A stretch of 64,000 bases of DNA from Pontibacter ramchanderi (lineage in GTDB: Bacteria; Bacteroidota; Bacteroidia; Cytophagales; Hymenobacteraceae). The position numbers and the translations under genes are program-made. Position 1 is the first letter of the stretch; each line of letters begins with the position of its first letter. Under the pieces are notes generated by a model. The model ran no database searches and was not told where the DNA came from. It saw nothing but the letters and a program-made list of their open reading frames with translations. The stretch covers positions 186,001 to 250,000 of the forward strand of contig NZ_PJMU01000002.1 in assembly GCF_002846395.1 (NCBI RefSeq). Direction: 5' to 3'. Positions 1 to 64,000 of the stretch are shown in pieces.

Positions 1-1
1 T

Positions 2-553
2 AAAGGCGAACTGACGATCATGGAGCCGAAAGGCGACCTGCAGCACCTGGAGTTCAACATCCCAGCCCGCGGTCTGATCGGTCTGCGTAACAACGTACTG
101 ACTGCCACTGCCGGTGAGGCGATCATGAACCACCGCTTCCTGGCCTACGAGCCATACAAAGGCGCTATACCTGGCCGTAACAACGGTTCTATCATTTCGA
201 TGGAAACAGGTCCGGGCACAGCTTACTCGATTGACAAGCTGCAGGATCGTGGCGTGTTCTTCGTTGATCCGGGTGTAGATGTGTATATGGGTCAGGTAAT
301 CGGTGAGCACAACCGCCAGAACGATATCACGGTGAACATCCAGAAGGGCAAGAAGCTGACGAACATGCGTGCTTCCGGTTCTGATGACAACACTAAGATC
401 GCACCGGCCAAGAACTTCTCGCTGGAAGAAGCCATGGAATACATCCAGAAGGATGAATACCTGGAAGTGACGCCAAAGAGCCTGCGTATGCGCAAGATCT
501 ACCTCGACGAGAACGAGCGTAACCGCATGAGCAAGAAAGAAGAAGTAGCGTAA
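2..553 (+). CDS. typA: GTP-binding protein TypA/BipA, C-terminal part
   Basis: The reading frame is open from base 2, so this is the 3' end of a longer gene. It encodes about 183 residues of a family whose members are about 600 residues long. The segment ARGLIGLRNN followed by GEAIMNHRF is characteristic of the TypA/BipA C-terminal region. TypA is a ribosome-associated translational GTPase related to EF-G and is linked to stress adaptation and 50S assembly. The GTPase domain lies outside the window. The lysine/glutamate-rich tail (MSKKEEVA) is normal for the family. A strong hairpin terminator follows the stop codon. Identification rests on recognised sequence and is firm. Confidence 0.95.
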   Translation, partial: KGELTIMEPKGDLQHLEFNIPARGLIGLRNNVLTATAGEAIMNHRFLAYEPYKGAIPGRNNGSIISMETGPGTAYSIDKLQDRGVFFVDPGVDVYMGQVIGEHNRQNDITVNIQKGKKLTNMRASGSDDNTKIAPAKNFSLEEAMEYIQKDEYLEVTPKSLRMRKIYLDENERNRMSKKEEVA

Positions 554-571
554 GCTATACCTCTATAAAGT

Positions 572-609
572 AAAAATCCCTGGCTGGTGAAAACTGGCCG
601 GGGATTTTT
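572..609 (+). terminator. Rho-independent terminator after typA
   Basis: A stem of AAAATCCCTGGC pairs with a downstream GGCCGGGGATTTT arm across a short A-rich loop and ends in a T run. It starts about 18 bases after the typA stop. Confidence 0.8.
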
Positions 610-752
610 GTTTATGGAAGTTGGCTAGGCACATCTTTTCACACCTCCCATTTTCTCAGAAGAAACTCAAATTATTTTCGGGAGGCTCGTGTGGAATTTA
701 GGGGTTAGCTGTATCTATAAATTGCCATAAGGCTCGGCTTTAATGATTCGCC

Positions 753-1622
753 ATGTCCCGAAAAACTTTCTTACAAGACGGTTTGCTTCCAGCCGTTTGC
801 CACGTTTATAAACTGGCAACAGGAGAAACCCAATCCCCCCTGCCAGTCATTGCCCTTATTATTGCATTCTCATTGCTATTTACTATTTCCGGTTGTCAGT
901 CCCGAAATAGGGGCGCTGAATACGAAGCGGCTGAATTGATGATGGCACCACCGCCACCTGATGCGCCGGCCATAGAACCGCAGCGCAAGCTGATCAAAGA
1001 AGGCAGGGTGGAATACGAGACGGCCCGGATTGAAGAAACCCGTCAGAAAGTATTTGCTGCAGTAGAAAAGCACAAAGGGTATATATCTTCTGACGAGGAG
1101 TATACTGCACCAGGAAGGACCAGCAACACACTTATCATCAGGGTGCCTGCCGACAACTTCGATAACTTGCTGCGGGAAGCCACTACAGGCGTGAAAAAGT
1201 TTGACGCCCGGGAAATTAACGTGAAGGATGTCACAGAGGAGTTTCTTGACGTGAAAGCTCGCCTGAAGACTAAAAAGGAGCTTGAAGCCCGGTTTCTGCA
1301 GCTATTGAAACAGGCAAAAAATGTAACAGAGGTACTGGAAATCGAAAAACAGCTTGCCACGCTGCGTTACGACATTGAATCAGTTGAAGGACGCCTGAAA
1401 TACCTGGAAAGCCAAGTGGCACTTTCTATCCTGACCATGACATTTTACGAGACCACACCCGTTTACACCGGGTTCTCTGGTGAATTTAAAAACGGCTTCC
1501 AAAACGGCTGGGACAACCTGATCCGGTTTTTTGTGCTACTTACGAACATCTGGCCATTCCTCCTTTTTGGTCTTCTGCTTGTAGTCGGACTAAGCAGGTA
1601 TAGGAGGCGAAAAATTAAATAA
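753..1622 (+). CDS. DUF4349 domain lipoprotein
   Basis: The 289-residue product has a long N-terminal leader ending in a lipobox (FTISGC, Cys48), then a Pro-rich linker. The DUF4349 core (about residues 78-245) includes an RVPADNFD-type motif and a coiled-coil-like Lys/Glu-rich stretch. A C-terminal membrane helix (about 257-280) ends in basic residues. The layout suggests an envelope protein anchored at both ends. The family's biochemical role is unknown. The leader is unusually long for a lipoprotein, but no ATG lies between residue 1 and the hydrophobic core, so either the N-terminus is extended or a non-ATG start is used. It stands alone between two spacers. The family call is fairly sure; no function is assigned. 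Confidence 0.8.
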   Translation: MSRKTFLQDGLLPAVCHVYKLATGETQSPLPVIALIIAFSLLFTISGCQSRNRGAEYEAAELMMAPPPPDAPAIEPQRKLIKEGRVEYETARIEETRQKVFAAVEKHKGYISSDEEYTAPGRTSNTLIIRVPADNFDNLLREATTGVKKFDAREINVKDVTEEFLDVKARLKTKKELEARFLQLLKQAKNVTEVLEIEKQLATLRYDIESVEGRLKYLESQVALSILTMTFYETTPVYTGFSGEFKNGFQNGWDNLIRFFVLLTNIWPFLLFGLLLVVGLSRYRRRKIK

Positions 1623-2038
1623 TGCCTTATTGCTAGTTCAATAAAATCTGAGAACTATTTAATATCATAATGCTGCTCAGTCAAAGAGCAAAGTCAACTG
1701 AGACAGCGTGCCGATAACCTAAACACTACTCTTGGTAGCATCTAAAGATGATATTGATTGAAGCATGGCAGAACCCAAATACAACGGAATTGTACCGGAT
1801 GTATAAATCAGCTTGTCTTCTGAACATTTCAAGACCAGCAAAGACATTGCGTTACAGCGGGCCATTAAGACCGTCGAAAAGTAAACCGGCGCTTTAGGTA
1901 TAGCAAAATAGCTGATGTTCACCCTTTTAGATAGCATGTTTACCCACAACTAAAATACCTTTGTCAAAAATATAACTATACGCATTTAAAATATAATTAT
2001 TAACTATACCTTTCTTATAGTACCAAACTAATTGTATT
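1623..2038. other. 416-base spacer with a possible decayed ORF
   Basis: No intact gene is seen. On the + strand near 1766-1880 an ATG frame reads MAEPKYNGIVPDV, stops, and then continues in the same frame as a plausible amphipathic peptide up to a second stop. This looks like coding sequence interrupted by a nonsense mutation, but no family is recognised. The right end carries a TACCTTTG promoter box for the next gene and is strongly AT-rich. Confidence 0.3.
1956..1963 (+). promoter_or_regulatory. Bacteroidota-type -7 box upstream of the OmpA protein gene
   Basis: TACCTTTG is an exact match to the TAnnTTTG -7 consensus of the Bacteroidota primary sigma factor. It lies 76 bases upstream of the ATG at 2039. 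No convincing TTG -33 element sits at the usual distance. Confidence 0.45.
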
Positions 2039-3253
2039 ATGAGAACACGCGCTTTCTTTACCGGACTTCTTGCACTGGTTCTGTTGAGTTTTACACCAGT
2101 TGCTGCACAGATCAACGTGGGTAAAAACCTTAGGAATAAGATTAACAGCAAGATAAACCAGAAAGTAGACCAACAGGTTGACAAGTCGATTGACGAAACG
2201 CTGGAGGGCAAAAAAGAGGCTTCGGCTGATAATAGCGACTCCAAACGCAGCAATGCCAAGGCGAGCAGTACAGGATCTGAGGAAGTAAAAATGAAAGCCT
2301 GGAGCAAGTACGATTTCGTGCCAGGGGACAAAGTACTGTTTTCAGATAATCTTGCCGGTGAAGAGAACGGCGAATTTCCATCGCGCTGGGACCTGAACAA
2401 GGGGAACGCCGAAGTAGCCGATTTTGGTGGCGAACCTGTCATCAACCTGGTGGCTTCCGGCACGAGCATCAAGCCGCTGATGAAACGGGAAAACTGGCTG
2501 CCCGAAACATTCACCATCGAAATGGACCTGTACTTTGACAGTGATAACGGGAATGTTGCCTATGACATATTCCTGGTGGACGACATAAAGGATTACAAGG
2601 AGGCGGTTAACGGCCATTTCTGGGACCCCATCGATGTACGGGCCAATGGTGTGAGGTTCAAGACCTATGGTTCGGAGTCGCAGGAACTGAAGGAGAAGGG
2701 CGTAAACAATCAGTGGCGCCACCTCTCCATCGCCTTCAACAAACGCAGCATGAAGGTATACCTGGACGAAGAGCGCCTGATCAACATCCCGAATGTAACC
2801 GGTACGCCAACCGGCCTGCGCATAGAGGTTGACAAGCGCATTGATGCCAACACCATGGTGAAAAATGTGCTGATAGCCGAAGGCGGCAAGAAACTGTACG
2901 ATCAGATAACGGCCGACGGCAAAATAGTAACCTACGGCATCAAGTTCGATGTAAACAAAGCCGATATCCGTCCTGAGTCGGCAGGTACGCTGCAAAGTAT
3001 TGCCAAACTTATGCAAGAGCAGCCAAACCTCAGGTTCACTGTAGAAGGCCACACCGACAGCGACGGTGACGAAAATGTCAACCTGAAACTCAGTCAGCAA
3101 CGGGCCGAATCTGTAAGAACATACCTGGTGGGACAGGGAATTGCGGCCGATCGCCTGGAGCCCAAGGGCTGGGGGGAATCCAAACCGATAGACAAGAACC
3201 CCACCGCCCAGGCCAAGTCCAACAACCGGCGGGTAGAATTTGTGAAAAGATAA
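2039..3253 (+). CDS. OmpA family protein with N-terminal coiled and LamG-like regions
   Basis: The 404-residue protein begins with a signal peptide cleaved near VAAQ (residues 20-23). A polar, coiled-coil-like stretch rich in Asn, Lys and Asp follows (about 25-80). A middle region of about 190 residues looks like a concanavalin/LamG-type beta-sandwich (RWDLNKGNAEV to MVKNVLIAE). The C-terminal OmpA peptidoglycan-binding domain (about 295-404) carries the family motif VEGHTDSDG and the NNRRVEFV end. It is probably a periplasmic or outer-membrane protein holding peptidoglycan. It has its own -7 box and terminator, so it is probably monocistronic. The OmpA domain is certain; the middle domain is inferred. 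Confidence 0.85.
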   Translation: MRTRAFFTGLLALVLLSFTPVAAQINVGKNLRNKINSKINQKVDQQVDKSIDETLEGKKEASADNSDSKRSNAKASSTGSEEVKMKAWSKYDFVPGDKVLFSDNLAGEENGEFPSRWDLNKGNAEVADFGGEPVINLVASGTSIKPLMKRENWLPETFTIEMDLYFDSDNGNVAYDIFLVDDIKDYKEAVNGHFWDPIDVRANGVRFKTYGSESQELKEKGVNNQWRHLSIAFNKRSMKVYLDEERLINIPNVTGTPTGLRIEVDKRIDANTMVKNVLIAEGGKKLYDQITADGKIVTYGIKFDVNKADIRPESAGTLQSIAKLMQEQPNLRFTVEGHTDSDGDENVNLKLSQQRAESVRTYLVGQGIAADRLEPKGWGESKPIDKNPTAQAKSNNRRVEFVKR

Positions 3254-3280
3254 TAAAGGAGATATACCTGCCTGCCATGA

Positions 3281-3312
3281 AAGGGCGGCCGTAACACACG
3301 GCCGCCCTTTTT
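3281..3312 (+). terminator. Strong rho-independent terminator
   Basis: AAGGGCGGCCGT pairs perfectly with ACGGCCGCCCTT over a 5-base loop and is followed by T5. It ends the OmpA-family transcript. Confidence 0.9.
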
Positions 3313-3434
3313 CATTAAAACCCAAACCCACAGTATAGGTATAGCCCCCTCCGCTCCACGCTACACTTAAACTGCCTGCTGTGTACTGCCAAGCTGTGCC
3401 TTTAGGACCGAAAATACAATAGACCAAAGCTCCC

Positions 3435-3463
3435 TTGTAAACATTAACGCTGATTTACGTTAG
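3435..3463 (+). promoter_or_regulatory. Possible promoter of the kinase-like lipoprotein pair
   Basis: A TTG at 3435-3437 is followed after 18 bases by TACGTTAG (3456-3463), one mismatch from TAnnTTTG. It lies about 30 bases upstream of the ATG at 3495. The spacing fits Bacteroidota promoters, but the -7 box is imperfect. Confidence 0.35.
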
Positions 3464-3494
3464 ATAGGCAGATAAAATTGATAACACACTTTGC

Positions 3495-5093
3495 ATGAAA
3501 AGCTACCACCTGCACGTCCTATCACTCGCGTGCGTCCTGCTATTTTCTTCGGGTTGCGCCCGCAAGAATTTCTACTCCAAAACCCCCGTAGTTGACCAAT
3601 CACGCTATCAGCAGCTAAAAACCGCCTCACCTGCCGAGGTAGACAGTGTTACCGTAATGGCTGGCCAGCATTATAAACGTACCGGTTTCCATAACCTCTT
3701 CTGGGGAAAGCATTACCGCGATATATGGGCCACAGCCGTTACAGTTGGCGTATTTGACATGAAAACGGCAAAGGGCGGACTGTCGGTCGAGAAGCTGGGG
3801 GGAGGTATGCAGACCACTAGCCTCACCCTGATCGACGGGAACGGCTTTACCTACGCGCTGCGATCCATTGACAAAGACCCGGCCGGTATACTGCCCAAAT
3901 TCTGGCGCAACACCTTTGTGGCCGATGTGCTCCGCGACCAGACCTCGGCCATCAACCCATACGGTGCTTTCGTGCTGCCCCCCATGGCCGCAGCAGCAGG
4001 TATACCACACTCAAAACCCGAGCTGGTATATGTGCTTCCTTCAGACACCACCTTCGGGGAGTATAGCGACAGGTTTCAGGACCGTGTATTCATGATCGAG
4101 GAGAAATACAACGACGACCGTACCCTCACCCCCATGCTGGGCAATGCCGTGGATATCGCCAGCTCCAAGAAAATGCTCAAGAAACGCTTTGGAGACGATG
4201 ACCACTTCATCGACCAGCGCGAGTTCGCCCGCGCCCGCCTCTTCGACCTCTTCATAAATGACTGGGACCGCCACGAGGGCCAGTGGGAATGGGCTGTGTA
4301 TGACGACGGCGAAAACAAGCTCTACCGGGCTATACCCAAAGACCGCGACAACGTCTTCTATAAGTTCGATGATGGCCTTATCCCTTGGCTCTTCAGCCGC
4401 AAATGGGCCATCCGGAAATTCGAGACCTTCGGCCCCAGGTATAAGGATGTGTACGCCCTGATGATGAACGCCAGCTTTATTGACCAGCGCGCGCTCACAG
4501 AACTCACCGCCCAGGACTACCAGCAACTGGCCAAGGAACTGCAGGCGGCGCTGACTGATGATGTCATCGAACAGGCTATCCGGCAGTTTCCGCCTAAGGT
4601 ATATGACCAGCTGGGTGAGCAGACCATCCGTTTACTGAAAAGCCGTCGCGATCTGTTGCCGCAGGCCGCACAGGAGTTTTACCTGCACCTGGCCAAAAAC
4701 CCGCTGGTGATAGGCACTGATCTGGAGGAACGATTTGAGGTAGAGCGCCTGAACGATGAGGAAACTGCTGTGAAAGTGATCCGACTGTCTGACAACAAAC
4801 AGGTATACCACCGGGTGTTCAAACGCAGCGAAACCAAGCAGATTACCCTACACGGCCTGGCCGAAGACGATGAATTTGAGATTAGCGGGGAAGTGGGTAA
4901 AGGTATACGCGTTGTGATTGTAGGCGGGCGTGGCGAGGACGAGATCAAAGACAGCTCAAAAGTGAAAGGCTGGCGCCGTAAAACCGTGGTATACGACACG
5001 AAGCGTGGTACCGAAATTAAGGCCGGCCCCGAAACCATTGACAAGACGTCCCATAACGTAAAAGTACACGCTTTCGACAGGGAGGGCTACTAG
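3495..5093 (+). CDS. Lipoprotein with kinase-like active-site motifs (paralog 1)
   Basis: The 532-residue protein has a lipobox (FSSGC, Cys21). The core contains ALRSIDKDP (around residue 120), an acidic hinge-like MIEEK, then LFDLFINDWDRHEGQWEW with D258-R259-H260, and PKDRDNVFYK with D283/D285. The order (basic residue near a beta strand, D-R-H-x-x-N/Q, then a second Asp motif) resembles the atypical kinase fold of HipA, FAM20 and CotH proteins. A similar segment is known from large Bacteroidota proteins that fuse a metallophosphoesterase and a beta-barrel. This is inference: no substrate is known. The C-terminal 130 residues look like a small beta-rich domain. The next gene is a close paralog 40 bases downstream, probably in the same transcript. 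Confidence 0.7.
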   Translation: MKSYHLHVLSLACVLLFSSGCARKNFYSKTPVVDQSRYQQLKTASPAEVDSVTVMAGQHYKRTGFHNLFWGKHYRDIWATAVTVGVFDMKTAKGGLSVEKLGGGMQTTSLTLIDGNGFTYALRSIDKDPAGILPKFWRNTFVADVLRDQTSAINPYGAFVLPPMAAAAGIPHSKPELVYVLPSDTTFGEYSDRFQDRVFMIEEKYNDDRTLTPMLGNAVDIASSKKMLKKRFGDDDHFIDQREFARARLFDLFINDWDRHEGQWEWAVYDDGENKLYRAIPKDRDNVFYKFDDGLIPWLFSRKWAIRKFETFGPRYKDVYALMMNASFIDQRALTELTAQDYQQLAKELQAALTDDVIEQAIRQFPPKVYDQLGEQTIRLLKSRRDLLPQAAQEFYLHLAKNPLVIGTDLEERFEVERLNDEETAVKVIRLSDNKQVYHRVFKRSETKQITLHGLAEDDEFEISGEVGKGIRVVIVGGRGEDEIKDSSKVKGWRRKTVVYDTKRGTEIKAGPETIDKTSHNVKVHAFDREGY

Positions 5094-5133
5094 CTAGCTT
5101 CCACATAAAAACACCAACCAACACCACCATACC

Positions 5134-6759
5134 ATGTTCCGCACCCACTCCTGCCTAAGCTCCCTTGTCCTTTTGCTGATTTTATTCCTGACAGGGTGCA
5201 TCGGCAACAAATACACGCATAGCCTGCAACAGGTGTCAACGCCACCTCAGTCTGCCCTCGCTAATGCTTCCTACAGCGACAGCACCATCACAGTAGCCGT
5301 TGGCGAGCACTACGGACGTAGCAGGCTGCACACGTTCTTCTATGGCAAACACTACCGCACCGCCTGGACCACACCCGTTGCGTTCAGGGTGCTCGATCTG
5401 GGCACACAAAAAGGAGGCCTGAAGCCAACCCAGCAGGGCGGCAGCCGTCAGACGATGAACCTGCGTCTGGAAGATGCCGAAGGCAAGGAATACGTGCTGC
5501 GCTCGGTTGACAAAGATCCCGCCACGGCATTGCCTGAGAAATGGCAACAAAGCTATGCAGCCAACATCATACGCGATGCAACATCAGCCACACACCCATA
5601 TGCAGCCCTGGTACTGCCTACTATGGCCGAAGCCATTGGCGTTCACCACACCAAACCAGAGCTTGTTTACATTCCCCACGACCCGCGCCTGGGAAACTAC
5701 CTGGCGGATTTTGGAGGCATGGTTGCCCTGCTGGAGATCAGGCCAAACGATGACCTGTCCGATGAGCCCGGCATGGGCAGCTCTGAGAACATCAAAAGCA
5801 CCCGCGCCATGCTCAAGGACAGGTTCTTCGAAAACGACAGTCACATAGATGCCCGCTACTACTTGCGCGCCCGCTTGTTCGATATGCTGATTGGTGACTG
5901 GAGCCGGCACGAAGACAACTGGCGCTGGGCGCAGTACAAGCAGAACAGCGTGAAGGTATATCAGGCTGTGCCGCGTGACCGTGACAATGTTTTCTACAAA
6001 CTCAACGATGCCATCATTCCCTGGCTCTTCATGCGCACCGGACTAAAGAAGCACTTCCAGACCTACAGCGACAACCTATCGAACCTGGAGGACCTGAACA
6101 GAAGCGGCCGCAACCTGGACGAAACCATACTTGTCGGCCTAACCTTTCAGGATTGGACCGAAGTAGCGGACAGTGTCAGCAAAGCCCTCACCAATGACGT
6201 GATCGAACAGTCTTTCCGCCAAATGCCTGACAATATTTACCAACTCACAGCCTCCCCTATTATGAACCAGCTGAAGTCCCGGCGTGACAAACTGGGCAGA
6301 TCCATTCAAAAATACTATAAGAATCTAATGCGGGAAGCGGTCGTGGTAGGATCAGAAAAGCACGAGCGATTTGAAGTTGAAGTGCTGTCGGCAAACGAGG
6401 TGCGGGTGCAGGTATACAAGATCAATAAGGACGGTGAAGAGAGAAGACAGCTTTTTGACCGGGTATTCCAGGCGGCCGATACAAAGGAGATTCACCTCTA
6501 TGGCCTGAACGGAGGCGATGAGTTTGTAGTGAAGGGAGAAGACCGGCCAAAGATCCGCATCAGGATATGGGGCGGGGCAGGCGAAGACAGCTATACTGTA
6601 AAAGGACCTAAGCCAATGGCCCGGCGCATCCGGATAGAAGACACCGAATACCGTAACACGTATGACCTGAGTAAGGGTACCCGCCAAAAAACCGAACAGA
6701 GCCCAAAGGCCAACCAGTTTGACGCAGAGGGCTGGTTGTTGCACTACTACCTGGATTAG
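5134..6759 (+). CDS. Lipoprotein with kinase-like motifs (paralog 2)
   Basis: The 541-residue protein has a lipobox (FLTGC, Cys22) and is colinear with the preceding gene over its whole length. Shared blocks are FYGKHYR, YVLRSVDKDPA, PYAALVLPTMAEA, RARLFDMLIGDW, PRDRDNVFYK and the C-terminal WGGAGED block. In the presumed catalytic loop it reads DWSRHEDNW (D255, S257, N262) where paralog 1 has DWDRHEGQW. The Asp of the D-R-H motif is therefore Ser here, but the Asn expected of a metal ligand is kept. One copy may be inactive or the two may act as a pair. Both are likely exported and lipid-anchored. A terminator follows, so the two genes probably form a bicistronic unit. Confidence 0.7.
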   Translation: MFRTHSCLSSLVLLLILFLTGCIGNKYTHSLQQVSTPPQSALANASYSDSTITVAVGEHYGRSRLHTFFYGKHYRTAWTTPVAFRVLDLGTQKGGLKPTQQGGSRQTMNLRLEDAEGKEYVLRSVDKDPATALPEKWQQSYAANIIRDATSATHPYAALVLPTMAEAIGVHHTKPELVYIPHDPRLGNYLADFGGMVALLEIRPNDDLSDEPGMGSSENIKSTRAMLKDRFFENDSHIDARYYLRARLFDMLIGDWSRHEDNWRWAQYKQNSVKVYQAVPRDRDNVFYKLNDAIIPWLFMRTGLKKHFQTYSDNLSNLEDLNRSGRNLDETILVGLTFQDWTEVADSVSKALTNDVIEQSFRQMPDNIYQLTASPIMNQLKSRRDKLGRSIQKYYKNLMREAVVVGSEKHERFEVEVLSANEVRVQVYKINKDGEERRQLFDRVFQAADTKEIHLYGLNGGDEFVVKGEDRPKIRIRIWGGAGEDSYTVKGPKPMARRIRIEDTEYRNTYDLSKGTRQKTEQSPKANQFDAEGWLLHYYLD

Positions 6760-6771
6760 GTAACTTAATTA

Positions 6772-6820
6772 CATAAAAAAGAGAGAGCCGGCTACTGTAG
6801 TCAACTCTCTCTTTTTTATG
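6772..6820. terminator. Bidirectional terminator between convergent genes
   Basis: CATAAAAAAGAGAGAG is mirrored by CTCTCTCTTTTTTATG around a 17-base loop. A-rich and T-rich ends on both sides allow it to serve the lipoprotein pair (+) and the small hydrophilic gene (-). Confidence 0.85.
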
Positions 6821-6832
6821 TAGGTATACAGA

Positions 6833-7051
6833 CTATTTGTTTTTGCCCTGATCATTGGAGTCTTTTGCTCTCCAGGAGCCTTGTCCTTGCTGTTGGCTGG
6901 CGGTTGCTTTTGTCCCCTCTGTGCCTAGGTCTGTAGCACCTTTGTGATTTGCCTCATTTGAGTAGTTCTCAGGCATGGGCTGTGAGTTTGCGCCCTTCTC
7001 AGGTTTTTGTCTGTTCTTGTTCTCTTCTGAATTTTGCTTGTTAGTAGCCAT
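6833..7051 (-). CDS. Small hydrophilic low-complexity protein
   Basis: The product has 72 residues rich in Asn, Gln, Lys, Glu and Gly, with no hydrophobic segment and no recognised domain (starts MATNKQNSEE, ends DSNDQGKNK). It looks intrinsically disordered, like small general-stress or desiccation-type proteins common in Bacteroidota. That resemblance is compositional only. It lies between a bidirectional terminator and a 97-base spacer downstream of the SDR gene, so it probably has its own promoter. The length, clean start and terminator support a real gene, but no function can be assigned. Confidence 0.6.
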   Translation of the reverse strand: MATNKQNSEENKNRQKPEKGANSQPMPENYSNEANHKGATDLGTEGTKATASQQQGQGSWRAKDSNDQGKNK

Positions 7052-7148
7052 ATCGTTGATTTTTTAGATCGTCCCAGGTCCGCAATTGTTACGGACGTTC
7101 CCCCTTAGGTACGGCCAGCCCAAAGGGTGGGTTGTCAGCAAAGACTGG

Positions 7149-7901
7149 CTATACCTGCTTGTTCACTACAGTTGACGAAGCTTGCGCGGCCGGCAGAATC
7201 ATCACTTCCGCAATGTTAACGTGGGCAGGACGCGTCACCATAAAGGCAATCAGATCCGCTATGTCTTCTGCCCGCAACGGCTCATAGCCCTTGTAAACAG
7301 TAGCGGCGCGTTCCTTGTCGCCCTTAAAGCGCACTTCCGAGAATTCTGTCTCCACCAGGCCCGGGTTCACTTCCGACACTTTTATACCTTCCTGCACCAG
7401 GTCGATGCGCATACCTTTGGAGAGGGCGTCCACTGCAAACTTGGAGGCGCAGTACACGTTGCCATTGGCGTATACCTCTTTGCCAGCAATGGAGCCAATG
7501 TTGATGATGTGGCCCTTCTTGCGGCGGAGCATCAGCGGGAGCACGGCATGTGTCACGTACAGTAACCCTTTCACATTGATGTCCAGCATAGCATCCCAGT
7601 CGTTCAGGTTGCCGCTTTGCACCGGCGCCAGGCCATGGGCGTTTCCCGCGTTATTCACCAGCACGTCTATACCTTGCCACTCCTCAGGCAGGCTGCTGAT
7701 GGCTGCCTGCACGGCTTCCCGGTCACGCACATCAAAAGCCAGCGTATGCACCGGCACTTCTGTTATCTGCTGCTGCAATTCCTGCAGGCGCTCCAACCTG
7801 CGCCCGGTAGCAATGATCTGATAACCTGCTTTGGCCAGGGCAAATGCCGTGGCGCGGCCTATCCCTGAAGTGGCTCCTGTTACAAGTGCAATGCGTGCCA
7901 T
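7149..7901 (-). CDS. Short-chain dehydrogenase/reductase, YdfG-like
   Basis: This is a classical SDR of about 250 residues with the nucleotide-binding motif TGATSGIG near the N-terminus, the NNAG motif, a catalytic Ser in INIGSIAG and the YCASK active-site motif. The basic residues after the second strand (TGRRLERL) suggest NADP(H) preference. By similarity to YdfG it may reduce 3-hydroxy acids or serine-like substrates. The chosen start (MARIALV) is three codons inside an alternative ATG at 7910. The inner start just avoids overlap with the porT stop, but either is possible. The stop codon is supplied by a CAGGTATAG copy of the abundant GGTATA motif. It is probably co-transcribed with porT and ubiE. 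Confidence 0.88.
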   Translation of the reverse strand: MARIALVTGATSGIGRATAFALAKAGYQIIATGRRLERLQELQQQITEVPVHTLAFDVRDREAVQAAISSLPEEWQGIDVLVNNAGNAHGLAPVQSGNLNDWDAMLDINVKGLLYVTHAVLPLMLRRKKGHIINIGSIAGKEVYANGNVYCASKFAVDALSKGMRIDLVQEGIKVSEVNPGLVETEFSEVRFKGDKERAATVYKGYEPLRAEDIADLIAFMVTRPAHVNIAEVMILPAAQASSTVVNKQV

Positions 7902-7902
7902 A

Positions 7903-8661
7903 TTATTCAAAATGGAAGATTAACGATAGGTTGCGGGTAGTCATTCTGTCGATCAGCGGGCTGTACTCGCCTCCGGAATGGCTTTTCTGGTTCGTCAGCC
8001 CGTGTGAGAAGCGTAGCTCCGGCGCAAACTTGAAGTACGGGTAAAAGATGTCCAGCCCGACGCCGTACTCTATCGACAAGTCGTTGCGATTAATGCGCAG
8101 CAGGTCGCGGTTTTGCGTGTGGGTCGTGTTACCCAGCACCCGGCTTGCCTTCACACCGCCTACCATGTACATCCTGAAGTTGCCACGGCGCTTTGCTCTG
8201 TACTTTAGCAGCACAGGCAATTCAATCACCGGGGAAGCAAAGGTCGTGTTGTCAAAGCTTCCGCCTTCCCCTTCAGGCGTATCATTTCTTTCAAAGTCGA
8301 TGCTTCGTCCATAAAAGCCCACGCCAGGCACAAAGCGGGCATCCAGGTATTCCAGCAGACGCACGTTCAATACCAGACCCGGGTAAAAGCCCAGCTCGTT
8401 CATGGTGTTCACCTGTGTACCAGTGGCTGCCTGGTCTGCATAGGCCTGAGAGTGCTCAATGTGGTACTTGGAGTACGACATACCCAGGTAGAAGCCGTAG
8501 TGAATGCGCTTTTCGTCGTAGCCTGGTTTATTCTCGGCTTTAACTTTCTGCGTCTGGGCCTGTACCTGCACGGCGCTTGCCAGAAAAATCAGGAAAAATA
8601 CCGCAAAGCCTATTTTTTGCCGGTGTAGATAGAGCTGATGCCAAATGTGAGTGAATGCCAT
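7903..8661 (-). CDS. porT: PorT family outer-membrane protein (type IX secretion)
   Basis: The 252-residue protein has an N-terminal hydrophobic signal ending near VQAQ and then an 8-strand-type outer-membrane barrel pattern (alternating aromatic strands, terminal Phe-rich LSLIFHFE). Sequence and its position directly after ubiE match PorT, a component required for type IX protein secretion and gliding in Bacteroidota. The reading frame overlaps the end of ubiE by 52 bases. No internal ATG offers a shorter form with a signal peptide, so translational coupling is likely. No other certain type IX gene is adjacent except the PorE-like protein upstream. The family assignment is good; the system role follows from known PorT function. 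Confidence 0.8.
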
Positions 8662-9332
8662 TTTGTTTGTTTAAAGCCAACTTCTTCAAAGATGTTCAGG
8701 AAGTCCCTGCCGTCCGGGAACGCCTGCACCGACTCGGGCAGGTAGGTATAGGCAGCACGGTCCTTTGAAACGAATTTACCTACCATCGGTAGTATATTCT
8801 TAAAATAAAATTGATACAGCTGCTTCATCGGGAAGCTCTGCGGTTTGGAGAACTCCAGTACCACGGCTGTGCCGCCCGGCTTAAGTACACGGCGCATTTC
8901 GGATAGGCCCTGCTTCAGGTTCTCGAAGTTGCGCACCCCGAAAGCCACTGTAATGGCGTCAAAGCTATTGTCCTCAAAAGGCAGTTTCTCCGAATCGCCA
9001 TACCTGAGCTCAATCTTATGGCTCAGCCCTTTGCGCTTCAGCTTTTCACGACCCACTGCCAGCATCCCTTCCGAAATGTCAACGCCCGTGATCTTATCGG
9101 GGTTGAGACTTAGGGCCTCGATGGCAAAGTCTGCGGTGCCGGTGGCTATGTCGAGCATTTGCTTTGGCTTTTCGGCTTTGAGCAGGCTTACCGCCTTCTT
9201 GCGCCAAATGATGTCAATACCGGCGCTCAGGAAGTGGTTGAGAAAGTCGTATTTGCCTGCAATGTTGTCGAACATCTGCGCAACCTGCGATTTCTTATCG
9301 TTATTCTGGTCTTTGTAGGGTACTACCGCCAT
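8610..9332 (-). CDS. ubiE: Demethylmenaquinone methyltransferase
   Basis: The 240-residue class I SAM methyltransferase carries the UbiE/MenG signatures: [20 protein letters not shown] near the N-terminus, [12 protein letters not shown] (motif I), the GVDISEGML region and FGVRNFENL. It methylates demethylmenaquinone to menaquinone, the respiratory quinone expected in this phylum. It is the first gene of a minus-strand unit ubiE-porT-SDR. A terminator (9410-9446) separates it from the upstream PorE-like gene. Start MAVVPYKD is the only reasonable one. Highly confident. Confidence 0.95.
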
Positions 9333-9409
9333 GGGTTATGCTTTTGTAATAAAAGAACAAAAATACTCTACCTGTAACTATTATGCACAGTATATGTTCC
9401 ATTATTATA

Positions 9410-9446
9410 AAAAAACAGGCTGAGCGAATGCCCAGCCTGTTTTTAT
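9410..9446 (-). terminator. Terminator after the PorE-like gene
   Basis: AAACAGGCTG pairs with CAGCCTGTTT across a 10-base loop, with T-rich flanks in either direction. It lies just downstream of the 9469 stop on the minus strand. Confidence 0.8.
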
Positions 9447-9468
9447 TTATACAATGTGGTCAGGCGAC

Positions 9469-11481
9469 TTATTTTACAGGTACTTCCTGCTGCGTGTCCT
9501 GACGCTGAATAATCTTAAACTCTGTTCTTCTGTTCAACTGCATGTTAGCAGCGGAGTTGTTCGTAGCAACCGGACGACGCTCGCCGTAGCTTACAGTTAC
9601 CAGTCTGCGTGGAGAGATGCCCTGCTGCACCAGATAGTCGTAGGCAGCATTAGCGCGGTTCTCACCCAGTGTCATGTTGTACTGCTCGCTGGCGCGTGAG
9701 TCGGTGTGGCCTTCGATGCTCACGTTCACGTTCGGGTTGGCTTTCATGTAAGCAGCCACAGCATCCAGCTCACGGATCGACTCAGCACGTAGCTCGTACT
9801 TGTCGGTATCGTAGTAGATGTTTTTGAACTCCATGGTGGCTGCACCCTTGTCTCTAGGCTTACCGTCAGCAGCCAGCACTGGCGCGGTAGTTACGCGGGT
9901 TGGGTCATCACCGAAGTCGATGTAGAAGTTCTGCTCTACAGTGGTCGTGTCGTTGAGAACCATAGGCATCTCGAAAGACTCCGTCGTCAACACCTGACCG
10001 TCTTTTGTGATCTCCACCTGGTAAGTACGGCCAGACAGGATGCGCAGGTCATACAGACCGTCTTCCTGCTTGGTCACGTCACGGTAAGAGATCGGGCGCT
10101 TGTCAGCTTGCTGACCGTTGAAAACCAACTCCAGGCCAGGTATAGCCAGGCTATCGTTTGTTGCAAACACACGACCCATTACACGGGCTGCGCGGATGTA
10201 GTTGATCGTGTAGATATCTTTCTCGCCGTAGCCACCGATGCGGTAAGAAGACAGGTAAGCGTAGCTTCCGTCCGGGCTCAGGCGGTAGTATGTGTCGTCG
10301 TCTGGCGTGTTAACCGGGTAGCCCAGGTTTTCAGGACGGGCGAAACGCTTAGCCACTGAATCGTATCTGGCCACGAAAATGTCGTAACCACCCATCGTGT
10401 TGTGACCGCGTGAGGCAAAGTACAGCGAACCGTCAGCCGCCATGTATGGGCTATCGTCGTCAAACTTGGTGTTGATAGCGGCACCTACGCTGCGAGGCTT
10501 ACCCCACTCACCGTTACGCTGACGCTGCGATACGTAAATATCCAGGTCGCCGTCTTCGGAGTAGTGGCTGGTAGAGAAATACAGGCGCTGGTTGTCTGGG
10601 GTAATAAAGGCATCAGACTCGAAATCGGCTGTGTTAATGTTTGAACCAATGCTCTTGGCATCGCCCCACGAACCGTCGGCCTGACGCTCAGAGTACATGA
10701 TGTCACCGTTGTTCACAGAGCGGTACAACAGCATCTTGGTATCGTTGTCGAACAGCTGGATAGAGGCGTCGTGGCCAGAGCTCTTCAGGTTACCGGCAAT
10801 AGAGCGCGGCTGCTCCCACTCGTCGCCCTGGATGCGGCGTGTCTCGTAGATATCTTCGAAATACTCACCGTCAGCGGCTTTAGAGCTGTTTTGGTTGTTA
10901 CCGGCACTGCGCGAAGTAAATAGCAGGTAATTATCGTCAGACGAAATTACCGGGCTGTGCTCCGAATACTCCGTGTTTACCACGCCACCCAGGTTCTTCA
11001 CGAAAATATCTTTCGGGTTGGCTACTTCCTTCTGGGCGTTGCGGCTATGCTGGATCAGCATGGCTACCTCCTCACGGCGCCAGTCGTCACGCTTGCGCAC
11101 ATTTGGAATATACGCCTGGTAGTGCTTGATAGCGTCATCGAAGCGGTAGTTGATGTGATTGATACGGCCCAGCCAGTATTCGATATCACGGTCTACGTTA
11201 GGCTTTACAGACTGTGCTTTGTTGATGTACTCTGCTGCTTTCTCTTTATCAAAAGTCATGTAGCTGATACCCGCAAAGTAGAGGGCTTCAGCGTTGTTTG
11301 GGTCATTGGCCAGCACCTGCTCGTAGTAAGGCAGGGCAGCGCGGTAGTTTTCACGGTCAAAAAATTTGTTTCCAGTCCGTACCAGCTTTCTGTTGCTCTG
11401 CGCGTCTGCTGTGTAGGCACTCACACAGGTAACCGCCAGCGCTAAGGAAAGCCGTGAAAATAATTTGGCTAAATTATTCAT
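9469..11481 (-). CDS. TPR / beta-propeller / OmpA protein, PorE-like
   Basis: The 670-residue protein begins with a signal peptide (cleavage near ADAQ). TPR repeats follow at about 35-130 (ALPYYEQVLANDPNNAEAL). Next come WD40-like PD40 propeller blades at about 160-430 (repeated DNxRLYFSTSH or PDGSYAYLSS type units). A small beta-sandwich, carboxypeptidase-regulatory-like segment lies at about 430-520. The protein ends in an OmpA peptidoglycan-binding domain (SIEGHTDSRASE). This domain order is that of PorE, a type IX secretion component that tethers the complex to peptidoglycan. Similar architectures also exist outside the secretion system, so the call is likely rather than certain. It contains only one GGTATA motif in 2 kb, fewer than most neighbours. 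Confidence 0.75.
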   Translation of the reverse strand: MNNLAKLFSRLSLALAVTCVSAYTADAQSNRKLVRTGNKFFDRENYRAALPYYEQVLANDPNNAEALYFAGISYMTFDKEKAAEYINKAQSVKPNVDRDIEYWLGRINHINYRFDDAIKHYQAYIPNVRKRDDWRREEVAMLIQHSRNAQKEVANPKDIFVKNLGGVVNTEYSEHSPVISSDDNYLLFTSRSAGNNQNSSKAADGEYFEDIYETRRIQGDEWEQPRSIAGNLKSSGHDASIQLFDNDTKMLLYRSVNNGDIMYSERQADGSWGDAKSIGSNINTADFESDAFITPDNQRLYFSTSHYSEDGDLDIYVSQRQRNGEWGKPRSVGAAINTKFDDDSPYMAADGSLYFASRGHNTMGGYDIFVARYDSVAKRFARPENLGYPVNTPDDDTYYRLSPDGSYAYLSSYRIGGYGEKDIYTINYIRAARVMGRVFATNDSLAIPGLELVFNGQQADKRPISYRDVTKQEDGLYDLRILSGRTYQVEITKDGQVLTTESFEMPMVLNDTTTVEQNFYIDFGDDPTRVTTAPVLAADGKPRDKGAATMEFKNIYYDTDKYELRAESIRELDAVAAYMKANPNVNVSIEGHTDSRASEQYNMTLGENRANAAYDYLVQQGISPRRLVTVSYGERRPVATNNSAANMQLNRRTEFKIIQRQDTQQEVPVK

Positions 11482-11973
11482 GCTGTAAAGGGTTTGTTAT
11501 ACTTATTGTTTGTATGGAAATATGTGTTAATTCTTTTTGAAGAGTTCTATCCGCCTATCGACAAGGTATACTGTCACCCGACGTCTCACTCCTGCTGTTA
11601 TGCACTAGTCCTTCCCTACTTCCAACAACATCCCCCTTACGTTTACAAGGCAGCAATAGATACACAAATACCTATTTTTATATACTACTGTTGCAACCCA
11701 ACTTCAGCTCAGAAAGCAAATATATTAAAATATACATATAAACTATATAGGATTATGGATTATTTAGTAAAACATTTTTGATATTTCAAAATAGAATCAC
11801 CTTCAGCCCAACTTGCCCTCCCTGTAGTTTAATCAAACCATGTTTGCTAAAATAATAGTAATTTTGACAAATCGGCTGCAAGCTCCTGTCTTAGGGCGCA
11901 GCACATACCGTAAATATTAAAATACCACACCAACACAGGCTGCCGGCCTGGTGGTTTAAGCTAGCGACAGCAC
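11482..11973. other. 492-base AT-rich divergent spacer
   Basis: The spacer lies between the divergent PorE-like and engB genes. No coding potential is convincing. It is strongly AT-rich (runs such as ATATATTAAAATATACATATA) and must hold promoters for both sides. The clearest is a TAATTTTG box at 11859-11866. Confidence 0.5.
11859..11866 (+). promoter_or_regulatory. Candidate -7 box upstream of engB
   Basis: TAATTTTG matches TAnnTTTG. A TTTG lies only 12 bases upstream, too close for a normal -33 element, so only the -7 part is supported. It is about 108 bases upstream of the ATG. Confidence 0.35.
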
Positions 11974-12576
11974 ATGGTGATCAAAGAAGCAAAATTCTTA
12001 GTAAGTAACACCCGGGTAGACCTGTGCCCGGAACCGAACAAACCAGAGTATGCCTTCATCGGCCGCTCCAACGTGGGCAAGTCCTCGCTCATCAACATGC
12101 TTACCGAGCAGAAAGGCCTGGCCAAGACCTCACAGTCTCCGGGCAAGACACAGCTTATCAACCATTTCCTGATAAACGACCAATGGTATCTGGTTGACTT
12201 GCCGGGCTACGGCTACGCAAAGGTGAGCAAGGAGTCGCGGGAGCAGTGGCGCAAGATGATTAACTACTACATGCAGAAACGTGAGAACCTGACCTGTGTG
12301 TTTGTCCTCATCGACTCACGGCACGAGCCCATGAAGGTGGATCTCGACTTTATACACTATCTGGGCAATCTGGGCGTTCCATTTGTGATCGTGTTCACCA
12401 AAACCGACAAGCAGTCGGCCGCCAAGACCGACTCAACCATAGCCGCCTACTCCCGTAAGATGCAGGAAACCTGGGACGAACTACCCCGCATGTTCAAAAC
12501 CTCCGCTGTAGACAGAGCCGGGCGCGACGAGATCCTCCGATTTATAGACGAGGTAAACGCACAGGCGCAGTACTAA
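11974..12576 (+). CDS. engB: Ribosome biogenesis GTP-binding protein EngB/YsxC
   Basis: The 200-residue TRAFAC GTPase shows G1 GRSNVGKSS (from residue 30), G2 region SPGKTQ, G3 DLPGYG and G4 TKTDK, all typical of EngB (YihA/YsxC). The family is essential in many bacteria and acts in late 50S subunit assembly. Length matches the family (about 200). ATG at 11974 gives the expected N-terminal [13 protein letters not shown]. It is followed after 74 bases by a small TonB-C gene in the same direction. Confidence 0.95.
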
Positions 12577-12650
12577 CAGGCACAGGGTTTGCGGTTTAGG
12601 TGGTAGAGGTACCAGGTGTGCACCAACATAAACTTAAATTGTTTACCCTT

Positions 12651-13049
12651 ATGAAAAGTAAAATCTCGTTTTTGTTTCTTTTATTTGCCTTTGTGAGCTT
12701 TGTCGCCACTGCTCAGTCAGCTGATACGGCTAAGGAGAAAGAGGTATGGATGCCGTCGAAGTCTATTGCGGTAGCGGAGTACTACAAAGGTGGCCAGGAG
12801 GCCATGTACCAGTTTATCGACAAACAGATTAAGTATCCGGCGCTGGCTCGCCGCAACCGGGTACAGGGCGAGTGCATCGTCAGCTTCACGCTGAACGAGG
12901 ACGGCTCTACCTCGGGCTTCAAAGTACTCAAAAACGCAGGGGCGGGTACCGGAGAGGAGGCCTTGCGAATTGCCAAGTTACTGAAATTCAAAGCACCCGG
13001 GCCTGGCTTCGGCATGGTGGCCAGCGTGCCAATAATGTTCAAACTATAA
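12651..13049 (+). CDS. Secreted TonB C-terminal domain protein
   Basis: The 132-residue protein has a signal peptide or signal anchor (MKSKISFLFLLFAFVSFVATAQ), then a TonB C-terminal fold. The family pattern PALARRNRVQGECIVSFTL is followed by Gly-Ser-x-x-G-F-x-V and EALRIAKLL. In-frame GTG codons upstream would add residues before the signal, so the ATG at 12651 is preferred. Canonical TonB has a long Pro-rich spacer between its membrane helix and this domain. Here the spacer is only about 35 residues, so the protein is unlikely to span the periplasm. It may be a periplasmic TonB-like protein of unknown role. Confidence 0.75.
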   Translation: MKSKISFLFLLFAFVSFVATAQSADTAKEKEVWMPSKSIAVAEYYKGGQEAMYQFIDKQIKYPALARRNRVQGECIVSFTLNEDGSTSGFKVLKNAGAGTGEEALRIAKLLKFKAPGPGFGMVASVPIMFKL

Positions 13050-13071
13050 CCAACAGTTTTTATACCTGATT

Positions 13072-13551
13072 ATGCCTATTGATTTAAGACAAGTTTCAGC
13101 CATTGCCGGCATGAGCGGACTTTACCGCATTGTAAAGCCTACACGCAATGGCGTGATCGTAGAGAGCCTTTCGGACAAACCTACCCGTATGGTAGCCCAG
13201 GCGCGCCACCGCATGTCGCTGCTGGACGAGATCTCGATCTACACCACCGACGAGGAAGCAACCGTGCCACTGGCCGACGTAATGGACCGCATTCACCAAA
13301 AATACAACGGTGAGCTGCCTTTCGGCGAGAAGCCTTCTGATGAAGAGCTCAAAAGCTTTATGGCGGATGTGCTGCCTGACTACGACGAGGACCGCGTGTA
13401 TGTATCGGACATGCGCAAACTGGCCAGCTGGTACAGCATCGTGAACAAGCACGTTGGCTTCACAGCAGGCGAAGAGGCTGCCCCGGAAGAGAAAGTGGAA
13501 GAAGGCTCCGAAGAAAAGGCCGAATCAAAGGCAAAGAAAGCCAAGAAATAA
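13072..13551 (+). CDS. DUF5606 domain protein
   Basis: The 159-residue cytoplasmic protein starts MPIDLRQVSAIAG-SGLYRIVKP, the signature of the Bacteroidota-specific DUF5606 family. A highly charged Glu/Lys tail follows (about 135-159). The molecular role is unknown. It lies 22 bases after the TonB-C gene and is followed by a strong terminator, so engB, the TonB-C gene and this gene could be read together. Confidence 0.85.
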   Translation: MPIDLRQVSAIAGMSGLYRIVKPTRNGVIVESLSDKPTRMVAQARHRMSLLDEISIYTTDEEATVPLADVMDRIHQKYNGELPFGEKPSDEELKSFMADVLPDYDEDRVYVSDMRKLASWYSIVNKHVGFTAGEEAAPEEKVEEGSEEKAESKAKKAKK

Positions 13552-13566
13552 GAAACTGCCCTATAG

Positions 13567-13597
13567 AAAAGCCCTCCGGACAGGAGGGCTTTTTTTA
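13567..13597 (+). terminator. Terminator after DUF5606
   Basis: AAAGCCCTCC pairs with GGAGGGCTTT across a GGACA-type loop and is followed by T7. Confidence 0.9.
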
Positions 13598-13621
13598 TCG
13601 CTATACCTTACGCTTATACCT

Positions 13622-13930
13622 ATGACTTACTCCCCTGCCCTTCTGTCCAGCGTTGCGCGGCAGCTCCAGCGGGTTTTTGAGGCCGACCATCAGCTACCCT
13701 CTGATCAGGAGGAACTGATAAGGCAGGTGGCACGCATGGTCCTATACCTGCTACGGCACAACATGAATCAGTTCCTGCATATCCTCTACCGCATCGATGT
13801 GGAGGAGCACAAAGTAAAACGGGCCATGCTTGCGGCCTCCGAAGAAGAGGTGGCCGACAACATAGCCCGTTTGATTGTGGAGCGGGAACTGCTTAAAGCG
13901 CAGATCCGCTTCCGGTATAGTCAGAATTAG
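13622..13930 (+). CDS. Small helical protein of unknown function
   Basis: The product has 102 residues, predicted all-helical and amphipathic ([20 protein letters not shown] at the start, [15 protein letters not shown] near the end). No family is recognised. The open frame extends further upstream, but that part overlaps the DUF5606 gene and its terminator in another frame, so the ATG at 13622 is chosen. It ends by overlapping the fbp stop codon by 4 bases in convergent orientation. Codon usage and helical heptad-like spacing support a real gene. Confidence 0.6.
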
Positions 13931-14952
13931 TTGGCTGCAACCGCCGCCGCTTCTTTCACTTCAGCTTTCATAAACTCCTCTACCTTGTCCACCATTTCGG
14001 CGGAACCGATGATGAGCGGGGAGCGCTGGTGCAGTTCAGTAGGCTCCATTTCCATGATGCGGCCTTTTCCGTTAGAGGCCTTACCACCAGCCTGCTCCGC
14101 AATAAAGGCCAGCGCGTTGCACTCATACAGCAGGCGCAGCTTGCCATTTGGCGCTTTGGCCGTAGCCGGGTAGATGTATACCCCGCCTTTGATCAGGTTA
14201 CGGTGGAAATCAGATACCAGCGAACCGATGTAGCGGCCTGAGTAGCCATTCTCTTTGCAATAGCTCAGATAATCTTTGATACCCTGCGGGAAGCTGTTGT
14301 AGCCACCTTCGTTGCAAGAGTAGATCGTGCCTGTTTTTGGGGTACACATGTTTGGGTGAGAAAGGAAAAACTCGCCCAGCGATGGTTCATACGTAAAGCC
14401 GTTCACACCGTGGCCCGTGGTATACACAAGCATGGTCGAAGAGCCGTACACCACATAGCCGGCTGCGATCTGGTGCGTGCCGTTCTGCATGCAGTCCTCC
14501 AGCGTACCTTCAGTGCCTGCCTCAGACACGCGGCGGTAAATCGAGAAAATAGTGCCGATCGATACGTTCACATCAATGTTGGAAGAACCGTCGAGGGGGT
14601 CGATGGCCACAATGTATTTGCCTTTCAGGTTGCCTGTCTGGATAATCTCGTCTTCTTCCTCTGAGATGATGGCACACACCTCGCCTCCGTTACGAAGGGC
14701 GCGTATGAAGCGGATGTTGGCGATCACGTCGAGTTTCTGTTGTTCTTCTCCCTGCACGTTCTGCTGACCGTAGGCTCCGGTCACATCAATCAGGCCGGCA
14801 CGGTTGATTTCGCGGTTCACGATCTTGGCTGCCAGGGCGATATCACGCAGCAACTGCGATAGTTCTCCGGTTGCAAAGGGGAAGTCCTCCTGCTTTCTCA
14901 TGATAAACCTGTCAAGCGTAGTACCGACAGGAAGCGCTAGTTTGTCATTCAT
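13927..14952 (-). CDS. fbp: Fructose-1,6-bisphosphatase class I
   Basis: The 341-residue enzyme contains the metal and substrate site [10 protein letters not shown], the upstream acidic EEEDE motif, and the family segments [14 protein letters not shown] and GGVYIYPAT. It hydrolyses fructose 1,6-bisphosphate in gluconeogenesis. Length equals the family norm. It is divergent from the aspartate kinase gene across a 92-base promoter region and convergent with the small helical protein. Confidence 0.97.
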
Positions 14953-14992
14953 TATGGTGAAATTTAAATATATAGCTACAAAAATATGACAT

Positions 14993-15024
14993 TTTGAAAC
15001 ATAACCGAAGGATACTTACATTTA
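14993..15024 (+). promoter_or_regulatory. Possible promoter of the aspartate kinase gene
   Basis: TTTG (14993-14996) and TACATTTA (15017-15024; one mismatch to TAnnTTTG) are separated by 20 bases. The -7 box ends 20 bases before the ATG at 15045. Confidence 0.35.
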
Positions 15025-15044
15025 CGCAGCAATAGCCTTAATTG

Positions 15045-16310
15045 ATGAAAGTATTTAAGTTTGGCGGCGCCTCCGTGAAGGACGCCAGCGCACTGCAGAA
15101 TCTGTCGCAAATCGTTTCCGCGCAAGGCGGCAATAAAGAATTGCTCCTGGTGGTATCGGCCATGGGCAAAACGACCAATGCCCTCGAACAGGTATACGAC
15201 CTGGCTACCGCCGGGCAAGATTTCAGCGAAGCCCTGCAGCAGAGCCGCCAGTATCATTTAGCTATTGTTCATGAGCTTTTCCCGAACCGGGAACACCCTG
15301 TATACGAACGCCTCGAACATCTGTTCGCCCAATTACAGCAAGTGTTACAAACCTCTAAAAGTCAGTTAATTACTAATCACGATAGAGGCTACGACCAGGT
15401 CGTAAGCTTTGGCGAGCTGCTGTCTTCTGTTATTGTGCACTATTTTCTGCAGGAGCAAGGTATAGCCAATGCATGGGTCGATAGCCGCAAGTACATCCAA
15501 ACCGATACTACCTGGCGCGAGGCCCGCGTAGACTGGGCCTGGACCGAGCGGGTGATTAAACGCGACCTGCCTGCCTTACTGGAAAACCAGCTAATTGTAA
15601 CGCAAGGCTTCCTGGGCGGCACCAACAATGGCCTCACCACCACGCTGGGCCGCGAGGGCTCCGACTTCAGTGCGGCCATCTTCGCCTACTGCCTCGATGC
15701 CAAGGGGCTTTATATCTGGAAAGACGTAGCCGGCCTGCTCAACGCAGACCCGAAGCGCTTTGCCCACACCGTGCGCTACCGCGAGTTGGATTACCAGGAA
15801 ACGGTAGAGATGGCCTACTACGGCGCCTCCGTGATTCACCCGAAGACGATCAAGCCACTAGCCAATAAATCGATTCCGCTTTATGTAAAGTCGTTTCTGG
15901 ACCCAACCGCCGAGGGCACCAAGATCTGCGACTGCCGCTTCGAGAAACTGAGTCCGGCCTATATCGTGAAGGATAACCAGTGCCTGGTGTCGTTCAGCGC
16001 CAAGGACTTTACTTTCATCAGCGAGAAGAACCTGGGCACCATCTTCAATGCCTTGTCGGAGCTGCGGCTCAAGATCAACCTGATGCAGAATTCGGCCATC
16101 TCCTTTTCGATCTGTACTGACTATAATGAAGAACGCCTTCAGAAGCTGCTTGATACTTTGAAGGATCAGTTTACGATCCACTACAACACCGCTTTGCAGC
16201 TTTTCACGATCAAGAACTACGACAACGAAAGTATACAGGAGATTACCAAAGGCAAAGAATTATTGCTGGAGCAGCGGACCAGAACGACCTTTCAGGTAGT
16301 GTGCCGTTGA
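15045..16310 (+). CDS. lysC: Aspartate kinase, monofunctional
   Basis: The 421-residue kinase begins MKVFKFGGASV, the nucleotide-binding signature of aspartokinases. The GREGSDFSA substrate motif and the VIHPKTIKPL motif follow. The C-terminal part (about 300-421) forms the tandem ACT regulatory domains. It phosphorylates aspartate at the head of the Lys/Thr/Met pathway. An in-frame TTG just upstream would add one Met; the ATG at 15045 fits the conserved N-terminus. No homoserine dehydrogenase is fused. It appears monocistronic. Confidence 0.93.
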   Translation: MKVFKFGGASVKDASALQNLSQIVSAQGGNKELLLVVSAMGKTTNALEQVYDLATAGQDFSEALQQSRQYHLAIVHELFPNREHPVYERLEHLFAQLQQVLQTSKSQLITNHDRGYDQVVSFGELLSSVIVHYFLQEQGIANAWVDSRKYIQTDTTWREARVDWAWTERVIKRDLPALLENQLIVTQGFLGGTNNGLTTTLGREGSDFSAAIFAYCLDAKGLYIWKDVAGLLNADPKRFAHTVRYRELDYQETVEMAYYGASVIHPKTIKPLANKSIPLYVKSFLDPTAEGTKICDCRFEKLSPAYIVKDNQCLVSFSAKDFTFISEKNLGTIFNALSELRLKINLMQNSAISFSICTDYNEERLQKLLDTLKDQFTIHYNTALQLFTIKNYDNESIQEITKGKELLLEQRTRTTFQVVCR

Positions 16311-16379
16311 CCTTCCTCCTGCCTTTTTCCCAATTCCTGCAAAAGCCGTAACTTAGTCCGAAACTAATTCGACTAAACT

Positions 16380-17153
16380 ATGGAATTTATACTCGTTACC
16401 CCACAGGCCCGTCCGCACGTGGCCCTGATCCAACTTAACCGCCCGAAAGAACTCAACGCCCTGAACCTGCAGCTGATGGGCGAACTGCGCGACGCCCTGA
16501 AAGAGCTAGACGAGAATGACGAGGTGCGGGCCATCATCATCACGGGCAACGAACGTGCCTTTGCCGCGGGTGCCGACATCAAGCAAATGGCTGGCAAAAC
16601 AGCCATCGACATGCTTAACATCGACCAGTTTTCCACTTGGGACCAGATCCGAAAGACCAAGAAGCCAATCATAGCAGCCGTATCAGGTTTTGCACTGGGC
16701 GGCGGCTGCGAACTGGCCATGACCTGCGACATGATCGTGGCTTCGGAGACAGCACAGTTCGGTCAGCCGGAAATTAAGATTGGGGTGATGCCGGGTGCGG
16801 GTGGTACGCAGCGCCTCACCAAAGCCATTGGCAAAGCCAAAGCTATGGAAATGGTGCTGACCGGCAAATTCATGAGCGCCGACGAAGCTGAGAAACATGG
16901 CTTAATCAACCGTGTGGTGCCGGTGGAGCTATACCTGGAAGAAGCCTTTAAACTGGCCGGCGATGTGGCTCAAATGTCGCCAGTAGCTGCCAAGTTGGCT
17001 AAAGAATCTGTGAACCGCTCTTTTGAGACCAACCTGGATGAGGGTCTGCACTTCGAGCGCAAAAACTTCTACCTCTGCTTCGCCTCCGAAGATCAAACAG
17101 AAGGTATGAACGCCTTTGTAGAGAAGCGTAAGCCGGAGTTTAAAGGGCGGTAG
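16380..17153 (+). CDS. Enoyl-CoA hydratase/isomerase
   Basis: The 257-residue crotonase-fold enzyme has the oxyanion-hole motif AGADIKQM and both catalytic glutamates (E111 in GGGCE and E131 in GQPEI). This is the pattern of genuine short-chain enoyl-CoA hydratases. It hydrates trans-2-enoyl-CoA in fatty acid or amino acid degradation. A TAACTTAG box at 16349 is a possible -7 element. Immediately after the stop the DNA becomes a purine-rich AGTTTAGG-type repeat. Confidence 0.93.
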   Translation: MEFILVTPQARPHVALIQLNRPKELNALNLQLMGELRDALKELDENDEVRAIIITGNERAFAAGADIKQMAGKTAIDMLNIDQFSTWDQIRKTKKPIIAAVSGFALGGGCELAMTCDMIVASETAQFGQPEIKIGVMPGAGGTQRLTKAIGKAKAMEMVLTGKFMSADEAEKHGLINRVVPVELYLEEAFKLAGDVAQMSPVAAKLAKESVNRSFETNLDEGLHFERKNFYLCFASEDQTEGMNAFVEKRKPEFKGR

Positions 17154-17190
17154 AGTTAAGTTTAGGAGTTTAGGAGTTTGAAAGTTTAGG
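17154..17190 (+). repeat. AGTTTAGG-type purine tract starting at a stop codon
   Basis: Directly after the TAG of the enoyl-CoA hydratase gene the sequence runs GAGTTAAGTTTAGGAGTTT and continues as further AGTTTAGG-like units. Similar tracts begin at the stops of four other genes in the window. Confidence 0.7.
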
Positions 17191-17203
17191 ATCGAAACTC
17201 CAC

Positions 17204-17314
17204 TTGTCATTTCGAACGCAGTAAGAAATCTGATAAAGCATCGACACACTTCAGATTTCTCTGAGCTACGCTTGCCCCCTTCGACTCACGTTTCGGGCGT
17301 GTTCGAAATGACAA
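17204..17314. repeat. 111-bp REP/MITE-like element with 14-bp terminal inverted repeats
   Basis: The ends TTGTCATTTCGAAC and GTTCGAAATGACAA are perfect inverted repeats. Inside lies a second imperfect pair (AGAAATCTGA and TCAGATTTCT). Such GTCATTTCGA...AGAAATCTG elements are frequent intergenic repeats in Bacteroidota genomes. No coding capacity is present. Confidence 0.75.
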
Positions 17315-17470
17315 TTTCATTGCTCTCACTCTCATCCTGGAAGCATGCGTGATTTGGTGAGGTGCCAGTGGTACGAACACCAGCAGCCAGTCTCAGATCC
17401 TGAACGCTTTCGGAAAGTTCGCCCTATAGCTCACACTCGCGAGACGCGAGCGAGGAACAGGTATAGCCTG

Positions 17471-17507
17471 TGCACGATTCGGACAGGTCGCGACCTGTCC
17501 CTACCAT
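17471..17507 (+). repeat. TGCACGATTCGG palindromic intergenic repeat, copy 1
   Basis: TGCACGATTCGG is followed by the perfect 16-base palindrome ACAGGTCGCGACCTGT and then CCCTACCAT. Nearly identical copies lie at 37513-37549 and, inverted, at 26259-26295. Confidence 0.75.
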
Positions 17508-17514
17508 CATACCT

Positions 17515-17550
17515 CCCAAACTCTTTAACTCCTCAACTCTCTAACTTCCT
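17515..17550 (-). repeat. AACTCTTTAACTCC pyrimidine tract (complement of the AGTT repeat)
   Basis: A run of AACTCTTTAACTCCTCAACT and related units is the reverse complement type of the tract at 17154. As at 37513-37620, it sits just to the right of a TGCACGATTCGG repeat. Confidence 0.6.
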
Positions 17551-17619
17551 CCACCCCCAAAGTTCCCCCATTCACGCACAACTTTTATTGCTTCACTTTT
17601 TATTCTTAGCAAGAAGCTT

Positions 17620-17627
17620 TACCTTTG
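17620..17627 (+). promoter_or_regulatory. -7 box of the Fur/PerR regulator gene
   Basis: TACCTTTG matches TAnnTTTG exactly. The start of transcription would fall near 17634, just ahead of the palindromic operator and 30-odd bases before the ATG. Confidence 0.55.
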
Positions 17628-17643
17628 CGGAACTATTCCTAGT

Positions 17644-17658
17644 TAAGAATCATTCTTA
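17644..17658. promoter_or_regulatory. Perfect 7-1-7 Fur/PerR-type operator
   Basis: TAAGAATCATTCTTA is a perfect 7-1-7 palindrome, the architecture of Fur and PerR boxes (family consensus of the TTATAATnATTATAA kind). It lies between the -7 box and the ATG of a Fur-family gene that precedes a peroxiredoxin. This suggests autoregulation and peroxide control of the pair. Confidence 0.65.
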
Positions 17659-17666
17659 TCTGAAGT

Positions 17667-18131
17667 ATGCAATACCTGACCCGAGACGAGATACGACAAA
17701 GCCTGACGGAGTGCGGCCTGAAAGCCACGCACCAGCGCATTGTGGTGCTCGAAGCGGTGGCGGAGTTGCATGGCTCGCACCCCACGGCAGAGGATGTTTT
17801 TCAGCGCTTAAAACCTGCTAATCCAACCATTTCACTCGGCACGGTTTACAAGACCCTCGATACCTTTACCGAAACAGGTATGCTGCGGCGGGTGGTGTCG
17901 GAAGGAGGCAGCAAGCGTTACGACGCCAATACCATGACGCACAGCCACATCTACTGCAGCAAAACGAAGGAGATCGTTGATTTTGAGGATAAGGAGCTGG
18001 AGCAGTTGCTGCTCAATTTCTTTAGCAAGCGAAAGCTGGAAAACTTCGAGATCAAAGGCTTCTCGATACAGCTGACTGGTTGTAAAGTGGAGCCCGATAA
18101 AAAAATAAGCATTACAAGAGTTTCTAAATAG
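17667..18131 (+). CDS. Fur family regulator, probably PerR-type
   Basis: The 154-residue protein has the Fur winged-helix domain (about 1-85, HPTAEDVFQRLK and SLGTVYKTLDTF) and a metal-binding dimer domain with THSHIYC and Asp/Glu ligands after it. A C-terminal CxxC zinc site is not seen. Its operon partner is a 2-Cys peroxiredoxin 31 bases downstream, and a perfect 7-1-7 box lies directly before its start. Together these favour a peroxide-sensing PerR role rather than iron-sensing Fur. The family is certain; the subtype is inferred from context. Confidence 0.85.
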   Translation: MQYLTRDEIRQSLTECGLKATHQRIVVLEAVAELHGSHPTAEDVFQRLKPANPTISLGTVYKTLDTFTETGMLRRVVSEGGSKRYDANTMTHSHIYCSKTKEIVDFEDKELEQLLLNFFSKRKLENFEIKGFSIQLTGCKVEPDKKISITRVSK

Positions 18132-18162
18132 ATTATTTCAAAACCCAATAAAACAAAACAAA

Positions 18163-18792
18163 ATGGCAGTATTAGTAGGTAAAAAAGCACCTTCTTTCAA
18201 AGCTACAGCTGTAGTAAACGGCGAATTCGTAGAGAACTTCTCTCTTGACCAGTACATCGGCAAGAAGCACGTGATTTTCTATTTCTACCCAATGGACTTC
18301 ACTTTCGTTTGCCCTACCGAGATCATCGCGTTCCAGGACAGAATGGAAGAGTTTGACCGTAAGAACGTAGCCGTAGTTGGTTGCTCTACCGACACGCATT
18401 TTTCTCACTTTGCCTGGTTGAACACACCACGCAACCAGGGCGGTATCGAGGGTGTTGAGTACCCGCTGGTAGCTGACGCTGCCAAGACAATCGCGCAGAA
18501 CTTCGACGTGCTGGCTGGTCACTACGACTACAACGAAGAAGGCGAAGCGATCTTCGTAGGTGAGCCGGTTGCTTACCGCGGTCTGTTCCTGATCGACAAA
18601 GAAGGCGTGGTTCGTCACCAGGTGGTAAACGATCTTCCGCTTGGCCGCTCTATCGACGAGGCCCTGCGCATGGTAGACGCCCTGCAGTATTTCGAGCAGA
18701 AAGGTGAAGTTTGCCCAGCCAACTGGTCTGAAGGCAAAGAAGCCATGAGCGCTACAAAAGAAGGCGTATCGAACTACCTGGCAAAGCACTAA
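18163..18792 (+). CDS. ahpC: 2-Cys peroxiredoxin (AhpC/Prx1)
   Basis: The 209-residue typical 2-Cys peroxiredoxin has the peroxidatic motif FTFVCPTE (C50) and the resolving motif EVCPANW (C184). It reduces H2O2 and organic hydroperoxides and is recycled by thioredoxin or AhpF; neither gene is in the window. It lies immediately downstream of the PerR-type regulator and ends at a strong terminator. Codon usage is that of a highly expressed gene, and it contains none of the GGTATA motifs common in its neighbours. Confidence 0.95.
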   Translation: MAVLVGKKAPSFKATAVVNGEFVENFSLDQYIGKKHVIFYFYPMDFTFVCPTEIIAFQDRMEEFDRKNVAVVGCSTDTHFSHFAWLNTPRNQGGIEGVEYPLVADAAKTIAQNFDVLAGHYDYNEEGEAIFVGEPVAYRGLFLIDKEGVVRHQVVNDLPLGRSIDEALRMVDALQYFEQKGEVCPANWSEGKEAMSATKEGVSNYLAKH

Positions 18793-18815
18793 GCTACACC
18801 TAGCTTAAAGCATAG

Positions 18816-18845
18816 AAAAAGCCCCGGCATATGCCGGGGCTTTTT
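18816..18845. terminator. Bidirectional terminator between ahpC and the DsbA-family gene
   Basis: AAAAAGCCCCGGCAT pairs perfectly with ATGCCGGGGCTTTTT. It serves the two convergent genes. Confidence 0.92.
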
Positions 18846-18870
18846 GTTTTTTATGAAATGGGCTATCCAC

Positions 18871-19782
18871 TTAAAAACTCTTCCAAAGGGGACCGTTCTT
18901 GGAAGCATAATTTCCGATCTTGCCCTGCGCCTGCAGTTGCTGCAGGTGGGCTTCGGCCTCAGTGGTTTTCATACCTGAAAGCACCGCGAACTCTTTTGTA
19001 GTCAGTGTGCTATACTTACCGAAAAGCGAGGTATAGCTAGTATCATACTGCTGCTTAGCGGCTTCAGGGTGCAGTTGGAGCAGTGCCTGCTCGTACTGCG
19101 CATATGGGCGGGAGCCGTAAACCAGGATGCGGTTATCTTTTTCGTCTGTCACAAAGATAGTCGGGAAGCCGCGCACGCCCAGTTGCCGCCCCAGCGTCAG
19201 GTCCTGCTGGAACAACTCGACGGCTTTGCCTTCGAAGTCGGCCTTGAGCTGGGCCACATCCAGGCCTGTCTGCTCAGCAGCCAGCGCCAGGTTATCCCAG
19301 CGGGCAATGTTTTTCTTCTCCAGGAAGATCATCTCCTTTATCCTTCTCAGGAAGGCTCCAGCCTTCTCCTCGCCCTGCAGCTGGGCTGCCTTAAAGGCAA
19401 TGGACGGAGGGTAAGAGGATGGCAGCGGGTCTTCCAGCCACAGGTCGCCGTCGATCGGCATCTCGTAGTGGGCGCCGGCCTCTTCCCAGTGCTGGGCCAC
19501 GCTGGCAGGTCCGTTCACGTCGCGGCCGCCGTAGGCTTCCCAGCTTGGCAGCAGGCCGCCCATGCGGTACTCTACTTCAAAGTAGGGCCCGTACTCCAGC
19601 GCCAGTTTCTTCAGTTGCGGATCGATGCCCCAGCACGACGAGCAGATCGGGTCGGTGAAATAGAGCAGCTTGATTGGTTTCTGGGCTGCGGCAATGTTCG
19701 TATCTTCTGTCGTGGCCTGCGCTCCCGGAATTTCGCACATACCGGTCTCAATATCGCAAAGCATCGTTGGTTTCGTCTCCAT
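18871..19782 (-). CDS. DsbA family protein, YjbH/FrnE-like
   Basis: The 303-residue protein lacks a signal peptide. It has a thioredoxin-fold redox motif C47-S-S-C50 (DPICSSCWG), a helical insertion and the cis-Pro motif GFPTIFV. This resembles the cytosolic DsbA-like families FrnE and YjbH (SpxH, the ClpXP adaptor for Spx). The last 60 residues form an extra helical tail. It is divergent from an HxlR regulator with a conserved N-terminal Cys across a 122-base spacer that holds two inverted repeats. That suggests joint thiol-stress control. The precise function is not known. Confidence 0.8.
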   Translation of the reverse strand: METKPTMLCDIETGMCEIPGAQATTEDTNIAAAQKPIKLLYFTDPICSSCWGIDPQLKKLALEYGPYFEVEYRMGGLLPSWEAYGGRDVNGPASVAQHWEEAGAHYEMPIDGDLWLEDPLPSSYPPSIAFKAAQLQGEEKAGAFLRRIKEMIFLEKKNIARWDNLALAAEQTGLDVAQLKADFEGKAVELFQQDLTLGRQLGVRGFPTIFVTDEKDNRILVYGSRPYAQYEQALLQLHPEAAKQQYDTSYTSLFGKYSTLTTKEFAVLSGMKTTEAEAHLQQLQAQGKIGNYASKNGPLWKSF

Positions 19783-19826
19783 AATCTTTTATCTTGTATT
19801 AAACTTTATAAAATCAACTTGTTAAC

Positions 19827-19856
19827 CAGTAATCAGCAGGCTTTGCTGAACTACTG
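19827..19856. promoter_or_regulatory. Imperfect inverted repeat in the DsbA-HxlR divergent region
   Basis: CAGTAATCAGCA and TGCTGAACTACTG form an interrupted inverted repeat about 70 bases before the HxlR ATG. It could be a regulator site or a hairpin. Confidence 0.45.
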
Positions 19857-19859
19857 ATA

Positions 19860-19881
19860 CAAAGGTCGGACTAAACCTTTG
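19860..19881. promoter_or_regulatory. CAAAGGT-N8-ACCTTTG inverted repeat, candidate HxlR operator
   Basis: A perfect 7-base inverted repeat with an 8-base spacer lies midway between the divergent DsbA-family gene and the hxlR-type gene. This is the expected place for an autoregulatory operator. Confidence 0.5.
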
Positions 19882-19904
19882 GAGAGTCAATTAGTCAAAA
19901 AAAC

Positions 19905-20219
19905 ATGACTACCAACAATTTACCACAAGAGGAAGCGAGCTGCCCTGCCGAAAGTATATTGAAGCAGTTGTCCGGAAAATGGAAGCCGCAGATTTTCCGG
20001 CTGGCCCTGGACGGACCAGTGCGTTTTAACGGTCTGCTGCGTCAGCTGCCGGGCTCCAACAAGCAGTCGGTGGCAACGGCGCTCAAAGAGATGGAGGAGG
20101 CGGAGATCTTGGTGAAGACTGTGGTACAGGAAAAGCCCCTGCACATAGAGTATACCTTATCAGAGAAAGGCCAGGCGATGGTATCAGTTTTCAGAAGTAT
20201 GGAAGGCTTCCTGAGCTAA
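19905..20219 (+). CDS. HxlR family transcriptional regulator
   Basis: The 104-residue winged-helix protein has the HxlR hallmarks SILKQLSGKWKPQIFRLAL, RFNGLLRQLPGSNKQSV and EYTLSEKGQ. The Cys at residue 13 (ASCPAES) sits where redox-sensing HxlR proteins such as YodB, CatR and HypR carry their reactive cysteine. Together with the divergent CxxC protein this suggests a quinone/thiol stress sensor; that role is inferred. It ends at a bidirectional terminator. Confidence 0.88.
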   Translation: MTTNNLPQEEASCPAESILKQLSGKWKPQIFRLALDGPVRFNGLLRQLPGSNKQSVATALKEMEEAEILVKTVVQEKPLHIEYTLSEKGQAMVSVFRSMEGFLS

Positions 20220-20227
20220 ACCATAAC

Positions 20228-20259
20228 AAAAAAGTCCTGGTTACCGCCAGGACTTTTTT
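20228..20259. terminator. Bidirectional terminator between hxlR-type gene and crcB
   Basis: AAAAAAGTCCTGG pairs with CCAGGACTTTTTT across a TTACCG loop. Confidence 0.9.
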
Positions 20260-20283
20260 GTATCTCCGCTTTCATGGTATAGA

Positions 20284-20655
20284 CTACACCAGCTTCGCGA
20301 GCCAGAAACCAAGAAAGGTGGCCAATAAGCCCAGCAGCACGCTTGCCAGCACATAAGCCATGGCACTGCTCATTTGCCCGTTTTGCAGCATATGCACTGT
20401 TTCGTAGGAGAAAGCTGAAAACGTGGTGAATCCGCCTAGTATACCTGTTGCCAGGAATAAACGCCACTCCGGGGTTATTCCACCTTTAGCGCCGAGGCCA
20501 AACACTAGCCCGATCAGCAGGCAACCGATAATATTTATGGTCAGCGTAGCAAAAGGAAACGGAATAGTCGACCTTGCCTGGATAAACTGTGACAACAGAT
20601 ACCTGCAAGTACCGCCAATAAAACTGCCAGCTCCTATTGCTAAAAGTATCTTCAT
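20284..20655 (-). CDS. crcB: Fluoride ion channel CrcB/Fluc
   Basis: The 123-residue protein has four transmembrane helices, the GGTCRYLLSQ start, the TLTINIIGC helix with the pore Asn, and the hallmark GGFTTFSAFSYE motif with the Phe-box residues. It exports fluoride as a dual-topology dimer. No fluoride riboswitch is seen in the short spacer upstream. The gene lies 21 bases downstream of a frameshifted VOC gene in the same direction and may share its transcript. Confidence 0.93.
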   Translation of the reverse strand: MKILLAIGAGSFIGGTCRYLLSQFIQARSTIPFPFATLTINIIGCLLIGLVFGLGAKGGITPEWRLFLATGILGGFTTFSAFSYETVHMLQNGQMSSAMAYVLASVLLGLLATFLGFWLAKLV

Positions 20656-20676
20656 GTACCAGAATTCAGAATAATA

Positions 20677-21109
20677 TTAGTGCTTCTGCTCGTAGTCGTA
20701 GTTCACCATCCACTGGATGCCAAACTTATCGGTGAACATGCCAAACAGCGCCCCCCCAGAAAGTTTTGTTCAGCGGCATGGTTACCTTACCGCCTTCCGA
20801 CAAGCCATCGAACAGGCGCTTGGCTTCGTCTTCATTCTCGGCGTTGATGGAGATGGAAAAGTTATTGCCCATCACCGTCGCGTGACCAAAGGCCTCCGAA
20901 GAGTCGCTGCCCATCAGGGTCGTTTCCTTGCTGATTGGCAGGGATATGTGCATGATCTTATTTCTTTCTGATTCCGGAAGCGGGTTTTCGGAGGGCATGT
21001 CTTTAAAACGGCCCACGTACGGGAAATCGCCGCCGAAAACAGATCTGTAAAAGTTGAACGCTTCTTCGCAGTTGCCTGCGAAAGTGAGGTAAGGGCTAAT
21101 GGATGCCAT
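20677..21109 (-). pseudogene. VOC (PhnB-like glyoxalase) protein, frameshifted at a C7 run
   Basis: The frame starts MASISPYLTFAGNCEEAFNF and is a typical PhnB-like VOC protein with both beta-alpha-beta-beta-beta modules (YRSVFGGDF, MHISLPIS, FSISINAENEDEA). At a run of seven Gs on the coding strand (C7 at 20751-20757) the frame changes and would end with an aberrant VWHVHR. With six Gs the frame continues as WGALFGMFTDKFGIQWMVNY and stops at 20677, exactly the family's conserved C-terminus. So a single inserted base separates the two parts. It is a recent frameshift, a phase-variable run, or a sequencing error. The intact product would be about 143 residues. Confidence 0.85.
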
Positions 21110-21222
21110 TTCTGCTAATTTTTGATGGATGCCAGATAAATTCCCTCTAATATAGTATAAAGAGCATATAAGTCGGGTATCGATGCTTAAAGTTTACAGG
21201 CTTTGTTACTGGCATACCTGGC

Positions 21223-21849
21223 TTAGTTTTCGTATGGCACCAACTTACCGCTGTCCTTTACCAGCCAGGCCCTTTCAGCATGGTCCAGTATGTCTTCTTT
21301 TGCGTCCGAAAAAGCTTCAACAATCTTGTAGGACTTGCCTTTGAAATGCTTGTCGAGCCGCTTTATCTTTTCTTCGTCTTTGCAGGCCTTGCCTTCCACG
21401 ATGTAGGTCGTGCCGTTATACCTGGCCTGTGTGCCGAAAACCGTATCGATCGGGTATAGCTCGAACAAGGGTTTCACATATACCTCCAGCGCGCCTGTGG
21501 CGCAGATCACCTGCACGCCCTCCTGCCTGTACCTGTCCAGCTTGGCCTTAACCGCTTCGTTAAACTGCTCCGGGAACTCCTCTTTCCAGAACGCACGGGC
21601 ATATTTTTCTACTTGTTCGGGCGGTATATTGTCGAGGTAGTTGAAGAAGTTCTCCTTGAACTCGGTCATCCGGATCTGGTTCATTTTGAGGAGCGCCTTG
21701 TAGTAGAGCATCTGGAAATAATAACCCAGCTTATGCGGTTTCTTTTTGCTGATGAACTTGAAAAACTCCTCTTTAGAGCTCTTGGTATAGAACGTTCCAT
21801 TCAGGTCGAACACGACAACTTTTATTTCCTCTTGTTTATTTTCCGTCAT
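21223..21849 (-). CDS. HAD superfamily hydrolase, subfamily IB-like
   Basis: The 208-residue protein has motif I VVVFDLNGTF (D15, N17), a helical cap, motif II VICATGA and motif III/IV EAFSDAKEDILD. This is the PSPase/subfamily IB layout. In most HAD phosphatases the second residue of motif I is Asp; here it is Asn, so the usual general acid/base may be lacking. The start MTENKQEE at 21849 is preferred over an upstream in-frame ATG at 21939, which would add 30 unlike residues. The substrate is unknown. Confidence 0.78.
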   Translation of the reverse strand: MTENKQEEIKVVVFDLNGTFYTKSSKEEFFKFISKKKPHKLGYYFQMLYYKALLKMNQIRMTEFKENFFNYLDNIPPEQVEKYARAFWKEEFPEQFNEAVKAKLDRYRQEGVQVICATGALEVYVKPLFELYPIDTVFGTQARYNGTTYIVEGKACKDEEKIKRLDKHFKGKSYKIVEAFSDAKEDILDHAERAWLVKDSGKLVPYEN

Positions 21850-22015
21850 ACGTTGGTGCTTTATACCTGCCGTGGCAGGTATGGAGTTTACGGAAAACGG
21901 GTGGGTTGCGCTGATTAAAACAAGAGAGAAATACGCCAAGCCTTCACACCCTTCTGATTCTTTCAGGAAGCTATTATCAGCGCCGTCTACTTTTCAGAGT
22001 TAGTACTCACTAAGG

Positions 22016-22642
22016 CTATATCTTCTGCAAGAGCAAGGTCAGGATGCGCGGTATACCTGACTTCTCGGGGTCATCAAAAAATTCGTTCAGGTCGACGAGC
22101 TTCAGGCCATATTGTTTGGCCGTCTGCACAAACTCGGACACATGATGGGTATAGCACTCTACCTCCTGCCTGCCTTCTTCGGTGTCGAAGCGGGCTTTGG
22201 TACCCGTGTACTGCTTGAAAGGATGCAGCTCGCCGATGTAGACGTAGCCTCCCGTTTTGAGAGCGGCTGCGGCCTGTTCAAAGATGAAGTCCAGTTGTTG
22301 AATATGCTCCAGCACCAGGCTGAAGGTAACGAGGTCGTATCCTTGTGTTGTAAATTGCCAGGGCTGGGTGATATCGGCCTGCAGGAAGGCAGCCTTGTTC
22401 GAGCTCACTTTCTTGCGGGCCCGCTCCAGCATCTCCCCTGACAAATCCACAGCGGTCACGTGCATGGCTTTGCGCACAAGCCACTCGGTGTTCTTGCCCG
22501 TGCCACAGCCAATTTCCAGACACGTCTCGAAAGGCACATCGGCTAGTGTGGTGCGCAAGGCTGTGGCTTCCTGGTCGCGGGTTCGGTTCTTGTTGGTGTC
22601 GTATTGCGCGGCCCAACTGTTATAGGCTTCTTCTACGGTCAT
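22016..22642 (-). CDS. Class I SAM-dependent methyltransferase
   Basis: The 208-residue protein starts with AYNSWAAQYDTNKNRTRD and has motif I CLEIGCGTGKNTEW, the acidic VTAVDLSGEML and the post-motif LVTFSLVLEHI. This is the Methyltransf_11/25 type. The target is not known; small molecules are typical for this subgroup. The start overlaps the stop of the upstream GNAT gene by 4 bases (ATGA), so the two are translationally coupled. Confidence 0.85.
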   Translation of the reverse strand: MTVEEAYNSWAAQYDTNKNRTRDQEATALRTTLADVPFETCLEIGCGTGKNTEWLVRKAMHVTAVDLSGEMLERARKKVSSNKAAFLQADITQPWQFTTQGYDLVTFSLVLEHIQQLDFIFEQAAAALKTGGYVYIGELHPFKQYTGTKARFDTEEGRQEVECYTHHVSEFVQTAKQYGLKLVDLNEFFDDPEKSGIPRILTLLLQKI

Positions 22643-23121
22643 AGGTCTTTCAGCATCCAGATGTTGCAGGCGTAGTGGCCTGAGTTTCCCAGCGCATGCG
22701 GTATGGGCCTGAAGCCTGCTTTCTCATACATCGATACGGCTTTGGCCAGTTCGGGGAACGACTCCAGGTATAGCTGGGTATAGCCGAACTCTCGGGCTGC
22801 CGCTATACTCTGCTGCATCAGTTGGTTGCCAATTCCCATGCCTCTGGCTTCGGCGGCCAGGTAGAATTTCACTAGCTCCGCGCAGCCTTCGGGCAGGCCT
22901 TCGGTTGGGTATACGCCGCAGCCACCCAGGATGGTACCATTTTCCTCTGCCACAAAGTAGGCGCTGCGCGGCTGACGGAAGAGTTCGTACAAGGCGTCGG
23001 TTGTCGGGTCGGTATACACGGTGCCGGGCTTGTCGATCTTGAACTCCCGGAAAACCTTTCGGATTAAAGTCGCCAGTGGCTCGGTATCGGAAGGTTGGAT
23101 GGGGCGGATGGTGAGGGGCAT
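22639..23121 (-). CDS. GNAT family N-acetyltransferase
   Basis: The 160-residue acetyltransferase has the acetyl-CoA binding motif A around AAEARGMGIGNQLM and the C-terminal motif B with AVSMYEKAGFRP. The substrate is unknown. It overlaps the methyltransferase gene by 4 bases, forming a two-gene unit. Confidence 0.87.
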   Translation of the reverse strand: MPLTIRPIQPSDTEPLATLIRKVFREFKIDKPGTVYTDPTTDALYELFRQPRSAYFVAEENGTILGGCGVYPTEGLPEGCAELVKFYLAAEARGMGIGNQLMQQSIAAAREFGYTQLYLESFPELAKAVSMYEKAGFRPIPHALGNSGHYACNIWMLKDL

Positions 23122-23254
23122 AGGCTAATTTGTTGTACTCATATTAAACGTACATAATTTACTACTCTTAAGGCTTACTAGGTAAAGCGAATCTCCTTTG
23201 CTCAGCTTTTTAAAAAGTGGCTTTGGCTGACAATATCAGCTTATAGCAAGGATA

Positions 23255-23839
23255 TTATTGTGCATGAGGAGCTACTGTATCTTTCTTTTTAGAAAACAGG
23301 TGGTTTTTGACCAAAATAACCACTAGTACGAGCAAGAACACATAGTACAAGGAAGTGGCTGCACTTTTAATCACCGAAAAACCAGAGGCTATGCTAACGC
23401 TATTTGCTATGATGGCAGGATATGACTTTAGGAAGTAAATGATAAAGAGATTCTCCACATAGTCCGCTGCTCCCGCAAGGAGAGGCAGGTAAGAAACATA
23501 AAAGTACTTCGTATCGAGTTTATTGATTTTTTTGAGCAAGTAAGCGAAGAGTAAAGAATAGGTAATGGCAAAGAAAGCCGGGTATAAAAAATCAAGTGGT
23601 AGCTGCCTTGTCAGGTAGTAATCCCGGCCACTCACACCAAGCTTGCTTAAAAGCGCGATGACGTATTCCGGGTTATAGCCCAGAGGCAACATGTCCAGGG
23701 GTTTATACCCATCTGCCAGAAAAACTAGGTGCTCTATTGTAAAGAAGAGCATAGTTATGTAGATGGCAGAAGCCAGGATAAAAAATATAGCTATTTTTTT
23801 ACCAGACAGATTATTGATAATCAGCTTCTTTACTGTCAT
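23255..23839 (-). CDS. Polytopic membrane protein of unknown function
   Basis: The 194-residue protein has about four to five predicted membrane helices (15-37, 83-103, 113-133, 143-180) and a charged C-terminus. No family is recognised. The gene is clearly richer in A and T than its neighbours and contains no AGGTATA core, which suggests more recent acquisition. It stands alone between a 133-base and a 198-base spacer. Confidence 0.65.
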   Translation of the reverse strand: MTVKKLIINNLSGKKIAIFFILASAIYITMLFFTIEHLVFLADGYKPLDMLPLGYNPEYVIALLSKLGVSGRDYYLTRQLPLDFLYPAFFAITYSLLFAYLLKKINKLDTKYFYVSYLPLLAGAADYVENLFIIYFLKSYPAIIANSVSIASGFSVIKSAATSLYYVFLLVLVVILVKNHLFSKKKDTVAPHAQ

Positions 23840-23986
23840 TTTTCTTATCAGAAGAATTTTAAATGTAGTTACTGTTCACCCTTTCCCAATCAACAACCAA
23901 ATATACCAGATCGGCACAACCACACAAGCAATTCTCTTACCTTTCACAAAGTAAGGCCCCTTTACCACTATCCCTTCAGAATACCC

Positions 23987-23994
23987 TATATTTG
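23987..23994 (+). promoter_or_regulatory. -7 box of waaA
   Basis: TATATTTG matches TAnnTTTG exactly and lies 43 bases before the GTG at 24038. A weak TTTA about 22 bases further up could be the -33 element. Confidence 0.5.
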
Positions 23995-24037
23995 CAGCTT
24001 GAAACCAATGCCATGATACTCATAGGTATAAAATACA

Positions 24038-25306
24038 GTGAGGTCATTGTCAGCACTACAGATTTTGAAACTACTCTACGATATCGGACTGAAAGCTTAC
24101 CAGGCGGCAATTGCGGTAACGGCGCCTTTTCACCAGAAGGCGAAGCTGATGCAGACTGGCCGTGAAAGGCAGTTCGAGCGGATGGCGCAGCAGCTGCAGG
24201 GCAACACAGCGCCAGTGGTGTGGTTTCATTGCGCCTCGCTGGGGGAGTTTGAACAAGGGCGACCGGTTATCGAAGCTTTCAAACAGGTGTTTCCAGGGTA
24301 TAAGGTGGTGCTGACCTTCTTCTCCCCTTCGGGCTACGAGGTGCGCAAAAACTATACGGGTGCCGATTACATTTTCTACCTGCCACTCGACAGCCACAGC
24401 AATGCCAACCGCTTTCTGGACATCGTACAGCCTAAGCTGGCGGTGTTTGTGAAGTACGAGTTCTGGCACTACTACCTGCAGGCACTGCAGGAACGGGCTA
24501 TACCTGTGCTCTCCATCTCTGCCATCTTCCGCCCCGACCAGGTGTTCTTCAAACCCTACGGCGGCTTCAACCGGAGCATGCTGCAGCGCTTCACGCATAT
24601 CTATACCCAAAACGAGGCTTCCCTAAAGCTCCTGCAAGGTATAGGCATCACCAAAGCCAGCATTGCCGGCGACACCCGCTTCGACCGTGTGTTACAGACA
24701 GCTGCCAGCGTGAAGGCTATACCTGTGGTGGAGGCCTTTGCGCTGGGCAAGGAGGTGTTTATGGTCGGCAGCAGCTGGCCCGCGGATATCGAGGTGCTAT
24801 TGCCGCTGATTCAGAAGCACCGCCAATGTATACCCTTCATCATCGCCCCGCACGAAATACACGAAAGCGGCATCAGCCAACTCATGCAACAGCTGGGCGA
24901 GGGCGCGGTACGGTTCTCGCAGGTAAGCGAGGCGGAGGCAGGCAGGTATAACGTGCTGGTGATCGACAACATTGGCATGCTTTCGTCGCTCTACAGCTAT
25001 GGCACTTATGCTTACATCGGAGGGGCTTTCGGCAAGGGGCTGCACAACACATTAGAGGCAGCGGTGTTTGGGCTGCCGCTGTTCTTCGGGCCGAAGTTTG
25101 AGAAGTTTCAGGAAGCGAAGGATCTGGTACAGCTGGGTTGCGCCTTCCCGATAAACAATGCAGAGGAGCTGATGCAGGCATTTGAGCGGGTGCATACCAC
25201 GCCCGGACTGCGCCAGGGTATAACCGACAAAGAAAAAACTTACGTACACGAACAGGCAGGTGCCACAGCCAAGATCATGGCCGATGTGCGCCAACTGTTG
25301 AAATAA
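24038..25306 (+). CDS. waaA: 3-deoxy-D-manno-octulosonic acid transferase
   Basis: The product of about 422 residues is a GT30 Kdo transferase. An N-terminal LLYDIGLKAYQAAI helix anchors it to the inner membrane. WFHCASLGEFEQGRPVIE, FFSPSGYEVRKNY and the C-terminal GGAFGKGLHNTLEAAVFGLP are family signatures. It adds Kdo to lipid IVA during LPS core assembly. No ATG fits: an in-frame ATG at 24008 is followed by a stop two codons on. A GTG at 24038 (used here) or a TTG at 24065 must initiate. rsgA follows after 5 bases. Confidence 0.92.
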   Translation: MRSLSALQILKLLYDIGLKAYQAAIAVTAPFHQKAKLMQTGRERQFERMAQQLQGNTAPVVWFHCASLGEFEQGRPVIEAFKQVFPGYKVVLTFFSPSGYEVRKNYTGADYIFYLPLDSHSNANRFLDIVQPKLAVFVKYEFWHYYLQALQERAIPVLSISAIFRPDQVFFKPYGGFNRSMLQRFTHIYTQNEASLKLLQGIGITKASIAGDTRFDRVLQTAASVKAIPVVEAFALGKEVFMVGSSWPADIEVLLPLIQKHRQCIPFIIAPHEIHESGISQLMQQLGEGAVRFSQVSEAEAGRYNVLVIDNIGMLSSLYSYGTYAYIGGAFGKGLHNTLEAAVFGLPLFFGPKFEKFQEAKDLVQLGCAFPINNAEELMQAFERVHTTPGLRQGITDKEKTYVHEQAGATAKIMADVRQLLK

Positions 25307-25311
25307 AGCGA

Positions 25312-26235
25312 ATGAAAGGAGTTGTAGTAAAATCGACGGGGTCGTGGTACCTGGTGCGCGACGGGGAAGGCAAGTTGCACCGGGCCCGTCTGCGTGGCAA
25401 GTTCAAGCTCAAGGGCATGAAGGTAAGCAACCCGCTTGCCGTGGGCGACCGTGTAGAGTTCGATGTGGAAACGACCGGCGAAGACACGGCCGTGATTCAC
25501 AAGATCGAAGACCGCGAAAACTACATCATCCGGAAATCCACACACAAGGCCGAGCACGCCCACATCATCGCCGCCAACCTCGACCAGGCATTGCTCATTG
25601 CTACGCTGGTATCGCCCCGCACCTCTTTCGGCTTTATCGACCGCTTCCTTGTAACGGCCGAGGCCTACGGTATACCTACCGTTATCGTGTACAACAAAAC
25701 GGACCTCTACGACGAGGATATGCAGGAATACCAGCGGCAGATCGCTTACCTGTATGAGCGCATCGGCTACAAAGTGTTGGGCGTTTCGGCACACGCCAAC
25801 GAAGGTATAGACACGCTGAAAGAATTGCTGCACGGTAAAACCACTCTATTCTCAGGTCATTCAGGCGTAGGCAAATCTACGCTTATCAACCTCATCGTGC
25901 CCGATCTCGACCTAAAAACCTCCGAAATCTCTGATTTCTCTGACAAAGGCGTGCACACCACCACTTTCGCCGAGATGTTCGAGATCGATCCCGAGACCTT
26001 CATCATCGACACGCCCGGCATCAAAGAGCTCGGCATCGTCGATATCCCGAAACAAGAGCTCGGCCACTTCTTCCCCGAAATGCGCGAGCGCCTCAACCAG
26101 TGCCGCTTCAACAATTGCTCCCACTTCAATGAACCCGGCTGCGCCGTAGTAGACGCCGTACGCAAGAACGAAATCGCCCTGACCCGGTACGAGAGCTACC
26201 TGAGCATGCTGCAGGGGGAGGATAACAGGAAATGA
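25312..26235 (+). CDS. rsgA: Ribosome small subunit-dependent GTPase A
   Basis: The 307-residue circularly permuted GTPase has an N-terminal OB fold (about 1-65), then G4 YNKTDL, G1 GHSGVGKS and G3 DTPGIKE in that permuted order. A C-terminal zinc knuckle follows with CRFNNCSHFNEPGC. It assists late 30S maturation. It is 5 bases after waaA and certainly co-transcribed. Downstream the sequence passes straight into a repeat-rich spacer. Confidence 0.96.
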   Translation: MKGVVVKSTGSWYLVRDGEGKLHRARLRGKFKLKGMKVSNPLAVGDRVEFDVETTGEDTAVIHKIEDRENYIIRKSTHKAEHAHIIAANLDQALLIATLVSPRTSFGFIDRFLVTAEAYGIPTVIVYNKTDLYDEDMQEYQRQIAYLYERIGYKVLGVSAHANEGIDTLKELLHGKTTLFSGHSGVGKSTLINLIVPDLDLKTSEISDFSDKGVHTTTFAEMFEIDPETFIIDTPGIKELGIVDIPKQELGHFFPEMRERLNQCRFNNCSHFNEPGCAVVDAVRKNEIALTRYESYLSMLQGEDNRK

Positions 26236-26931
26236 GTGAGTTAGTGAATGGTGAGGTTTGTAGTGAAAGGTCGTGACCTGTTCGAATCGTGCACCTATAT
26301 AACCTGTCTGAATCAGGATTTAATGATTTACAGGATTCTCTTGCACGATTAACATCCCCCTGCCCCCTTCGAAGGGGGACTTTTCTGCTACTGCTACTTT
26401 ACAGGTATAGCTTCTTAGTTGCGGCAGTACCTTTGCAGGCCCGAATCCAACTACCCCTAACCCCTCCTTATCCAAGGCGGGGAGACTGTAATTGCCATTC
26501 CAAGGTACAAGCGTTGTGGCACACATTCCTGGCAGGTATAGCAAGACTTACTTGCACGTGAACTACAAAGCAAATTTCCTCTGCCAGGTGCACTTTTCGG
26601 CGCTCCACTGTTGGGGGTGAAGGGGTCCCCCTGTCAAGAGCGTTCAGCGAGTGGGGGTAGGGGCCCTCGATTTGTGTCAAGACAAAAAGTGAGTGCCCGC
26701 CGCACAGGCGAAAAGCCAACTATGAAATAGCAAAACCGCTATACCTGTAACAGCCGTAGCTATATCTATACCTGGGCCAGATGCACCACCATAGCAATCA
26801 CGATCGAGGACGCTCGCGCCATTAAACTATACCTGCAAACCAGCCCCGCCGGCCAGGCGAAAAGCCAGAAGCAACCTCAACTACAAGCTCCCCCACCCCG
26901 TTATGAAAGAATGAACCTCACCACGACCACT
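26236..26931. repeat. Repeat-rich spacer, mosaic of dispersed elements (copy A)
   Basis: This spacer of about 690 bases has no credible gene. It holds an inverted TGCACGATTCGG repeat (26259-26295), then TGCACGATTAACATCCCCCT (26342), CTGGCAGGTATAGCAAGACT (about 26530), CTATACCTGGGCCAG (about 26766) and GAGGACGCTCGCGCCAT (about 26805). The last four recur in the same order in the spacer at 43436-43937. The two regions therefore look like diverged copies of one non-coding element. Confidence 0.65.
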
Positions 26932-27633
26932 ATGAAAATTGAAAACGCAAACATTCTGATCACAGGCGGCACACTTGGCATCGGGTACGCCACCGCCAGA
27001 ATACTCATAGAGCACGGCGCTAACGTAGCCATAACAGGCCGCGACGAGAAACGGACACACAAAGCGGCAAGAGAACTGGGCGCCCTGCCCATTACGGCAG
27101 ACGTGGCCAACCCGGAGGACGTGAAGCGCACCTTTCAGCTATTCATGGAAGAATATGGCCGGCTTGATGCGCTGATCAATAATGCAGGAATAGGATTCTC
27201 AAAAAAACTGGAGGAGGTGAAGCTAGAGGATTTTCAGCAGATCTACAGTGTAAATGTGTTTGGGGCAGCGCTAATGGGAAAGCGGGCAGCAGAAATTTTC
27301 AAAAAGCAGAACTACGGCAACATCATCAACATCGGCTCCACAGCGGCGACTAAAGGCTATGAAGGCGGAACGGTATACGCTTCGTCAAAGTTTGCTTTGC
27401 GCGGCATGACGCAGTGCTGGCAGGCCGAACTCCGGAAGTACAATGTGCGGGTGATGTTGCTCAACCCAAGTGAAGTGACCACCGCCTTTGGCCGCGAAGA
27501 AAGAGAAGAACGCGACAGCCAGCCAAACAAACTGCGTGGCCGCGAAATTGCGCGGGCAATAAAAGGCGCACTGGAGCTGGATGACCGGGGTTTTATACCT
27601 GAGATGGCCGTATGGGCAACTAACCCGTTTTAA
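26932..27633 (+). CDS. Short-chain dehydrogenase/reductase (DltE-like)
   Basis: The product of about 233 residues is an SDR with the nucleotide motif TGGTLGIG, NNAG, a catalytic Ser in INIGSTAAT and YASSK. TGRDEKRTHKA after strand 2 suggests NADP(H). The start is taken at the second ATG (MKIENANILITGG), which fits SDR N-termini. An ATG at 26911 would add seven residues. The stop lies one base from the convergent fasciclin gene. The substrate is unknown. Confidence 0.87.
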   Translation: MKIENANILITGGTLGIGYATARILIEHGANVAITGRDEKRTHKAARELGALPITADVANPEDVKRTFQLFMEEYGRLDALINNAGIGFSKKLEEVKLEDFQQIYSVNVFGAALMGKRAAEIFKKQNYGNIINIGSTAATKGYEGGTVYASSKFALRGMTQCWQAELRKYNVRVMLLNPSEVTTAFGREEREERDSQPNKLRGREIARAIKGALELDDRGFIPEMAVWATNPF

Positions 27634-27634
27634 A

Positions 27635-28264
27635 TTAAAGCGCCGTTTCCTTTACAGGAACCAACACCCTGTTCACAACATGCAGCACGCCGTTGCCGCA
27701 CATTACATCGGGGTCCTCTATCAGAGCATTCCCGATCTGTACCTTGTCGTTGTGCTTTGCCACCTTCAGCTGGTGTCCGGCCACTGTCTTCAGGATAGCT
27801 CCGTCCTGCAGGTCGCTTGTGGTTAATTTGCCTGCAATGATGTGGTTGTTGAGCAGTTGCTGCAGCAGATCACGGTTCTCAGCACTCTCAAGATGATCGC
27901 GCAGGCTGTCGGGCAATGCCTGGAAAGCGGCCTGCGAGGGGGCCAGCACAGTATAGGGCCCGGTGCCGCGCAGATTTTTAGCAATGCCCGCTTTTTTTAG
28001 CATTTCATTGAACGTACTCAGATCGTCGTTGCTGGCTATATTCTCCAGCAGGCTACGGGAGGAGACACTGGCTGCGTCGGCACTGCCCGAAAGCTGGCGT
28101 TCGGTGCTGGCTTGTGGCGCAACACTGCCATTTGTCTGTAAGGCATTCACCCCCTCCTGCAGTGCAGCCTCGTTGCTGGTTTGGGTAGTTTCAGGCTGGT
28201 CGCAGGCAGTGAGCAGCAGGGTAGTAAGTCCAACCAAAGTCAGGTAGTAGGGCAGCGTTTTCAT
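27635..28264 (-). CDS. Fasciclin (FAS1) domain lipoprotein
   Basis: The 209-residue protein has a lipobox (LLLTAC, Cys21), a low-complexity Ser/Ala/Gln linker to about residue 68, and one FAS1 domain. The domain shows SLLENIASNDDLSTF, then GPYTVLAPSQAAF, a NHIIAGKL motif and the C-terminal NGVLHVVNRVLVP. FAS1 domains mediate adhesion in many exported proteins; the ligand is unknown. It is convergent with the SDR gene with a one-base gap. Confidence 0.9.
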   Translation of the reverse strand: MKTLPYYLTLVGLTTLLLTACDQPETTQTSNEAALQEGVNALQTNGSVAPQASTERQLSGSADAASVSSRSLLENIASNDDLSTFNEMLKKAGIAKNLRGTGPYTVLAPSQAAFQALPDSLRDHLESAENRDLLQQLLNNHIIAGKLTTSDLQDGAILKTVAGHQLKVAKHNDKVQIGNALIEDPDVMCGNGVLHVVNRVLVPVKETAL

Positions 28265-28409
28265 AGTGGCTCAGATTTATTCTGTTTCGAGTGTCGTGCT
28301 ATAATACAATTACTGTTTTGGAGCGCCACAAGTTTTGGCAAATACCGGGCCAGTTGCCGGCTCCATCAAATCGCGGTGCCGGTGCCTGGCTGTCAATTAA
28401 TATTTTGCG

Positions 28410-28417
28410 TACTTTTG
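28410..28417 (+). promoter_or_regulatory. -7 box of the peptidyl-prolyl isomerase gene
   Basis: TACTTTTG matches TAnnTTTG and lies 38 bases before the ATG at 28456. No clear TTG is seen at the -33 distance. Confidence 0.45.
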
Positions 28418-28455
28418 TACTTGTTCGTATTACGTTATACCAAACAATTAAAATT

Positions 28456-28914
28456 ATGAGAACCGCAGAAATCCATACCGGAAAAGGCGTCATGAAAGTA
28501 GAGTTCTATGAAAAAGACGCGCCAAAGACGGTAGAAAATTTTATAAAGCTTGCCAAAGAGGGCTTTTACGATGGCCTGACCTTCCACCGCGTTATTCCTG
28601 ACTTCGTAATTCAGGGCGGGTGCCCGAACACCCGCGAGGGCGCCAAGGGCGTGCCAGGCACTGGCGGACCAGGCTACAAAATCGACTGCGAGCTGACCGG
28701 TGAAAACCAGTACCATGACCGCGGTGTGCTGAGCATGGCGCATGCCGGCCGTAACACAGGTGGGTCACAGTTCTTTATCGTGCACAATCGTAAAAACACT
28801 GCCCACCTCGACCGTAACCATACCTGCTTCGGCAAAGTGGTAGAAGGGGTAGATGTGATCGACCAGATCAGGGCCAACGACAGAATCGAGAAAATTGTGG
28901 TGAACGAGGAATAA
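28456..28914 (+). CDS. Cyclophilin-type peptidyl-prolyl cis-trans isomerase
   Basis: The 152-residue cytosolic cyclophilin shows [15 protein letters not shown], the GGSQFFI signature and [15 protein letters not shown]. There is no signal peptide. The open frame extends upstream, but the ATG at 28456 ([11 protein letters not shown]) follows a good -7 box and matches the family start. It catalyses Xaa-Pro isomerisation in protein folding. A terminator follows. Confidence 0.93.
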
Positions 28915-28937
28915 ACTCTCCATACCCAGCATGTTGG

Positions 28938-28964
28938 AAAGACCGCACCTGTTGCGGTCTTTTT
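28938..28964 (+). terminator. Terminator after the cyclophilin gene
   Basis: AAAGACCGCA pairs with TGCGGTCTTT across a CCTGT loop, followed by a T run. Confidence 0.88.
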
Positions 28965-29182
28965 GCTTTATACCCTGCCTCAACAGGGTTCATAGCGCTT
29001 TTCATAGCAGAATTAGGATATCCTCCTTTATTCTAAAGGATTTTGTTTAATTTTACCTGACGCGGGCATGCTTTCCGGACTCATTGGCAGCGCCATACCT
29101 GGTTCTTTGCCTGCACCTCGTAAATCTAAACCTTACACCAAACACCGGCGGCCGATGCGTTGCGCCCGCCACACACCTGTTT

Positions 29183-30496
29183 ATGAAGAAATTAGCTCTG
29201 CACTGGCAGATCCTGATCGGTCTGACCCTTGGGGTAGTCTGGGGATTTGTAGCCAGCTCTTACGGTCTGATCGAATTCACCACCGATTGGATCAAACCAT
29301 TCGGCACCATCTTTATCAACCTGCTCAAACTGATCGCGGTGCCGCTGGTGTTCGTATCGCTTATAACAGGTGTGGCCAGTCTGAGTGATGTAAGCAAACT
29401 CTCCCGCATTGGCACCAAAACCATCGGCTTATACCTGATGACCACCGTGCTGGCTGTGGTATTGGGCTTGGTGATCGTAAATGTGGTGGAGCCGGGCAAG
29501 GCCTTTTCCCCAGAGAAGCGTGAGGAATTCAAATCGCAGTTTGCAGCCACCACCGAGCAGCGGTCATCGGCCGCAGCCGCCGTTGATCAGCAGGGCCCGC
29601 TACAGGCGCTCATCGATATTGTGCCGGACAACATCTTCGGAGCCATGACCAGCAACAGCAGTATGCTGCAGGTCATTTTCTTTGCGCTGTTATTCGGCAT
29701 TGCCCTGATCATGATTCCGAAAGACAAATCCTCCCCGGTCAATGCCTTTTTTGAGGGCGTCAACCTTGTTGTGCTCAAAATGGTGGACATCATCATGATG
29801 GCGGCTCCATATGGTGTGTTCGCCCTGCTGGCCGGCCTGGTAGTTGACTTTGCCGGCGACGACCCGGCCGCGGCCGTGGAACTACTCCTGGTGCTGGGCT
29901 ACTATGGCATTGTCGTGACGGCAGGCCTGGCCATTATGATGCTGGTTGTTTACCCAATCCTCGTGACCACTATCGGCAAGACCAAATACACCGACTTCTT
30001 CAAAGGTATATTTCCGGCGCAGATGCTGGCGCTTTCCACCTCTTCGAGTGCGGCCACACTGCCTGTTACCATGGAGCGCTGCGAAGAGCGACTGGGCATC
30101 AACCGCGAGATCACCAGTTTTGTGCTGCCGCTGGGCGCCACCATCAACATGGACGGCACCAGCCTGTACCAGTCCGTGGCTGCCGTATTTATTGCGCAAG
30201 CCTACGGCATGGACCTGGACCTGATGACGCAGCTCGGGATTGTGATGACAGCAACACTGGCCTCCATCGGGGCAGCTGCCGTGCCGGGTGCCGGCGTGGT
30301 AATGCTTGTAATCGTGCTGCAGCAGGCAGGTATACCGATCGAAGGCATCGCCCTCATCCTGGCGCCTGACCGTATTCTGGATATGTTCCGCACCGTGGTG
30401 AACGTAACCGGCGATGCGACCGTGGCCATGGTGGTAGCCCAAACCGAAGGGCAACTGCACCCACCTGTGCTGGAAGACGTCGGTTTGCACGACTAA
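29183..30496 (+). CDS. Dicarboxylate/amino acid:cation symporter (DAACS)
   Basis: The 437-residue GltP/DctA-type transporter has multiple hydrophobic helices and the two re-entrant loop signatures (STSSSAATLPVT and AAAVPGAG). It also carries the NMDGTSLYQ motif that binds Na+/H+ and substrate. It imports glutamate/aspartate or C4-dicarboxylates. The chosen ATG at 29183 (MKKLALHWQILIG) removes 33 unlike residues present in a longer frame. It has its own terminator. Confidence 0.93.
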   Translation: MKKLALHWQILIGLTLGVVWGFVASSYGLIEFTTDWIKPFGTIFINLLKLIAVPLVFVSLITGVASLSDVSKLSRIGTKTIGLYLMTTVLAVVLGLVIVNVVEPGKAFSPEKREEFKSQFAATTEQRSSAAAAVDQQGPLQALIDIVPDNIFGAMTSNSSMLQVIFFALLFGIALIMIPKDKSSPVNAFFEGVNLVVLKMVDIIMMAAPYGVFALLAGLVVDFAGDDPAAAVELLLVLGYYGIVVTAGLAIMMLVVYPILVTTIGKTKYTDFFKGIFPAQMLALSTSSSAATLPVTMERCEERLGINREITSFVLPLGATINMDGTSLYQSVAAVFIAQAYGMDLDLMTQLGIVMTATLASIGAAAVPGAGVVMLVIVLQQAGIPIEGIALILAPDRILDMFRTVVNVTGDATVAMVVAQTEGQLHPPVLEDVGLHD

Positions 30497-30516
30497 TTAA
30501 TTCTGATAATTCAAGC

Positions 30517-30555
30517 AAAACACAAGGCTGCTTCCCTGCGGTCTTGTGTTTTTTT
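30517..30555 (+). terminator. Terminator after the symporter gene
   Basis: AAAACACAAG pairs with CTTGTGTTTT over a 16-base loop and runs into T7. Confidence 0.8.
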
Positions 30556-30619
30556 ATGTACCTTGGTTAACTATACCTGCTACCCACAGGTATACAGAGT
30601 CACACTAGTCAGCGCAGGT

Positions 30620-31354
30620 ATGAAGCAAAAAGACATGCAGCTATTCCGGCTATACCCACTCGGCGACAGCGCCATTACGGTGCAGTTCGGCGACAGCATC
30701 GACAAAGCGACCCATACAAAAGTGCGCGCCTTCAGTGCCTACCTCGACCGCCATCCATTCACCGGATTCGTAGAGCAGGTGCCTGCCTTCAATTCTGTAA
30801 CCGTCTATTACGACCCCTGGCAGGCAAGTGAGCAAGGCTTCTACAACCCCTATACCCACGTAACTGAGCAGCTGCAGTATATGCTCAAAGTGGCCCGCGA
30901 GAACGACAAAGCCGCTGCTCCCCGCATAGTGGAGATTCCGGTTTGTTACAACGGCTCTTTTGGGCCCGACCTGGAGTATGTGGCCCGGCATACCAAACTC
31001 AGTCCGCAGGAGGTTATAGCCAGTCACACGCGCGGCAAGTACCAGGTATACATGATCGGTTTTGCGCCCGGCTTCCCCTACCTGGGTGGCATGGCCAAGA
31101 AGCTGGCTACCCCCCGCAAGCAAAACCCAAGGCCTGCTATACCTGCCGGCTCGGTAGGTATAGCAGGCAACCAGACAGGCATCTACCCCATTGAGACGCC
31201 TGGTGGCTGGCAATTGATCGGCCGTACGCCGCTTCGCCTTTTTGACCCAAACCGGGAGCAGCCCAGCCTGTTACAGGCCGGCGACCAGATCAGGTTCGTG
31301 GCTATTTCAGAAAAGGAATACTGGAAGTTAAAGGACAAGGCGCATGGGGCTTGA
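30620..31354 (+). CDS. pxpB: 5-oxoprolinase subunit PxpB
   Basis: The product of about 244 residues is a KipI/PxpB-type protein: PLGDSAITVQFGD at the start, then VEIPVCYNGSFGPDL, MIGFAPGFPYLGG and IPAGSVGIAGNQTGIYP. With PxpC and PxpA it forms the ATP-dependent prokaryotic 5-oxoprolinase, which opens 5-oxoproline (pyroglutamate) to glutamate. ATG at 30620 is used; a second ATG four codons later is possible. It overlaps pxpC by 11 bases. Confidence 0.93.
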   Translation: MKQKDMQLFRLYPLGDSAITVQFGDSIDKATHTKVRAFSAYLDRHPFTGFVEQVPAFNSVTVYYDPWQASEQGFYNPYTHVTEQLQYMLKVARENDKAAAPRIVEIPVCYNGSFGPDLEYVARHTKLSPQEVIASHTRGKYQVYMIGFAPGFPYLGGMAKKLATPRKQNPRPAIPAGSVGIAGNQTGIYPIETPGGWQLIGRTPLRLFDPNREQPSLLQAGDQIRFVAISEKEYWKLKDKAHGA

Positions 31355-32351
31355 GATCGTAAAACCGGGCCTGCTGACCACCTTGCAGGACAGGGGCAGG
31401 TATGGCCATCAGAAAGAAGGCATCATCACCAGCGGCGCCATGGATGCTTTTGCCTACCGCGTAGCCAACATGCTGGCAGGAAATAATGAAGAGGAAGCCG
31501 CCCTGGAAATAACCCTGATCGGACCCACTATCCATTTTACCGAAGATCAGCTAATCGCCCTGACCGGAGCTGATCTGTCAGCGGAGCTTAACGGAGAGAA
31601 AGTCCGGCTATGGCGGCCCGTTTTTGTGAAGAGCGGAAGTACATTAACCTTTGGAGCTCCTATATCAGGCTGCCGTGCTTACCTGGCAGTATCAGGAGGC
31701 TTTGCGATACCGCAGGTGATGGGTAGTTACGCCACTTACCTGCAGGCAGGTATAGGTGGGTACCAGGGCAGGGCGTTGCAGGCCGGCGACTTTATACCTT
31801 GCCCTGGTCCATCGGATACAGGTATAGCGCTGTTCGCACAGGCATCAGCCAACACCGAGGGCCACGACTACACTGTCGCCAGTTGGACTCCCGACCCGCA
31901 GTATTTTCCCACCTATGCCCCCAATCCGATCCTTCGGGCTATCAAAGGCCCTGAGTTCGAACTCTTTTCGGAAACCAGCAGAGAGCAGGTATGGACAGAG
32001 CGCTTTCAGGTATCGGCACAGTCGGACCGTATGGGCTACCGGCTGCAGGGCGTTTCGCTGTACCTGAGTGAGCCGACCGAGCTTATCTCGACTGCCGTTA
32101 CGTTTGGCACCGTGCAGGTACCACCCGAAGGCAAGCCGATCGTGCTGATGGCCGACCACCAGACCACCGGCGGCTATCCGCGCATGCTGCAGGTTGTTAG
32201 CGTCGATTTGCCTATCTTGGCGCAGGTCGTGCCGGGCCAGACGATCTCGTTTGAGGAAGTGTCGCTGGAAGAAGCGCAACAGCTCTACATCCGGCAGGAG
32301 CAAAATCTGTCGCAGCTGGCACATGCCATTCACCTAAAACACACCCAATGA
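31344..32351 (+). CDS. pxpC: 5-oxoprolinase subunit PxpC
   Basis: The 335-residue KipA/PxpC-type protein (biotin-dependent carboxyltransferase-like fold) begins [19 protein letters not shown] and contains [15 protein letters not shown] and [12 protein letters not shown], all family signatures. It is the second subunit of 5-oxoprolinase. Start and stop overlap pxpB (11 bases) and pxpA (4 bases), so the operon is tightly coupled. Confidence 0.94.
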
Positions 32352-33127
32352 AAAAACCCCTTTCTGTTGACCTGAACTGCGATCTGGGCGAGAGTTTTGG
32401 CGCCTATCGTATGGGAAACGACGAGCAGATCCTCCCTTTTGTCACCTCGGCCAACATTGCCTGCGGGTTTCATGCCGGCGACCCGGGCGTGATGCGCAGG
32501 ACCGTACAGCTTTGCCTGCAGCACCACGTGGCCATCGGCGCTCACCCCGGCCTGCCCGATCTAGTGGGCTTTGGCCGGCGCAACATGGCTGTTTCGGCGG
32601 AGGAGGTATGCGACATGGTGGTGTATCAAATTGGCGCACTGCAGGCTTTCGTGCAGGCTGAGGGCAGCACGCTGCACCACGTGAAACCGCATGGGGCGCT
32701 CTACAACATGGCCGCTACCGATACCAATCTGGCCGAAGCCATCGCTGAGGCAATTTATAAGGTAAACCCTGAAGCGCTGCTGTACGGCCTGGCTGGAAGT
32801 GAGCTGATCAAAGCTGCCAACCGGCTTCAACTAGGAGCTGCTCACGAAGTGTTTGCGGACCGCACCTACCAGCATGATGGCACGCTCACCTCCCGCCGCC
32901 AACCTGATGCGCTCATTCCTGACCCGGACAAAGCGGCTAGCCAGGTGCTGCGCATGGTGCGCGAAGGCAAGGTGCAGTCGCAGCAGGGAGTTGAGGTAGG
33001 TATAGAGGCTGATACGGTTTGCATACACGGCGATGGCCCGCATGCCCTGGAATTTGCCCGCCACATCAACGAAACTCTGCAACGGGAAGGTATAGCACTC
33101 GCCCCACCAAACAAGCTCCGCACATGA
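32348..33127 (+). CDS. pxpA: 5-oxoprolinase subunit PxpA
   Basis: The 259-residue LamB/YcsF family protein has the diagnostic start [16 protein letters not shown], then [36 protein letters not shown] and [14 protein letters not shown]. It is the third subunit of the pyroglutamate-cleaving enzyme. It overlaps pxpC and the downstream transporter gene by 4 bases each. Confidence 0.96.
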
Positions 33128-34314
33128 AGCAGAAACGCAACTGGAGCGTGCTGCTCGGGGCCGCCTTTCTGATGGCAACTTCGGCCGTCGGCCCGGGCTT
33201 CCTTACCCAAACTACTGTCTTCACGCAATCGTTGGCGGCGAGCTTTGGCTTTGTCATTCTGGCCTCCATCATCCTCGACATTGGCGTGCAGCTGAATGTG
33301 TGGCGGGTGATTGCCGTGTCGGAGAAGCGGGCGCAGGACATTGCCAACCTGGTGCTGCCCGGCCTAGGCCTGTTTGTGGCGGTACTGATCGTGCTCGGCG
33401 GTTTTGCCTTTAACATCGGCAATGTGGGTGGCGCCGGACTCGGCTTTAATGTGCTTTTCGGGATTACGCCAGAACTAGGGGCCATTATAGCAGCGGCCGT
33501 TGCCATAGGCATTTTCCTGGTGCGGGAGGCCAAGAAAGTGATGGACCGCTTCGCCCAGTTCATGGGGCTGCTCATGATTTTGCTGATCGTTTATGTAGCC
33601 ATCACCTCCTCTCCTCCCCTGGCTGAGGCAGCGGTCAAAACCTTCGTGCCAGATCAGATCGATCTCATTGCCATCATCACCCTGGTGGGTGGCACCGTGG
33701 GCGGCTACATTACCTTTGCGGGCGGCCACCGGCTACTCGATGCTGGCGTGAAAGGGGAAGCAGCTCTACCAGAAGTGAACGCCAGCGCGGTGTCAGGTAT
33801 AACCGTGGCTTCCATTATCCGCATTTTCCTTTTTCTGGCGGCGCTGGGTGTGGTTAGCAAGGGATTGATTCTGGACGAAAGCAATCCGCCTGCCTCCGTG
33901 TTCCAACTGGCGGCCGGAAATATCGGGTATAAGCTGTTTGGCATTGTAATGGTGTCGGCAGCCATTACCTCGGTGATCGGCTCGGCCTATACCTCGGTTT
34001 CCTTTATCAAATCGTTTCACAAGAGCATCGAGCAACACGAGAACTGGTTCATCATCGGTTTTATCGCCATCTCCACAGTCATTTTTGTAACCATCGGCCG
34101 ACCGGTGCACCTGCTCATCCTGGCGGGCGCCCTCAACGGACTCATCCTCCCGATCACACTTGGCACCATCCTGATTGCTGCCCATAAAACAAAGATCATC
34201 GGCAGGTATAAGCACCCGCTGTGGCTGACGATTTTTGGCATACTGGTGGTGCTGGTGATGGCGTGGATGGGTGGCTATACCTTGGTGAAGCAGTTGCCGG
34301 TTTTGTTTGGGTAA
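33124..34314 (+). CDS. Nramp family transporter in the 5-oxoprolinase operon
   Basis: The 396-residue protein has about 11 hydrophobic helices and belongs to the NRAMP superfamily ([15 protein letters not shown] in helix 1, [13 protein letters not shown] in helix 6). The strict DPGN and MPH metal-binding motifs of Mn/Fe transporters are absent. That fits the YcsG-like group, which in Bacillus subtilis is encoded beside ycsF and kipI-kipA. Its start overlaps the pxpA stop (ATGA). Location suggests transport of 5-oxoproline or another organic substrate rather than metal; this is inference. Confidence 0.85.
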
Positions 34315-34350
34315 GTTGCTTTTAAAAAACTAAACGCTTTAGCTAAGCAA

Positions 34351-34935
34351 ATGAAAATACAAAACCCGAGTGTCAACCTCTATGCATACCTCCTGGTACT
34401 TACATTAACTTTATCCTATGCGCTTTATCTCATTGAGGTAAGTGACATTTTGCTATTATATGAAATATTTATTTCCATACCCATTGCTATTACACTGATC
34501 TGGAGCATTGGCCTGGTCGTTTTAATCGTAATCAAAATAAAGGAGACCGGGCAACAGCCTAGCTGGTTGCCTGTGCTTTTGTCTGTGACTGTTTTACTTG
34601 CTTACTCGCTGCACTTTGGCTCCCGAAATGGCCTTTTCGATGGCGAGAAAGTTTTAGATGGCGCTTTCCTTGACGATAGGAGCAGAATGGATTTAACTCT
34701 GTACAGCAATGGGAAGTATACAATTTACTCGAACTGGCTGTTTGGAGAAGAGAGGTTAGAAGGACAGTACGAGCTGAAGGGAGACACCATCCTTTTTAAA
34801 AACTATCCTGTAGTTGGGACTGACTTTATAGCCCAGAAGATTATCATTAACAAAGAGGAAGGCAGAATATACTTCCGGAAATTATCTGATGGGACCTATG
34901 ATAAGGATTTCTATTTTTCTCGGATTGGTTTTTAA
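34351..34935 (+). CDS. Membrane protein with C-terminal beta domain, unknown
   Basis: The 194-residue protein has three hydrophobic helices in the first 90 residues (about 12-30, 36-62, 72-90). A soluble C-terminal part (about 95-194) is rich in beta strands (LTLYSNGKYTIYSNW, EGQYELKGDTILF), like many small Bacteroidota proteins that sit downstream of transporters. No family is recognised. The gene is more AT-rich than its neighbours and lacks AGGTATA motifs, suggesting a different origin. Confidence 0.65.
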   Translation: MKIQNPSVNLYAYLLVLTLTLSYALYLIEVSDILLLYEIFISIPIAITLIWSIGLVVLIVIKIKETGQQPSWLPVLLSVTVLLAYSLHFGSRNGLFDGEKVLDGAFLDDRSRMDLTLYSNGKYTIYSNWLFGEERLEGQYELKGDTILFKNYPVVGTDFIAQKIIINKEEGRIYFRKLSDGTYDKDFYFSRIGF

Positions 34936-34991
34936 GTTCAACACAGTCACTTGATTCACAACTGATAACAAACGCTAAACTGGTTGAACCC

Positions 34992-35282
34992 ATGAACCTC
35001 CCCACCTTCAAAGCCAGTCTCGCAGTTGATGCACCTCCACCAAAGGCGTCGGTATACCTGCAGGCGCTGTGGCACGAAGCGAAAGGCGACTGGGACAAGG
35101 CGCATGTGCTCATACAGGACCTGCCGGATAAAACCGCTGCCTGGATTCACGCCTACTTGCACCGCCAGGAAGGCGACAACTGGAACGCAGACTACTGGTA
35201 TAGCCGGGCCGGTAAAAAGCGGCCTAATACATCGCTTGAGGATGAGTGGGAAAGCCTCGTCACTACCTTGCTTCAGGTATAG
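34992..35282 (+). CDS. Conserved small helical protein, TPR-like
   Basis: The 96-residue protein has the pattern ALWHEAKGDWDKAHVLIQDL and then WIHAYLHRQEGDNWNADYWY. I recall this as a widespread hypothetical family resembling two TPR-like hairpins; no function is known. Conserved Trp and His residues are frequent. The stop codon (GTA-TAG) is part of a CAGGTATAG motif. It is followed by a bidirectional terminator. The gene looks real; the family recall is moderate. Confidence 0.7.
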   Translation: MNLPTFKASLAVDAPPPKASVYLQALWHEAKGDWDKAHVLIQDLPDKTAAWIHAYLHRQEGDNWNADYWYSRAGKKRPNTSLEDEWESLVTTLLQV

Positions 35283-35322
35283 CTTATCCTAAAGTCCATA
35301 TCCTTCCTTCTTCCAAGAAAAC

Positions 35323-35362
35323 AAAAAGCCAGAAGCGATATATGCACCGCTTCTGGCTTTTT
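35323..35362. terminator. Bidirectional terminator at 35.3 kb
   Basis: AAAAAGCCAGAAGCG pairs perfectly with CGCTTCTGGCTTTTT across a 10-base loop, between convergent genes. Confidence 0.92.
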
Positions 35363-35398
35363 CACTTTCTACCTTCTCAACTTTCTAACTCCTAAAAA
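35363..35398 (-). repeat. AGTT-type tract at the ATPase stop codon
   Basis: On the minus strand the ATPase gene ends TTTTAGGAGTTAGAAAGTTG and continues in similar purine-rich units up to the terminator. The stop codon TAG itself is inside the tract. Confidence 0.65.
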
Positions 35399-36912
35399 TC
35401 GTCTTCGTCCTCTTCCTCACCAAAACTTGGCATGGTAAACATACCGCTGAGGAGGTCTTTGAACTGCAGGCCGGTGCTGAGTCGGTTTTTGCTGAGCTGA
35501 CTGTGCTCGGCCAAACCATGCAGGGCAAATTCCATCAAGAAAAGCTTCTCCTCTCCTTTCGCATCAGAACGGAATTTCTCGACCAGCTCGCTCAGGCCAG
35601 GTATAGCCTGCAGGGCTTTTTTGTATTCCGAAGCGGTGGCGTCATTCAGAATATCCACCGTGTTGCCGTCTCCGAACCAGTCGGTTACTTTCTTATAAGG
35701 GTTGCCTTCTTTCGACTTTTTGGCTTTGTCGGGGTCAGGGAAATACTTGAGGAACTGGGCACGGATGGCCTTGCCCATGAGCACCTGTGCCACGTGCCCG
35801 GCTCCTTCCTGCTCGCCCTCGTACACCAGTTCTACTTTGCCCGTCACGGCAGGTATGGTGTTCAGAAAATCCGATACCCGCACGTAGGTTTTGTTCTCGC
35901 CATTCAGCAAAGCCCGACGTTCGGCGGCACTCAGCAGGTTCTCAAAAGCCGAAATAGTCAGGCGGGCCGATACGCCGCTCTTTGCATCCACATACTCACT
36001 CTCCCGCGCCTCAAACGCTACTTGCTCAATCAGGTCGCTGATGATGTCGTTGGTCGTTACGAGCTGCTCCTGCTCGTCTTTGACGTGCGCCTCCTGCTGC
36101 GTGATCTTCTTGCCAATCTCGATGGACTTCGGATAGTGCGTGATGATCTGGGAGTCGATGCGGTCTTTGAGCGGCGTTACAATAGAGCCTCGGTTGGTAT
36201 AATCCTCAGGGTTGGCCGTGAACACAAACTGAATGTCGAGTGGCAAGCGCACCTTAAAACCCCGGATCTGGATGTCGCCTTCCTGCAGAATGTTGAACAG
36301 CGCCACCTGGATGCGTGCCTGCAAATCGGGTAATTCGTTTATGACAAAAATGCCACGATGAGAACGCGGAATCAGACCGAAGTGAATCACCCGCTCATCT
36401 GAGTAAGGCAGTTTCAGCGTTGCGGCTTTGATCGGGTCGGCATCACCTATGAGATCAGCTACCGACACGTCGGGTGTGGCCAGCTTCTCGGTATACCTAT
36501 CGGACCGGTGCAGCCAGCTGATGGGCGTGTCGTCGCCGTTCTCGTGCACCAGGTCTTTGGCGTAGCGTGAAAGCGGCTGCAGCGGATCATCGTTCAGCTC
36601 GGAGCCCTGCACCATCGGTATGTACTCGTCCAGCAGGTCCACCATCAGGCGGGCAATCCGTGTCTTGGCCTGTCCGCGCAAACCGAGCAGGTTAATATGA
36701 TGCATGGAAAGGATGGCACGCTGCAGGTCCGGCACCACCGTTTCTTCGTAGCCCCATATACCTGGAAACACCTGCTCTTTGCTCTGTAGCTTCCGGATCA
36801 GGTTCCGGCGCAGTTCCTGCTTTACAGTCTGCGGCTCGTACCCGGCCGCACGCAACTGGCCCAGGGTTTTTATCTTCAGTAAGTTCTCTGCTTTAATGTC
36901 TTCGTATTGCAT
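35392..36912 (-). CDS. AAA+ ATPase, magnesium-chelatase/MoxR-like
   Basis: The 506-residue protein has Walker A GLRGQAKT at 77-84. The Walker B position reads GIFVINEL with N192-E193 in place of the usual Asp-Glu. A sensor-1-like VFTANPEDYTNRG motif and an arginine-rich TPLKDRIDSQ follow. This fits the ChlI/BchI-MoxR clade, whose members remodel or activate partners through a VWA protein. The VWA partner is encoded upstream on the same strand (37619-38719). The very acidic C-terminus (GEEEDEDDF) is unusual. The target system is unknown; metal chelation and protein-complex remodelling are both possible. Confidence 0.85.
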   Translation of the reverse strand: MQYEDIKAENLLKIKTLGQLRAAGYEPQTVKQELRRNLIRKLQSKEQVFPGIWGYEETVVPDLQRAILSMHHINLLGLRGQAKTRIARLMVDLLDEYIPMVQGSELNDDPLQPLSRYAKDLVHENGDDTPISWLHRSDRYTEKLATPDVSVADLIGDADPIKAATLKLPYSDERVIHFGLIPRSHRGIFVINELPDLQARIQVALFNILQEGDIQIRGFKVRLPLDIQFVFTANPEDYTNRGSIVTPLKDRIDSQIITHYPKSIEIGKKITQQEAHVKDEQEQLVTTNDIISDLIEQVAFEARESEYVDAKSGVSARLTISAFENLLSAAERRALLNGENKTYVRVSDFLNTIPAVTGKVELVYEGEQEGAGHVAQVLMGKAIRAQFLKYFPDPDKAKKSKEGNPYKKVTDWFGDGNTVDILNDATASEYKKALQAIPGLSELVEKFRSDAKGEEKLFLMEFALHGLAEHSQLSKNRLSTGLQFKDLLSGMFTMPSFGEEEDEDDF

Positions 36913-37278
36913 TCTATTTCGGTTGAATGACTGTTAAACGGTTAAATTTTCGGAGATCATTTCGAAAAAAGTATCTTGGTTTTACAAGAAAGATCCCGCT
37001 CTATAAACAATTGGAAATCATTGGCCTATTTCTGTTTTGGTCGCCTTCGTTTCCAGCATATATTTTGAACTGAGCACTACCTACTACTATACTGCCTTGG
37101 GAGCCTTGCTCCTTTTGTTTCTGTATGTTTGTTCATTTAAAAAAACAGTCGTAAGTGATTTCAACTGGTGCCAATTTCGGCTGGTATGTCTTTATCGTTC
37201 ATTCCTGCTAGATCGAATTCTAACTGAAATATTTACAGTGTGATTTGTTTTTCTTTGTTAAAACTATATATTTAGTTC
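36913..37278. other. 366-base AT-rich spacer between the VWA and ATPase genes
   Basis: An open frame at 37037-37243 lacks a good start (TTG only) and any family resemblance, so it is not called. The spacer probably holds the ATPase promoter (minus strand) and that of the short membrane protein gene (plus strand). Confidence 0.4.
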
Positions 37279-37455
37279 ATGAAAAAACCAACACTGTATA
37301 CCTTGCTTTTAATTTTTTCGCTGCTTATTGCTGTCGGAACATTTATCTTAAGAATTTCCCATGTAATCAGTTCGCACCTAGCCTATCTGCTATTTGCCCT
37401 GGTGATCATTCTGCACTTTGTAGCAAACAGATCTAAGGCCCGGCAGAAGAACTGA
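37279..37455 (+). CDS. 58-residue two-helix membrane protein
   Basis: The short frame starts ATG at 37279 (MKKPTLYTLLLIFSLLIAVG), has two hydrophobic helices (about 5-25 and 36-50) and ends in the basic tail RSKARQKN. The Lys-rich start, clean helices and positive tail look like a genuine small inner-membrane protein. It lies on the opposite strand between the paired VWA and ATPase genes. No family or function is known. Confidence 0.55.
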   Translation: MKKPTLYTLLLIFSLLIAVGTFILRISHVISSHLAYLLFALVIILHFVANRSKARQKN

Positions 37456-37512
37456 AATGCTAAAACGGATGCTCTATCGCCTTTAATTCTTTTACAACGC
37501 AAGTTCTTTCGG

Positions 37513-37549
37513 TGCACGATTCGGACAGGTCGCGACCTGTTCCTACAAT
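37513..37549 (+). repeat. TGCACGATTCGG palindromic intergenic repeat, copy 2
   Basis: Same unit as at 17471, with the ACAGGTCGCGACCTGT palindrome intact; only the last bases differ (TCCTACAAT). Confidence 0.75.
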
Positions 37550-37575
37550 GAAACGATCATGCTGCATAGTACCCC

Positions 37576-37620
37576 GACATTACAACTTTCTACCTTTCTA
37601 CTTTCCAAACTTTCCAACTT
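37576..37620 (-). repeat. AGTT-type tract at the VWA gene stop codon
   Basis: On the minus strand the stop TAA is the start of TAAGTTGGAAAGTTTGGAAA and further purine-rich units. Confidence 0.6.
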
Positions 37621-38719
37621 AAAAGCTTTTCTTCCGGTTGCGGCCGTAGTCGCGGAACACCAGGTGCCCTAAGCCTTTCAGCGAGCTGTAGTAGGCCTGG
37701 CCATTGTTCACTTTGGTAAACTCGTCTACGAATTGCTGCAGGTATGGGTCGGATGCGATCATAAAGGTGGTAATCGGAATTTTAAGGCGTCGGCACGCAG
37801 CAGCCAGGTTCAGGGTTTTGTTGACTACTTTGCGATCCAGCCCGAAGCTGTTCTTGTAGTAGTGAACCCCTTCTTTCAGGCAGGTTGGTTTGCCATCGGT
37901 GATCATGAAAATCTGCTTGTTCGGCGTCTTGCGCTTCCGCAGGATGTCCATCGCCAACTCCAACCCGGCCACCGTGTTGGTGTGGTACGGCCCCACCTCT
38001 AGGTAGGGCAAATCCTTTATTTCGATCTGCCAGGCGTCGTTTCCAAACACGATCACATCCAGTGTATCTTTCGGGTATTTCTGCTTTACTAACTCGGCCA
38101 GCGCCATCGCTACTTTTTTGGCCGGCGTAATGCGGTCTTCGCCGTACAGGATCATGGAGTGCGAAATGTCGATCATCAGCACGGTGGAAGACTGCGTTTT
38201 GTGCTCCGTTTCCGTGATCTCGAGGTCCTGCTCGGTCAGGCGGAAGTCGGAAAGACCGTGGTTGATCTGGGCATTGCGGATGGAGTCGGTCATGGAGATC
38301 TGCTCCAGCGCATCACCGAAACGGTATTCGCGGCGATCGGTGCTGGTTTCGTCTCCTATACCTGTCTGGGGTGTGGCATGGCTACCTTTGCCGCCTTTCT
38401 TCAGCTTGCCAAATATCTCCTCGAGCGCGCTCTTCCGAATGTTCTGTTCACTTTTGGCAGTGAGTTTCAGAACGCCCTCTTCCTGCGGATTTTCGTCGAT
38501 GTAGCCCTTCTTTTTAAGGTCTTCAATAAAATCGCCGATGCCATAATCATCGCCCGTGAGACCATACTGCTTATCAAGCGAACTCAACCAAGACAAGGCT
38601 TCTGCCACATCACCGGACGTGATCATAACCAACTGCAAAAAGATCTTCAGCAAGGATTCGAATCCCTGCTTGTCGTCCTGCGGCGGTATGTACTCTGCAA
38701 ATCTATACCCTATACTCAT
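37619..38719 (-). CDS. VWA domain protein, partner of the AAA+ ATPase
   Basis: The 366-residue protein has a helical N-terminal half (about 1-170) and a C-terminal von Willebrand A domain. The MIDAS motif is D184-I-S186-H-S188, with a later TDGKPT. Cytosolic VWA proteins of this kind work with MoxR/ChlI-type ATPases to assemble or activate metal-containing or other complexes. The ATPase gene lies 706 bases downstream on the same strand. Length and absence of a signal peptide fit the BchD/CoxE-like group. Confidence 0.85.
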   Translation of the reverse strand: MSIGYRFAEYIPPQDDKQGFESLLKIFLQLVMITSGDVAEALSWLSSLDKQYGLTGDDYGIGDFIEDLKKKGYIDENPQEEGVLKLTAKSEQNIRKSALEEIFGKLKKGGKGSHATPQTGIGDETSTDRREYRFGDALEQISMTDSIRNAQINHGLSDFRLTEQDLEITETEHKTQSSTVLMIDISHSMILYGEDRITPAKKVAMALAELVKQKYPKDTLDVIVFGNDAWQIEIKDLPYLEVGPYHTNTVAGLELAMDILRKRKTPNKQIFMITDGKPTCLKEGVHYYKNSFGLDRKVVNKTLNLAAACRRLKIPITTFMIASDPYLQQFVDEFTKVNNGQAYYSSLKGLGHLVFRDYGRNRKKSF

Positions 38720-38855
38720 ATCTCTCTCCTGATTTATAACCTAACAACGCAGCGCAGCCGTTTGTTCTTGCACAACGGTTCTTATACGGGTTTAATAGCT
38801 GGTAGCTTCAAAATGCAGAGTACCGCTATACCCACCCTATCGATACCAGCCAAAC

Positions 38856-38888
38856 AAAAAGGGCAGGCTGCTTTCGCAACCTGCCCCC
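38856..38888 (-). terminator. Terminator after the desaturase gene
   Basis: On the minus strand GGGGCAGG pairs with CCTGCCC across a 12-base loop, followed by T5. Confidence 0.8.
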
Positions 38889-38914
38889 TATTCTATAAAA
38901 ATAGCTTCTGCTAC

Positions 38915-39892
38915 TTAGTCAATCCAACGGAACTTATACTCCAGTTGTGGTGCTCTCATACGCTCCGCTACTCTCTTCAAACGATCTGGCAAGGCTACCA
39001 GGTAGTCGCGGGCACGCTCGCCGGCATCGTTCAAACCAGAAACAGTTTCGAGCTTCCACTCTTTTACCAGATCGCGCAAGATGTCGGTATAATCGAGGGC
39101 GGTGTATACGTTGATGCGTTGGGCAGCATCGGTGAAATGGCCGAAGGTTTTGCCCATATCCACACCCAGTTCACGCATGTAGTGCGCCGGCATCACGATC
39201 TTCTTGCGCATCATGTCCTCAAAGGCCAGCATCATCTCGTTCGGATCAGCTTCGAATATTTTGCCCACAAAGGCCTTATACGCTTTGGCGTGTCGTGCCT
39301 CGTCAGAAGCCACGTAGCCACACAGTTTTGCCAGCATGCCATCGCCTTGTTTCTTGGCGATCTGGGCTACGCGGCGGTGCGACAGGTTAGTAGCGGTTTC
39401 CTGGAATGAGGTATACACGAAAGCGCGGTACGGGTCGTTATCGGTCTGAAGGTCAAAGCCATCGGCAATCAGGTATTGCGTGGACGCCTCCATTTCACGC
39501 ATGTTGATACGGCCAGTCAGGTATAGGTACTTGTTCAGCAGGTCGCCGTGGCGGTTTTCTTCCGCTGTCCAGGCACGGTTCCACTTCATCCAAGGGCTGT
39601 CCTCGTTGCTTGGCACGTCCTTGATCGACATCAGCCAACTTTCATAAGTCGGGAGTGCTTCTTCGGTAATGGTATCTCCTACCAGCACGGCCAGCAGGTC
39701 ATAACTCAGGTCGCGGGCACGTTCCTGCAGGTTTTTAATTTCTTCAAAGAAATTCTCCATGCGGGCATCTGGCAGCAGGTCAGCTGGCTGCCAACTGTCT
39801 TCCACAGATTTCAAAAACTCTGTCATCTTTTCCTGGACAAAGCTTTCCATCCATTTCATGACTTCTACACGGGAGGCAATGGCTGTAATCAT
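38915..39892 (-). CDS. Acyl-[acyl-carrier-protein] desaturase
   Basis: The 325-residue soluble di-iron desaturase (FA_desaturase_2 type) has the two iron-binding motifs EENRHG and DEARH. It introduces a cis double bond into acyl-ACP using O2 and ferredoxin, so it adjusts membrane fluidity in aerobic growth. Length is typical. A -7 box on the minus strand lies 26 bases upstream and a terminator lies downstream, so it is monocistronic. Confidence 0.93.
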   Translation of the reverse strand: MITAIASRVEVMKWMESFVQEKMTEFLKSVEDSWQPADLLPDARMENFFEEIKNLQERARDLSYDLLAVLVGDTITEEALPTYESWLMSIKDVPSNEDSPWMKWNRAWTAEENRHGDLLNKYLYLTGRINMREMEASTQYLIADGFDLQTDNDPYRAFVYTSFQETATNLSHRRVAQIAKKQGDGMLAKLCGYVASDEARHAKAYKAFVGKIFEADPNEMMLAFEDMMRKKIVMPAHYMRELGVDMGKTFGHFTDAAQRINVYTALDYTDILRDLVKEWKLETVSGLNDAGERARDYLVALPDRLKRVAERMRAPQLEYKFRWID

Positions 39893-39917
39893 GGTGTTGT
39901 TTTAGGCGATTGAACTT

Positions 39918-39925
39918 CAAATATA
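39918..39925 (-). promoter_or_regulatory. -7 box of the desaturase gene
   Basis: On the minus strand TATATTTG matches TAnnTTTG exactly, 26 bases before the ATG. Confidence 0.5.
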
Positions 39926-40142
39926 GGTAATTATGCTCTAATAGTCATTGGCAGCTTAACATTAAGTTAACTAACTGCTAAAAAAGGAGTTCGAATTCAG
40001 GAGTGCACTCCAACTTTGTACTGCCACTCAGCAAGCACGAAACCGTTAAAACACGCCTGGGATAACCTATTCTTACGCAGAAATATAAAACAGTTTACAT
40101 GTTTGGTTACAATCTATAGCAAGTCCATGACAGAGTGCAATT

Positions 40143-41111
40143 TCAGCGATTTAAAATGCTGTGATACAGCACTCTAAGGAACCGCAAATCTACTTTAAGC
40201 TTGTTGAGAAGGTGGAGGGTGCGGTATACGGGGCCTAGCCCGGCATGCTGCCGCAGCAGGCTCAGAAATTGCTCGGCCTGCTGGTAATGGCCCGTCAGGA
40301 AGGCATGGCGGGCTTCATACTTTAACCGACGGGTCAGGGCGTCTCTCTCTTCCGGATTTTGCACCAGCTGCAGTGCTTTCTCACAAACCAACACCGTCGA
40401 AGCCAACTGCTTGTCGCCGGGCTTGTACAATTGTTGCGAAAGTGAGCTGCCGTGCAGGCGGCGTTTGGTGGTAAGTGCATCCAGAAAAAAGTACTTATAG
40501 CTGCGCGCGGAGCGCACCCAGAAGTCGAAGTCCTCATAGGCCAGCGCTTCGTCGTAGCCACCCAAGTCCTGCAACACTTGCCGCTTCATCATCATAGTGG
40601 GCGGGCAAATGAAGTAGCGCCCCAGCAGGTGGTGAAAAATGTTGCCGGAAGGAGCAAATGAAATAACTTCGCCTGCCTGGTTGCGCTGGCAATGAAAGCG
40701 CACATGCCTGCCGTTATCGTCGATGTATTCGGCATCTGAGTAAACGACACCGTATGTTTTGTCCAGCTGCTGGAAGGCTGCAACCTGTTGCGCTACCTGC
40801 TCGGGAAGCAACACATCGTCGGTAGCAAAATCGATGATGTATTCGCCTTTGGAGGCTCGCCAGGCCAAGTTGAAGGCCTTTGTGTTGCCCTGGTTGGTGC
40901 CTGTGCTCAGGAAGGTGAGCTGCGGGTATTTCAGGCAATATTCTTTTATAATGGCCACACTGTTATCGGTACTGCAGTCATCCATGATGATGATTTCCAG
41001 ATGGGGATAAGTCTGGGCCAGCACCGAATCCAATGCCTCCGCAATGAAACGCCCGTGGTTATAGCACAGGCAGATAACCGACACCAACGGCAATGAGGCT
41101 GTCTCAACCAT
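40143..41111 (-). CDS. Glycosyltransferase family 2
   Basis: The 322-residue GT-A enzyme has the N-terminal SVICLCYNHGRFIAEALDSV, the IIIMDDCSTDNS nucleotide-sugar site and DFATDDVLL with the metal-binding Asp pair. A later YEDFDFWVRSA acceptor region follows, and the C-terminal 90 residues are helical. It probably transfers the sugar made by the two upstream genes onto a polysaccharide or LPS; this is inference from the operon. The ATG at 41111 overlaps the aminotransferase stop by 8 bases. Confidence 0.88.
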   Translation of the reverse strand: MVETASLPLVSVICLCYNHGRFIAEALDSVLAQTYPHLEIIIMDDCSTDNSVAIIKEYCLKYPQLTFLSTGTNQGNTKAFNLAWRASKGEYIIDFATDDVLLPEQVAQQVAAFQQLDKTYGVVYSDAEYIDDNGRHVRFHCQRNQAGEVISFAPSGNIFHHLLGRYFICPPTMMMKRQVLQDLGGYDEALAYEDFDFWVRSARSYKYFFLDALTTKRRLHGSSLSQQLYKPGDKQLASTVLVCEKALQLVQNPEERDALTRRLKYEARHAFLTGHYQQAEQFLSLLRQHAGLGPVYRTLHLLNKLKVDLRFLRVLYHSILNR

Positions 41112-42225
41112 GGCGCTCAAAATATGTGTGAATGGCAGTGATAACCGCCTCCTGCTCAGCTTCGGTCATACCCGGGTAAAGCGGCAGACTCAGGCTTGTT
41201 TCAGCCAGTTCTTCTGTCACCGGCAGACTGCCTCTTTCATACTTCAGCCAGGTATAAGCTTCCTGCAAATGCACCGGCACCGGATAGTGAATAGCCGTTT
41301 GTATGCCTTGCTCCGACAGGTATAGCTGCAGCCTGTCACGCTGCGCTGTGCGGATATTGAAGATGTGGTATACATGGGTGCAGTCCGGGGATGTGACGGG
41401 CAGTTTGATATCGCCTATACCTGGCAGGGCGCTCAGGTATACCTGTGCCAGGCGTTGCCGCTCGCTATTGAGTTCGTCGAGGTGTTGCAGTTTGATGCGC
41501 AACACGGCAGCCTGTAGGGTGTCGAGGCGGGAGTTAATGCCTACGATCTGGTTATGGTATTTCTGCCGCTGCCCATAGTTGCAGTACATGCGGGCATAAG
41601 CCGCCAATGCAGGGTCGGAAGTAACGACAGCTCCCCCATCGCCGAGGGCGCCCAGGTTTTTGGTCGGGTAAAAACTGGTGGCGCTTACGCGACCGAAACT
41701 CCCGACCGGGCGACCTCTGTAGCGGGCTCCTTGTGCCTGGGCAAAATCTTCTACGATAGTCAGTTGACACTGCGCGGCCAGTTGCATAAACCCGTCCATC
41801 TCACAAGCCTGACCATATAGATGCACCGGTATAATGGCTTTGGTACGGGTTGTAATGTGCCGCGCTGCTACAGCGGCCGTTAGGTTACAGGTATACGGAT
41901 CGGGCTCGGCCAGCACAGGTATAGCCCCCACGGCAACCACCGCATTTACTGTCGCAATGAAGGTATTGGCGGGCACGATCACTTCATCACCGGGGCCTAT
42001 ACCCAGGATTTTCAGGGCCACCACCAGTGCGTCGTAGCCATTGCCTACTCCGATGGCCGCACCCGCTTGCAGGTAGTTGGCAAATTCGCCTTCGAAAGCT
42101 TCTACCTCCTGGCCCAGAATATACTGCTGCCCGCGCAGCGCACGCAATAGTGCCAGCTCTACCTGCTGGTCTATACCTGCCGGAAAATGTCGGAAAGCAA
42201 AATAAGGGACTGGCGTGGTGAGCAT
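41104..42225 (-). CDS. DegT/DnrJ/EryC1/StrS aminotransferase (FdtB-like)
   Basis: The 373-residue PLP enzyme has the family start FRHFPAGIDQQV, the VGNGYDALVVAL motif, the cofactor region DFAQAQGARY and the Schiff-base lysine in SFYPTKNLGALGDGG. It aminates a 3-keto-6-deoxyhexose nucleotide. Its upstream neighbour is an FdtA/QdtA-type 3,4-ketoisomerase, which points to dTDP-Fuc3N or dTDP-Qui3N synthesis. The longer open frame adds 59 unlike residues that overlap the isomerase gene, so the ATG at 42225 is used. Confidence 0.9.
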   Translation of the reverse strand: MLTTPVPYFAFRHFPAGIDQQVELALLRALRGQQYILGQEVEAFEGEFANYLQAGAAIGVGNGYDALVVALKILGIGPGDEVIVPANTFIATVNAVVAVGAIPVLAEPDPYTCNLTAAVAARHITTRTKAIIPVHLYGQACEMDGFMQLAAQCQLTIVEDFAQAQGARYRGRPVGSFGRVSATSFYPTKNLGALGDGGAVVTSDPALAAYARMYCNYGQRQKYHNQIVGINSRLDTLQAAVLRIKLQHLDELNSERQRLAQVYLSALPGIGDIKLPVTSPDCTHVYHIFNIRTAQRDRLQLYLSEQGIQTAIHYPVPVHLQEAYTWLKYERGSLPVTEELAETSLSLPLYPGMTEAEQEAVITAIHTYFERHG

Positions 42226-42238
42226 AGGTCTAAGCAGT

Positions 42239-42652
42239 TTACAAGGCCAGATGCGCAGCCATTCTTTGAAAGGTGGCGTAGTCGCGGATGTAGTCGGACT
42301 CCTCGAAATCGGTGGATGTGAGGCAGACGGCGACCGTGCCCGAAGCGAAGTGCAGATCGGTCCAGCACATGGCGGGTAGGTATAGCCCCTCCGACGGATC
42401 ATTTAGCTCGAAAGTTTGCTTGCTTTTCCCGTTGTCGGTCTCTACCCGGATGCTGCCAGTTACAGCTACCAGCACCTCTTCTGTGGCTTTATTGGCATGC
42501 TGCCCGCGTAGCACACCGGCCGGGGTGCCGTAGGTCCAGAACACCCGCTTGATGGCAAAAGGTATGTTCTGAGCCAGTTGCGTAGAGGCGATAAAGCCTA
42601 TGGCGGGGCTACCGGTTTCGGTAAAGCGGATCAGGTATGGCGTGGCAGACAA
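42239..42652 (-). CDS. FdtA/QdtA-type sugar 3,4-ketoisomerase
   Basis: The cupin of about 137 residues has the family segments NIPFAIKRVFWTYG, GVLRGQHANKATEEVLVAV and LNDPSEGLYLPAM. It converts dTDP-6-deoxy-4-keto-hexose to the 3-keto form for the aminotransferase encoded 13 bases downstream. No ATG fits; the TTG at 42652 gives MSATPYLIRF, matching family N-termini and length, whereas a longer frame begins in unrelated sequence. It is the first gene of a three-gene unit. FdtA versus QdtA (galacto versus gluco product) cannot be told from sequence by eye. Confidence 0.85.
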   Translation of the reverse strand: MSATPYLIRFTETGSPAIGFIASTQLAQNIPFAIKRVFWTYGTPAGVLRGQHANKATEEVLVAVTGSIRVETDNGKSKQTFELNDPSEGLYLPAMCWTDLHFASGTVAVCLTSTDFEESDYIRDYATFQRMAAHLAL

Positions 42653-42719
42653 AAGGTAAAATTTAGTGCAGCCACAAATTAAAACAATTTCAGTTAATGT
42701 GCCTATAAAAGGGGCTTGC

Positions 42720-42750
42720 TTGGCGCTTGCCCAGGCTTGTGTTACCTTTG
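42720..42750 (+). promoter_or_regulatory. Promoter of the IMPACT family gene
   Basis: TTG at 42720-42722 and the exact -7 box TACCTTTG at 42743-42750 are separated by 20 bases, the best full promoter match in the window. Transcription would start about 80 bases before the ATG at 42836. Confidence 0.65.
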
Positions 42751-42835
42751 CAAGACAGCATCCGGGCCTGTGCTGGCTGTGTTGGCGCCAGCCCTGCACT
42801 TGCGCCATGAGAAGTTGCCACGCCCCCTTACGTTT

Positions 42836-43435
42836 ATGGAAGATACCTACCGCACCATCGAAGCCCCCTCCGAAGGCCTCTACAAAGAAAAAGGCAGTAA
42901 GTTTATTGCACTGGCCTACCCGGTGTACTCAGAAGATGAAGTGAAGGAGGTCCTCACCGATCTTCGCAAGCAATATTACGACGCCCGTCACCATTGCTAC
43001 GCCTACAGCCTGGGGGCCGACAAGAGCCGTTACCGCGCTAACGACGACGGTGAGCCCAACCACTCCGCCGGCGACCCCATTCTGGGCCAAATCCGTTCCT
43101 TCGACCTAAGCAATGTGCTGGTGGTAGTAGTGCGCTACTTTGGCGGCACCAAACTCGGCGTCAGCGGCCTGATCAACGCCTACAAAACATCCACTGCCGA
43201 AGCCCTGAGCAACGCCACCATCATCGAAAGACACGAAACCTCGCTGCTGCAGGTACACTTCGCTTACCCACAGATGAATGATGTGATGAGTTTGATAAAA
43301 GAGTACGAACTCGGCGTAAAAAACCAGCAGTTCGAGCTCGACTGTCGCCTGACTTTGGAGGTGCGCAAGAAGCTGCAGCAGGAAGTAACAGGGAAGCTGG
43401 AAGGTATAGACGGAGTTGCTGTAGAGGTTGTGTGA
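42836..43435 (+). CDS. IMPACT/YigZ family protein
   Basis: The 199-residue protein has the UPF0029 N-terminal domain (KGSKFIALAYPV, the H-H-C-Y-A-Y-x-L motif and DDGEPNHSAGDPI, then VVRYFGGTKLGVSGL). A ferredoxin-like C-terminal DUF1949 domain follows. YigZ is linked to translation or proteolysis control, but its activity is unsettled. The ATG at 42836 fits the family start; the open frame begins earlier but over the promoter. A repeat-rich spacer follows the stop. Confidence 0.9.
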   Translation: MEDTYRTIEAPSEGLYKEKGSKFIALAYPVYSEDEVKEVLTDLRKQYYDARHHCYAYSLGADKSRYRANDDGEPNHSAGDPILGQIRSFDLSNVLVVVVRYFGGTKLGVSGLINAYKTSTAEALSNATIIERHETSLLQVHFAYPQMNDVMSLIKEYELGVKNQQFELDCRLTLEVRKKLQQEVTGKLEGIDGVAVEVV

Positions 43436-43937
43436 GTCTTTTCATGGGGCCCTATCCCAAATTTCGTGCACGATTAACATCCCCCTGCTCCTTCTTTGTC
43501 GAGGGCCCCTACACCCAAGGGGGACTTTATGTAGCTGTCATTCTAAGGAAAAAGCGCTGTAGCACATGCCCCCTGGCAGGTATAACAAGACTAACTATCA
43601 GCTAGTTATGAAACAATTAGCTGTCTCAGATGCGCCTTTGACGATTAAAAGCCAGCTACGCAGTAGCATTGTTGCTATACCTGCAAAGCAGCCGCTACGC
43701 CAGTTACAAACTTACCCCTTATGCAACGACAAGTTGCGCTGACGCTAAACTTGCGGTAATACCTATACCTGGGCCAGCCTGTCCCGAGCACAGTCTCGGG
43801 GAGGTACAACGATACCAGTCTCGAGCGCGGACGCTCGCGCCATACCTGCAACTGCACTCCCACCAGCTACAAACTTACCCAAAGGCAAAACCTAATTTTT
43901 ATTACCTTGTACAACAGCAGCACACCCAAGCACCCTT
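43436..43937. repeat. Repeat-rich spacer, mosaic of dispersed elements (copy B)
   Basis: This 502-base spacer has no credible gene. It contains TGCACGATTAACATCCCCCT (43467), CTGGCAGGTATAACAAGACT (about 43575), CTATACCTGGGCCAG (about 43764) and GCGGACGCTCGCGCCAT (about 43826). These lie in the same order as in the spacer at 26236-26931. Many GGTATA motifs also lie here. Confidence 0.65.
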
Positions 43938-45065
43938 ATGGCCAAAAAGAAACGACACCGCTCCCGACATAAAATCCTGGACCGCAAACTCGGCATTAGC
44001 CCGGGCTCCCTTTTTATACCTGCAGAGGCACATGCCCCACGCTACCTCCTGATGTCGTTTAACGAGCAGTTTTTCAAAGAGCAGGAGCTGGTATCGTATG
44101 CCGAACTTGTGCAGCAGGTAAAAGCCCGGCCCGACGCAACACACTGGATCGACATTCGGGGCTACGCCGACCTCACCATGCTGGAGCTGCTCAAACAGGA
44201 CTTCGGCATCCACTCGCTGCAAATGGAAGACGTGATCAACGATTACCAACGCCCTAAGGTAGACGAGCTTGATGACCGCCTCTTCATCATCACCCGCATG
44301 CTGCGCTGGCACGCAGAGCACCACACGCTCGAAGATGTGCAGCTCTCTGTTTTCTCAGGGCCTAATTATGTCCTTACACTGCAGAGCGATTACGAAGACT
44401 GCCTTGACCCGCTTCGCGAGCGCATCCGCGTTGGCAAGGGCATCATCCGGCAACGCCCACCCATGTACCTTGTCTATGCCATTCTGGATGTGGTGCTCGA
44501 CTATTATTTCCCGGTGATGGGTGCCATTGGTGTTTACATCGAGGAGTTGGAGCAGAAGATTCTGGACAAACCCTCGAAGCAGACCCTGCGGGAAATCCTG
44601 GATCTGAAAAACGAGCTGATAAAGCTGCGGCGCATCGCCTGGCCGGAGCGTGACAAAATGAACGAGCTGCTACGCATGGACGCCGACATAATACCCGACA
44701 ACCTCAAAGTATACTTCCGCGACGCCTACGACCACACCATCCAGCTCATCGACCTCATTGACAGCCACAAGGAAATGTCGACGAGCTTGGTGGAGTTGTA
44801 CATGTCTACGGTGAGCAACCGCATGAACGAGATCATGAAAGTGCTTACCATCATCTCGAGTATCTTCATCCCGCTCAGCTTCATTGCAGGGGTTTACGGC
44901 ATGAACTTCTCGCGCGAAGACCCGGAAACAGGTGAGGTTTTCCATCTGAGCATGCCCGAGCTATACCTGCCCTACAGCTACCCGATCCTGATCATCCTGA
45001 TGACCACGCTGGTGGTAGTGCAGCTATACCTGTTTTACAAGAAAGGTTGGTTCAAGAGTTTTTAA
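43938..45065 (+). CDS. corA: CorA family magnesium/cobalt transporter
   Basis: The 375-residue protein has the cytosolic CorA domain, a long stalk helix, and two C-terminal membrane helices. The pore signature YGMNF follows the first helix (SFIAGVYGMNFS). It forms a pentameric Mg2+ (or Co2+/Ni2+) channel. The N-terminus is strongly basic (MAKKKRHRSRHK). It is convergent with the large gene at 45062, overlapping by 4 bases at the stops. Confidence 0.94.
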   Translation: MAKKKRHRSRHKILDRKLGISPGSLFIPAEAHAPRYLLMSFNEQFFKEQELVSYAELVQQVKARPDATHWIDIRGYADLTMLELLKQDFGIHSLQMEDVINDYQRPKVDELDDRLFIITRMLRWHAEHHTLEDVQLSVFSGPNYVLTLQSDYEDCLDPLRERIRVGKGIIRQRPPMYLVYAILDVVLDYYFPVMGAIGVYIEELEQKILDKPSKQTLREILDLKNELIKLRRIAWPERDKMNELLRMDADIIPDNLKVYFRDAYDHTIQLIDLIDSHKEMSTSLVELYMSTVSNRMNEIMKVLTIISSIFIPLSFIAGVYGMNFSREDPETGEVFHLSMPELYLPYSYPILIILMTTLVVVQLYLFYKKGWFKSF

Positions 45066-47776
45066 TTCGGTAGCTTAAAATTCAACTTCTGAAGCTCATT
45101 GCGGAACACTTTGTAGACCGAGTAGTTGTTGCCCACCTCGTTATAGTGAATGCTCACAGCCTGGTTGCTTTCCAGGGATCGTCCGCCAATCAGGCGGGCA
45201 TCAGGGCCGTATAGGTAGGTTTTTTGCGGGCCGGTCTCTGTAATGGCGTATACCTGATTGCCCCCTCCGAAGTTAAAGTACTGCACGGTCTTGGGTGCTG
45301 AGGTTACATAGCGTTTCTCAAACAGCTCTTTCAGGTCCTGGTCGAAAGCCGTAACCTTGCCCTGGTCCTGGCGCACAATAATGAAGGAACGGCCACTGGC
45401 ATCGGGCAACAGATCGAACATGGCGCTTTTGCTCGGGCGCGGCAGTTGCTCCCGCTTTACCACCTGGCCCTGCAGGTTAAACTCTACCACCTCGCCGTAG
45501 CGCGTCACGACCGTCACCACAGAGCGGCGCAGGTCGGCACCTGCCCGTATCACCCCCTCCGAGGTTATCGGAACGCGCAAGCTGAACGGAAAGCCCGGGT
45601 AGGTGTCTCCTTTTGTGTTGAGAGCGTAGATGTAGCCGTTTTCGAGCAGCACTAAAATCACATCGCGGCCACCTACGCGCACGTGCTGCGGCGTGGCAGC
45701 CAGGCGGTAGTCCATGCGGCGGGGCTGCCAGCCAGGTATAGCGTTGCCGCGTGTGTCGAACATGTAGAGATTGCCCAAGGCATCATCCACCAAAAATCGG
45801 TAGTCGCGGTTCTTCTGGAAGTCGAACACAGCCAGGCGTTGAAGGCGCAGCGTGTCGCCCACGTTAAACGGAAAATGCTCCAGGTTGCGGCCCAGGTTGT
45901 CGATGGCCTGTATGCGGGTGGCGGTGGCAAAAACGTAGCGCAAACGTTTGTCGCTACCGAGCTCTACCTGCTGCAGGCCACCCCGCACCTGGGTCTGGAG
46001 TGTGTCGGTCCAGCCTCGGCTGCCGGTAGCGGTAATGTTGTGCAGCACTTGCATCGAGTCCTGCACCGCCACTTCACGGCTGCGGTCTATGGCGTTCTGG
46101 ATCGGATAGGGCGGAGAAATAAGGCGGCTCGCAAACGGAATGGTCAGCTCTTCTTCAAAGCCCTCCTGGCCACCCTCGGTGTGGCGCTCTTGTCTCCGGA
46201 ACAGTACACTTGTATAGTACTGGTTCTCGGCGCGGGCAAATTGCACGCTCACCTGGTTAAACCGCCGGATCAGGCTGGAGTGCTGCAGCAAGTCCTCGCG
46301 GTTTTCTTCCTGCACATAGCGGTTGAGGATGTACCAGGCATTCACGGTGTTCATGTATAGGCTAAAATTCCCCTCCTGCAGCGTTTCCTCCAGAAAGGAT
46401 TTCTGAGCCACAGAGCGCCCCCATACCTCGCCGGCATTGATGTCATCGATGAGGGCGCGCAGGCTGGCAATCTCCGGCGAGAAGATCATGTAGTTATCGA
46501 GCTGCAGGACGTAGCTTTGCTCAAAACCGGCGAACAGACTGCCGAACAAACGACCGGGCAGGTTCTCCATATCCAGCAGTTGCAAGGTATAGTTGCCGTA
46601 CTTTTCGGTATAGATCTTTTCGTTCCGGGCCTTGCTGAGTTGCTCTGCCAGGGCTTGTAGCCGGGCACCGGTTCTGCCACTGCTCTCCATGCGGGCAATC
46701 ACCAGCTTGTCGGGGCTCGTGTTCATGTTGTACGACTCCATGTAGGCCAGTGCAATCTCCTGGCTGAAGGAGCCTGCCAGGCTGTCGATGGAGGGGCTGA
46801 AGGCGTCGGTCTCCGCCTTGCCGTCGCGCAGGCGGGCCACCTCCCCTACCCCGAAGTGCATGAGCACCGCCGTACGGGTTGGCAGCAGCAGTTTGATGTC
46901 GAGCGGACGCGGTTTGGCGGGCTGCAATTGCGTCTGGAAAGAGCCCTCTAAGGTTTCCGGGTTAGAGAAGCCGTTCAGGAAAATCTTGTTCTGGTCAAGC
47001 TTGAGCTCCAGCATGGCGTTGCGGCAAAAGCTGCTCAGGTAGCGTACCTGTGGCATCAGGTCATCCTGCACGAAAAGGCCAAACAGGTCAGGCAGGGCGC
47101 GGTAATTCACAAACACGTTGGCGTACACATCAGCCTGGCTCAGGTAGTTCACCTTGGCATAGTCTGCGGCTATGGAGCTGAGCTTGCCCCGGTTGATACG
47201 GCGCACGATCTCCTCCACCAGCACAGGAGAGGCGCTCAGGATGAGGTTGTTGTGATAAGAGAAAAAGGTAAAGCTGTTGCCCAGTTGGGTATTGGTGACA
47301 TCGGTGAGCAGCATGCCCTGGTACTCACGCGTGTTCTCCTTGAACATGGGGTTCTTCACGATGTTCTCGGTGAGCGTGCGCAGAAAACGGTGCTCGCCAA
47401 CGGATACCACCGGAATGTAGTACACGAACTCCACGTCGGTTTTACCAAGCACATGCACCGACGTCAGGATATGCTTCTTGTCCAGAAAACGGTCGAGGCG
47501 TTGGTTACCGGGCGCCACGCTGTCGAGCATGGCCATGTTCTCCTGAAAGCGCTGCACCACGGGCAGACCCGAAAGGCTTTCCCACAGCGAGGTCTCCTCC
47601 AGGTGTTTCTTCAGGTCGTTGTGGTTGTTGGTCTCTACCACAAAAGCCGCCGTTTCGGGCACCAGTGTCCAGAGGTCCACCTTCTGCTGTGCATCCTGCC
47701 ACCTGCTGAAGCCATAGTAGACCAGGGAGGCCAGTGTTACGAATGCGATGAAGAAAAAGACAATGCGTTTCGGCAT
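45062..47776 (-). CDS. Large envelope protein, DUF3352-like with C-terminal propeller
   Basis: The 904-residue protein has one N-terminal membrane helix (KRIVFFFIAFVTLASLVYYG). A long region (about 30-560) resembles DUF3352-type proteins (VPETAAFVVETNN, SYHNNLILSASPVLVEE). The C-terminal part (about 600-890) shows repeated beta-strand units (DALGNLYMFDTRGN, ENGYIYALNTKGD) like a PQQ/WD40 propeller. It is probably anchored in the inner membrane and exposed to the periplasm. Function is unknown. The domain names are by resemblance only. It is a single gene with no close partner. Confidence 0.7.
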   Translation of the reverse strand: MPKRIVFFFIAFVTLASLVYYGFSRWQDAQQKVDLWTLVPETAAFVVETNNHNDLKKHLEETSLWESLSGLPVVQRFQENMAMLDSVAPGNQRLDRFLDKKHILTSVHVLGKTDVEFVYYIPVVSVGEHRFLRTLTENIVKNPMFKENTREYQGMLLTDVTNTQLGNSFTFFSYHNNLILSASPVLVEEIVRRINRGKLSSIAADYAKVNYLSQADVYANVFVNYRALPDLFGLFVQDDLMPQVRYLSSFCRNAMLELKLDQNKIFLNGFSNPETLEGSFQTQLQPAKPRPLDIKLLLPTRTAVLMHFGVGEVARLRDGKAETDAFSPSIDSLAGSFSQEIALAYMESYNMNTSPDKLVIARMESSGRTGARLQALAEQLSKARNEKIYTEKYGNYTLQLLDMENLPGRLFGSLFAGFEQSYVLQLDNYMIFSPEIASLRALIDDINAGEVWGRSVAQKSFLEETLQEGNFSLYMNTVNAWYILNRYVQEENREDLLQHSSLIRRFNQVSVQFARAENQYYTSVLFRRQERHTEGGQEGFEEELTIPFASRLISPPYPIQNAIDRSREVAVQDSMQVLHNITATGSRGWTDTLQTQVRGGLQQVELGSDKRLRYVFATATRIQAIDNLGRNLEHFPFNVGDTLRLQRLAVFDFQKNRDYRFLVDDALGNLYMFDTRGNAIPGWQPRRMDYRLAATPQHVRVGGRDVILVLLENGYIYALNTKGDTYPGFPFSLRVPITSEGVIRAGADLRRSVVTVVTRYGEVVEFNLQGQVVKREQLPRPSKSAMFDLLPDASGRSFIIVRQDQGKVTAFDQDLKELFEKRYVTSAPKTVQYFNFGGGNQVYAITETGPQKTYLYGPDARLIGGRSLESNQAVSIHYNEVGNNYSVYKVFRNELQKLNFKLPN

Positions 47777-47949
47777 AGCGGGGTGTATGAGGCTACAAAT
47801 TAACCGAAAAAATTAGAAACCACCCGAACCTGTCTGCTTCTGTCCCATTTCATACAGAAAATATCCTGATGCTATACCTGTTTGGCGGCTCTGGCTTATA
47901 CCTGGCAGGGCTATGTACGTATATATGGGCCAACCCATAACTCCCAAAC

Positions 47950-48825
47950 ATGTTTCGGATACTCACTCCCGTCGATTTTTCGGAAGGCTCCACCAAGGCC
48001 AGCCATTACGCGCTACAACTGGCGGCAAAGGTGCCCGGAGCCAAGTTGCTGCTGCTCCACTGCTTTCAGGATTACCTGGCCGATGCCGACCCGGTGCCTG
48101 CCAGCGCCGCTCACCTGAACCCCTCGGAGCAACTGGCTGAGCGCGTGCTGCACCGAAACGAGACGGAGGCACTCGAGCAACTGGAGGCGCTCTACGAGGA
48201 GTTGCAGCACAAAGCCCGAAGCATGGGCAGCAGCCTTTACATCGAGCGGACTTTTATTCACGGTTTGCCCGAAGAGGAAATACCTGAGCAGGCAGAGCGC
48301 TTCCGTCCGGCTCTGGTGGTTATGAGCACAAAGGGCGAGGCTAGCTTCGGGCGGGCTGTGTTTGGCACGGTGTCTACAAAGGTGATCGAAGAGGCACGCG
48401 TGCCTGTGCTGACAGTGCCGAATCAATTCAATGGTGCTATACCTGGCCGCATTCTGTACGCCACCGATTTCGGGAAGACCGACGTGGCCGACATAGACCG
48501 TATCCGGCAGCTGTTTGGCCACCTGCAGCCCATGATCTACTGCGTGCACATTTCCGACGACCCGGAGGAAGACCGCGAAAAACTGCTGGAGTTGCAGCAG
48601 AACCTTCAGCACGGCGCCCCTGAAAACGACATCCGCTACGCCCTGCTGGAGGGCAGCGACGTAGCCGAAGCCTTGCAGGACTTTGCCCGCAGCGAAGCCA
48701 TCGACCTGCTGGCCCTCACCACCCAGGAGCGTAGCACCTTCGACTCACTTTTCAACCCAAGTCTGGCCAAGAAAATGGTACTGCACGCGCCGCTGCCTGT
48801 ACTCGTTTTTAAGGGCAAGGTTTAA
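47950..48825 (+). CDS. Universal stress protein, tandem UspA domains
   Basis: The 291-residue protein has two UspA domains. The first (about 1-155) has ILTPVDFSEGS and the nucleotide-binding GRAVFGTVSTKVIEEARVPV. The second (about 165-290) has ILYATDFGKTD and a degenerate C-terminal loop (SLAKKMVLHAPLPVLVF). One domain probably binds ATP and the other does not. Such proteins are common stress factors in Bacteroidota. It converges on the ATP-grasp gene with a one-base gap. Confidence 0.9.
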   Translation: MFRILTPVDFSEGSTKASHYALQLAAKVPGAKLLLLHCFQDYLADADPVPASAAHLNPSEQLAERVLHRNETEALEQLEALYEELQHKARSMGSSLYIERTFIHGLPEEEIPEQAERFRPALVVMSTKGEASFGRAVFGTVSTKVIEEARVPVLTVPNQFNGAIPGRILYATDFGKTDVADIDRIRQLFGHLQPMIYCVHISDDPEEDREKLLELQQNLQHGAPENDIRYALLEGSDVAEALQDFARSEAIDLLALTTQERSTFDSLFNPSLAKKMVLHAPLPVLVFKGKV

Positions 48826-48826
48826 G

Positions 48827-49726
48827 CTATACCTTCTCTGCCAGCTGTCCTGCCAACGACAGGAAAGCTTCATGGTAGCGTTCCAAAGCCCCTTCGCTGG
48901 TGCTCAGGAACAGGAAGGGCTCGATCAGTTCAAGTTCCATCAGCACCAGGTCGCCATCGAGCTCCACGCCATCAACGCGGGCGTAGAGGCAGTCCTGGGC
49001 AAACTGCTCCACAATAGCGGTAGCAGTTTGCAGCAGGCGGGCAGGCGGCGCCGGCGTATGCACGCTCCCACCAAAAAAGTGCTGCACCCGGAAATCGCCT
49101 GACTTGGCTTTTTTGAGCACGGCATGGCTATACCTGCCACCAAAGAAAATAAAAGACCATTCGCCCTGCGTTTTGATCTCCTCCAGAAACGGCTGTGCCA
49201 AAAAGGGCTCGTCCTGCAGCAAGCCATTGATGCGGGCTGTGAAACTGCCGGCCTCGGCTCTGCTGATGGCCAGGGTGTTCTTGGCGCCTCCGCTAACACG
49301 GGGCTTCACAATGACCTTCTCCCGCCCGATCGCCTCAAACACACTGTCTGGATCGAACGTGGCGCCCTGTTCCAGCCACACGGTGGGCACAATCTTAACA
49401 CCTTGCGTTTGCATGTCCTTGAAGTATATCTTGTCGGCGTTCCAGCGCAGTGTTTTCACCGGGTTGAGCACCCGGCAACCCAGGGCCTCCAGTTTGTCGA
49501 GCCAGGTATAGAAGGCCTCTATTTTGTCGAAGTAATCCCAGGGTGACTTGATGATGATGGCGTCGAAAGCAGTCCAGTCCACCTGCTCATCATCCCATAC
49601 CTGAAAAGAAATTTGATGGCCTTTTTCGGCCAAAAAACGGTACAGGCGCTCGTCTTCGCTATCAGCGTTGGCGGTGTAGTTGCCCAGGCTCTGGCAAGTG
49701 ACCAAAGCTATTTGTTGTAATGACAT
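48827..49726 (-). CDS. ATP-grasp protein, RimK/glutathione synthetase-like
   Basis: The product of about 299 residues has an N-terminal substrate domain (ALVTCQSLGNYTANADSED) and an ATP-grasp fold: KVIVKPRVSGGAKNTLAIS, GEWSFIFFGGRYSHAV and the Mg-binding end DLVLMELELIEPFLFL. It resembles the YheC/cycloserine-ligase-like group of carboxylate-amine ligases; the substrates are unknown. The ATG at 49726 (MSLQQIALVTC) is preferred to an upstream in-frame start seven codons before. The stop TAG lies in an AAGGTATAG motif. Confidence 0.82.
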   Translation of the reverse strand: MSLQQIALVTCQSLGNYTANADSEDERLYRFLAEKGHQISFQVWDDEQVDWTAFDAIIIKSPWDYFDKIEAFYTWLDKLEALGCRVLNPVKTLRWNADKIYFKDMQTQGVKIVPTVWLEQGATFDPDSVFEAIGREKVIVKPRVSGGAKNTLAISRAEAGSFTARINGLLQDEPFLAQPFLEEIKTQGEWSFIFFGGRYSHAVLKKAKSGDFRVQHFFGGSVHTPAPPARLLQTATAIVEQFAQDCLYARVDGVELDGDLVLMELELIEPFLFLSTSEGALERYHEAFLSLAGQLAEKV

Positions 49727-49864
49727 AAATGTGGATATTTGCCGCAAAATTATACTTTATACCCCGCAGAATCTACAGAATAAATTTCCAAATAAACAAA
49801 ACTTTAAGAACGTCTGTTCTCGTATGAAAAGTATAATTTGCTTTCCCGCTTTTTAACCTACACC

Positions 49865-50512
49865 ATGTTACATCTTCTCAGCTTCAGCTTACGACACAGG
49901 TACAGCCTTTCTGTACGCCTGTTGGTCCTGCTATTGCTGATCAGTACCACGGCGGCCGCCTGCCGGCCAGAGGACACGCTCGAGGAGCAAAAAGAAGAAC
50001 CGCGGGAACGCAACCAGCACACCGAACCAGACACCCTGCTGGCCCGGCGCCAGCCAGCGGGTCCGGCGGCCACTATCGATTTTCTGGGCAATCCCTTCCT
50101 GTCGGATTACCGACAGAGCAAAAAGCTGGACGCTTACTTTGCCCGCATCAACACAGACTTCACCCTTGATGCCGACCCCGTGGAGAACATGCACCGCCCC
50201 GCCGTTACGGACACGATCTATACCATCCGCTTCGGTGAGTCGGTGATTGAGCTATACGCTCCTTCCCAAACCGGCGACTTGCTGCTGCAGGTGGCCGACA
50301 TCCGCAATGGGGGCATCGCCCTGCGCAACAACATGAAGGTAGGCATGGGACAGCCCGAGCTGATGACCAAGCTCAAAAACTTCGATGTGCGCATTCTGCA
50401 GACCAACTCCGAAATTGTGGCCACCACTGTGGAGGGTGCTCCTATCTCGCTGCGCTTTTTCCTGAAAAACGGCAAAGTAAACCGCATCCGGTATGAGGGT
50501 TATGTGGACTAA
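49865..50512 (+). CDS. Lipoprotein of unknown function
   Basis: The product of about 215 residues has a signal and lipobox (STTAAAC), then an acidic linker and a C-terminal beta-rich domain (IYTIRFGESVIELY, NMKVGMGQPELMTKL). The latter resembles small periplasmic folds of the SmpA type, but no family is certain. A TTG at 49838 would add nine residues; the ATG at 49865 is preferred. It precedes dtd by 68 bases in the same direction. Confidence 0.65.
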   Translation: MLHLLSFSLRHRYSLSVRLLVLLLLISTTAAACRPEDTLEEQKEEPRERNQHTEPDTLLARRQPAGPAATIDFLGNPFLSDYRQSKKLDAYFARINTDFTLDADPVENMHRPAVTDTIYTIRFGESVIELYAPSQTGDLLLQVADIRNGGIALRNNMKVGMGQPELMTKLKNFDVRILQTNSEIVATTVEGAPISLRFFLKNGKVNRIRYEGYVD

Positions 50513-50549
50513 GCGCCCCTCAGCCCAGGTATAAATACACCAGAAACCC

Positions 50550-50557
50550 TACCTTTG
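50550..50557 (+). promoter_or_regulatory. -7 box of dtd
   Basis: TACCTTTG matches TAnnTTTG exactly and lies 23 bases before the ATG at 50581. It suggests dtd is read separately from the lipoprotein gene. Confidence 0.5.
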
Positions 50558-50580
50558 CAGCTGAACCAAAGGTATACCTC

Positions 50581-51033
50581 ATGCGCATCGTTATCCAACG
50601 CGTCACCCAGGCATCTGTCACCATCAACCACCAGGTAAAAGGCGAGATCGGCCTTGGCTTGCTGTTACTCGCCGGCTTTACGACAGACGACACAGAAGAA
50701 GATTTGAGATGGATGGCCAACAAAGTGGTGCAGCTTCGCATCTTCAGCGATGCTGATGACAAAATGAACCTGAGTGTGCAGGATGTGCAGGGTGATCTGC
50801 TGGTGATCAGTCAGTTTACGCTCTATGCCCTTACCAAAAAAGGTAACCGGCCTTCTTACATCCAGGCGGCTCCGCCTGCTGTGGCCATACCTCTATATGA
50901 GCGTTTTGTCGCGCTTCTGGCGGAGGCGCTGGGCAAGCAGGTACAGACCGGCGAATTTGGGGCCGACATGAAAGTAGCGCTTCTTAACGACGGGCCCGTC
51001 ACCATCACCATCGACTCTAAAAACAGGGAATAA
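50581..51033 (+). CDS. dtd: D-aminoacyl-tRNA deacylase
   Basis: The 150-residue protein has the start MRIVIQRVTQASVTI, the active-site motif SQFTLYALTKKGNRPS and the Gly-cisPro motif NDGPVTI of Dtd. It removes D-amino acids (and glycine) mischarged on tRNA. Length matches the family exactly. Confidence 0.96.
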   Translation: MRIVIQRVTQASVTINHQVKGEIGLGLLLLAGFTTDDTEEDLRWMANKVVQLRIFSDADDKMNLSVQDVQGDLLVISQFTLYALTKKGNRPSYIQAAPPAVAIPLYERFVALLAEALGKQVQTGEFGADMKVALLNDGPVTITIDSKNRE

Positions 51034-51058
51034 ACCGCCTCGAAATTTTGAGACGCAC

Positions 51059-51090
51059 TTGAAAAATAAAAGGATTAATTTATATATTTT
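51059..51090 (+). promoter_or_regulatory. Possible promoter of the outer-membrane protein gene at 51126
   Basis: TTG (51059-51061) and TATATTTT (51083-51090; one mismatch to TAnnTTTG) are 21 bases apart, in an AT-rich stretch just before the ATG. Confidence 0.3.
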
Positions 51091-51125
51091 TACGTATATA
51101 AGTTATACCTTATCGGACGGGTTTT

Positions 51126-52052
51126 ATGAAAGCCATATCTAATCAGGCAGTACGTCTGCCTCAACTCCTCGCCCGGCTGATGCTGTGCGCCCTATTTTTA
51201 ACAGGTATAGCTTTTGGCGCTCGGGCCCAGACCGACACTACGCTCACCAAGAGCGTAATTGGCAAGCGCTGGATCGTGGAAACACGCGACGGCTCTGTCA
51301 TCCAGGGTATCTATCTAGGACAGACCGAGGGCGGCATACGGCTCCAAACCGATAGCGCCGGAGAGGTCTTGATTCCCCATACCCAGATCAAAAGCACCAA
51401 AATCATAGAAGACAGCCGGATACGCGACGGTGCCTACTGGTTCGAAAACCCCAATGCCACCCGCTACCTGTTCTCTCCCTCGGCATTTAGCCTCAAGAAA
51501 GGCGAAGCCTATTTCCAAAACACCTACCTGGTGCTCAACTCGTTTCATTTCGGCATTACCGATAACTTTACGATGGGCGGTGGCTTCGAGCTGATCTCCA
51601 CTTTTTCGGGCACCCCGGCTTTTTACATCGCGCCCAAAGCCAGCTTCGAGATAAATGACAAATGGCGGGCAGGCGGTGGTTTGCTTTACATGAATGTGGT
51701 TGGAGTGGAGGAAGACTTCTCCGGACTAGGCATTGGCTACGGCATCGCAACGTACGGCAACACCGACGACAACGTAACCCTGGGCTTGGGTTATGGCTTT
51801 GTGGACAGCGAGTTCTCTCAAAAGCCATTTATCAACCTAAGCGGCATGAAACGCATCAGTCGGAGGGTAGGCTTGGTGTCGGAGAACTGGCTGGTGCCCA
51901 GCGACGGTTATTATGGCCTGATCTCGTACGGCCTGCGGTTTATGAGCGAGCGTATAACTGTTGATCTGGCCTTTATCAACAATGGCGATATTGCAGCAAC
52001 GGTCCCGATCGGGGTGCCTTACGTGGATTTTGTGATTAAATTTGGCAAATAA
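51126..52052 (+). CDS. Predicted outer-membrane beta-barrel protein
   Basis: The 308-residue protein has a signal peptide (cleavage near GARAQ). A short N-terminal beta domain (about 45-100; IVETRDGSVIQGIYLG) is Sm-like in pattern. A C-terminal region of alternating beta strands (about 115-308) includes FTMGGGFELIS, LGIGYGIATYG and ends VDFVIKFGK. It is probably an outer-membrane barrel conserved in Bacteroidota. The function is unknown. The MazG-like gene follows after 17 bases. Confidence 0.7.
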   Translation: MKAISNQAVRLPQLLARLMLCALFLTGIAFGARAQTDTTLTKSVIGKRWIVETRDGSVIQGIYLGQTEGGIRLQTDSAGEVLIPHTQIKSTKIIEDSRIRDGAYWFENPNATRYLFSPSAFSLKKGEAYFQNTYLVLNSFHFGITDNFTMGGGFELISTFSGTPAFYIAPKASFEINDKWRAGGGLLYMNVVGVEEDFSGLGIGYGIATYGNTDDNVTLGLGYGFVDSEFSQKPFINLSGMKRISRRVGLVSENWLVPSDGYYGLISYGLRFMSERITVDLAFINNGDIAATVPIGVPYVDFVIKFGK

Positions 52053-52069
52053 CCAAAAGCCTTATACCA

Positions 52070-52396
52070 ATGACCATTGCCGAAGCCCAAAGCATTGTAG
52101 ATTCTTGGATCAAAGAAAACGGTGTTCGTTACTTCAACGAGCTCACCAACATGGCCATCCTGACGGAAGAGGTGGGTGAAGTGGCCCGCATCATGGCACG
52201 GCAGTATGGTGAGCAGTCGTTCAAGAAAAGCGATGAGGGCAAACAACTTTCCGACGAACTGGCCGACGTGCTTTTCGTGCTCATCTGCATCGCCAACCAA
52301 ACAGGTATAGACCTGACCGAAGCCCTCCGCAAAAACCTCGACAAAAAAACCTCCCGCGACAGCGAAAGGCATAAGCAGAACGAGAAACTGAAGTAA
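52070..52396 (+). CDS. MazG-like nucleotide pyrophosphohydrolase
   Basis: The 108-residue all-alpha NTP-PPase has the MazG signature EEVGEVARIMAR and the second metal site DELADVLFVLI. It hydrolyses (d)NTPs to monophosphates and probably has a house-cleaning role. The stop TAA is the beginning of an AGTT-type purine tract that leads into a strong terminator. Confidence 0.9.
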   Translation: MTIAEAQSIVDSWIKENGVRYFNELTNMAILTEEVGEVARIMARQYGEQSFKKSDEGKQLSDELADVLFVLICIANQTGIDLTEALRKNLDKKTSRDSERHKQNEKLK

Positions 52397-52443
52397 GTTA
52401 AAGAGTTGGGGAGTTTAAGAGTGATAAAGGAAAGAGTTAAAAT
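52394..52443 (+). repeat. AGTT-type tract at the MazG-like stop codon
   Basis: From the stop codon on, the DNA reads TAAGTTAAAGAGTTGGGGAG and continues with AGTTTAAGAG-type units to the terminator. Confidence 0.6.
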
Positions 52444-52490
52444 AAAAACAGAGCAGGGACCCCATTAAGATGGTCCCTGCTCTGTTTTTA
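52444..52490. terminator. Bidirectional terminator between the MazG-like gene and comB
   Basis: AAAACAGAGCAGGGACC pairs perfectly with GGTCCCTGCTCTGTTTT across a short loop. Confidence 0.93.
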
Positions 52491-52536
52491 TAGATTTTAA
52501 TTTTCCGGATAGAGTACTTCTTTTAAGAGAGTACTT

Positions 52537-52578
52537 CTGATTTCTTAAACTCTCTAACTCCTAAACTCCTAAACTTTT
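52537..52578 (-). repeat. AGTT-type tract overlapping the comB stop codon
   Basis: On the minus strand the tract AAAGTTTAGGAGTTTAGGAG begins inside the last codons of comB, so the final residues (SLGV) and the stop are encoded by repeat units. Confidence 0.65.
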
Positions 52579-53289
52579 AAATTCCCTCAGGTTTACCAAC
52601 CTATCTCCTTTCCAAACAGGCAGCACGCTGTATGTGTCGTGCTGGAGGCAGAACTCGATGTCTTTGTGGATCTCCAGGTTTTCGAGGCGGCGCACGTGGG
52701 AGGACTGGCGGAGGAAGGTAACCATGTCGCTTTTGGCGGCGTGGTACAGGTATAGCGAGGCCAGGGTGGCGTCGTTCTCGAATGCAAACTCCCCGTGTAG
52801 CCGCTCAGCCAGGGCCCCGGCAAAGAGCGTGTCTTCGAGGTTAAACTTACCTTTCCAGCCGGCGCATACTACCAGTACATCCAGTTGCAGATCGCGCAGG
52901 TGCTGCGCCACAGCCTCCAGGTTCAGGAAAGCACCCACCACAATCTCGGCCGCGGCTTCGGATAGACGGATGGCCCGGGTGCCGTTGGTAGTCGTAATGG
53001 CCACCGTGCGGCCCTGTACCTGCCCGTTCATGTAGGCAAAGGGCGAGTTACCCAGATCGAAGCCTTCAGCCTTAATGCCATTGCGCTCCGCCGCCGTCAG
53101 ACAGCCCTGCTCGGCGTAACTGCGGCACTCCTCGAGTTGCATAACAGGTATAATATCAGTGGCTCCGTGCGCAAAGGCTGTCACCATAGTAGAGGTCGCC
53201 CGCAGAATATCCACAGCCACCACCGCCTTTCCCTCCAGTTCGTACAGGTGCAGCAGCTCGGGGCTGTAGCACACATCTATGCTTGGCAT
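52561..53289 (-). CDS. comB: ComB family, 2-phosphosulfolactate phosphatase-like
   Basis: The 242-residue protein has the ComB signatures VVAVDILRATSTMVTAF near the N-terminus, DLGNSPFAY and TTNGTRAI. In methanogens ComB makes sulfolactate for coenzyme M. In Bacteroidota the role is not established; a link to sulfonolipid precursors is speculation. The C-terminus is encoded by an AGTT-type repeat, which may have altered the original end. It lies 87 bases downstream of gcvT on the same strand, with a 13-bp inverted repeat between them. Confidence 0.85.
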   Translation of the reverse strand: MPSIDVCYSPELLHLYELEGKAVVAVDILRATSTMVTAFAHGATDIIPVMQLEECRSYAEQGCLTAAERNGIKAEGFDLGNSPFAYMNGQVQGRTVAITTTNGTRAIRLSEAAAEIVVGAFLNLEAVAQHLRDLQLDVLVVCAGWKGKFNLEDTLFAGALAERLHGEFAFENDATLASLYLYHAAKSDMVTFLRQSSHVRRLENLEIHKDIEFCLQHDTYSVLPVWKGDRLVNLREFKSLGV

Positions 53290-53310
53290 GTATTAATTGT
53301 TGATAGTTAT

Positions 53311-53372
53311 ATTGTTGATTGTTGATCATTAAAAATGTCCGGTCCTGCGAACAACAATTAACAATCAACAAT
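53311..53372. repeat. 13-bp inverted repeat between gcvT and comB
   Basis: ATTGTTGATTGTT (53311-53323) is perfectly complementary to AACAATCAACAAT (53360-53372), within AT-rich (ATTGTTG)n-like DNA. It could act as a weak terminator for gcvT. Confidence 0.6.
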
Positions 53373-53376
53373 CAAG

Positions 53377-54465
53377 CTATTTTTTCACAAACGGCAGCTT
53401 CACTACCTGGCCTTTCATGTCTTTGTTGCGCACGCGTACGAACACTTCGGTACCCGGCTTGCTGTGTTCTGTTTGCACGTAGCCCATGCCGATGCCTTTG
53501 CCCAAAGATGGCGACATAGTGCCTGACGTCACCTCGCCTATCTTCTCGCCCTCGGCGTTCACGATCTCGTAGTGCGATCTAGGTATAGCTTTCTCCAGCA
53601 TCTCAAAACCAACCAGCTTTTTGGTTACGCCAGCCGCCTTCTGCTCTTTCAGGCTCTCGGCGTTCACAAAGTCCTTGTCGAACTTGGTGATCCAGCCCAG
53701 GCCGGCCTCCAGTGGCGAAGTGCTATCGTCGATGTCGTTGCCGTAGAGGCAGAAGCCCATCTCCAGACGCAGCGTGTCGCGGGCACCCAAACCGATTGGC
53801 TTAATGCCCTGCTCCTTGCCGGCTTCCATGATGGCATGGAATACCTTCTCAGCATCCTCGTTCTTCACATAAATCTCGAATCCACCGGAACCGGTATAGC
53901 CTGTGGCAGAGAGTATAACATCAGGCACACCGGCAAACTCACCTTTCTCGAAGGTATAGTACACCATGCTGGCCAGGTCTACGGAAGTGAGTGACTGTAG
54001 CGCTTCCACCGTCTTAGGTCCCTGCACGGCAAACAGCGACATTTCATCCGAAATGTTTTGCAGCTCCGCACCTTTGGTGTTGTACTTGTTCACCCAGGCC
54101 CAGTCTTTGTCGATGTTTGAGGCGTTCACCACCAGCATGTACTCGTTTTCGGCCATGCAGTAAACCAGCAGATCGTCCACAATGCCGCCCTCCTCGTTGG
54201 GGAAGCAGGAGTACTGAATTTTGCCGGGGGTCAGCTTAGAGGCATCGTTCGTAGTGATGCGCTGGATCAGGTCTAGCGCCTCAGGGCCTTTCACCAGGAA
54301 TTCGCCCATGTGCGACACGTCAAATATACCTACCGCATTGCGCACGGTGTTGTGCTCCTCCAGATCAGATGAGTAGCGCACCGGCATGTTATACCCTGCA
54401 AAAGGCACCATCTTCGCTCCCAGCGACTCGTGCACATCATTCAAAGCTATTTTCTTCAGTTCCAT
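53377..54465 (-). CDS. gcvT: Glycine cleavage system T protein (aminomethyltransferase)
   Basis: The 362-residue protein has the GcvT signatures [34 protein letters not shown] and [12 protein letters not shown]. It transfers the methylene group of glycine to tetrahydrofolate and releases ammonia. The other gcv genes are not in the window. Five GGTATA motifs lie within the gene. Confidence 0.96.
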
Positions 54466-54872
54466 ATCAGATTTGATTGCTAATAAAGTAGATGCCCAAA
54501 ATTAAGTAAAATAAAACCGCTTCCTAAATTTATGTCAGAACAAGATTGGCGTTGGCGCCCCATGTTTTACCGGCAGGTTTTACAGGTGCTGACCAGCGTC
54601 AGATTTTTATCCACACTCTGGTGTGCATAACCTTGCAGAGGCCGGTGCGTAAACCAACCCGTCACTTTTTTAGCCAAAAGGATCCCATGCCATTTTTCAC
54701 TTTTAACTGCTTCGCGCACCAAAATCGTGTGCCTGCCTATTGTTTGCCCAAGTCGCCGGGTACCACGTCTTTTGTCCTGGAATTTACTGGGCTTCGCGGC
54801 ATTTTTACTATCTTAGCAGGATATCGTCTGCCATTTCAAAAACTCTCTTCGGCGCGCACCAGATAATATTCC
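54466..54872. other. 407-base divergent spacer between gcvT and the histidine kinase
   Basis: No convincing gene is present; open frames here are short and lack family resemblance. It must hold promoters for both divergent genes. A small CACACTCTGGTGTG inverted repeat lies near 54612. Confidence 0.35.
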
Positions 54873-56342
54873 ATGAAGCTATCAACCAAGCTTTTTATCG
54901 GGTTTGTCCTGATTTCCCTGCTTTTTACCACGGTCGCTATTGTCAACTTCAGGCTGTCGGAGGACGTGATCGAGAACATGCGCTGGGTAAGCCGCTCTCA
55001 GATCGTTGTTCGAAACTCGGCCTCGCTGCAGCGTAACATCATCGACATGGAGTCGGGTTTGCGCGGCTACCTGCTGAATGGAAACGAAGTGTTTCTGGAG
55101 CCCTACCATGAGGCCAAACGCATCCTCCCCAGGCTGCGCGACGACGTGAGGAGCTATACCGCCTCAGAAAGCCAGCAGCAGAAACTCGATAAGATCATCA
55201 GTACGCACGATTACTGGATAGAGCAGTACGCCGAGCCACTCATTCAGATGAAGAGAAGCGACACCCTCGACTACTCCTCCCGCGCCTTCGACATGAAACT
55301 CGACACCCTGGTACTGGGCGAAAAAGTGTTGATGGACACCATCCGAACAGACTTCCGGGTGTTTAACGCGCACGAGTATACCTTGCGCGGAGAAAGAAAT
55401 GATCGCCTCAACACCAGTATCAATACTACAAGGCAGGTGTCCACCGTTCTTACCATACTGTCGGTGCTGCTGGGGCTTGGCTGGGCCTTATACATTACCC
55501 GTATCATCTCCAACCGCATCATGAAAATGGTGACGCTGGCCGATAAGATATCAAAAGGCGAGTACCAGACGCAGATCGTCGATACCTCCAAAGACGAACT
55601 GAGCCAGCTGTCGTACTCCCTGAACCGCATGTCGGCCACCATTGACGAGACGTTTACGGAGCTGGACCGCAAGAACAAAGAGCTCGACCAGTTTGCCTAT
55701 GTGGTGTCCCATGACCTGAAGGCGCCGCTGAGAGGTATAGAAGTGGCATCGCGCTGGGTGAAGGAAGACATGGGCCAGAACCTGCCCGACAACATAAAAG
55801 AGTATCTGATGATGATGCGCGTGCGCGTGCATCGGATGGAGAACCTGATAAACGGTATACTGGCCTTGGCCCGCGTGGACCGCAACAGCTACGTACAGGA
55901 AATGGTGGATGTGCACCAACTGCTGACCGAGGTGACGGACATGGCCTCGCCGCCAGAGGGCTTTACCATTACCATCGGCGCAGGCATGCCCCAGATCTAT
56001 ACCGAACGTGTGCATTTACACCAGGTATTCCTGAACCTGATCTCAAATGCCATTAAGTACCACAACCGCAAGGATGGCCGCATCGACATCACCTGCCAGG
56101 AGGCTGAGAACTTCTATACCTTCTCGGTGTCAGATGATGGGCCAGGTATAGAACCAGAGTACCACGAGCGCATTTTCGTGATTTTCCAGACGCTACAGGA
56201 GCGCGATGCCGTGGAGAGTACAGGCGTGGGACTAGCCATCGTGAAAAAGATTGTGGAGCACCATGGCGGCAACATTTGGGTAGCCTCCAGCCCTGGCCAA
56301 GGGGCAACATTCAGTTTTACTTGGCCTAAAAATCAGGCATAA
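54873..56342 (+). CDS. Sensor histidine kinase with CHASE3-type input domain
   Basis: The 489-residue protein has membrane helix 1 (about 7-27) and a periplasmic helical bundle (about 30-185; DMESGLRGYLLNG is typical of CHASE3). Helix 2 (about 192-210), a HAMP-like linker, and the HisKA domain with H280 (VVSHDLKAPLRGIE) follow. The HATPase domain has NLISNAIKYHN, DDGPGIEPEYHERIF and TGVGLAIVKKI. It is followed by a receiver protein gene 46 bases downstream. The signal is unknown; Rcp1-type partners relay phosphate in such pairs. Confidence 0.9.
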   Translation: MKLSTKLFIGFVLISLLFTTVAIVNFRLSEDVIENMRWVSRSQIVVRNSASLQRNIIDMESGLRGYLLNGNEVFLEPYHEAKRILPRLRDDVRSYTASESQQQKLDKIISTHDYWIEQYAEPLIQMKRSDTLDYSSRAFDMKLDTLVLGEKVLMDTIRTDFRVFNAHEYTLRGERNDRLNTSINTTRQVSTVLTILSVLLGLGWALYITRIISNRIMKMVTLADKISKGEYQTQIVDTSKDELSQLSYSLNRMSATIDETFTELDRKNKELDQFAYVVSHDLKAPLRGIEVASRWVKEDMGQNLPDNIKEYLMMMRVRVHRMENLINGILALARVDRNSYVQEMVDVHQLLTEVTDMASPPEGFTITIGAGMPQIYTERVHLHQVFLNLISNAIKYHNRKDGRIDITCQEAENFYTFSVSDDGPGIEPEYHERIFVIFQTLQERDAVESTGVGLAIVKKIVEHHGGNIWVASSPGQGATFSFTWPKNQA

Positions 56343-56357
56343 TTGAAATAATTATAC

Positions 56358-56365
56358 TAATTTTG
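56358..56365 (+). promoter_or_regulatory. Candidate -7 box ahead of the response regulator gene
   Basis: TAATTTTG matches TAnnTTTG, 23 bases before the ATG at 56389. It may allow separate expression from the kinase. Confidence 0.4.
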
Positions 56366-56388
56366 ATTATCGACTTTCAAGAAGTGCT

Positions 56389-56823
56389 ATGATAAATAAA
56401 GACGTTAATATCCTTTTAGTAGAAGATGACTATCTGGATATTATGAATGTAGAACGCGAACTTAAGAAAATAGGCATTACACACCCGACACACGTAGCCC
56501 GCAACGGCCGTGAGGCGCTTGACATGCTGCGCGGAAGCGGCGTGCCTAAAATATCCCCTGCTCCCAGTGTCATCCTGCTTGATATCAACATGCCGCGCAT
56601 GAACGGGCTGGAGTTTTTGGCCGAACTGCGCCACGAGCCGGAATTCAGCCACATCCCGGTTTTTATCATGACCACCTCCAACGAAGAGACAGACCGGATG
56701 GCTGCTCAGAAACTGAACGTAGCGGGCTACATCGTGAAGCCTATGAGCTTTGATAACTTCGAAGCCAGTCCGTCTTCCCTCGACAACTTCACGCTTTTCC
56801 TGGACCTCATCAAACTGAAATAG
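56389..56823 (+). CDS. Single-domain response regulator (Rcp1-like)
   Basis: The 144-residue receiver-only protein has the acidic pocket LLVEDDYLD, phosphoacceptor D65 in VILLDINMPRMNG, conserved Thr in FIMTTSNEE and Lys in YIVKPM. The long linkers after strands match the Rcp1 subgroup, which pairs with phytochrome-like and CHASE-type kinases. It lacks an output domain, so it acts by protein interaction or phosphorelay with the upstream kinase. Confidence 0.92.
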   Translation: MINKDVNILLVEDDYLDIMNVERELKKIGITHPTHVARNGREALDMLRGSGVPKISPAPSVILLDINMPRMNGLEFLAELRHEPEFSHIPVFIMTTSNEETDRMAAQKLNVAGYIVKPMSFDNFEASPSSLDNFTLFLDLIKLK

Positions 56824-56829
56824 GCTTCC

Positions 56830-57447
56830 CTATTTATTTTTTTCAGGAAACAACGACAACTGCTCCTCTGACAGCAGCCTGAACGACAGGCGGTGGTGTT
56901 GCGTGGTTCCGTACTGCGCAATGCTGTTGCGGTGCTCCTTGGTGGGGTACCCTGCGTTTCGCTCCCAGCCGTAAGCACTGTGTTCTCTGGCCAGCGCACA
57001 CATCAGTTCATCGCGGTGGGTTTTAGCCAGTACCGAGGCTGCCGCTATTGACAGGTACTTCCCATCCCCCTTCACGATACAGGTATGGCCTAGCTCTCCG
57101 TATCCCTTAAAACGGTTACCATCTACGATCAGGTACTCCGGTACCACACCAAGGCCGGCTATGGCACGGTGCATGGCCAGGTAAGTCGCCTGCAAAATGT
57201 TGATCTGATCAATTTCAGCAGGGCTTGCCTCTCCTATGGCCCAGGCAACAGCATCACGCACTATGTCTACCCGCAATTGCAGTCTTTGCTTGTGGTTTAG
57301 CTGCTTAGAGTCGTTCAGTAAAGTATGGCTATAGTCTGGCGGCAGTATAACGGCTGCGGCCACAACGGGGCCTGCCAGGCAGCCGCGGCCCGCCTCGTCT
57401 ATACCTGCTTCCAGGGTATAGCCGCTGTAGTTGGGGAGTAGGTTCAT
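56830..57447 (-). CDS. rnhB: Ribonuclease HII
   Basis: The 205-residue protein has the catalytic start [28 protein letters not shown], and LIVDGNRF with the third acidic residue. It cleaves RNA in RNA-DNA hybrids and removes misincorporated ribonucleotides. It is convergent with the response regulator gene with a 6-base gap. Confidence 0.96.
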
Positions 57448-57483
57448 GATATGAAGCGAAGTTCAGCGCATCAAAAGTAAAAC

Positions 57484-57520
57484 AAAAAGCCCTGCCAGCA
57501 TTAGCTGGCAGGGCTTTTTT
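57484..57520 (-). terminator. Terminator of the susC-susD unit
   Basis: AAAAAGCCCTGCCAGC pairs with GCTGGCAGGGCTTTTT across a short loop, just downstream of the SusD stop on the minus strand. Confidence 0.92.
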
Positions 57521-57541
57521 AATCTATACTAGCCGCTGGGC

Positions 57542-59122
57542 TTAATATCCAGGGTTCTGCTGTGCAGCTAACACAGGGTTAGAAGCAACCTCAGAAACCG
57601 GAATTGGCCAGATGAAGCGGAAGTCGTCGTAAGGAATGAAAGGTATAGTAGCAGCCGGGAACGTACCGCTTGCCGCATTGTACTGCGGAATGTGGTTAGA
57701 CGTAGAGGCTACCTTAGCAGGTATACCAGCCGGGCCAAACTTACCTTCTTTTGCCAGACGGTGGATGTCTTTCCAACGCATACCTTCGCCCAGGAACTCA
57801 ATACGGCGCTCGTTTACGATGGCCTGAGTTAAAGCGTCGCCAGAAAGGCCACTGTAGGTTTGGTCAGTAGAACGGCCACGAACTGCATTAAGCAGGTCCA
57901 GCGCTCTGCCGCTGTTGCCTAGTCTTGACTCAGCCTCCGCTACGTTCAGCAACACCTCAGCATAACGAATGATTGGTGACCAGTCCGTCTGCGTTTGAGG
58001 GTCTCTGTACTTTCTGGTGAAGATCGCACGTGAAGTAGTGGTGATGATCTGACGGCGGGCGTCGTTTGCTGGCCAGAAAGCTGCGTTCCAGATAAGCGGG
58101 CTGATAGCTACCAGACCACGACCACCTGTACCTGCAAAATACATCTGTCCTAAAGAGCCGTTCACACTGGCGTTGTCGTTAGCCGTGTTCATGAACGAGA
58201 AGATAGACTCAGAGTTGCTGGAGTTGCTGGCCCAAGGAGCATCCGGAGAAGCTGTAAGAGCGTAGCCACCGATTGGACTTGTGAAAGTCGTAGTACCAGT
58301 GATCAGCTTGTTGCCTTCTGTCACTACGCCTTGCCAGTCACGCATGTGCAATTTCACGCGCGACTTAAGCGCAATAGCAGCACCTTTTGTAGCTCTGGAA
58401 ATTTTAGCACCAGCTGCACGGGTCTCCGGCAGGTTAGTCTCAGCATAATCCAGGTCAGCCAGGATGGCATCATATCCTTCTTTCACTGTATTTCTACCTT
58501 GCTGTCTTGCCTCTTCTACACGAGCCGGAGTGTTTACCGGAATCGTTCTGATCGGAACACCAGGGTGAGAAGCGTCGGCAGTGTGATTGTAAGGTCGCGC
58601 AAAGTGCACCAACAACTCGTGGTTAGAAAGGGCACGCAGCATACGAACTTCACCCAGGTAAGCATTGCCTACTTCAGGCGTAATCAATCCGTCCGCCACG
58701 GCTTTCTCCACACCCTCAATTACAATGTTTGCCTTGTTGATAACTGAGTAAAGTGTTTCGAAGTGGTACACGTTGTTGGCAGATGCCGCGTTGTAAGTAG
58801 AACCGTACGTGATAGCGTAGAACGCCTCCAGGTTCAGCATGTCCTCACCACGGTTATCGCCTTGCTCTACGTGCGCAGCGCCAAACGGATAACCACGCAC
58901 AGCACCACCAGCATAAAAGCCAGATTGGGCAGCATCGTACACACCGGCTACAGCCAGTTCTACACGCTCAGGAGTTGTAAAAGCACTTGCTTCAGTCAGA
59001 CGGTCAAATGGATCCAGCTCCACTACGTCTTTCTCGCACGAAGTCAGCATCAGGGAGAAGCACACCGCAGGGGCGAGCAACGCTAACTTCAGTTTATTTT
59101 TGATGAATGATCTATTTTTCAT
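57542..59122 (-). CDS. RagB/SusD family nutrient uptake lipoprotein
   Basis: The 526-residue outer-membrane lipoprotein has a lipobox (LMLTSC), the N-terminal SusD-like segment LDPFDRLTEASAF, TPR-like helices (EVRMLRALSNHELLVHF) and the C-terminal RagB signature (ERRIEFLGEGMRWKDIHRLA). It forms the lid of a SusC-D transporter. It is 18 bases downstream of the susC gene on the same strand and ends at a strong terminator. The substrate (glycan or peptide) cannot be told; no glycoside hydrolase or protease lies nearby. Confidence 0.95.
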   Translation of the reverse strand: MKNRSFIKNKLKLALLAPAVCFSLMLTSCEKDVVELDPFDRLTEASAFTTPERVELAVAGVYDAAQSGFYAGGAVRGYPFGAAHVEQGDNRGEDMLNLEAFYAITYGSTYNAASANNVYHFETLYSVINKANIVIEGVEKAVADGLITPEVGNAYLGEVRMLRALSNHELLVHFARPYNHTADASHPGVPIRTIPVNTPARVEEARQQGRNTVKEGYDAILADLDYAETNLPETRAAGAKISRATKGAAIALKSRVKLHMRDWQGVVTEGNKLITGTTTFTSPIGGYALTASPDAPWASNSSNSESIFSFMNTANDNASVNGSLGQMYFAGTGGRGLVAISPLIWNAAFWPANDARRQIITTTSRAIFTRKYRDPQTQTDWSPIIRYAEVLLNVAEAESRLGNSGRALDLLNAVRGRSTDQTYSGLSGDALTQAIVNERRIEFLGEGMRWKDIHRLAKEGKFGPAGIPAKVASTSNHIPQYNAASGTFPAATIPFIPYDDFRFIWPIPVSEVASNPVLAAQQNPGY

Positions 59123-59140
59123 TTTAAGGGAATTAAGAAA

Positions 59141-62100
59141 TTAGAAGCCAAGGTTTAAACCAACTGTGAATACACGCTGCTGCGGCTGTCCGTTGAAGTC
59201 AACACCCAGGTTGTTGTTGTTCAGGTTAGTGTAAGTTTCTGGATCAAGACCTGAGTAATCAGTGATCACGAATGCGTTCTGTACCTGAGCGTAAATTCTC
59301 AGACGGTCAACGCTAATGCGGTCAGACAGTGTCTTAGGCAGTGTGTAACCAAGTGACAGGTTGCTCACCTTCAGGAAGTTACCGCTCTCAACGAAACGTG
59401 AAGAAGCTTCACCGTTTGTGTTCATGAAGTTACCATAGTTGGCACCAGCAGCCAGTTTTGGCGTCTGGCCATCACCAGGGTTCTCAGGAGACTGCCATCT
59501 GCCCAGAATCTCGCGGCCGTTGTTTTCGAACGCCATTGTCAAAAGGTCCTGACGCGTACGGTTCATGATCTTGTTGCCGCCAGAGAAACGAACAAACACG
59601 TTAGCGTCGAAGTTACCCAGCTTGAAGGTGTTGTCGAAACCACCGAACCACTTAGGAAGTGTAGTACCCAGGATCACTTTGTCAGCAGATGACAGAGAAG
59701 ACTGAGCACCCAGTGCGTTCGGGTTAGCTGGATCATAACCGTAGTATACGTTAGCAGAACCACCGTTACCAGAGATGTTACCTTGTACCAGTGAGCCATC
59801 GGCTTTGCGGTAGATTGGGTTACCGTTTGCTCTGTTTACGCCTTCGAACTGGTAGCCATAGATTGAGTTGATAGACTCACCTTCACGGTGGATCGTGTAT
59901 TCAAATACGATGTCCTGACCGTCCACCAGTCCTTTTACTTCGTTGTTCTGCGTAGAGAAGTTGAAGTTAGAGTTCCAGCTGAAGTTAGACTTGTCGATTA
60001 CTGTACCAGAGATACCAATCTCGATACCGTCGTTGTCAACGCGACCGATGTTACGTGTGATGAAGTTGTTAGGCACACCCAGTGATGGAGGAGTTGGAGC
60101 CTGCAACACGATGTCAGAGTTGTTCTTCTTCCAGTAAGCCAGTTCTACGTTCAGGCGACCGTCGAACAAGCCCAGGTCAATACCAAAGTCAGTGATTTTC
60201 TGAGCTTCCCAACGCAGATCAGGGTTACCTGTGTTGTTGAAGGCGATACCGTTGAATGTACCGTACTGAGCAGCACCGAATGAACCCAGGTATGGATAGT
60301 TGCCAGGGATACCGATGTTACCTACCTCAGCCCAGCTACCACGCAGTCTCAGGTCAGAAATTACGCTAAGAGCAGATGAGTTCTTGAAGAATTCTTCTTC
60401 AGAGATTCTCCAGGCGGCAGACACGCCAGGGAAGTAACCCCAGCGGTTGTCTTCAGACAGCTTAGAAAGACCGTCAGCACGCATAGAAGCACCAATGTAG
60501 TACTTGCCAGCATAGTTATAGTTGAAACGACCCAGGTAAGAGGCAAGACCGTTTTCACTGATACCACCGAAAGCAAACTGGTTAGCGAAAGCACCTGACA
60601 CCAGGTTTTCGTTGAAGAAACGGTCAGAAAGACCTGTACCCTGTGCCTGGAAGAAGCTTGATCTTGTCTTGTTGTATTCCTGTACAGCAGTCACGTCCAG
60701 GTTATGCACCTCGTTGAATGACTTGTTGTAGCTCAGGATGTTCTGCCAGTTCCATGCTTTGATTGGAGAGTAAGCCTGTGAAACGATACCATTAGAACCC
60801 TGGCCGTCACCATGACGTGGATCGTTGAACAGGAAGTCATCTACCAATGTCAAGTCAGCACCCAACTGAGTTCTGAAACGCAGGTTGTCAACCAGTTTGA
60901 AATCCAGGAACACGTTACCCAGACCACGGTAAGTAGTTGCCTTACGTACGTTGTTATCCAACACGAAACGGATGTTTGGAATACCGTTGGCAATTGTACC
61001 TAAGTTTGGACCACGGCCAAGTGATCTTGGGTTGTCATTGTCGATGTTATAACCTGTTGGGTCGTTTGGATCAAGAGCAGGCACGTTAGGGTGCATACGG
61101 ATCACACCGAAGATGTTACCAGACAGGTTGTTAGAACCAGTAAGCGGACCAGAGTTGATCTGGTTTGTTAAACCGGCCTGCAAACCGAAATCAAGGAAGC
61201 TGGTTACTTTTGTCTGCAGGTTTGTGCGAACTGAGTAACGCTCCAGGCTGTTGGCACGGCCAATACCTTCCTGGTTTGAATAACCAAGAGAGAAGTAGTA
61301 GTTCGTCTTGTCGGTACCACCGCTGGCAGAGAAAGCGTGGCTGTGCTGGAAAGCAGTACGGAATACTTCTTTGTTCCAGTCAGTGTCTACATCACCCAAA
61401 ACAGCCGGAGAAGACTGGCCCAGGTTTGCATACTTTTCGTTTGTGATGTCAACGAACTCACGTGCGTTCAGCAGGTCGTGCAGCTCAATCGCTTTTGCAG
61501 AACCGGCCCAGCCGTCGTAAGAGAACTTAGCCTGGCCTGATTTACCACGCTTGGTTGTGATCAGGATAACACCGTTAGAGGCACGTGAACCGTAAACCGC
61601 TGTAGCAGCACCGTCCTTCAGGATCTCGAATGACTCGATATCGTTCGGGTTGATGTCAGCAAGGGCGTTAGAAGGCGTAAAGCCACCCAGGTTACCTGAG
61701 GTAGCAGGCACACCGTCGATTACGATAAGTGGCTGCGTGTTAGAAGAAATAGAGTTTACACCGCGGATGTTGATCTTTGGAGGCGCACCCAGGATACCGG
61801 ATGGCTGCGTGATCTGAACACCAGAAGCACGACCGGCCAGCTGCTGGTCAAAAGATGGCGTTGCCAAATTGGCAATAGTCTCACCCTTTACCTGTGCAAT
61901 AGAGCTGGTCACGTCTTTTTTCTGCTGTGTACCATAACCAACCACCACAACTTCGTCAAGTTGTCTCTGGTCGATCTCCAGTGTTACGTTAATAGTAGCT
62001 GCCGTACCGATAGCACGCTCAGTCGTTCTGTAACCCAGGAAGCGGAATACAAGTGTGTTGCCATCAGCCGGTACATTAATAGAATAGGTACCGTCTGCAC

Positions 62101-62266
62101 CGGTAGCCGTACCGGTGCTAGTGCCCTTTACAAGCACTGCAACACCAGGAAGGCCTTGGCCAGTCGACTGGTCTGTCACAGTACCCGTAACAGTTCTGCC
62201 CTGCGCCAATGCCTGTTGAAGCACGACGAATACCAGCGCAAAACTCAATAGTAGTAGTTTTTTCAT
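59141..62266 (-). CDS. SusC/RagA family TonB-linked outer-membrane transporter
   Basis: The 1041-residue protein has a signal peptide, an N-terminal carboxypeptidase-regulatory-like domain (TVTGTVTDQSTGQGLPGVAV), a TonB box region (DEVVVVGYGTQQKKDVTSS), a plug with GSRASNGVILITTKRG and a 22-strand-type barrel ending in LNLGF. With the SusD lipoprotein it imports a nutrient in a TonB-dependent way. No sigma/anti-sigma regulator lies next to it. It contains no GGTATA motif in 3.1 kb, in contrast to most genes here. A paralog lies divergently at 63312. Confidence 0.96.
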   Translation of the reverse strand: MKKLLLLSFALVFVVLQQALAQGRTVTGTVTDQSTGQGLPGVAVLVKGTSTGTATGADGTYSINVPADGNTLVFRFLGYRTTERAIGTAATINVTLEIDQRQLDEVVVVGYGTQQKKDVTSSIAQVKGETIANLATPSFDQQLAGRASGVQITQPSGILGAPPKINIRGVNSISSNTQPLIVIDGVPATSGNLGGFTPSNALADINPNDIESFEILKDGAATAVYGSRASNGVILITTKRGKSGQAKFSYDGWAGSAKAIELHDLLNAREFVDITNEKYANLGQSSPAVLGDVDTDWNKEVFRTAFQHSHAFSASGGTDKTNYYFSLGYSNQEGIGRANSLERYSVRTNLQTKVTSFLDFGLQAGLTNQINSGPLTGSNNLSGNIFGVIRMHPNVPALDPNDPTGYNIDNDNPRSLGRGPNLGTIANGIPNIRFVLDNNVRKATTYRGLGNVFLDFKLVDNLRFRTQLGADLTLVDDFLFNDPRHGDGQGSNGIVSQAYSPIKAWNWQNILSYNKSFNEVHNLDVTAVQEYNKTRSSFFQAQGTGLSDRFFNENLVSGAFANQFAFGGISENGLASYLGRFNYNYAGKYYIGASMRADGLSKLSEDNRWGYFPGVSAAWRISEEEFFKNSSALSVISDLRLRGSWAEVGNIGIPGNYPYLGSFGAAQYGTFNGIAFNNTGNPDLRWEAQKITDFGIDLGLFDGRLNVELAYWKKNNSDIVLQAPTPPSLGVPNNFITRNIGRVDNDGIEIGISGTVIDKSNFSWNSNFNFSTQNNEVKGLVDGQDIVFEYTIHREGESINSIYGYQFEGVNRANGNPIYRKADGSLVQGNISGNGGSANVYYGYDPANPNALGAQSSLSSADKVILGTTLPKWFGGFDNTFKLGNFDANVFVRFSGGNKIMNRTRQDLLTMAFENNGREILGRWQSPENPGDGQTPKLAAGANYGNFMNTNGEASSRFVESGNFLKVSNLSLGYTLPKTLSDRISVDRLRIYAQVQNAFVITDYSGLDPETYTNLNNNNLGVDFNGQPQQRVFTVGLNLGF

Positions 62267-63311
62267 TGGTCTGTTAATTGAGGTGAAAGATAAATAGTAG
62301 TTAAGATTTAGGTTTAAGGTTTATAAAAAGCAAAGTCTAAAAGCTAGTATAAACACAAAGTCTGTATAGCGGTTCTTAACAGACCGGACACAGTGTCAAT
62401 ACCAACAATCATACATTAATTATATAAGCTTATTTAGTATTTAAATAAACTCTCTGGATAATTTGATTGCTCCAAACTAAGCATAGTTTCTAATATATAC
62501 AAAACTGCTATTTAAAAATTATCGCCTCTATCCCTTTCTTAATCAAAGCTTTAAACATCCATCTTGTGTTATTGCAAATCTAAACTAAATAACTGGAGGG
62601 ATTTTCAACTAACAACATCCTGATAATGAATAACAACCCAAAACAACACTCCATATCATCGCATAAATATATTACAAGAACACGATTTAAATACAACATT
62701 TCATGTTTTGTAACTAACTCTAATTCAGTGTTATAACATATACCAAATAAAGTACCGTCACAGTCCCTTAGCAGCAGTTTAGCTGCTTTAAGGGCTGCTT
62801 GTTGCAGCAATGCTCCCGGCAAATAAAATGGCCCTTGCCACCATTTGAGAAATAGGTAGCAGATGCTGTTTTAAGCATTTGAATTCTATGCCGCGCCAAG
62901 TAGTTTTCAGGAAAAAAAGGTACTCCTATTGCTTAAAATACATGTGTCAACTTAGCTCCAGCACCTCCAACCGACCTGCTACCCCTTCTGGTACAAACAG
63001 CCATTCATACCTCAAATAATATAAATATATAAATAGTTTGCATTAAGCATAATACTAGTTTTTTTTAGTTAAAATACTATAAATCAGACTCCAATCAATT
63101 TTTAAGACGTATAATGTTATTGTTGTTTAATTGAACTATAACATTAAACAATATATAGGTCACTATATTAGGTGTTTAAACATTAACTATAAATACTATT
63201 GTAGCAAACCAGCTACCAGAGTATACTTTGCTTCGCTTGTGAGTGCCCCCTCGTGGCACTTTTAAAACTGATCTTCACTAGCTCACCATCAATCTGAAAC
63301 CTTTTGGGACC
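62267..63311. other. 1045-base AT-rich divergent spacer between two SusC genes
   Basis: No convincing gene is present. It is the most AT-rich region of the window. Near 62765-62808 two adjacent hairpins occur (CCCTTAGCAGC with GCTGCTTTAAGGG, then GCTGC with GCAGC). A further inverted repeat TAATGTTAT-N17-ATAACATTA is at 63112-63146. It must hold the promoters and control sites of both transporter genes; the exact sites are not identified. Confidence 0.5.
63112..63146. promoter_or_regulatory. Inverted repeat upstream of the second SusC gene
   Basis: TAATGTTAT and ATAACATTA are perfect 9-base arms separated by 17 bases, about 165 bases before the ATG. It could be a regulator site, but the AT content makes chance matches likely. 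Confidence 0.3.
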
Positions 63312-64000
63312 ATGAAAAGACTACTACTAAGTTTTATTCTGGCGCTCGTCTTTCTGCAACAAGGCATGGCACAGACTAGAACAGTTACAGGTACGGTAAC
63401 AGACCAGGAAACCGGGCAGGGACTGCCTGGTGTTGCGGTACTTGTGCAGGGCACCACGGTCGGCACTGCTACTGGGGCAAGCGGCGAATACACGATCAAT
63501 GTGCCGGAAGGCTCTAACACGCTCGTCTTCCGCTTCATAGGCTACACCACCGTTACGCGAAATATCGGCAACGAAACAACCATCAATGTGACCATGAGCG
63601 TAGATACCCGGCAACTGCAGGAGGTGGTGGTAACGGCCGTAGGTATAGAGCGAACCGAGCGCTCATTGGGTTATGCTGTGCAGAATGTGGGCGGAGAGCA
63701 GTTAGCGCAGCGCTCTGAGCCAAACGTGGTGAATGCCTTGCAGGGCAAGGTGGCCGGTGTGGAGATCATCTCCTCGAGCGGTTTGCCAGGTGCCGGTACA
63801 CAGGTGTTCATCAGGGGTATCTCGTCTGCCACCGGTAACAACCAGCCGCTTTTTGTGGTGGACGGCATACCGATCGATAACTCTACCAATTTCACCTCCG
63901 CGCCAACGGTGGGTGGCGCCGCCTATTCTAACCGCGGCCTCGACATCAACCCGAACGACATCGAATCGATGACGGTACTGAAAGGCCCGGCTGCGGCGGC
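63312..64000 (+). CDS. Second SusC/RagA family transporter, N-terminal part
   Basis: The frame starts MKRLLLSFILALVFLQQGMA (signal peptide) and is open to the end of the window, 229 full codons. It has the same N-terminal domain as the first SusC (TVTGTVTDQETGQGLPGV), then a divergent TonB-box region (QEVVVTAVGIERTERSLGY) and the start of the plug (NVVNALQGKVAGVEI, GNNQPLFVVDGIPID). The motif TAVGIERTERSLGYAVQ is typical of a SusC subgroup different from the first gene's VGYGTQQKKD group. The gene continues beyond the window; a SusD partner is expected next. Confidence 0.93.
   Translation, partial: MKRLLLSFILALVFLQQGMAQTRTVTGTVTDQETGQGLPGVAVLVQGTTVGTATGASGEYTINVPEGSNTLVFRFIGYTTVTRNIGNETTINVTMSVDTRQLQEVVVTAVGIERTERSLGYAVQNVGGEQLAQRSEPNVVNALQGKVAGVEIISSSGLPGAGTQVFIRGISSATGNNQPLFVVDGIPIDNSTNFTSAPTVGGAAYSNRGLDINPNDIESMTVLKGPAAA

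Follow-up and report, generated by a model that had tools for sequence, protein, structure and literature searches.

Tandem lipoproteins of Pontibacter ramchanderi with a predicted kinase-like fold, from a Bacteroidota family often fused to Omp85 barrels

Two adjacent lipoprotein genes of Pontibacter ramchanderi, hereafter copy 1 and copy 2, can with little doubt be assigned to an unnamed Bacteroidota family whose members are often fused to an Omp85 barrel, with or without a metallophosphoesterase, and of which they represent solo forms. Structural modelling predicts that both products adopt a kinase-like two-lobe fold (PKL superfamily), which is very likely correct. The genes lie on the same strand, 40 bp apart, within the 64,000-nucleotide stretch of DNA that was analysed (the window; Table 1). 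The pair goes back to an old duplication in Hymenobacteraceae, and both copies are under purifying selection. Read as a whole, there is an even chance that it comprises a solo periplasm-facing phosphotransferase (copy 1) and a regulatory pseudokinase (copy 2).

The gene pair and its predicted fold

A preliminary description of this DNA, made from the sequence alone, had recognised two open reading frames with lipoboxes, and both are real, with boundaries unchanged. The lipoboxes were read from the sequence; a pattern script found that of copy 2 and halted at an earlier cysteine in copy 1. An alignment of the two proteins over 521 columns shows 41% identity (E 6e-137). The blocks said to be shared are present in both: an N-lobe block (LRSIDKDP in copy 1, LRSVDKDP in copy 2), a catalytic-loop block and a block at the DFG position. 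They contain many of the best-conserved columns of a 98-domain family alignment and thus go beyond chance. The residue reading was also correct, with Asp in copy 1 and Ser in copy 2 at the catalytic position, and Gln in copy 1 and Asn in copy 2 at the metal-Asn position. Copy 1 carries D258, Q263 and D283.

Table 1. Features of the gene pair (nucleotide positions in the window, unless given as residues)
Feature	Position	Strand	Description
Copy 1 gene	3495..5093	+	532 aa; lipoprotein, atypical kinase-like domain and C-terminal beta domain
Copy 1 lipoprotein signal peptide	3495..3557	+	ends FSSG-C21; +2 to +7 ARKNFY, no acidic residue
Copy 1 kinase-like domain	residues ~83-400		predicted
Copy 1 catalytic-loop block DWDRHEGQWEW	4260..4292	+	residues 256-266
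Copy 1 DFG-position block PKDRDNVFYK	4335..4364	+	residues 281-290
Copy 1 C-terminal beta domain	residues ~403-532		predicted
Copy 2 gene	5134..6759	+	541 aa; paralogous lipoprotein kinase-like domain, Ser for catalytic Asp (pseudokinase candidate)
Copy 2 lipoprotein signal peptide	5134..5199	+	ends FLTG-C22; +2 to +7 IGNKYT
Copy 2 catalytic-loop block DWSRHEDNWRW	5896..5928	+	residues 255-265
Copy 2 DFG-position block PRDRDNVFYK	5971..6000	+	residues 280-289

The preliminary description had also proposed a kinase-like fold, and structure prediction and fold searches with both proteins bear this out, the matches being kinases or kinase-like proteins led by CotH, PI4KII, CtkA and HipA. AlphaFold2 models of copy 1 (pLDDT 84.3, pTM 0.86) and copy 2 (pLDDT 82.0, pTM 0.83) were built on a shallow alignment of 23 rows common to both, so they are not fully independent. 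With copy 1, VIA-align placed B. cereus CotH (5jd9) at the top with Z 14.0 (251 residues, 4.2 A), tied with PI4KII (PI4KII-beta, Z 13.9) and followed by CtkA (Z 13.0), HipA (about Z 10.4) and LepB (Z 10.0). The 50 rows shown were all kinases or kinase-like proteins, some by their titles and others, such as the HipA entries and Legionella LepB, by their general background. With copy 2, the best matches were PI4KII-beta (Z 13.4), CotH (12.7) and CtkA (12.0), with the hydra Fam20 entry 5xoo at Z 9.3. Foldseek ranked CtkA first for both copies (E 5.5e-6 for copy 1, which also matched PI4KII-alpha at 4.6e-5 and CotH at 5e-4; 2.4e-6 for copy 2). In the copy 1 model the motifs are ordered as in kinases: LRSIDK forms part of a strand in the N-lobe, a long helix precedes DWDRH, and PKDRD comes after the beta hairpin that follows. 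Both copies would consist of an atypical kinase-like domain and a small beta domain. That modelling alone created the resemblance to kinases is very improbable. The shallow alignment, the low whole-chain Foldseek TM-scores of both copies (TMq about 0.3 or less) and the Z of 14 that some mostly helical models reach against unrelated chains would favour an artefact, but the domain is mixed alpha/beta, the VIA-align rows shown all belong to one superfamily, and the best scores of the two copies stand against the Z of 7-8 typical of models that have no true match. Moreover, the two models agree, albeit with alignment rows in common, much of the domain is modelled with high confidence, and CotH is matched at the profile level too.

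That match came from a comparison of the family's kinase-domain profile with 15 Bacteroidota CotH proteins, which scored 38.1 (E 7.8e-4) with an HHalign probability of only 25%, or 8.7% with a smaller alignment; none of 60 column shuffles scored as high (best 22.8). In this register the family's DWD and IP-D-D-F lie opposite NWD and IPYDYDNT of CotH. The HipA-like loop N-x-D-x-H-x-K-N can be aligned with DWDRHEGQ, but four of 60 shuffles scored as high as the HipA profile, and this comparison was rejected as support. HipA, HipT and CtkA are cytoplasmic toxins or effectors. The HipA/FAM20/CotH likeness noted earlier was nevertheless apt, CotH heading the fold rows of copy 1 and outdoing HipA in the profile comparison. 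The resemblance to CotH is a distant profile similarity and falls short of family membership: neither copy has a PF08757 (CotH) row at E <= 1 in a Pfam scan, the CotH proteins compared have NNF after the loop where the window family has QW or NW, and fusions to a phosphatase and to Omp85 are a trait of the window family. There was likewise no PF07804 (HipA_C) row at E <= 1 for either copy, and matches to PF08757 and PF07804 are absent from the window's genome. When both proteins were scanned against Pfam and NCBIfam, unrelated families appeared below threshold and no model covered either protein; in a PDB sequence search with copy 1, every row had an E of 0.09 or more. Type II phosphatidylinositol 4-kinases, which are eukaryotic lipid kinases, resemble both copies in fold and presumably have similar catalytic-loop spacing; at the beta-3 position, however, they carry Lys, and the window family has Arg. 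PF00454 had no match in 99 Bacteroidota genomes, which left no material for a local PI3/PI4-kinase profile.

Solo and fused forms in Bacteroidota

The kinase-like domain is not confined to the tandem pair. Of 395 Bacteroidota genomes sampled, 144 (more than a third) carry it, with copy numbers that are lower bounds since at most three candidates were scored per genome and matches were partly listed, and it is widespread as a fusion to an Omp85 barrel, often together with a metallophosphoesterase. Two fused architectures are more common than the solo form: lipoprotein - metallophosphoesterase - kinase-like - Omp85 barrel, and one in which the kinase-like domain directly precedes the barrel (kinase-like - barrel). 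Relatives match the PF00149 and Omp85 profiles. The window's genome carries both fused forms; one protein (L004) matches PF00149 and, below the cut-off, Omp85 (E 1.6e-22), and the kinase-like - barrel gene is broken by a TAG. Copies 1 and 2 themselves have neither phosphoesterase nor barrel in Pfam and NCBIfam scans.

A protein with PF00149 and an Omp85-type barrel, as in L004, corresponds to the 'Metallo' subfamily of Omp85 (Heinz and Lithgow 2014, PMC4104836), from which the window proteins are excluded by having neither part. The 'Metallo' section of that paper mentions no domain between PF00149 and the barrel; the kinase-like domain would supply this middle domain. The same section calls PF00149 a metalloprotease, whereas Pfam describes a calcineurin-like phosphoesterase. 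We infer that the 'noNterm' Omp85 proteins may correspond to the kinase-like - barrel form, in which case the likeness of noNterm to Metallo barrels reported there (PMC4104836) would be expected. Searches of the open-licence PMC literature listed no paper that, judging by title and the beginning of the abstract, deals with a kinase-like domain in Omp85 proteins, and term searches of PMC12611786, PMC12045153, PMC13067283, PMC12599244 and PMC7948968 returned no relevant passage.

The neighbourhoods inspected (loci L006, L015, L016, L018 and L096-L098) showed no evident conserved partner. Among viral contigs, 16 stretches fitted a pattern and none was a relative, and nothing in phage records matched copy 1. 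With the kinase-like - barrel protein of locus L080 as query, five of 72,556 plasmid records matched, four of them at a protein annotated as hypothetical and one at a place with no listed feature.

Conserved residues and the history of the duplication

Residue conservation was counted in 98 domains, which were picked among the listed matches and are not a random sample; 22 are Pontibacter rows, including those of the window. The set omits frameshifted or split fragments (L005; copy 2 of L009, L012 and L017) and duplicate views (L001, L003, L019, L020). In copy 1 numbering, R123, D251, D256 and R259 are invariant, K127, D148, E202, D283 and D285 are each found in 97 domains, and R284 in 96. R123 occupies the position of the beta-3 lysine, so that this position is Arg throughout, with K127 four residues further. 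D283, at the DFG position, is aligned near the IPYDYD block of CotH. Within the second N-lobe helix (157-167) no acidic residue is invariant; at position 166, 59/98 domains have one and copy 1 has Ala, and the near-invariant D148 sits one helix ahead.

At the metal-Asn position, 263, Gln is found in 85/98 domains including copy 1, and Asn in 13/98 including copy 2; among the 76 rows outside Pontibacter, the numbers are 72 and 4. The catalytic-loop Asp (D258) is kept in 83/98, and outside Pontibacter position 258 is Asp in 70 rows, Ser in 4, Glu in 1 and Asn in 1. Ser258 occurs in 13 of the 98 domains, all of them copy 2 orthologues (copy 2 and 12 others), nine placed by a tree of 86 rows, from which eight further Pontibacter loci had been left out, and four by position. 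The complementary losses that had been suggested for the pair are therefore half right: the Ser of copy 2 represents a loss specific to its lineage, but the family normally has Gln at the metal-Asn position, and copy 1 is in this respect ordinary. Copy 2 is probably catalytically impaired.

Computed for the window together with six loci in which neither copy is broken, median dN/dS is 0.063 for copy 1 (from 20 of 21 pairs that were usable) and 0.072 for copy 2 (from 18 of 21); with dS above 1 these values are rough. The adjacency is maintained, in tandem in Pontibacter and divergently in Adhaeribacter (L018) and the relatives L096-L098, and all 12 related Pontibacter loci have an intact copy 1. 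Copy 2, however, is frameshifted in three of the 12 (L009, L012, L017) and missing at this site in a fourth (L007), suggesting that it is either dispensable in some species or that some assemblies hold errors.

Possible activity, partnership and location

Copy 1, with the full set of family residues, would most likely be an extracytoplasmic phosphotransferase in which R123 and K127 hold phosphates, D258 serves as the catalytic base, and Q263 and D283 bind metal; the case for its being active is evenly balanced. Having lost the base and kept the remainder, copy 2 would most likely be a pseudokinase that binds nucleotide or substrate and regulates copy 1. PMC4421793 describes such an arrangement, the pseudokinase Fam20A potentiating Fam20C: as may hold for the window pair, an extracytoplasmic atypical kinase has a paralogue without a residue critical for activity. 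By this analogy, the two lipoproteins are possibly a kinase/pseudokinase couple. Fam20C and Fam20A are animal proteins, however, and the window pair shows co-inheritance, adjacency and the Asp-to-Ser change only. It is rather doubtful that copies 1 and 2 act together. A somewhat better case, itself tentative, can be made that the two paralogues work independently at different tasks, with copy 2 drifting towards loss and having no partner role. Its frameshifts and absence in four Pontibacter loci, against an always intact copy 1, point that way, but intact copy 2 genes are under nearly the same purifying selection as copy 1, and the two have stayed adjacent in both Pontibacter and Adhaeribacter.

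The Arg at the beta-3 Lys position, the Gln at the metal Asn and the lack of an invariant acidic residue in helix 157-167 mean that the whole family might be non-catalytic. The kinase fold would then be a phosphate- or nucleotide-binding module that aids assembly or gating of the Omp85 barrel to which many members are fused, and the solo lipoproteins would be barrel-less accessory subunits. ATP, as far as we know, is not expected in the periplasm, which would fit this rather unlikely alternative. Against it, the catalytic-loop and DFG-position Asp are largely kept, the further near-invariant acidic and basic residues would be superfluous for a pure scaffold, and the fused phosphoesterase suggests phosphate chemistry. 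Furthermore, a family with the same Lys-to-Arg change, represented by Lani_1194 and, in the passage describing it, having no visible ion-pair Glu, has been predicted to be a kinase (PMC9758233). Considered as a possible member of the window family, Lani_1194 was set aside by its description, which is that of a kinase-methyltransferase. It is unlikely that the proteins are instead active lipid- or glycan-phosphate kinases, similar to PI4KII or LepB, at the inner leaflet of the outer membrane, where the fused metallophosphoesterase would remove the same phosphate. PI4KII is among the top fold matches of both copies, LepB appears lower among the rows of copy 1, a survey of Legionella groups LepB with FAM20 and CotH and suggests phosphatidylinositol or other lipids as substrates (PMC9758233), and the lipid anchor would place the active site near lipid head groups. 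The protein kinase CotH, however, equals PI4KII in fold match and exceeds shuffles in the profile comparison, in which the profiles were those of CotH and HipA, and fold similarity does not tell the substrate.

As to location, the preliminary description had left a choice between cell surface and periplasm, of which the periplasm is favoured. An acidic signal for surface export of Bacteroidota lipoproteins, placed just after the lipidated Cys, has been described in other genera (PMC5080379). This signal is absent from both copies, and among the proteins with a lipobox call, at least two acidic residues were found there in only 1/31 solo and 0/30 fused proteins, by a pattern script that, for 11 of the 31 solo proteins, halted at an earlier Cys. 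Both lipoproteins are thus likely to face the periplasm from the outer membrane.

To our knowledge, extracytoplasmic kinase chemistry has hardly been described in bacteria. The fullest form of the family brings a lipid anchor, a metallophosphoesterase, a kinase-like domain and an Omp85 barrel together in one polypeptide, which would invite the question whether reversible phosphorylation takes place at the outer membrane. The free-standing and fused forms hint at an envelope phosphorylation system that has gone unrecognised. We tentatively propose, as one possibility, that the Bacteroidota outer membrane holds such an extracytoplasmic system, made up of phosphatase-kinase-Omp85 polypeptides and the Hymenobacteraceae lipoprotein kinase/pseudokinase pair and acting on envelope proteins, lipids or glycans. 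The natural Asp/Ser pair offers a ready-made test of cooperation between a bacterial kinase and a pseudokinase.

The two lipoproteins and the domain family

The two neighbouring lipoprotein genes with a kinase-like domain, copy 1 and copy 2, are separated by 40 bp and their products are 41% identical. Neither is covered by any model of Pfam or NCBIfam, both of which were scanned, and no solved structure matched copy 1 by sequence. The closest relatives found are Pontibacter proteins, at up to 90% identity. The lipidated Cys is followed by ARKNFY in copy 1 and IGNKYT in copy 2, both lacking the acidic export signal reported in surface lipoproteins of other genera (PMC5080379). Because this signal is absent, the periplasmic face of the outer membrane is the favoured location of both, by a rule that comes from those other genera. 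In solo (CARKNFF) and fused (CATKKPYY, CSTSQTYI) family members alike, this Cys is followed by a few basic or polar residues and then by aromatics, hinting that the solo forms derive from fused ones.

Coordinates of the pair, of other domain copies in the same genome and of further genes mentioned
Feature	Location	Strand	Description
Copy 1	window 3495-5093	+	532 aa, lipoprotein signal at start
Copy 2	window 5134-6759	+	541 aa, lipoprotein signal at start
Upstream protein	window 2039-3253		directly upstream of the pair
L002, same genome			third solo lipoprotein
L004, same genome			metallophosphoesterase, domain and Omp85 barrel fusion; PF00149 E 1.2e-5
L005, same genome	G000:C1 ~978975-980285	-	domain and Omp85 barrel gene, in-frame TAG inside
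Solo neighbour	L002 3093-4190		adjoins solo kinase-like gene
Solo neighbour	L098 6936-8129		adjoins solo kinase-like gene
Solo neighbour	L096 1-1020		adjoins solo kinase-like gene
Fused member	L111 2504-6283		catalytic-loop Asp replaced by Asn
Fused member	L085 5731-8319		catalytic-loop Asp replaced by Glu

The window's own genome carries the domain five times (Table). In the triple fusion L004, the barrel matches the NCBIfam Omp85 model under its cut-off (E 1.6e-22), and the Pfam Omp85 models yield nothing at E <= 0.1; the barrel part of L005 matches Pfam Omp85 at 1.1e-13, and this TAG-broken gene is possibly a pseudogene or an assembly error. In the phylum sample, 144 of 395 genomes had a match, and many of the matches lie in open reading frames roughly 850-1,400 aa long. 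Sorted by length ahead of and past the domain, 98 domains comprise 43 with a long N-terminal and a barrel-size C-terminal region, 20 with the latter only and 35 solo forms. The metallophosphoesterase motifs GDxG, GDNxY, GNHD/E and HHP occur in 33 of the 43 long fusions, 26 of which add GHxH. Omp85 was confirmed in all four proteins scanned for barrels (L004, L005, L080 and L031), always under the NCBIfam cut-off; the Pfam model exceeds its own in L005 and L080. A lipobox pattern was found in 30/43 long fusions and 0/20 domain-barrel forms. Heinz and Lithgow named Omp85 subfamilies 'Metallo' and 'noNterm', in a describing section that does not include the middle domain (PMC4104836). No description of the phosphoesterase, kinase-like and Omp85 arrangement was found in the titles and abstract starts of the open-licence PMC papers that literature searches listed.

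Predicted fold and conserved residues

Both copies were modelled from a 23-row alignment that joined the two window proteins to proteins from 13 related loci, giving a mean pLDDT of 84.3 and pTM of 0.86 for copy 1 (82.0 and 0.83 for copy 2). The best VIA match of copy 1 is CotH kinase (Z 14.0, 251 residues, rmsd 4.2), followed by type II PI4-kinases (Z <=13.9), CtkA (13.0), PI3K-type kinases and HipA (about 10.4). Foldseek returned CtkA (5.5e-6), PI4KII-alpha (4.6e-5) and CotH (5e-4), with low TM-scores. Copy 2 matched PI4KII (Z 13.4), CotH (12.7), CtkA (12.0), HipA (10.4), actin-fragmin kinase (10.0) and hydra Fam20 (9.3). The best 50 VIA rows of each copy are all kinases or kinase-like, by title except for HipA entries and LepB, whose titles are silent but which belong to kinase-like families. 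These VIA and Foldseek matches to CotH, PI4KII, CtkA and HipA bear out, as a prediction, the kinase-like fold proposed for both copies in the preliminary description. The structural match spans about residues 83-400 of the model, and a putative beta domain occupies about 403-532. As modelled, the motifs of copy 1 follow kinase order: LRSIDK on strand 119-124, E202 on strand 197-203, DWDRH right after helix 241-254 and PKDRD right after strand 275-281. We infer that these residues come together in one pocket.

Across the 98 domains (copy 1 numbering), conservation is near complete for basic R123 (98), K127 (97), R259 (98) and R284 (96), and for acidic D148 (97), E202 (97), D251 (98), D256 (98), D283 (97) and D285 (97). 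The beta-3 Lys position is Arg in every row (98/98), which is unusual for a kinase. Also unusual is that helix 157-167 holds no invariant acidic residue: position 166 is acidic in 59/98, but copy 1 has Ala there. The ion-pair role may fall to D148, which lies one helix ahead. The predicted Legionella kinase family Lani_1194 is likewise described with Arg for Lys and no visible ion-pair Glu (PMC9758233).

The pair had been proposed to show complementary losses, with Gln for Asn in copy 1 and Ser for Asp in copy 2. At position 263, 85 domains have Gln and 13 have Asn; at position 258, 83 have Asp, 13 have Ser, and Glu and Asn occur once each. Copy 1, with Gln263 and Asp258, is thus by sequence a standard family member, and the claim reduces to one loss, the base of copy 2, and one family trait. 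The 13 rows with Ser258 all belong to copy 2 orthologues (nine assigned by the tree, four by position). The 9 from Pontibacter carry Asn263, and the 4 from Adhaeribacter and L096-L098 carry Gln263; in three further rows Asp258 is combined with Asn263. D256, two residues ahead of position 258, is invariant, copy 2 included, and might partly replace the missing base. Copy 2 is a candidate pseudokinase that may retain some activity. Base loss happens outside the pair too, since two fused members lack the catalytic-loop Asp (L111 and L085).

The family kinase-domain profile matched that of 15 Bacteroidota CotH proteins (L048-L062) at E 7.8e-4 and score 38.1, against a best score of 22.8 among 60 column shuffles, although the HHalign probability is just 25%. 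NWD of CotH aligned to the family's DWD, and IPYDYDNTL to IPKDRDNVF. The HipA catalytic loop NCDDHTKNF falls in register with the family's DWDRHEGQW; this is a consistency check only, because 4/60 shuffles reached the HipA score, which is not above chance. Solved HipT has NEDMHLKNF at the catalytic-loop position.

Possible roles of the pair

The fold class is already known, and the family itself is absent from the libraries searched (Pfam and NCBIfam). Copy 1 would most likely be an atypical phosphotransferase, its catalysis being proposed from residue conservation. ATP is not expected beyond the inner membrane, so it is not an obvious phosphate donor. In the main rival reading the whole domain lacks catalysis and serves for binding, as a module joined to Omp85 machines. 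A second rival makes the domain a kinase of lipid- or glycan-phosphate type. With copy 1 as a phosphotransferase, copy 2 would most likely be, by analogy, a base-less paralogue supporting or regulating it. The example followed is that of Fam20C, whose activity is potentiated by the pseudokinase Fam20A (PMC4421793).

History of the pair

In a tree of 86 domains, the orthologues of copy 1 form a group of 11 rows (support 100/100) and those of copy 2 a group of 9 rows (100/95). A single branch sets these 20 rows apart from all others (97/88); calling the two groups sisters assumes a root outside them. All 20 rows are Hymenobacteraceae or carry the window's own family code. The duplication thus appears older than the split of Pontibacter, Adhaeribacter and other genera of the family. 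The solo form requires three label changes on the tree. In Pontibacter the two genes of the pair stand in tandem; in L018, L096, L097 and L098 they are divergent.

The dN/dS ratio has a median of 0.063 in copy 1 (20 of 21 pairs usable) and of 0.072 in copy 2 (18 of 21), both with dS above 1; the low ratio argues that the Ser-bearing copy 2 is maintained where intact. Evidence to the contrary comes from 12 Pontibacter loci, all with an intact copy 1 but 4 with a broken or reduced copy 2: it is frameshifted in L009, L012 and L017, and in L007 nothing more than a C-terminal stub is left at the site.

The protein directly upstream of the pair, whose end presumably resembles an OmpA C-terminal domain, is likewise upstream in Pontibacter L006 and L015. 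In several relatives, solo kinase-like genes are adjoined by a gene of similar sequence (L002, L098 and L096), which resembles a type IB DNA topoisomerase. This neighbour perhaps marks the ancestral site of the pair.
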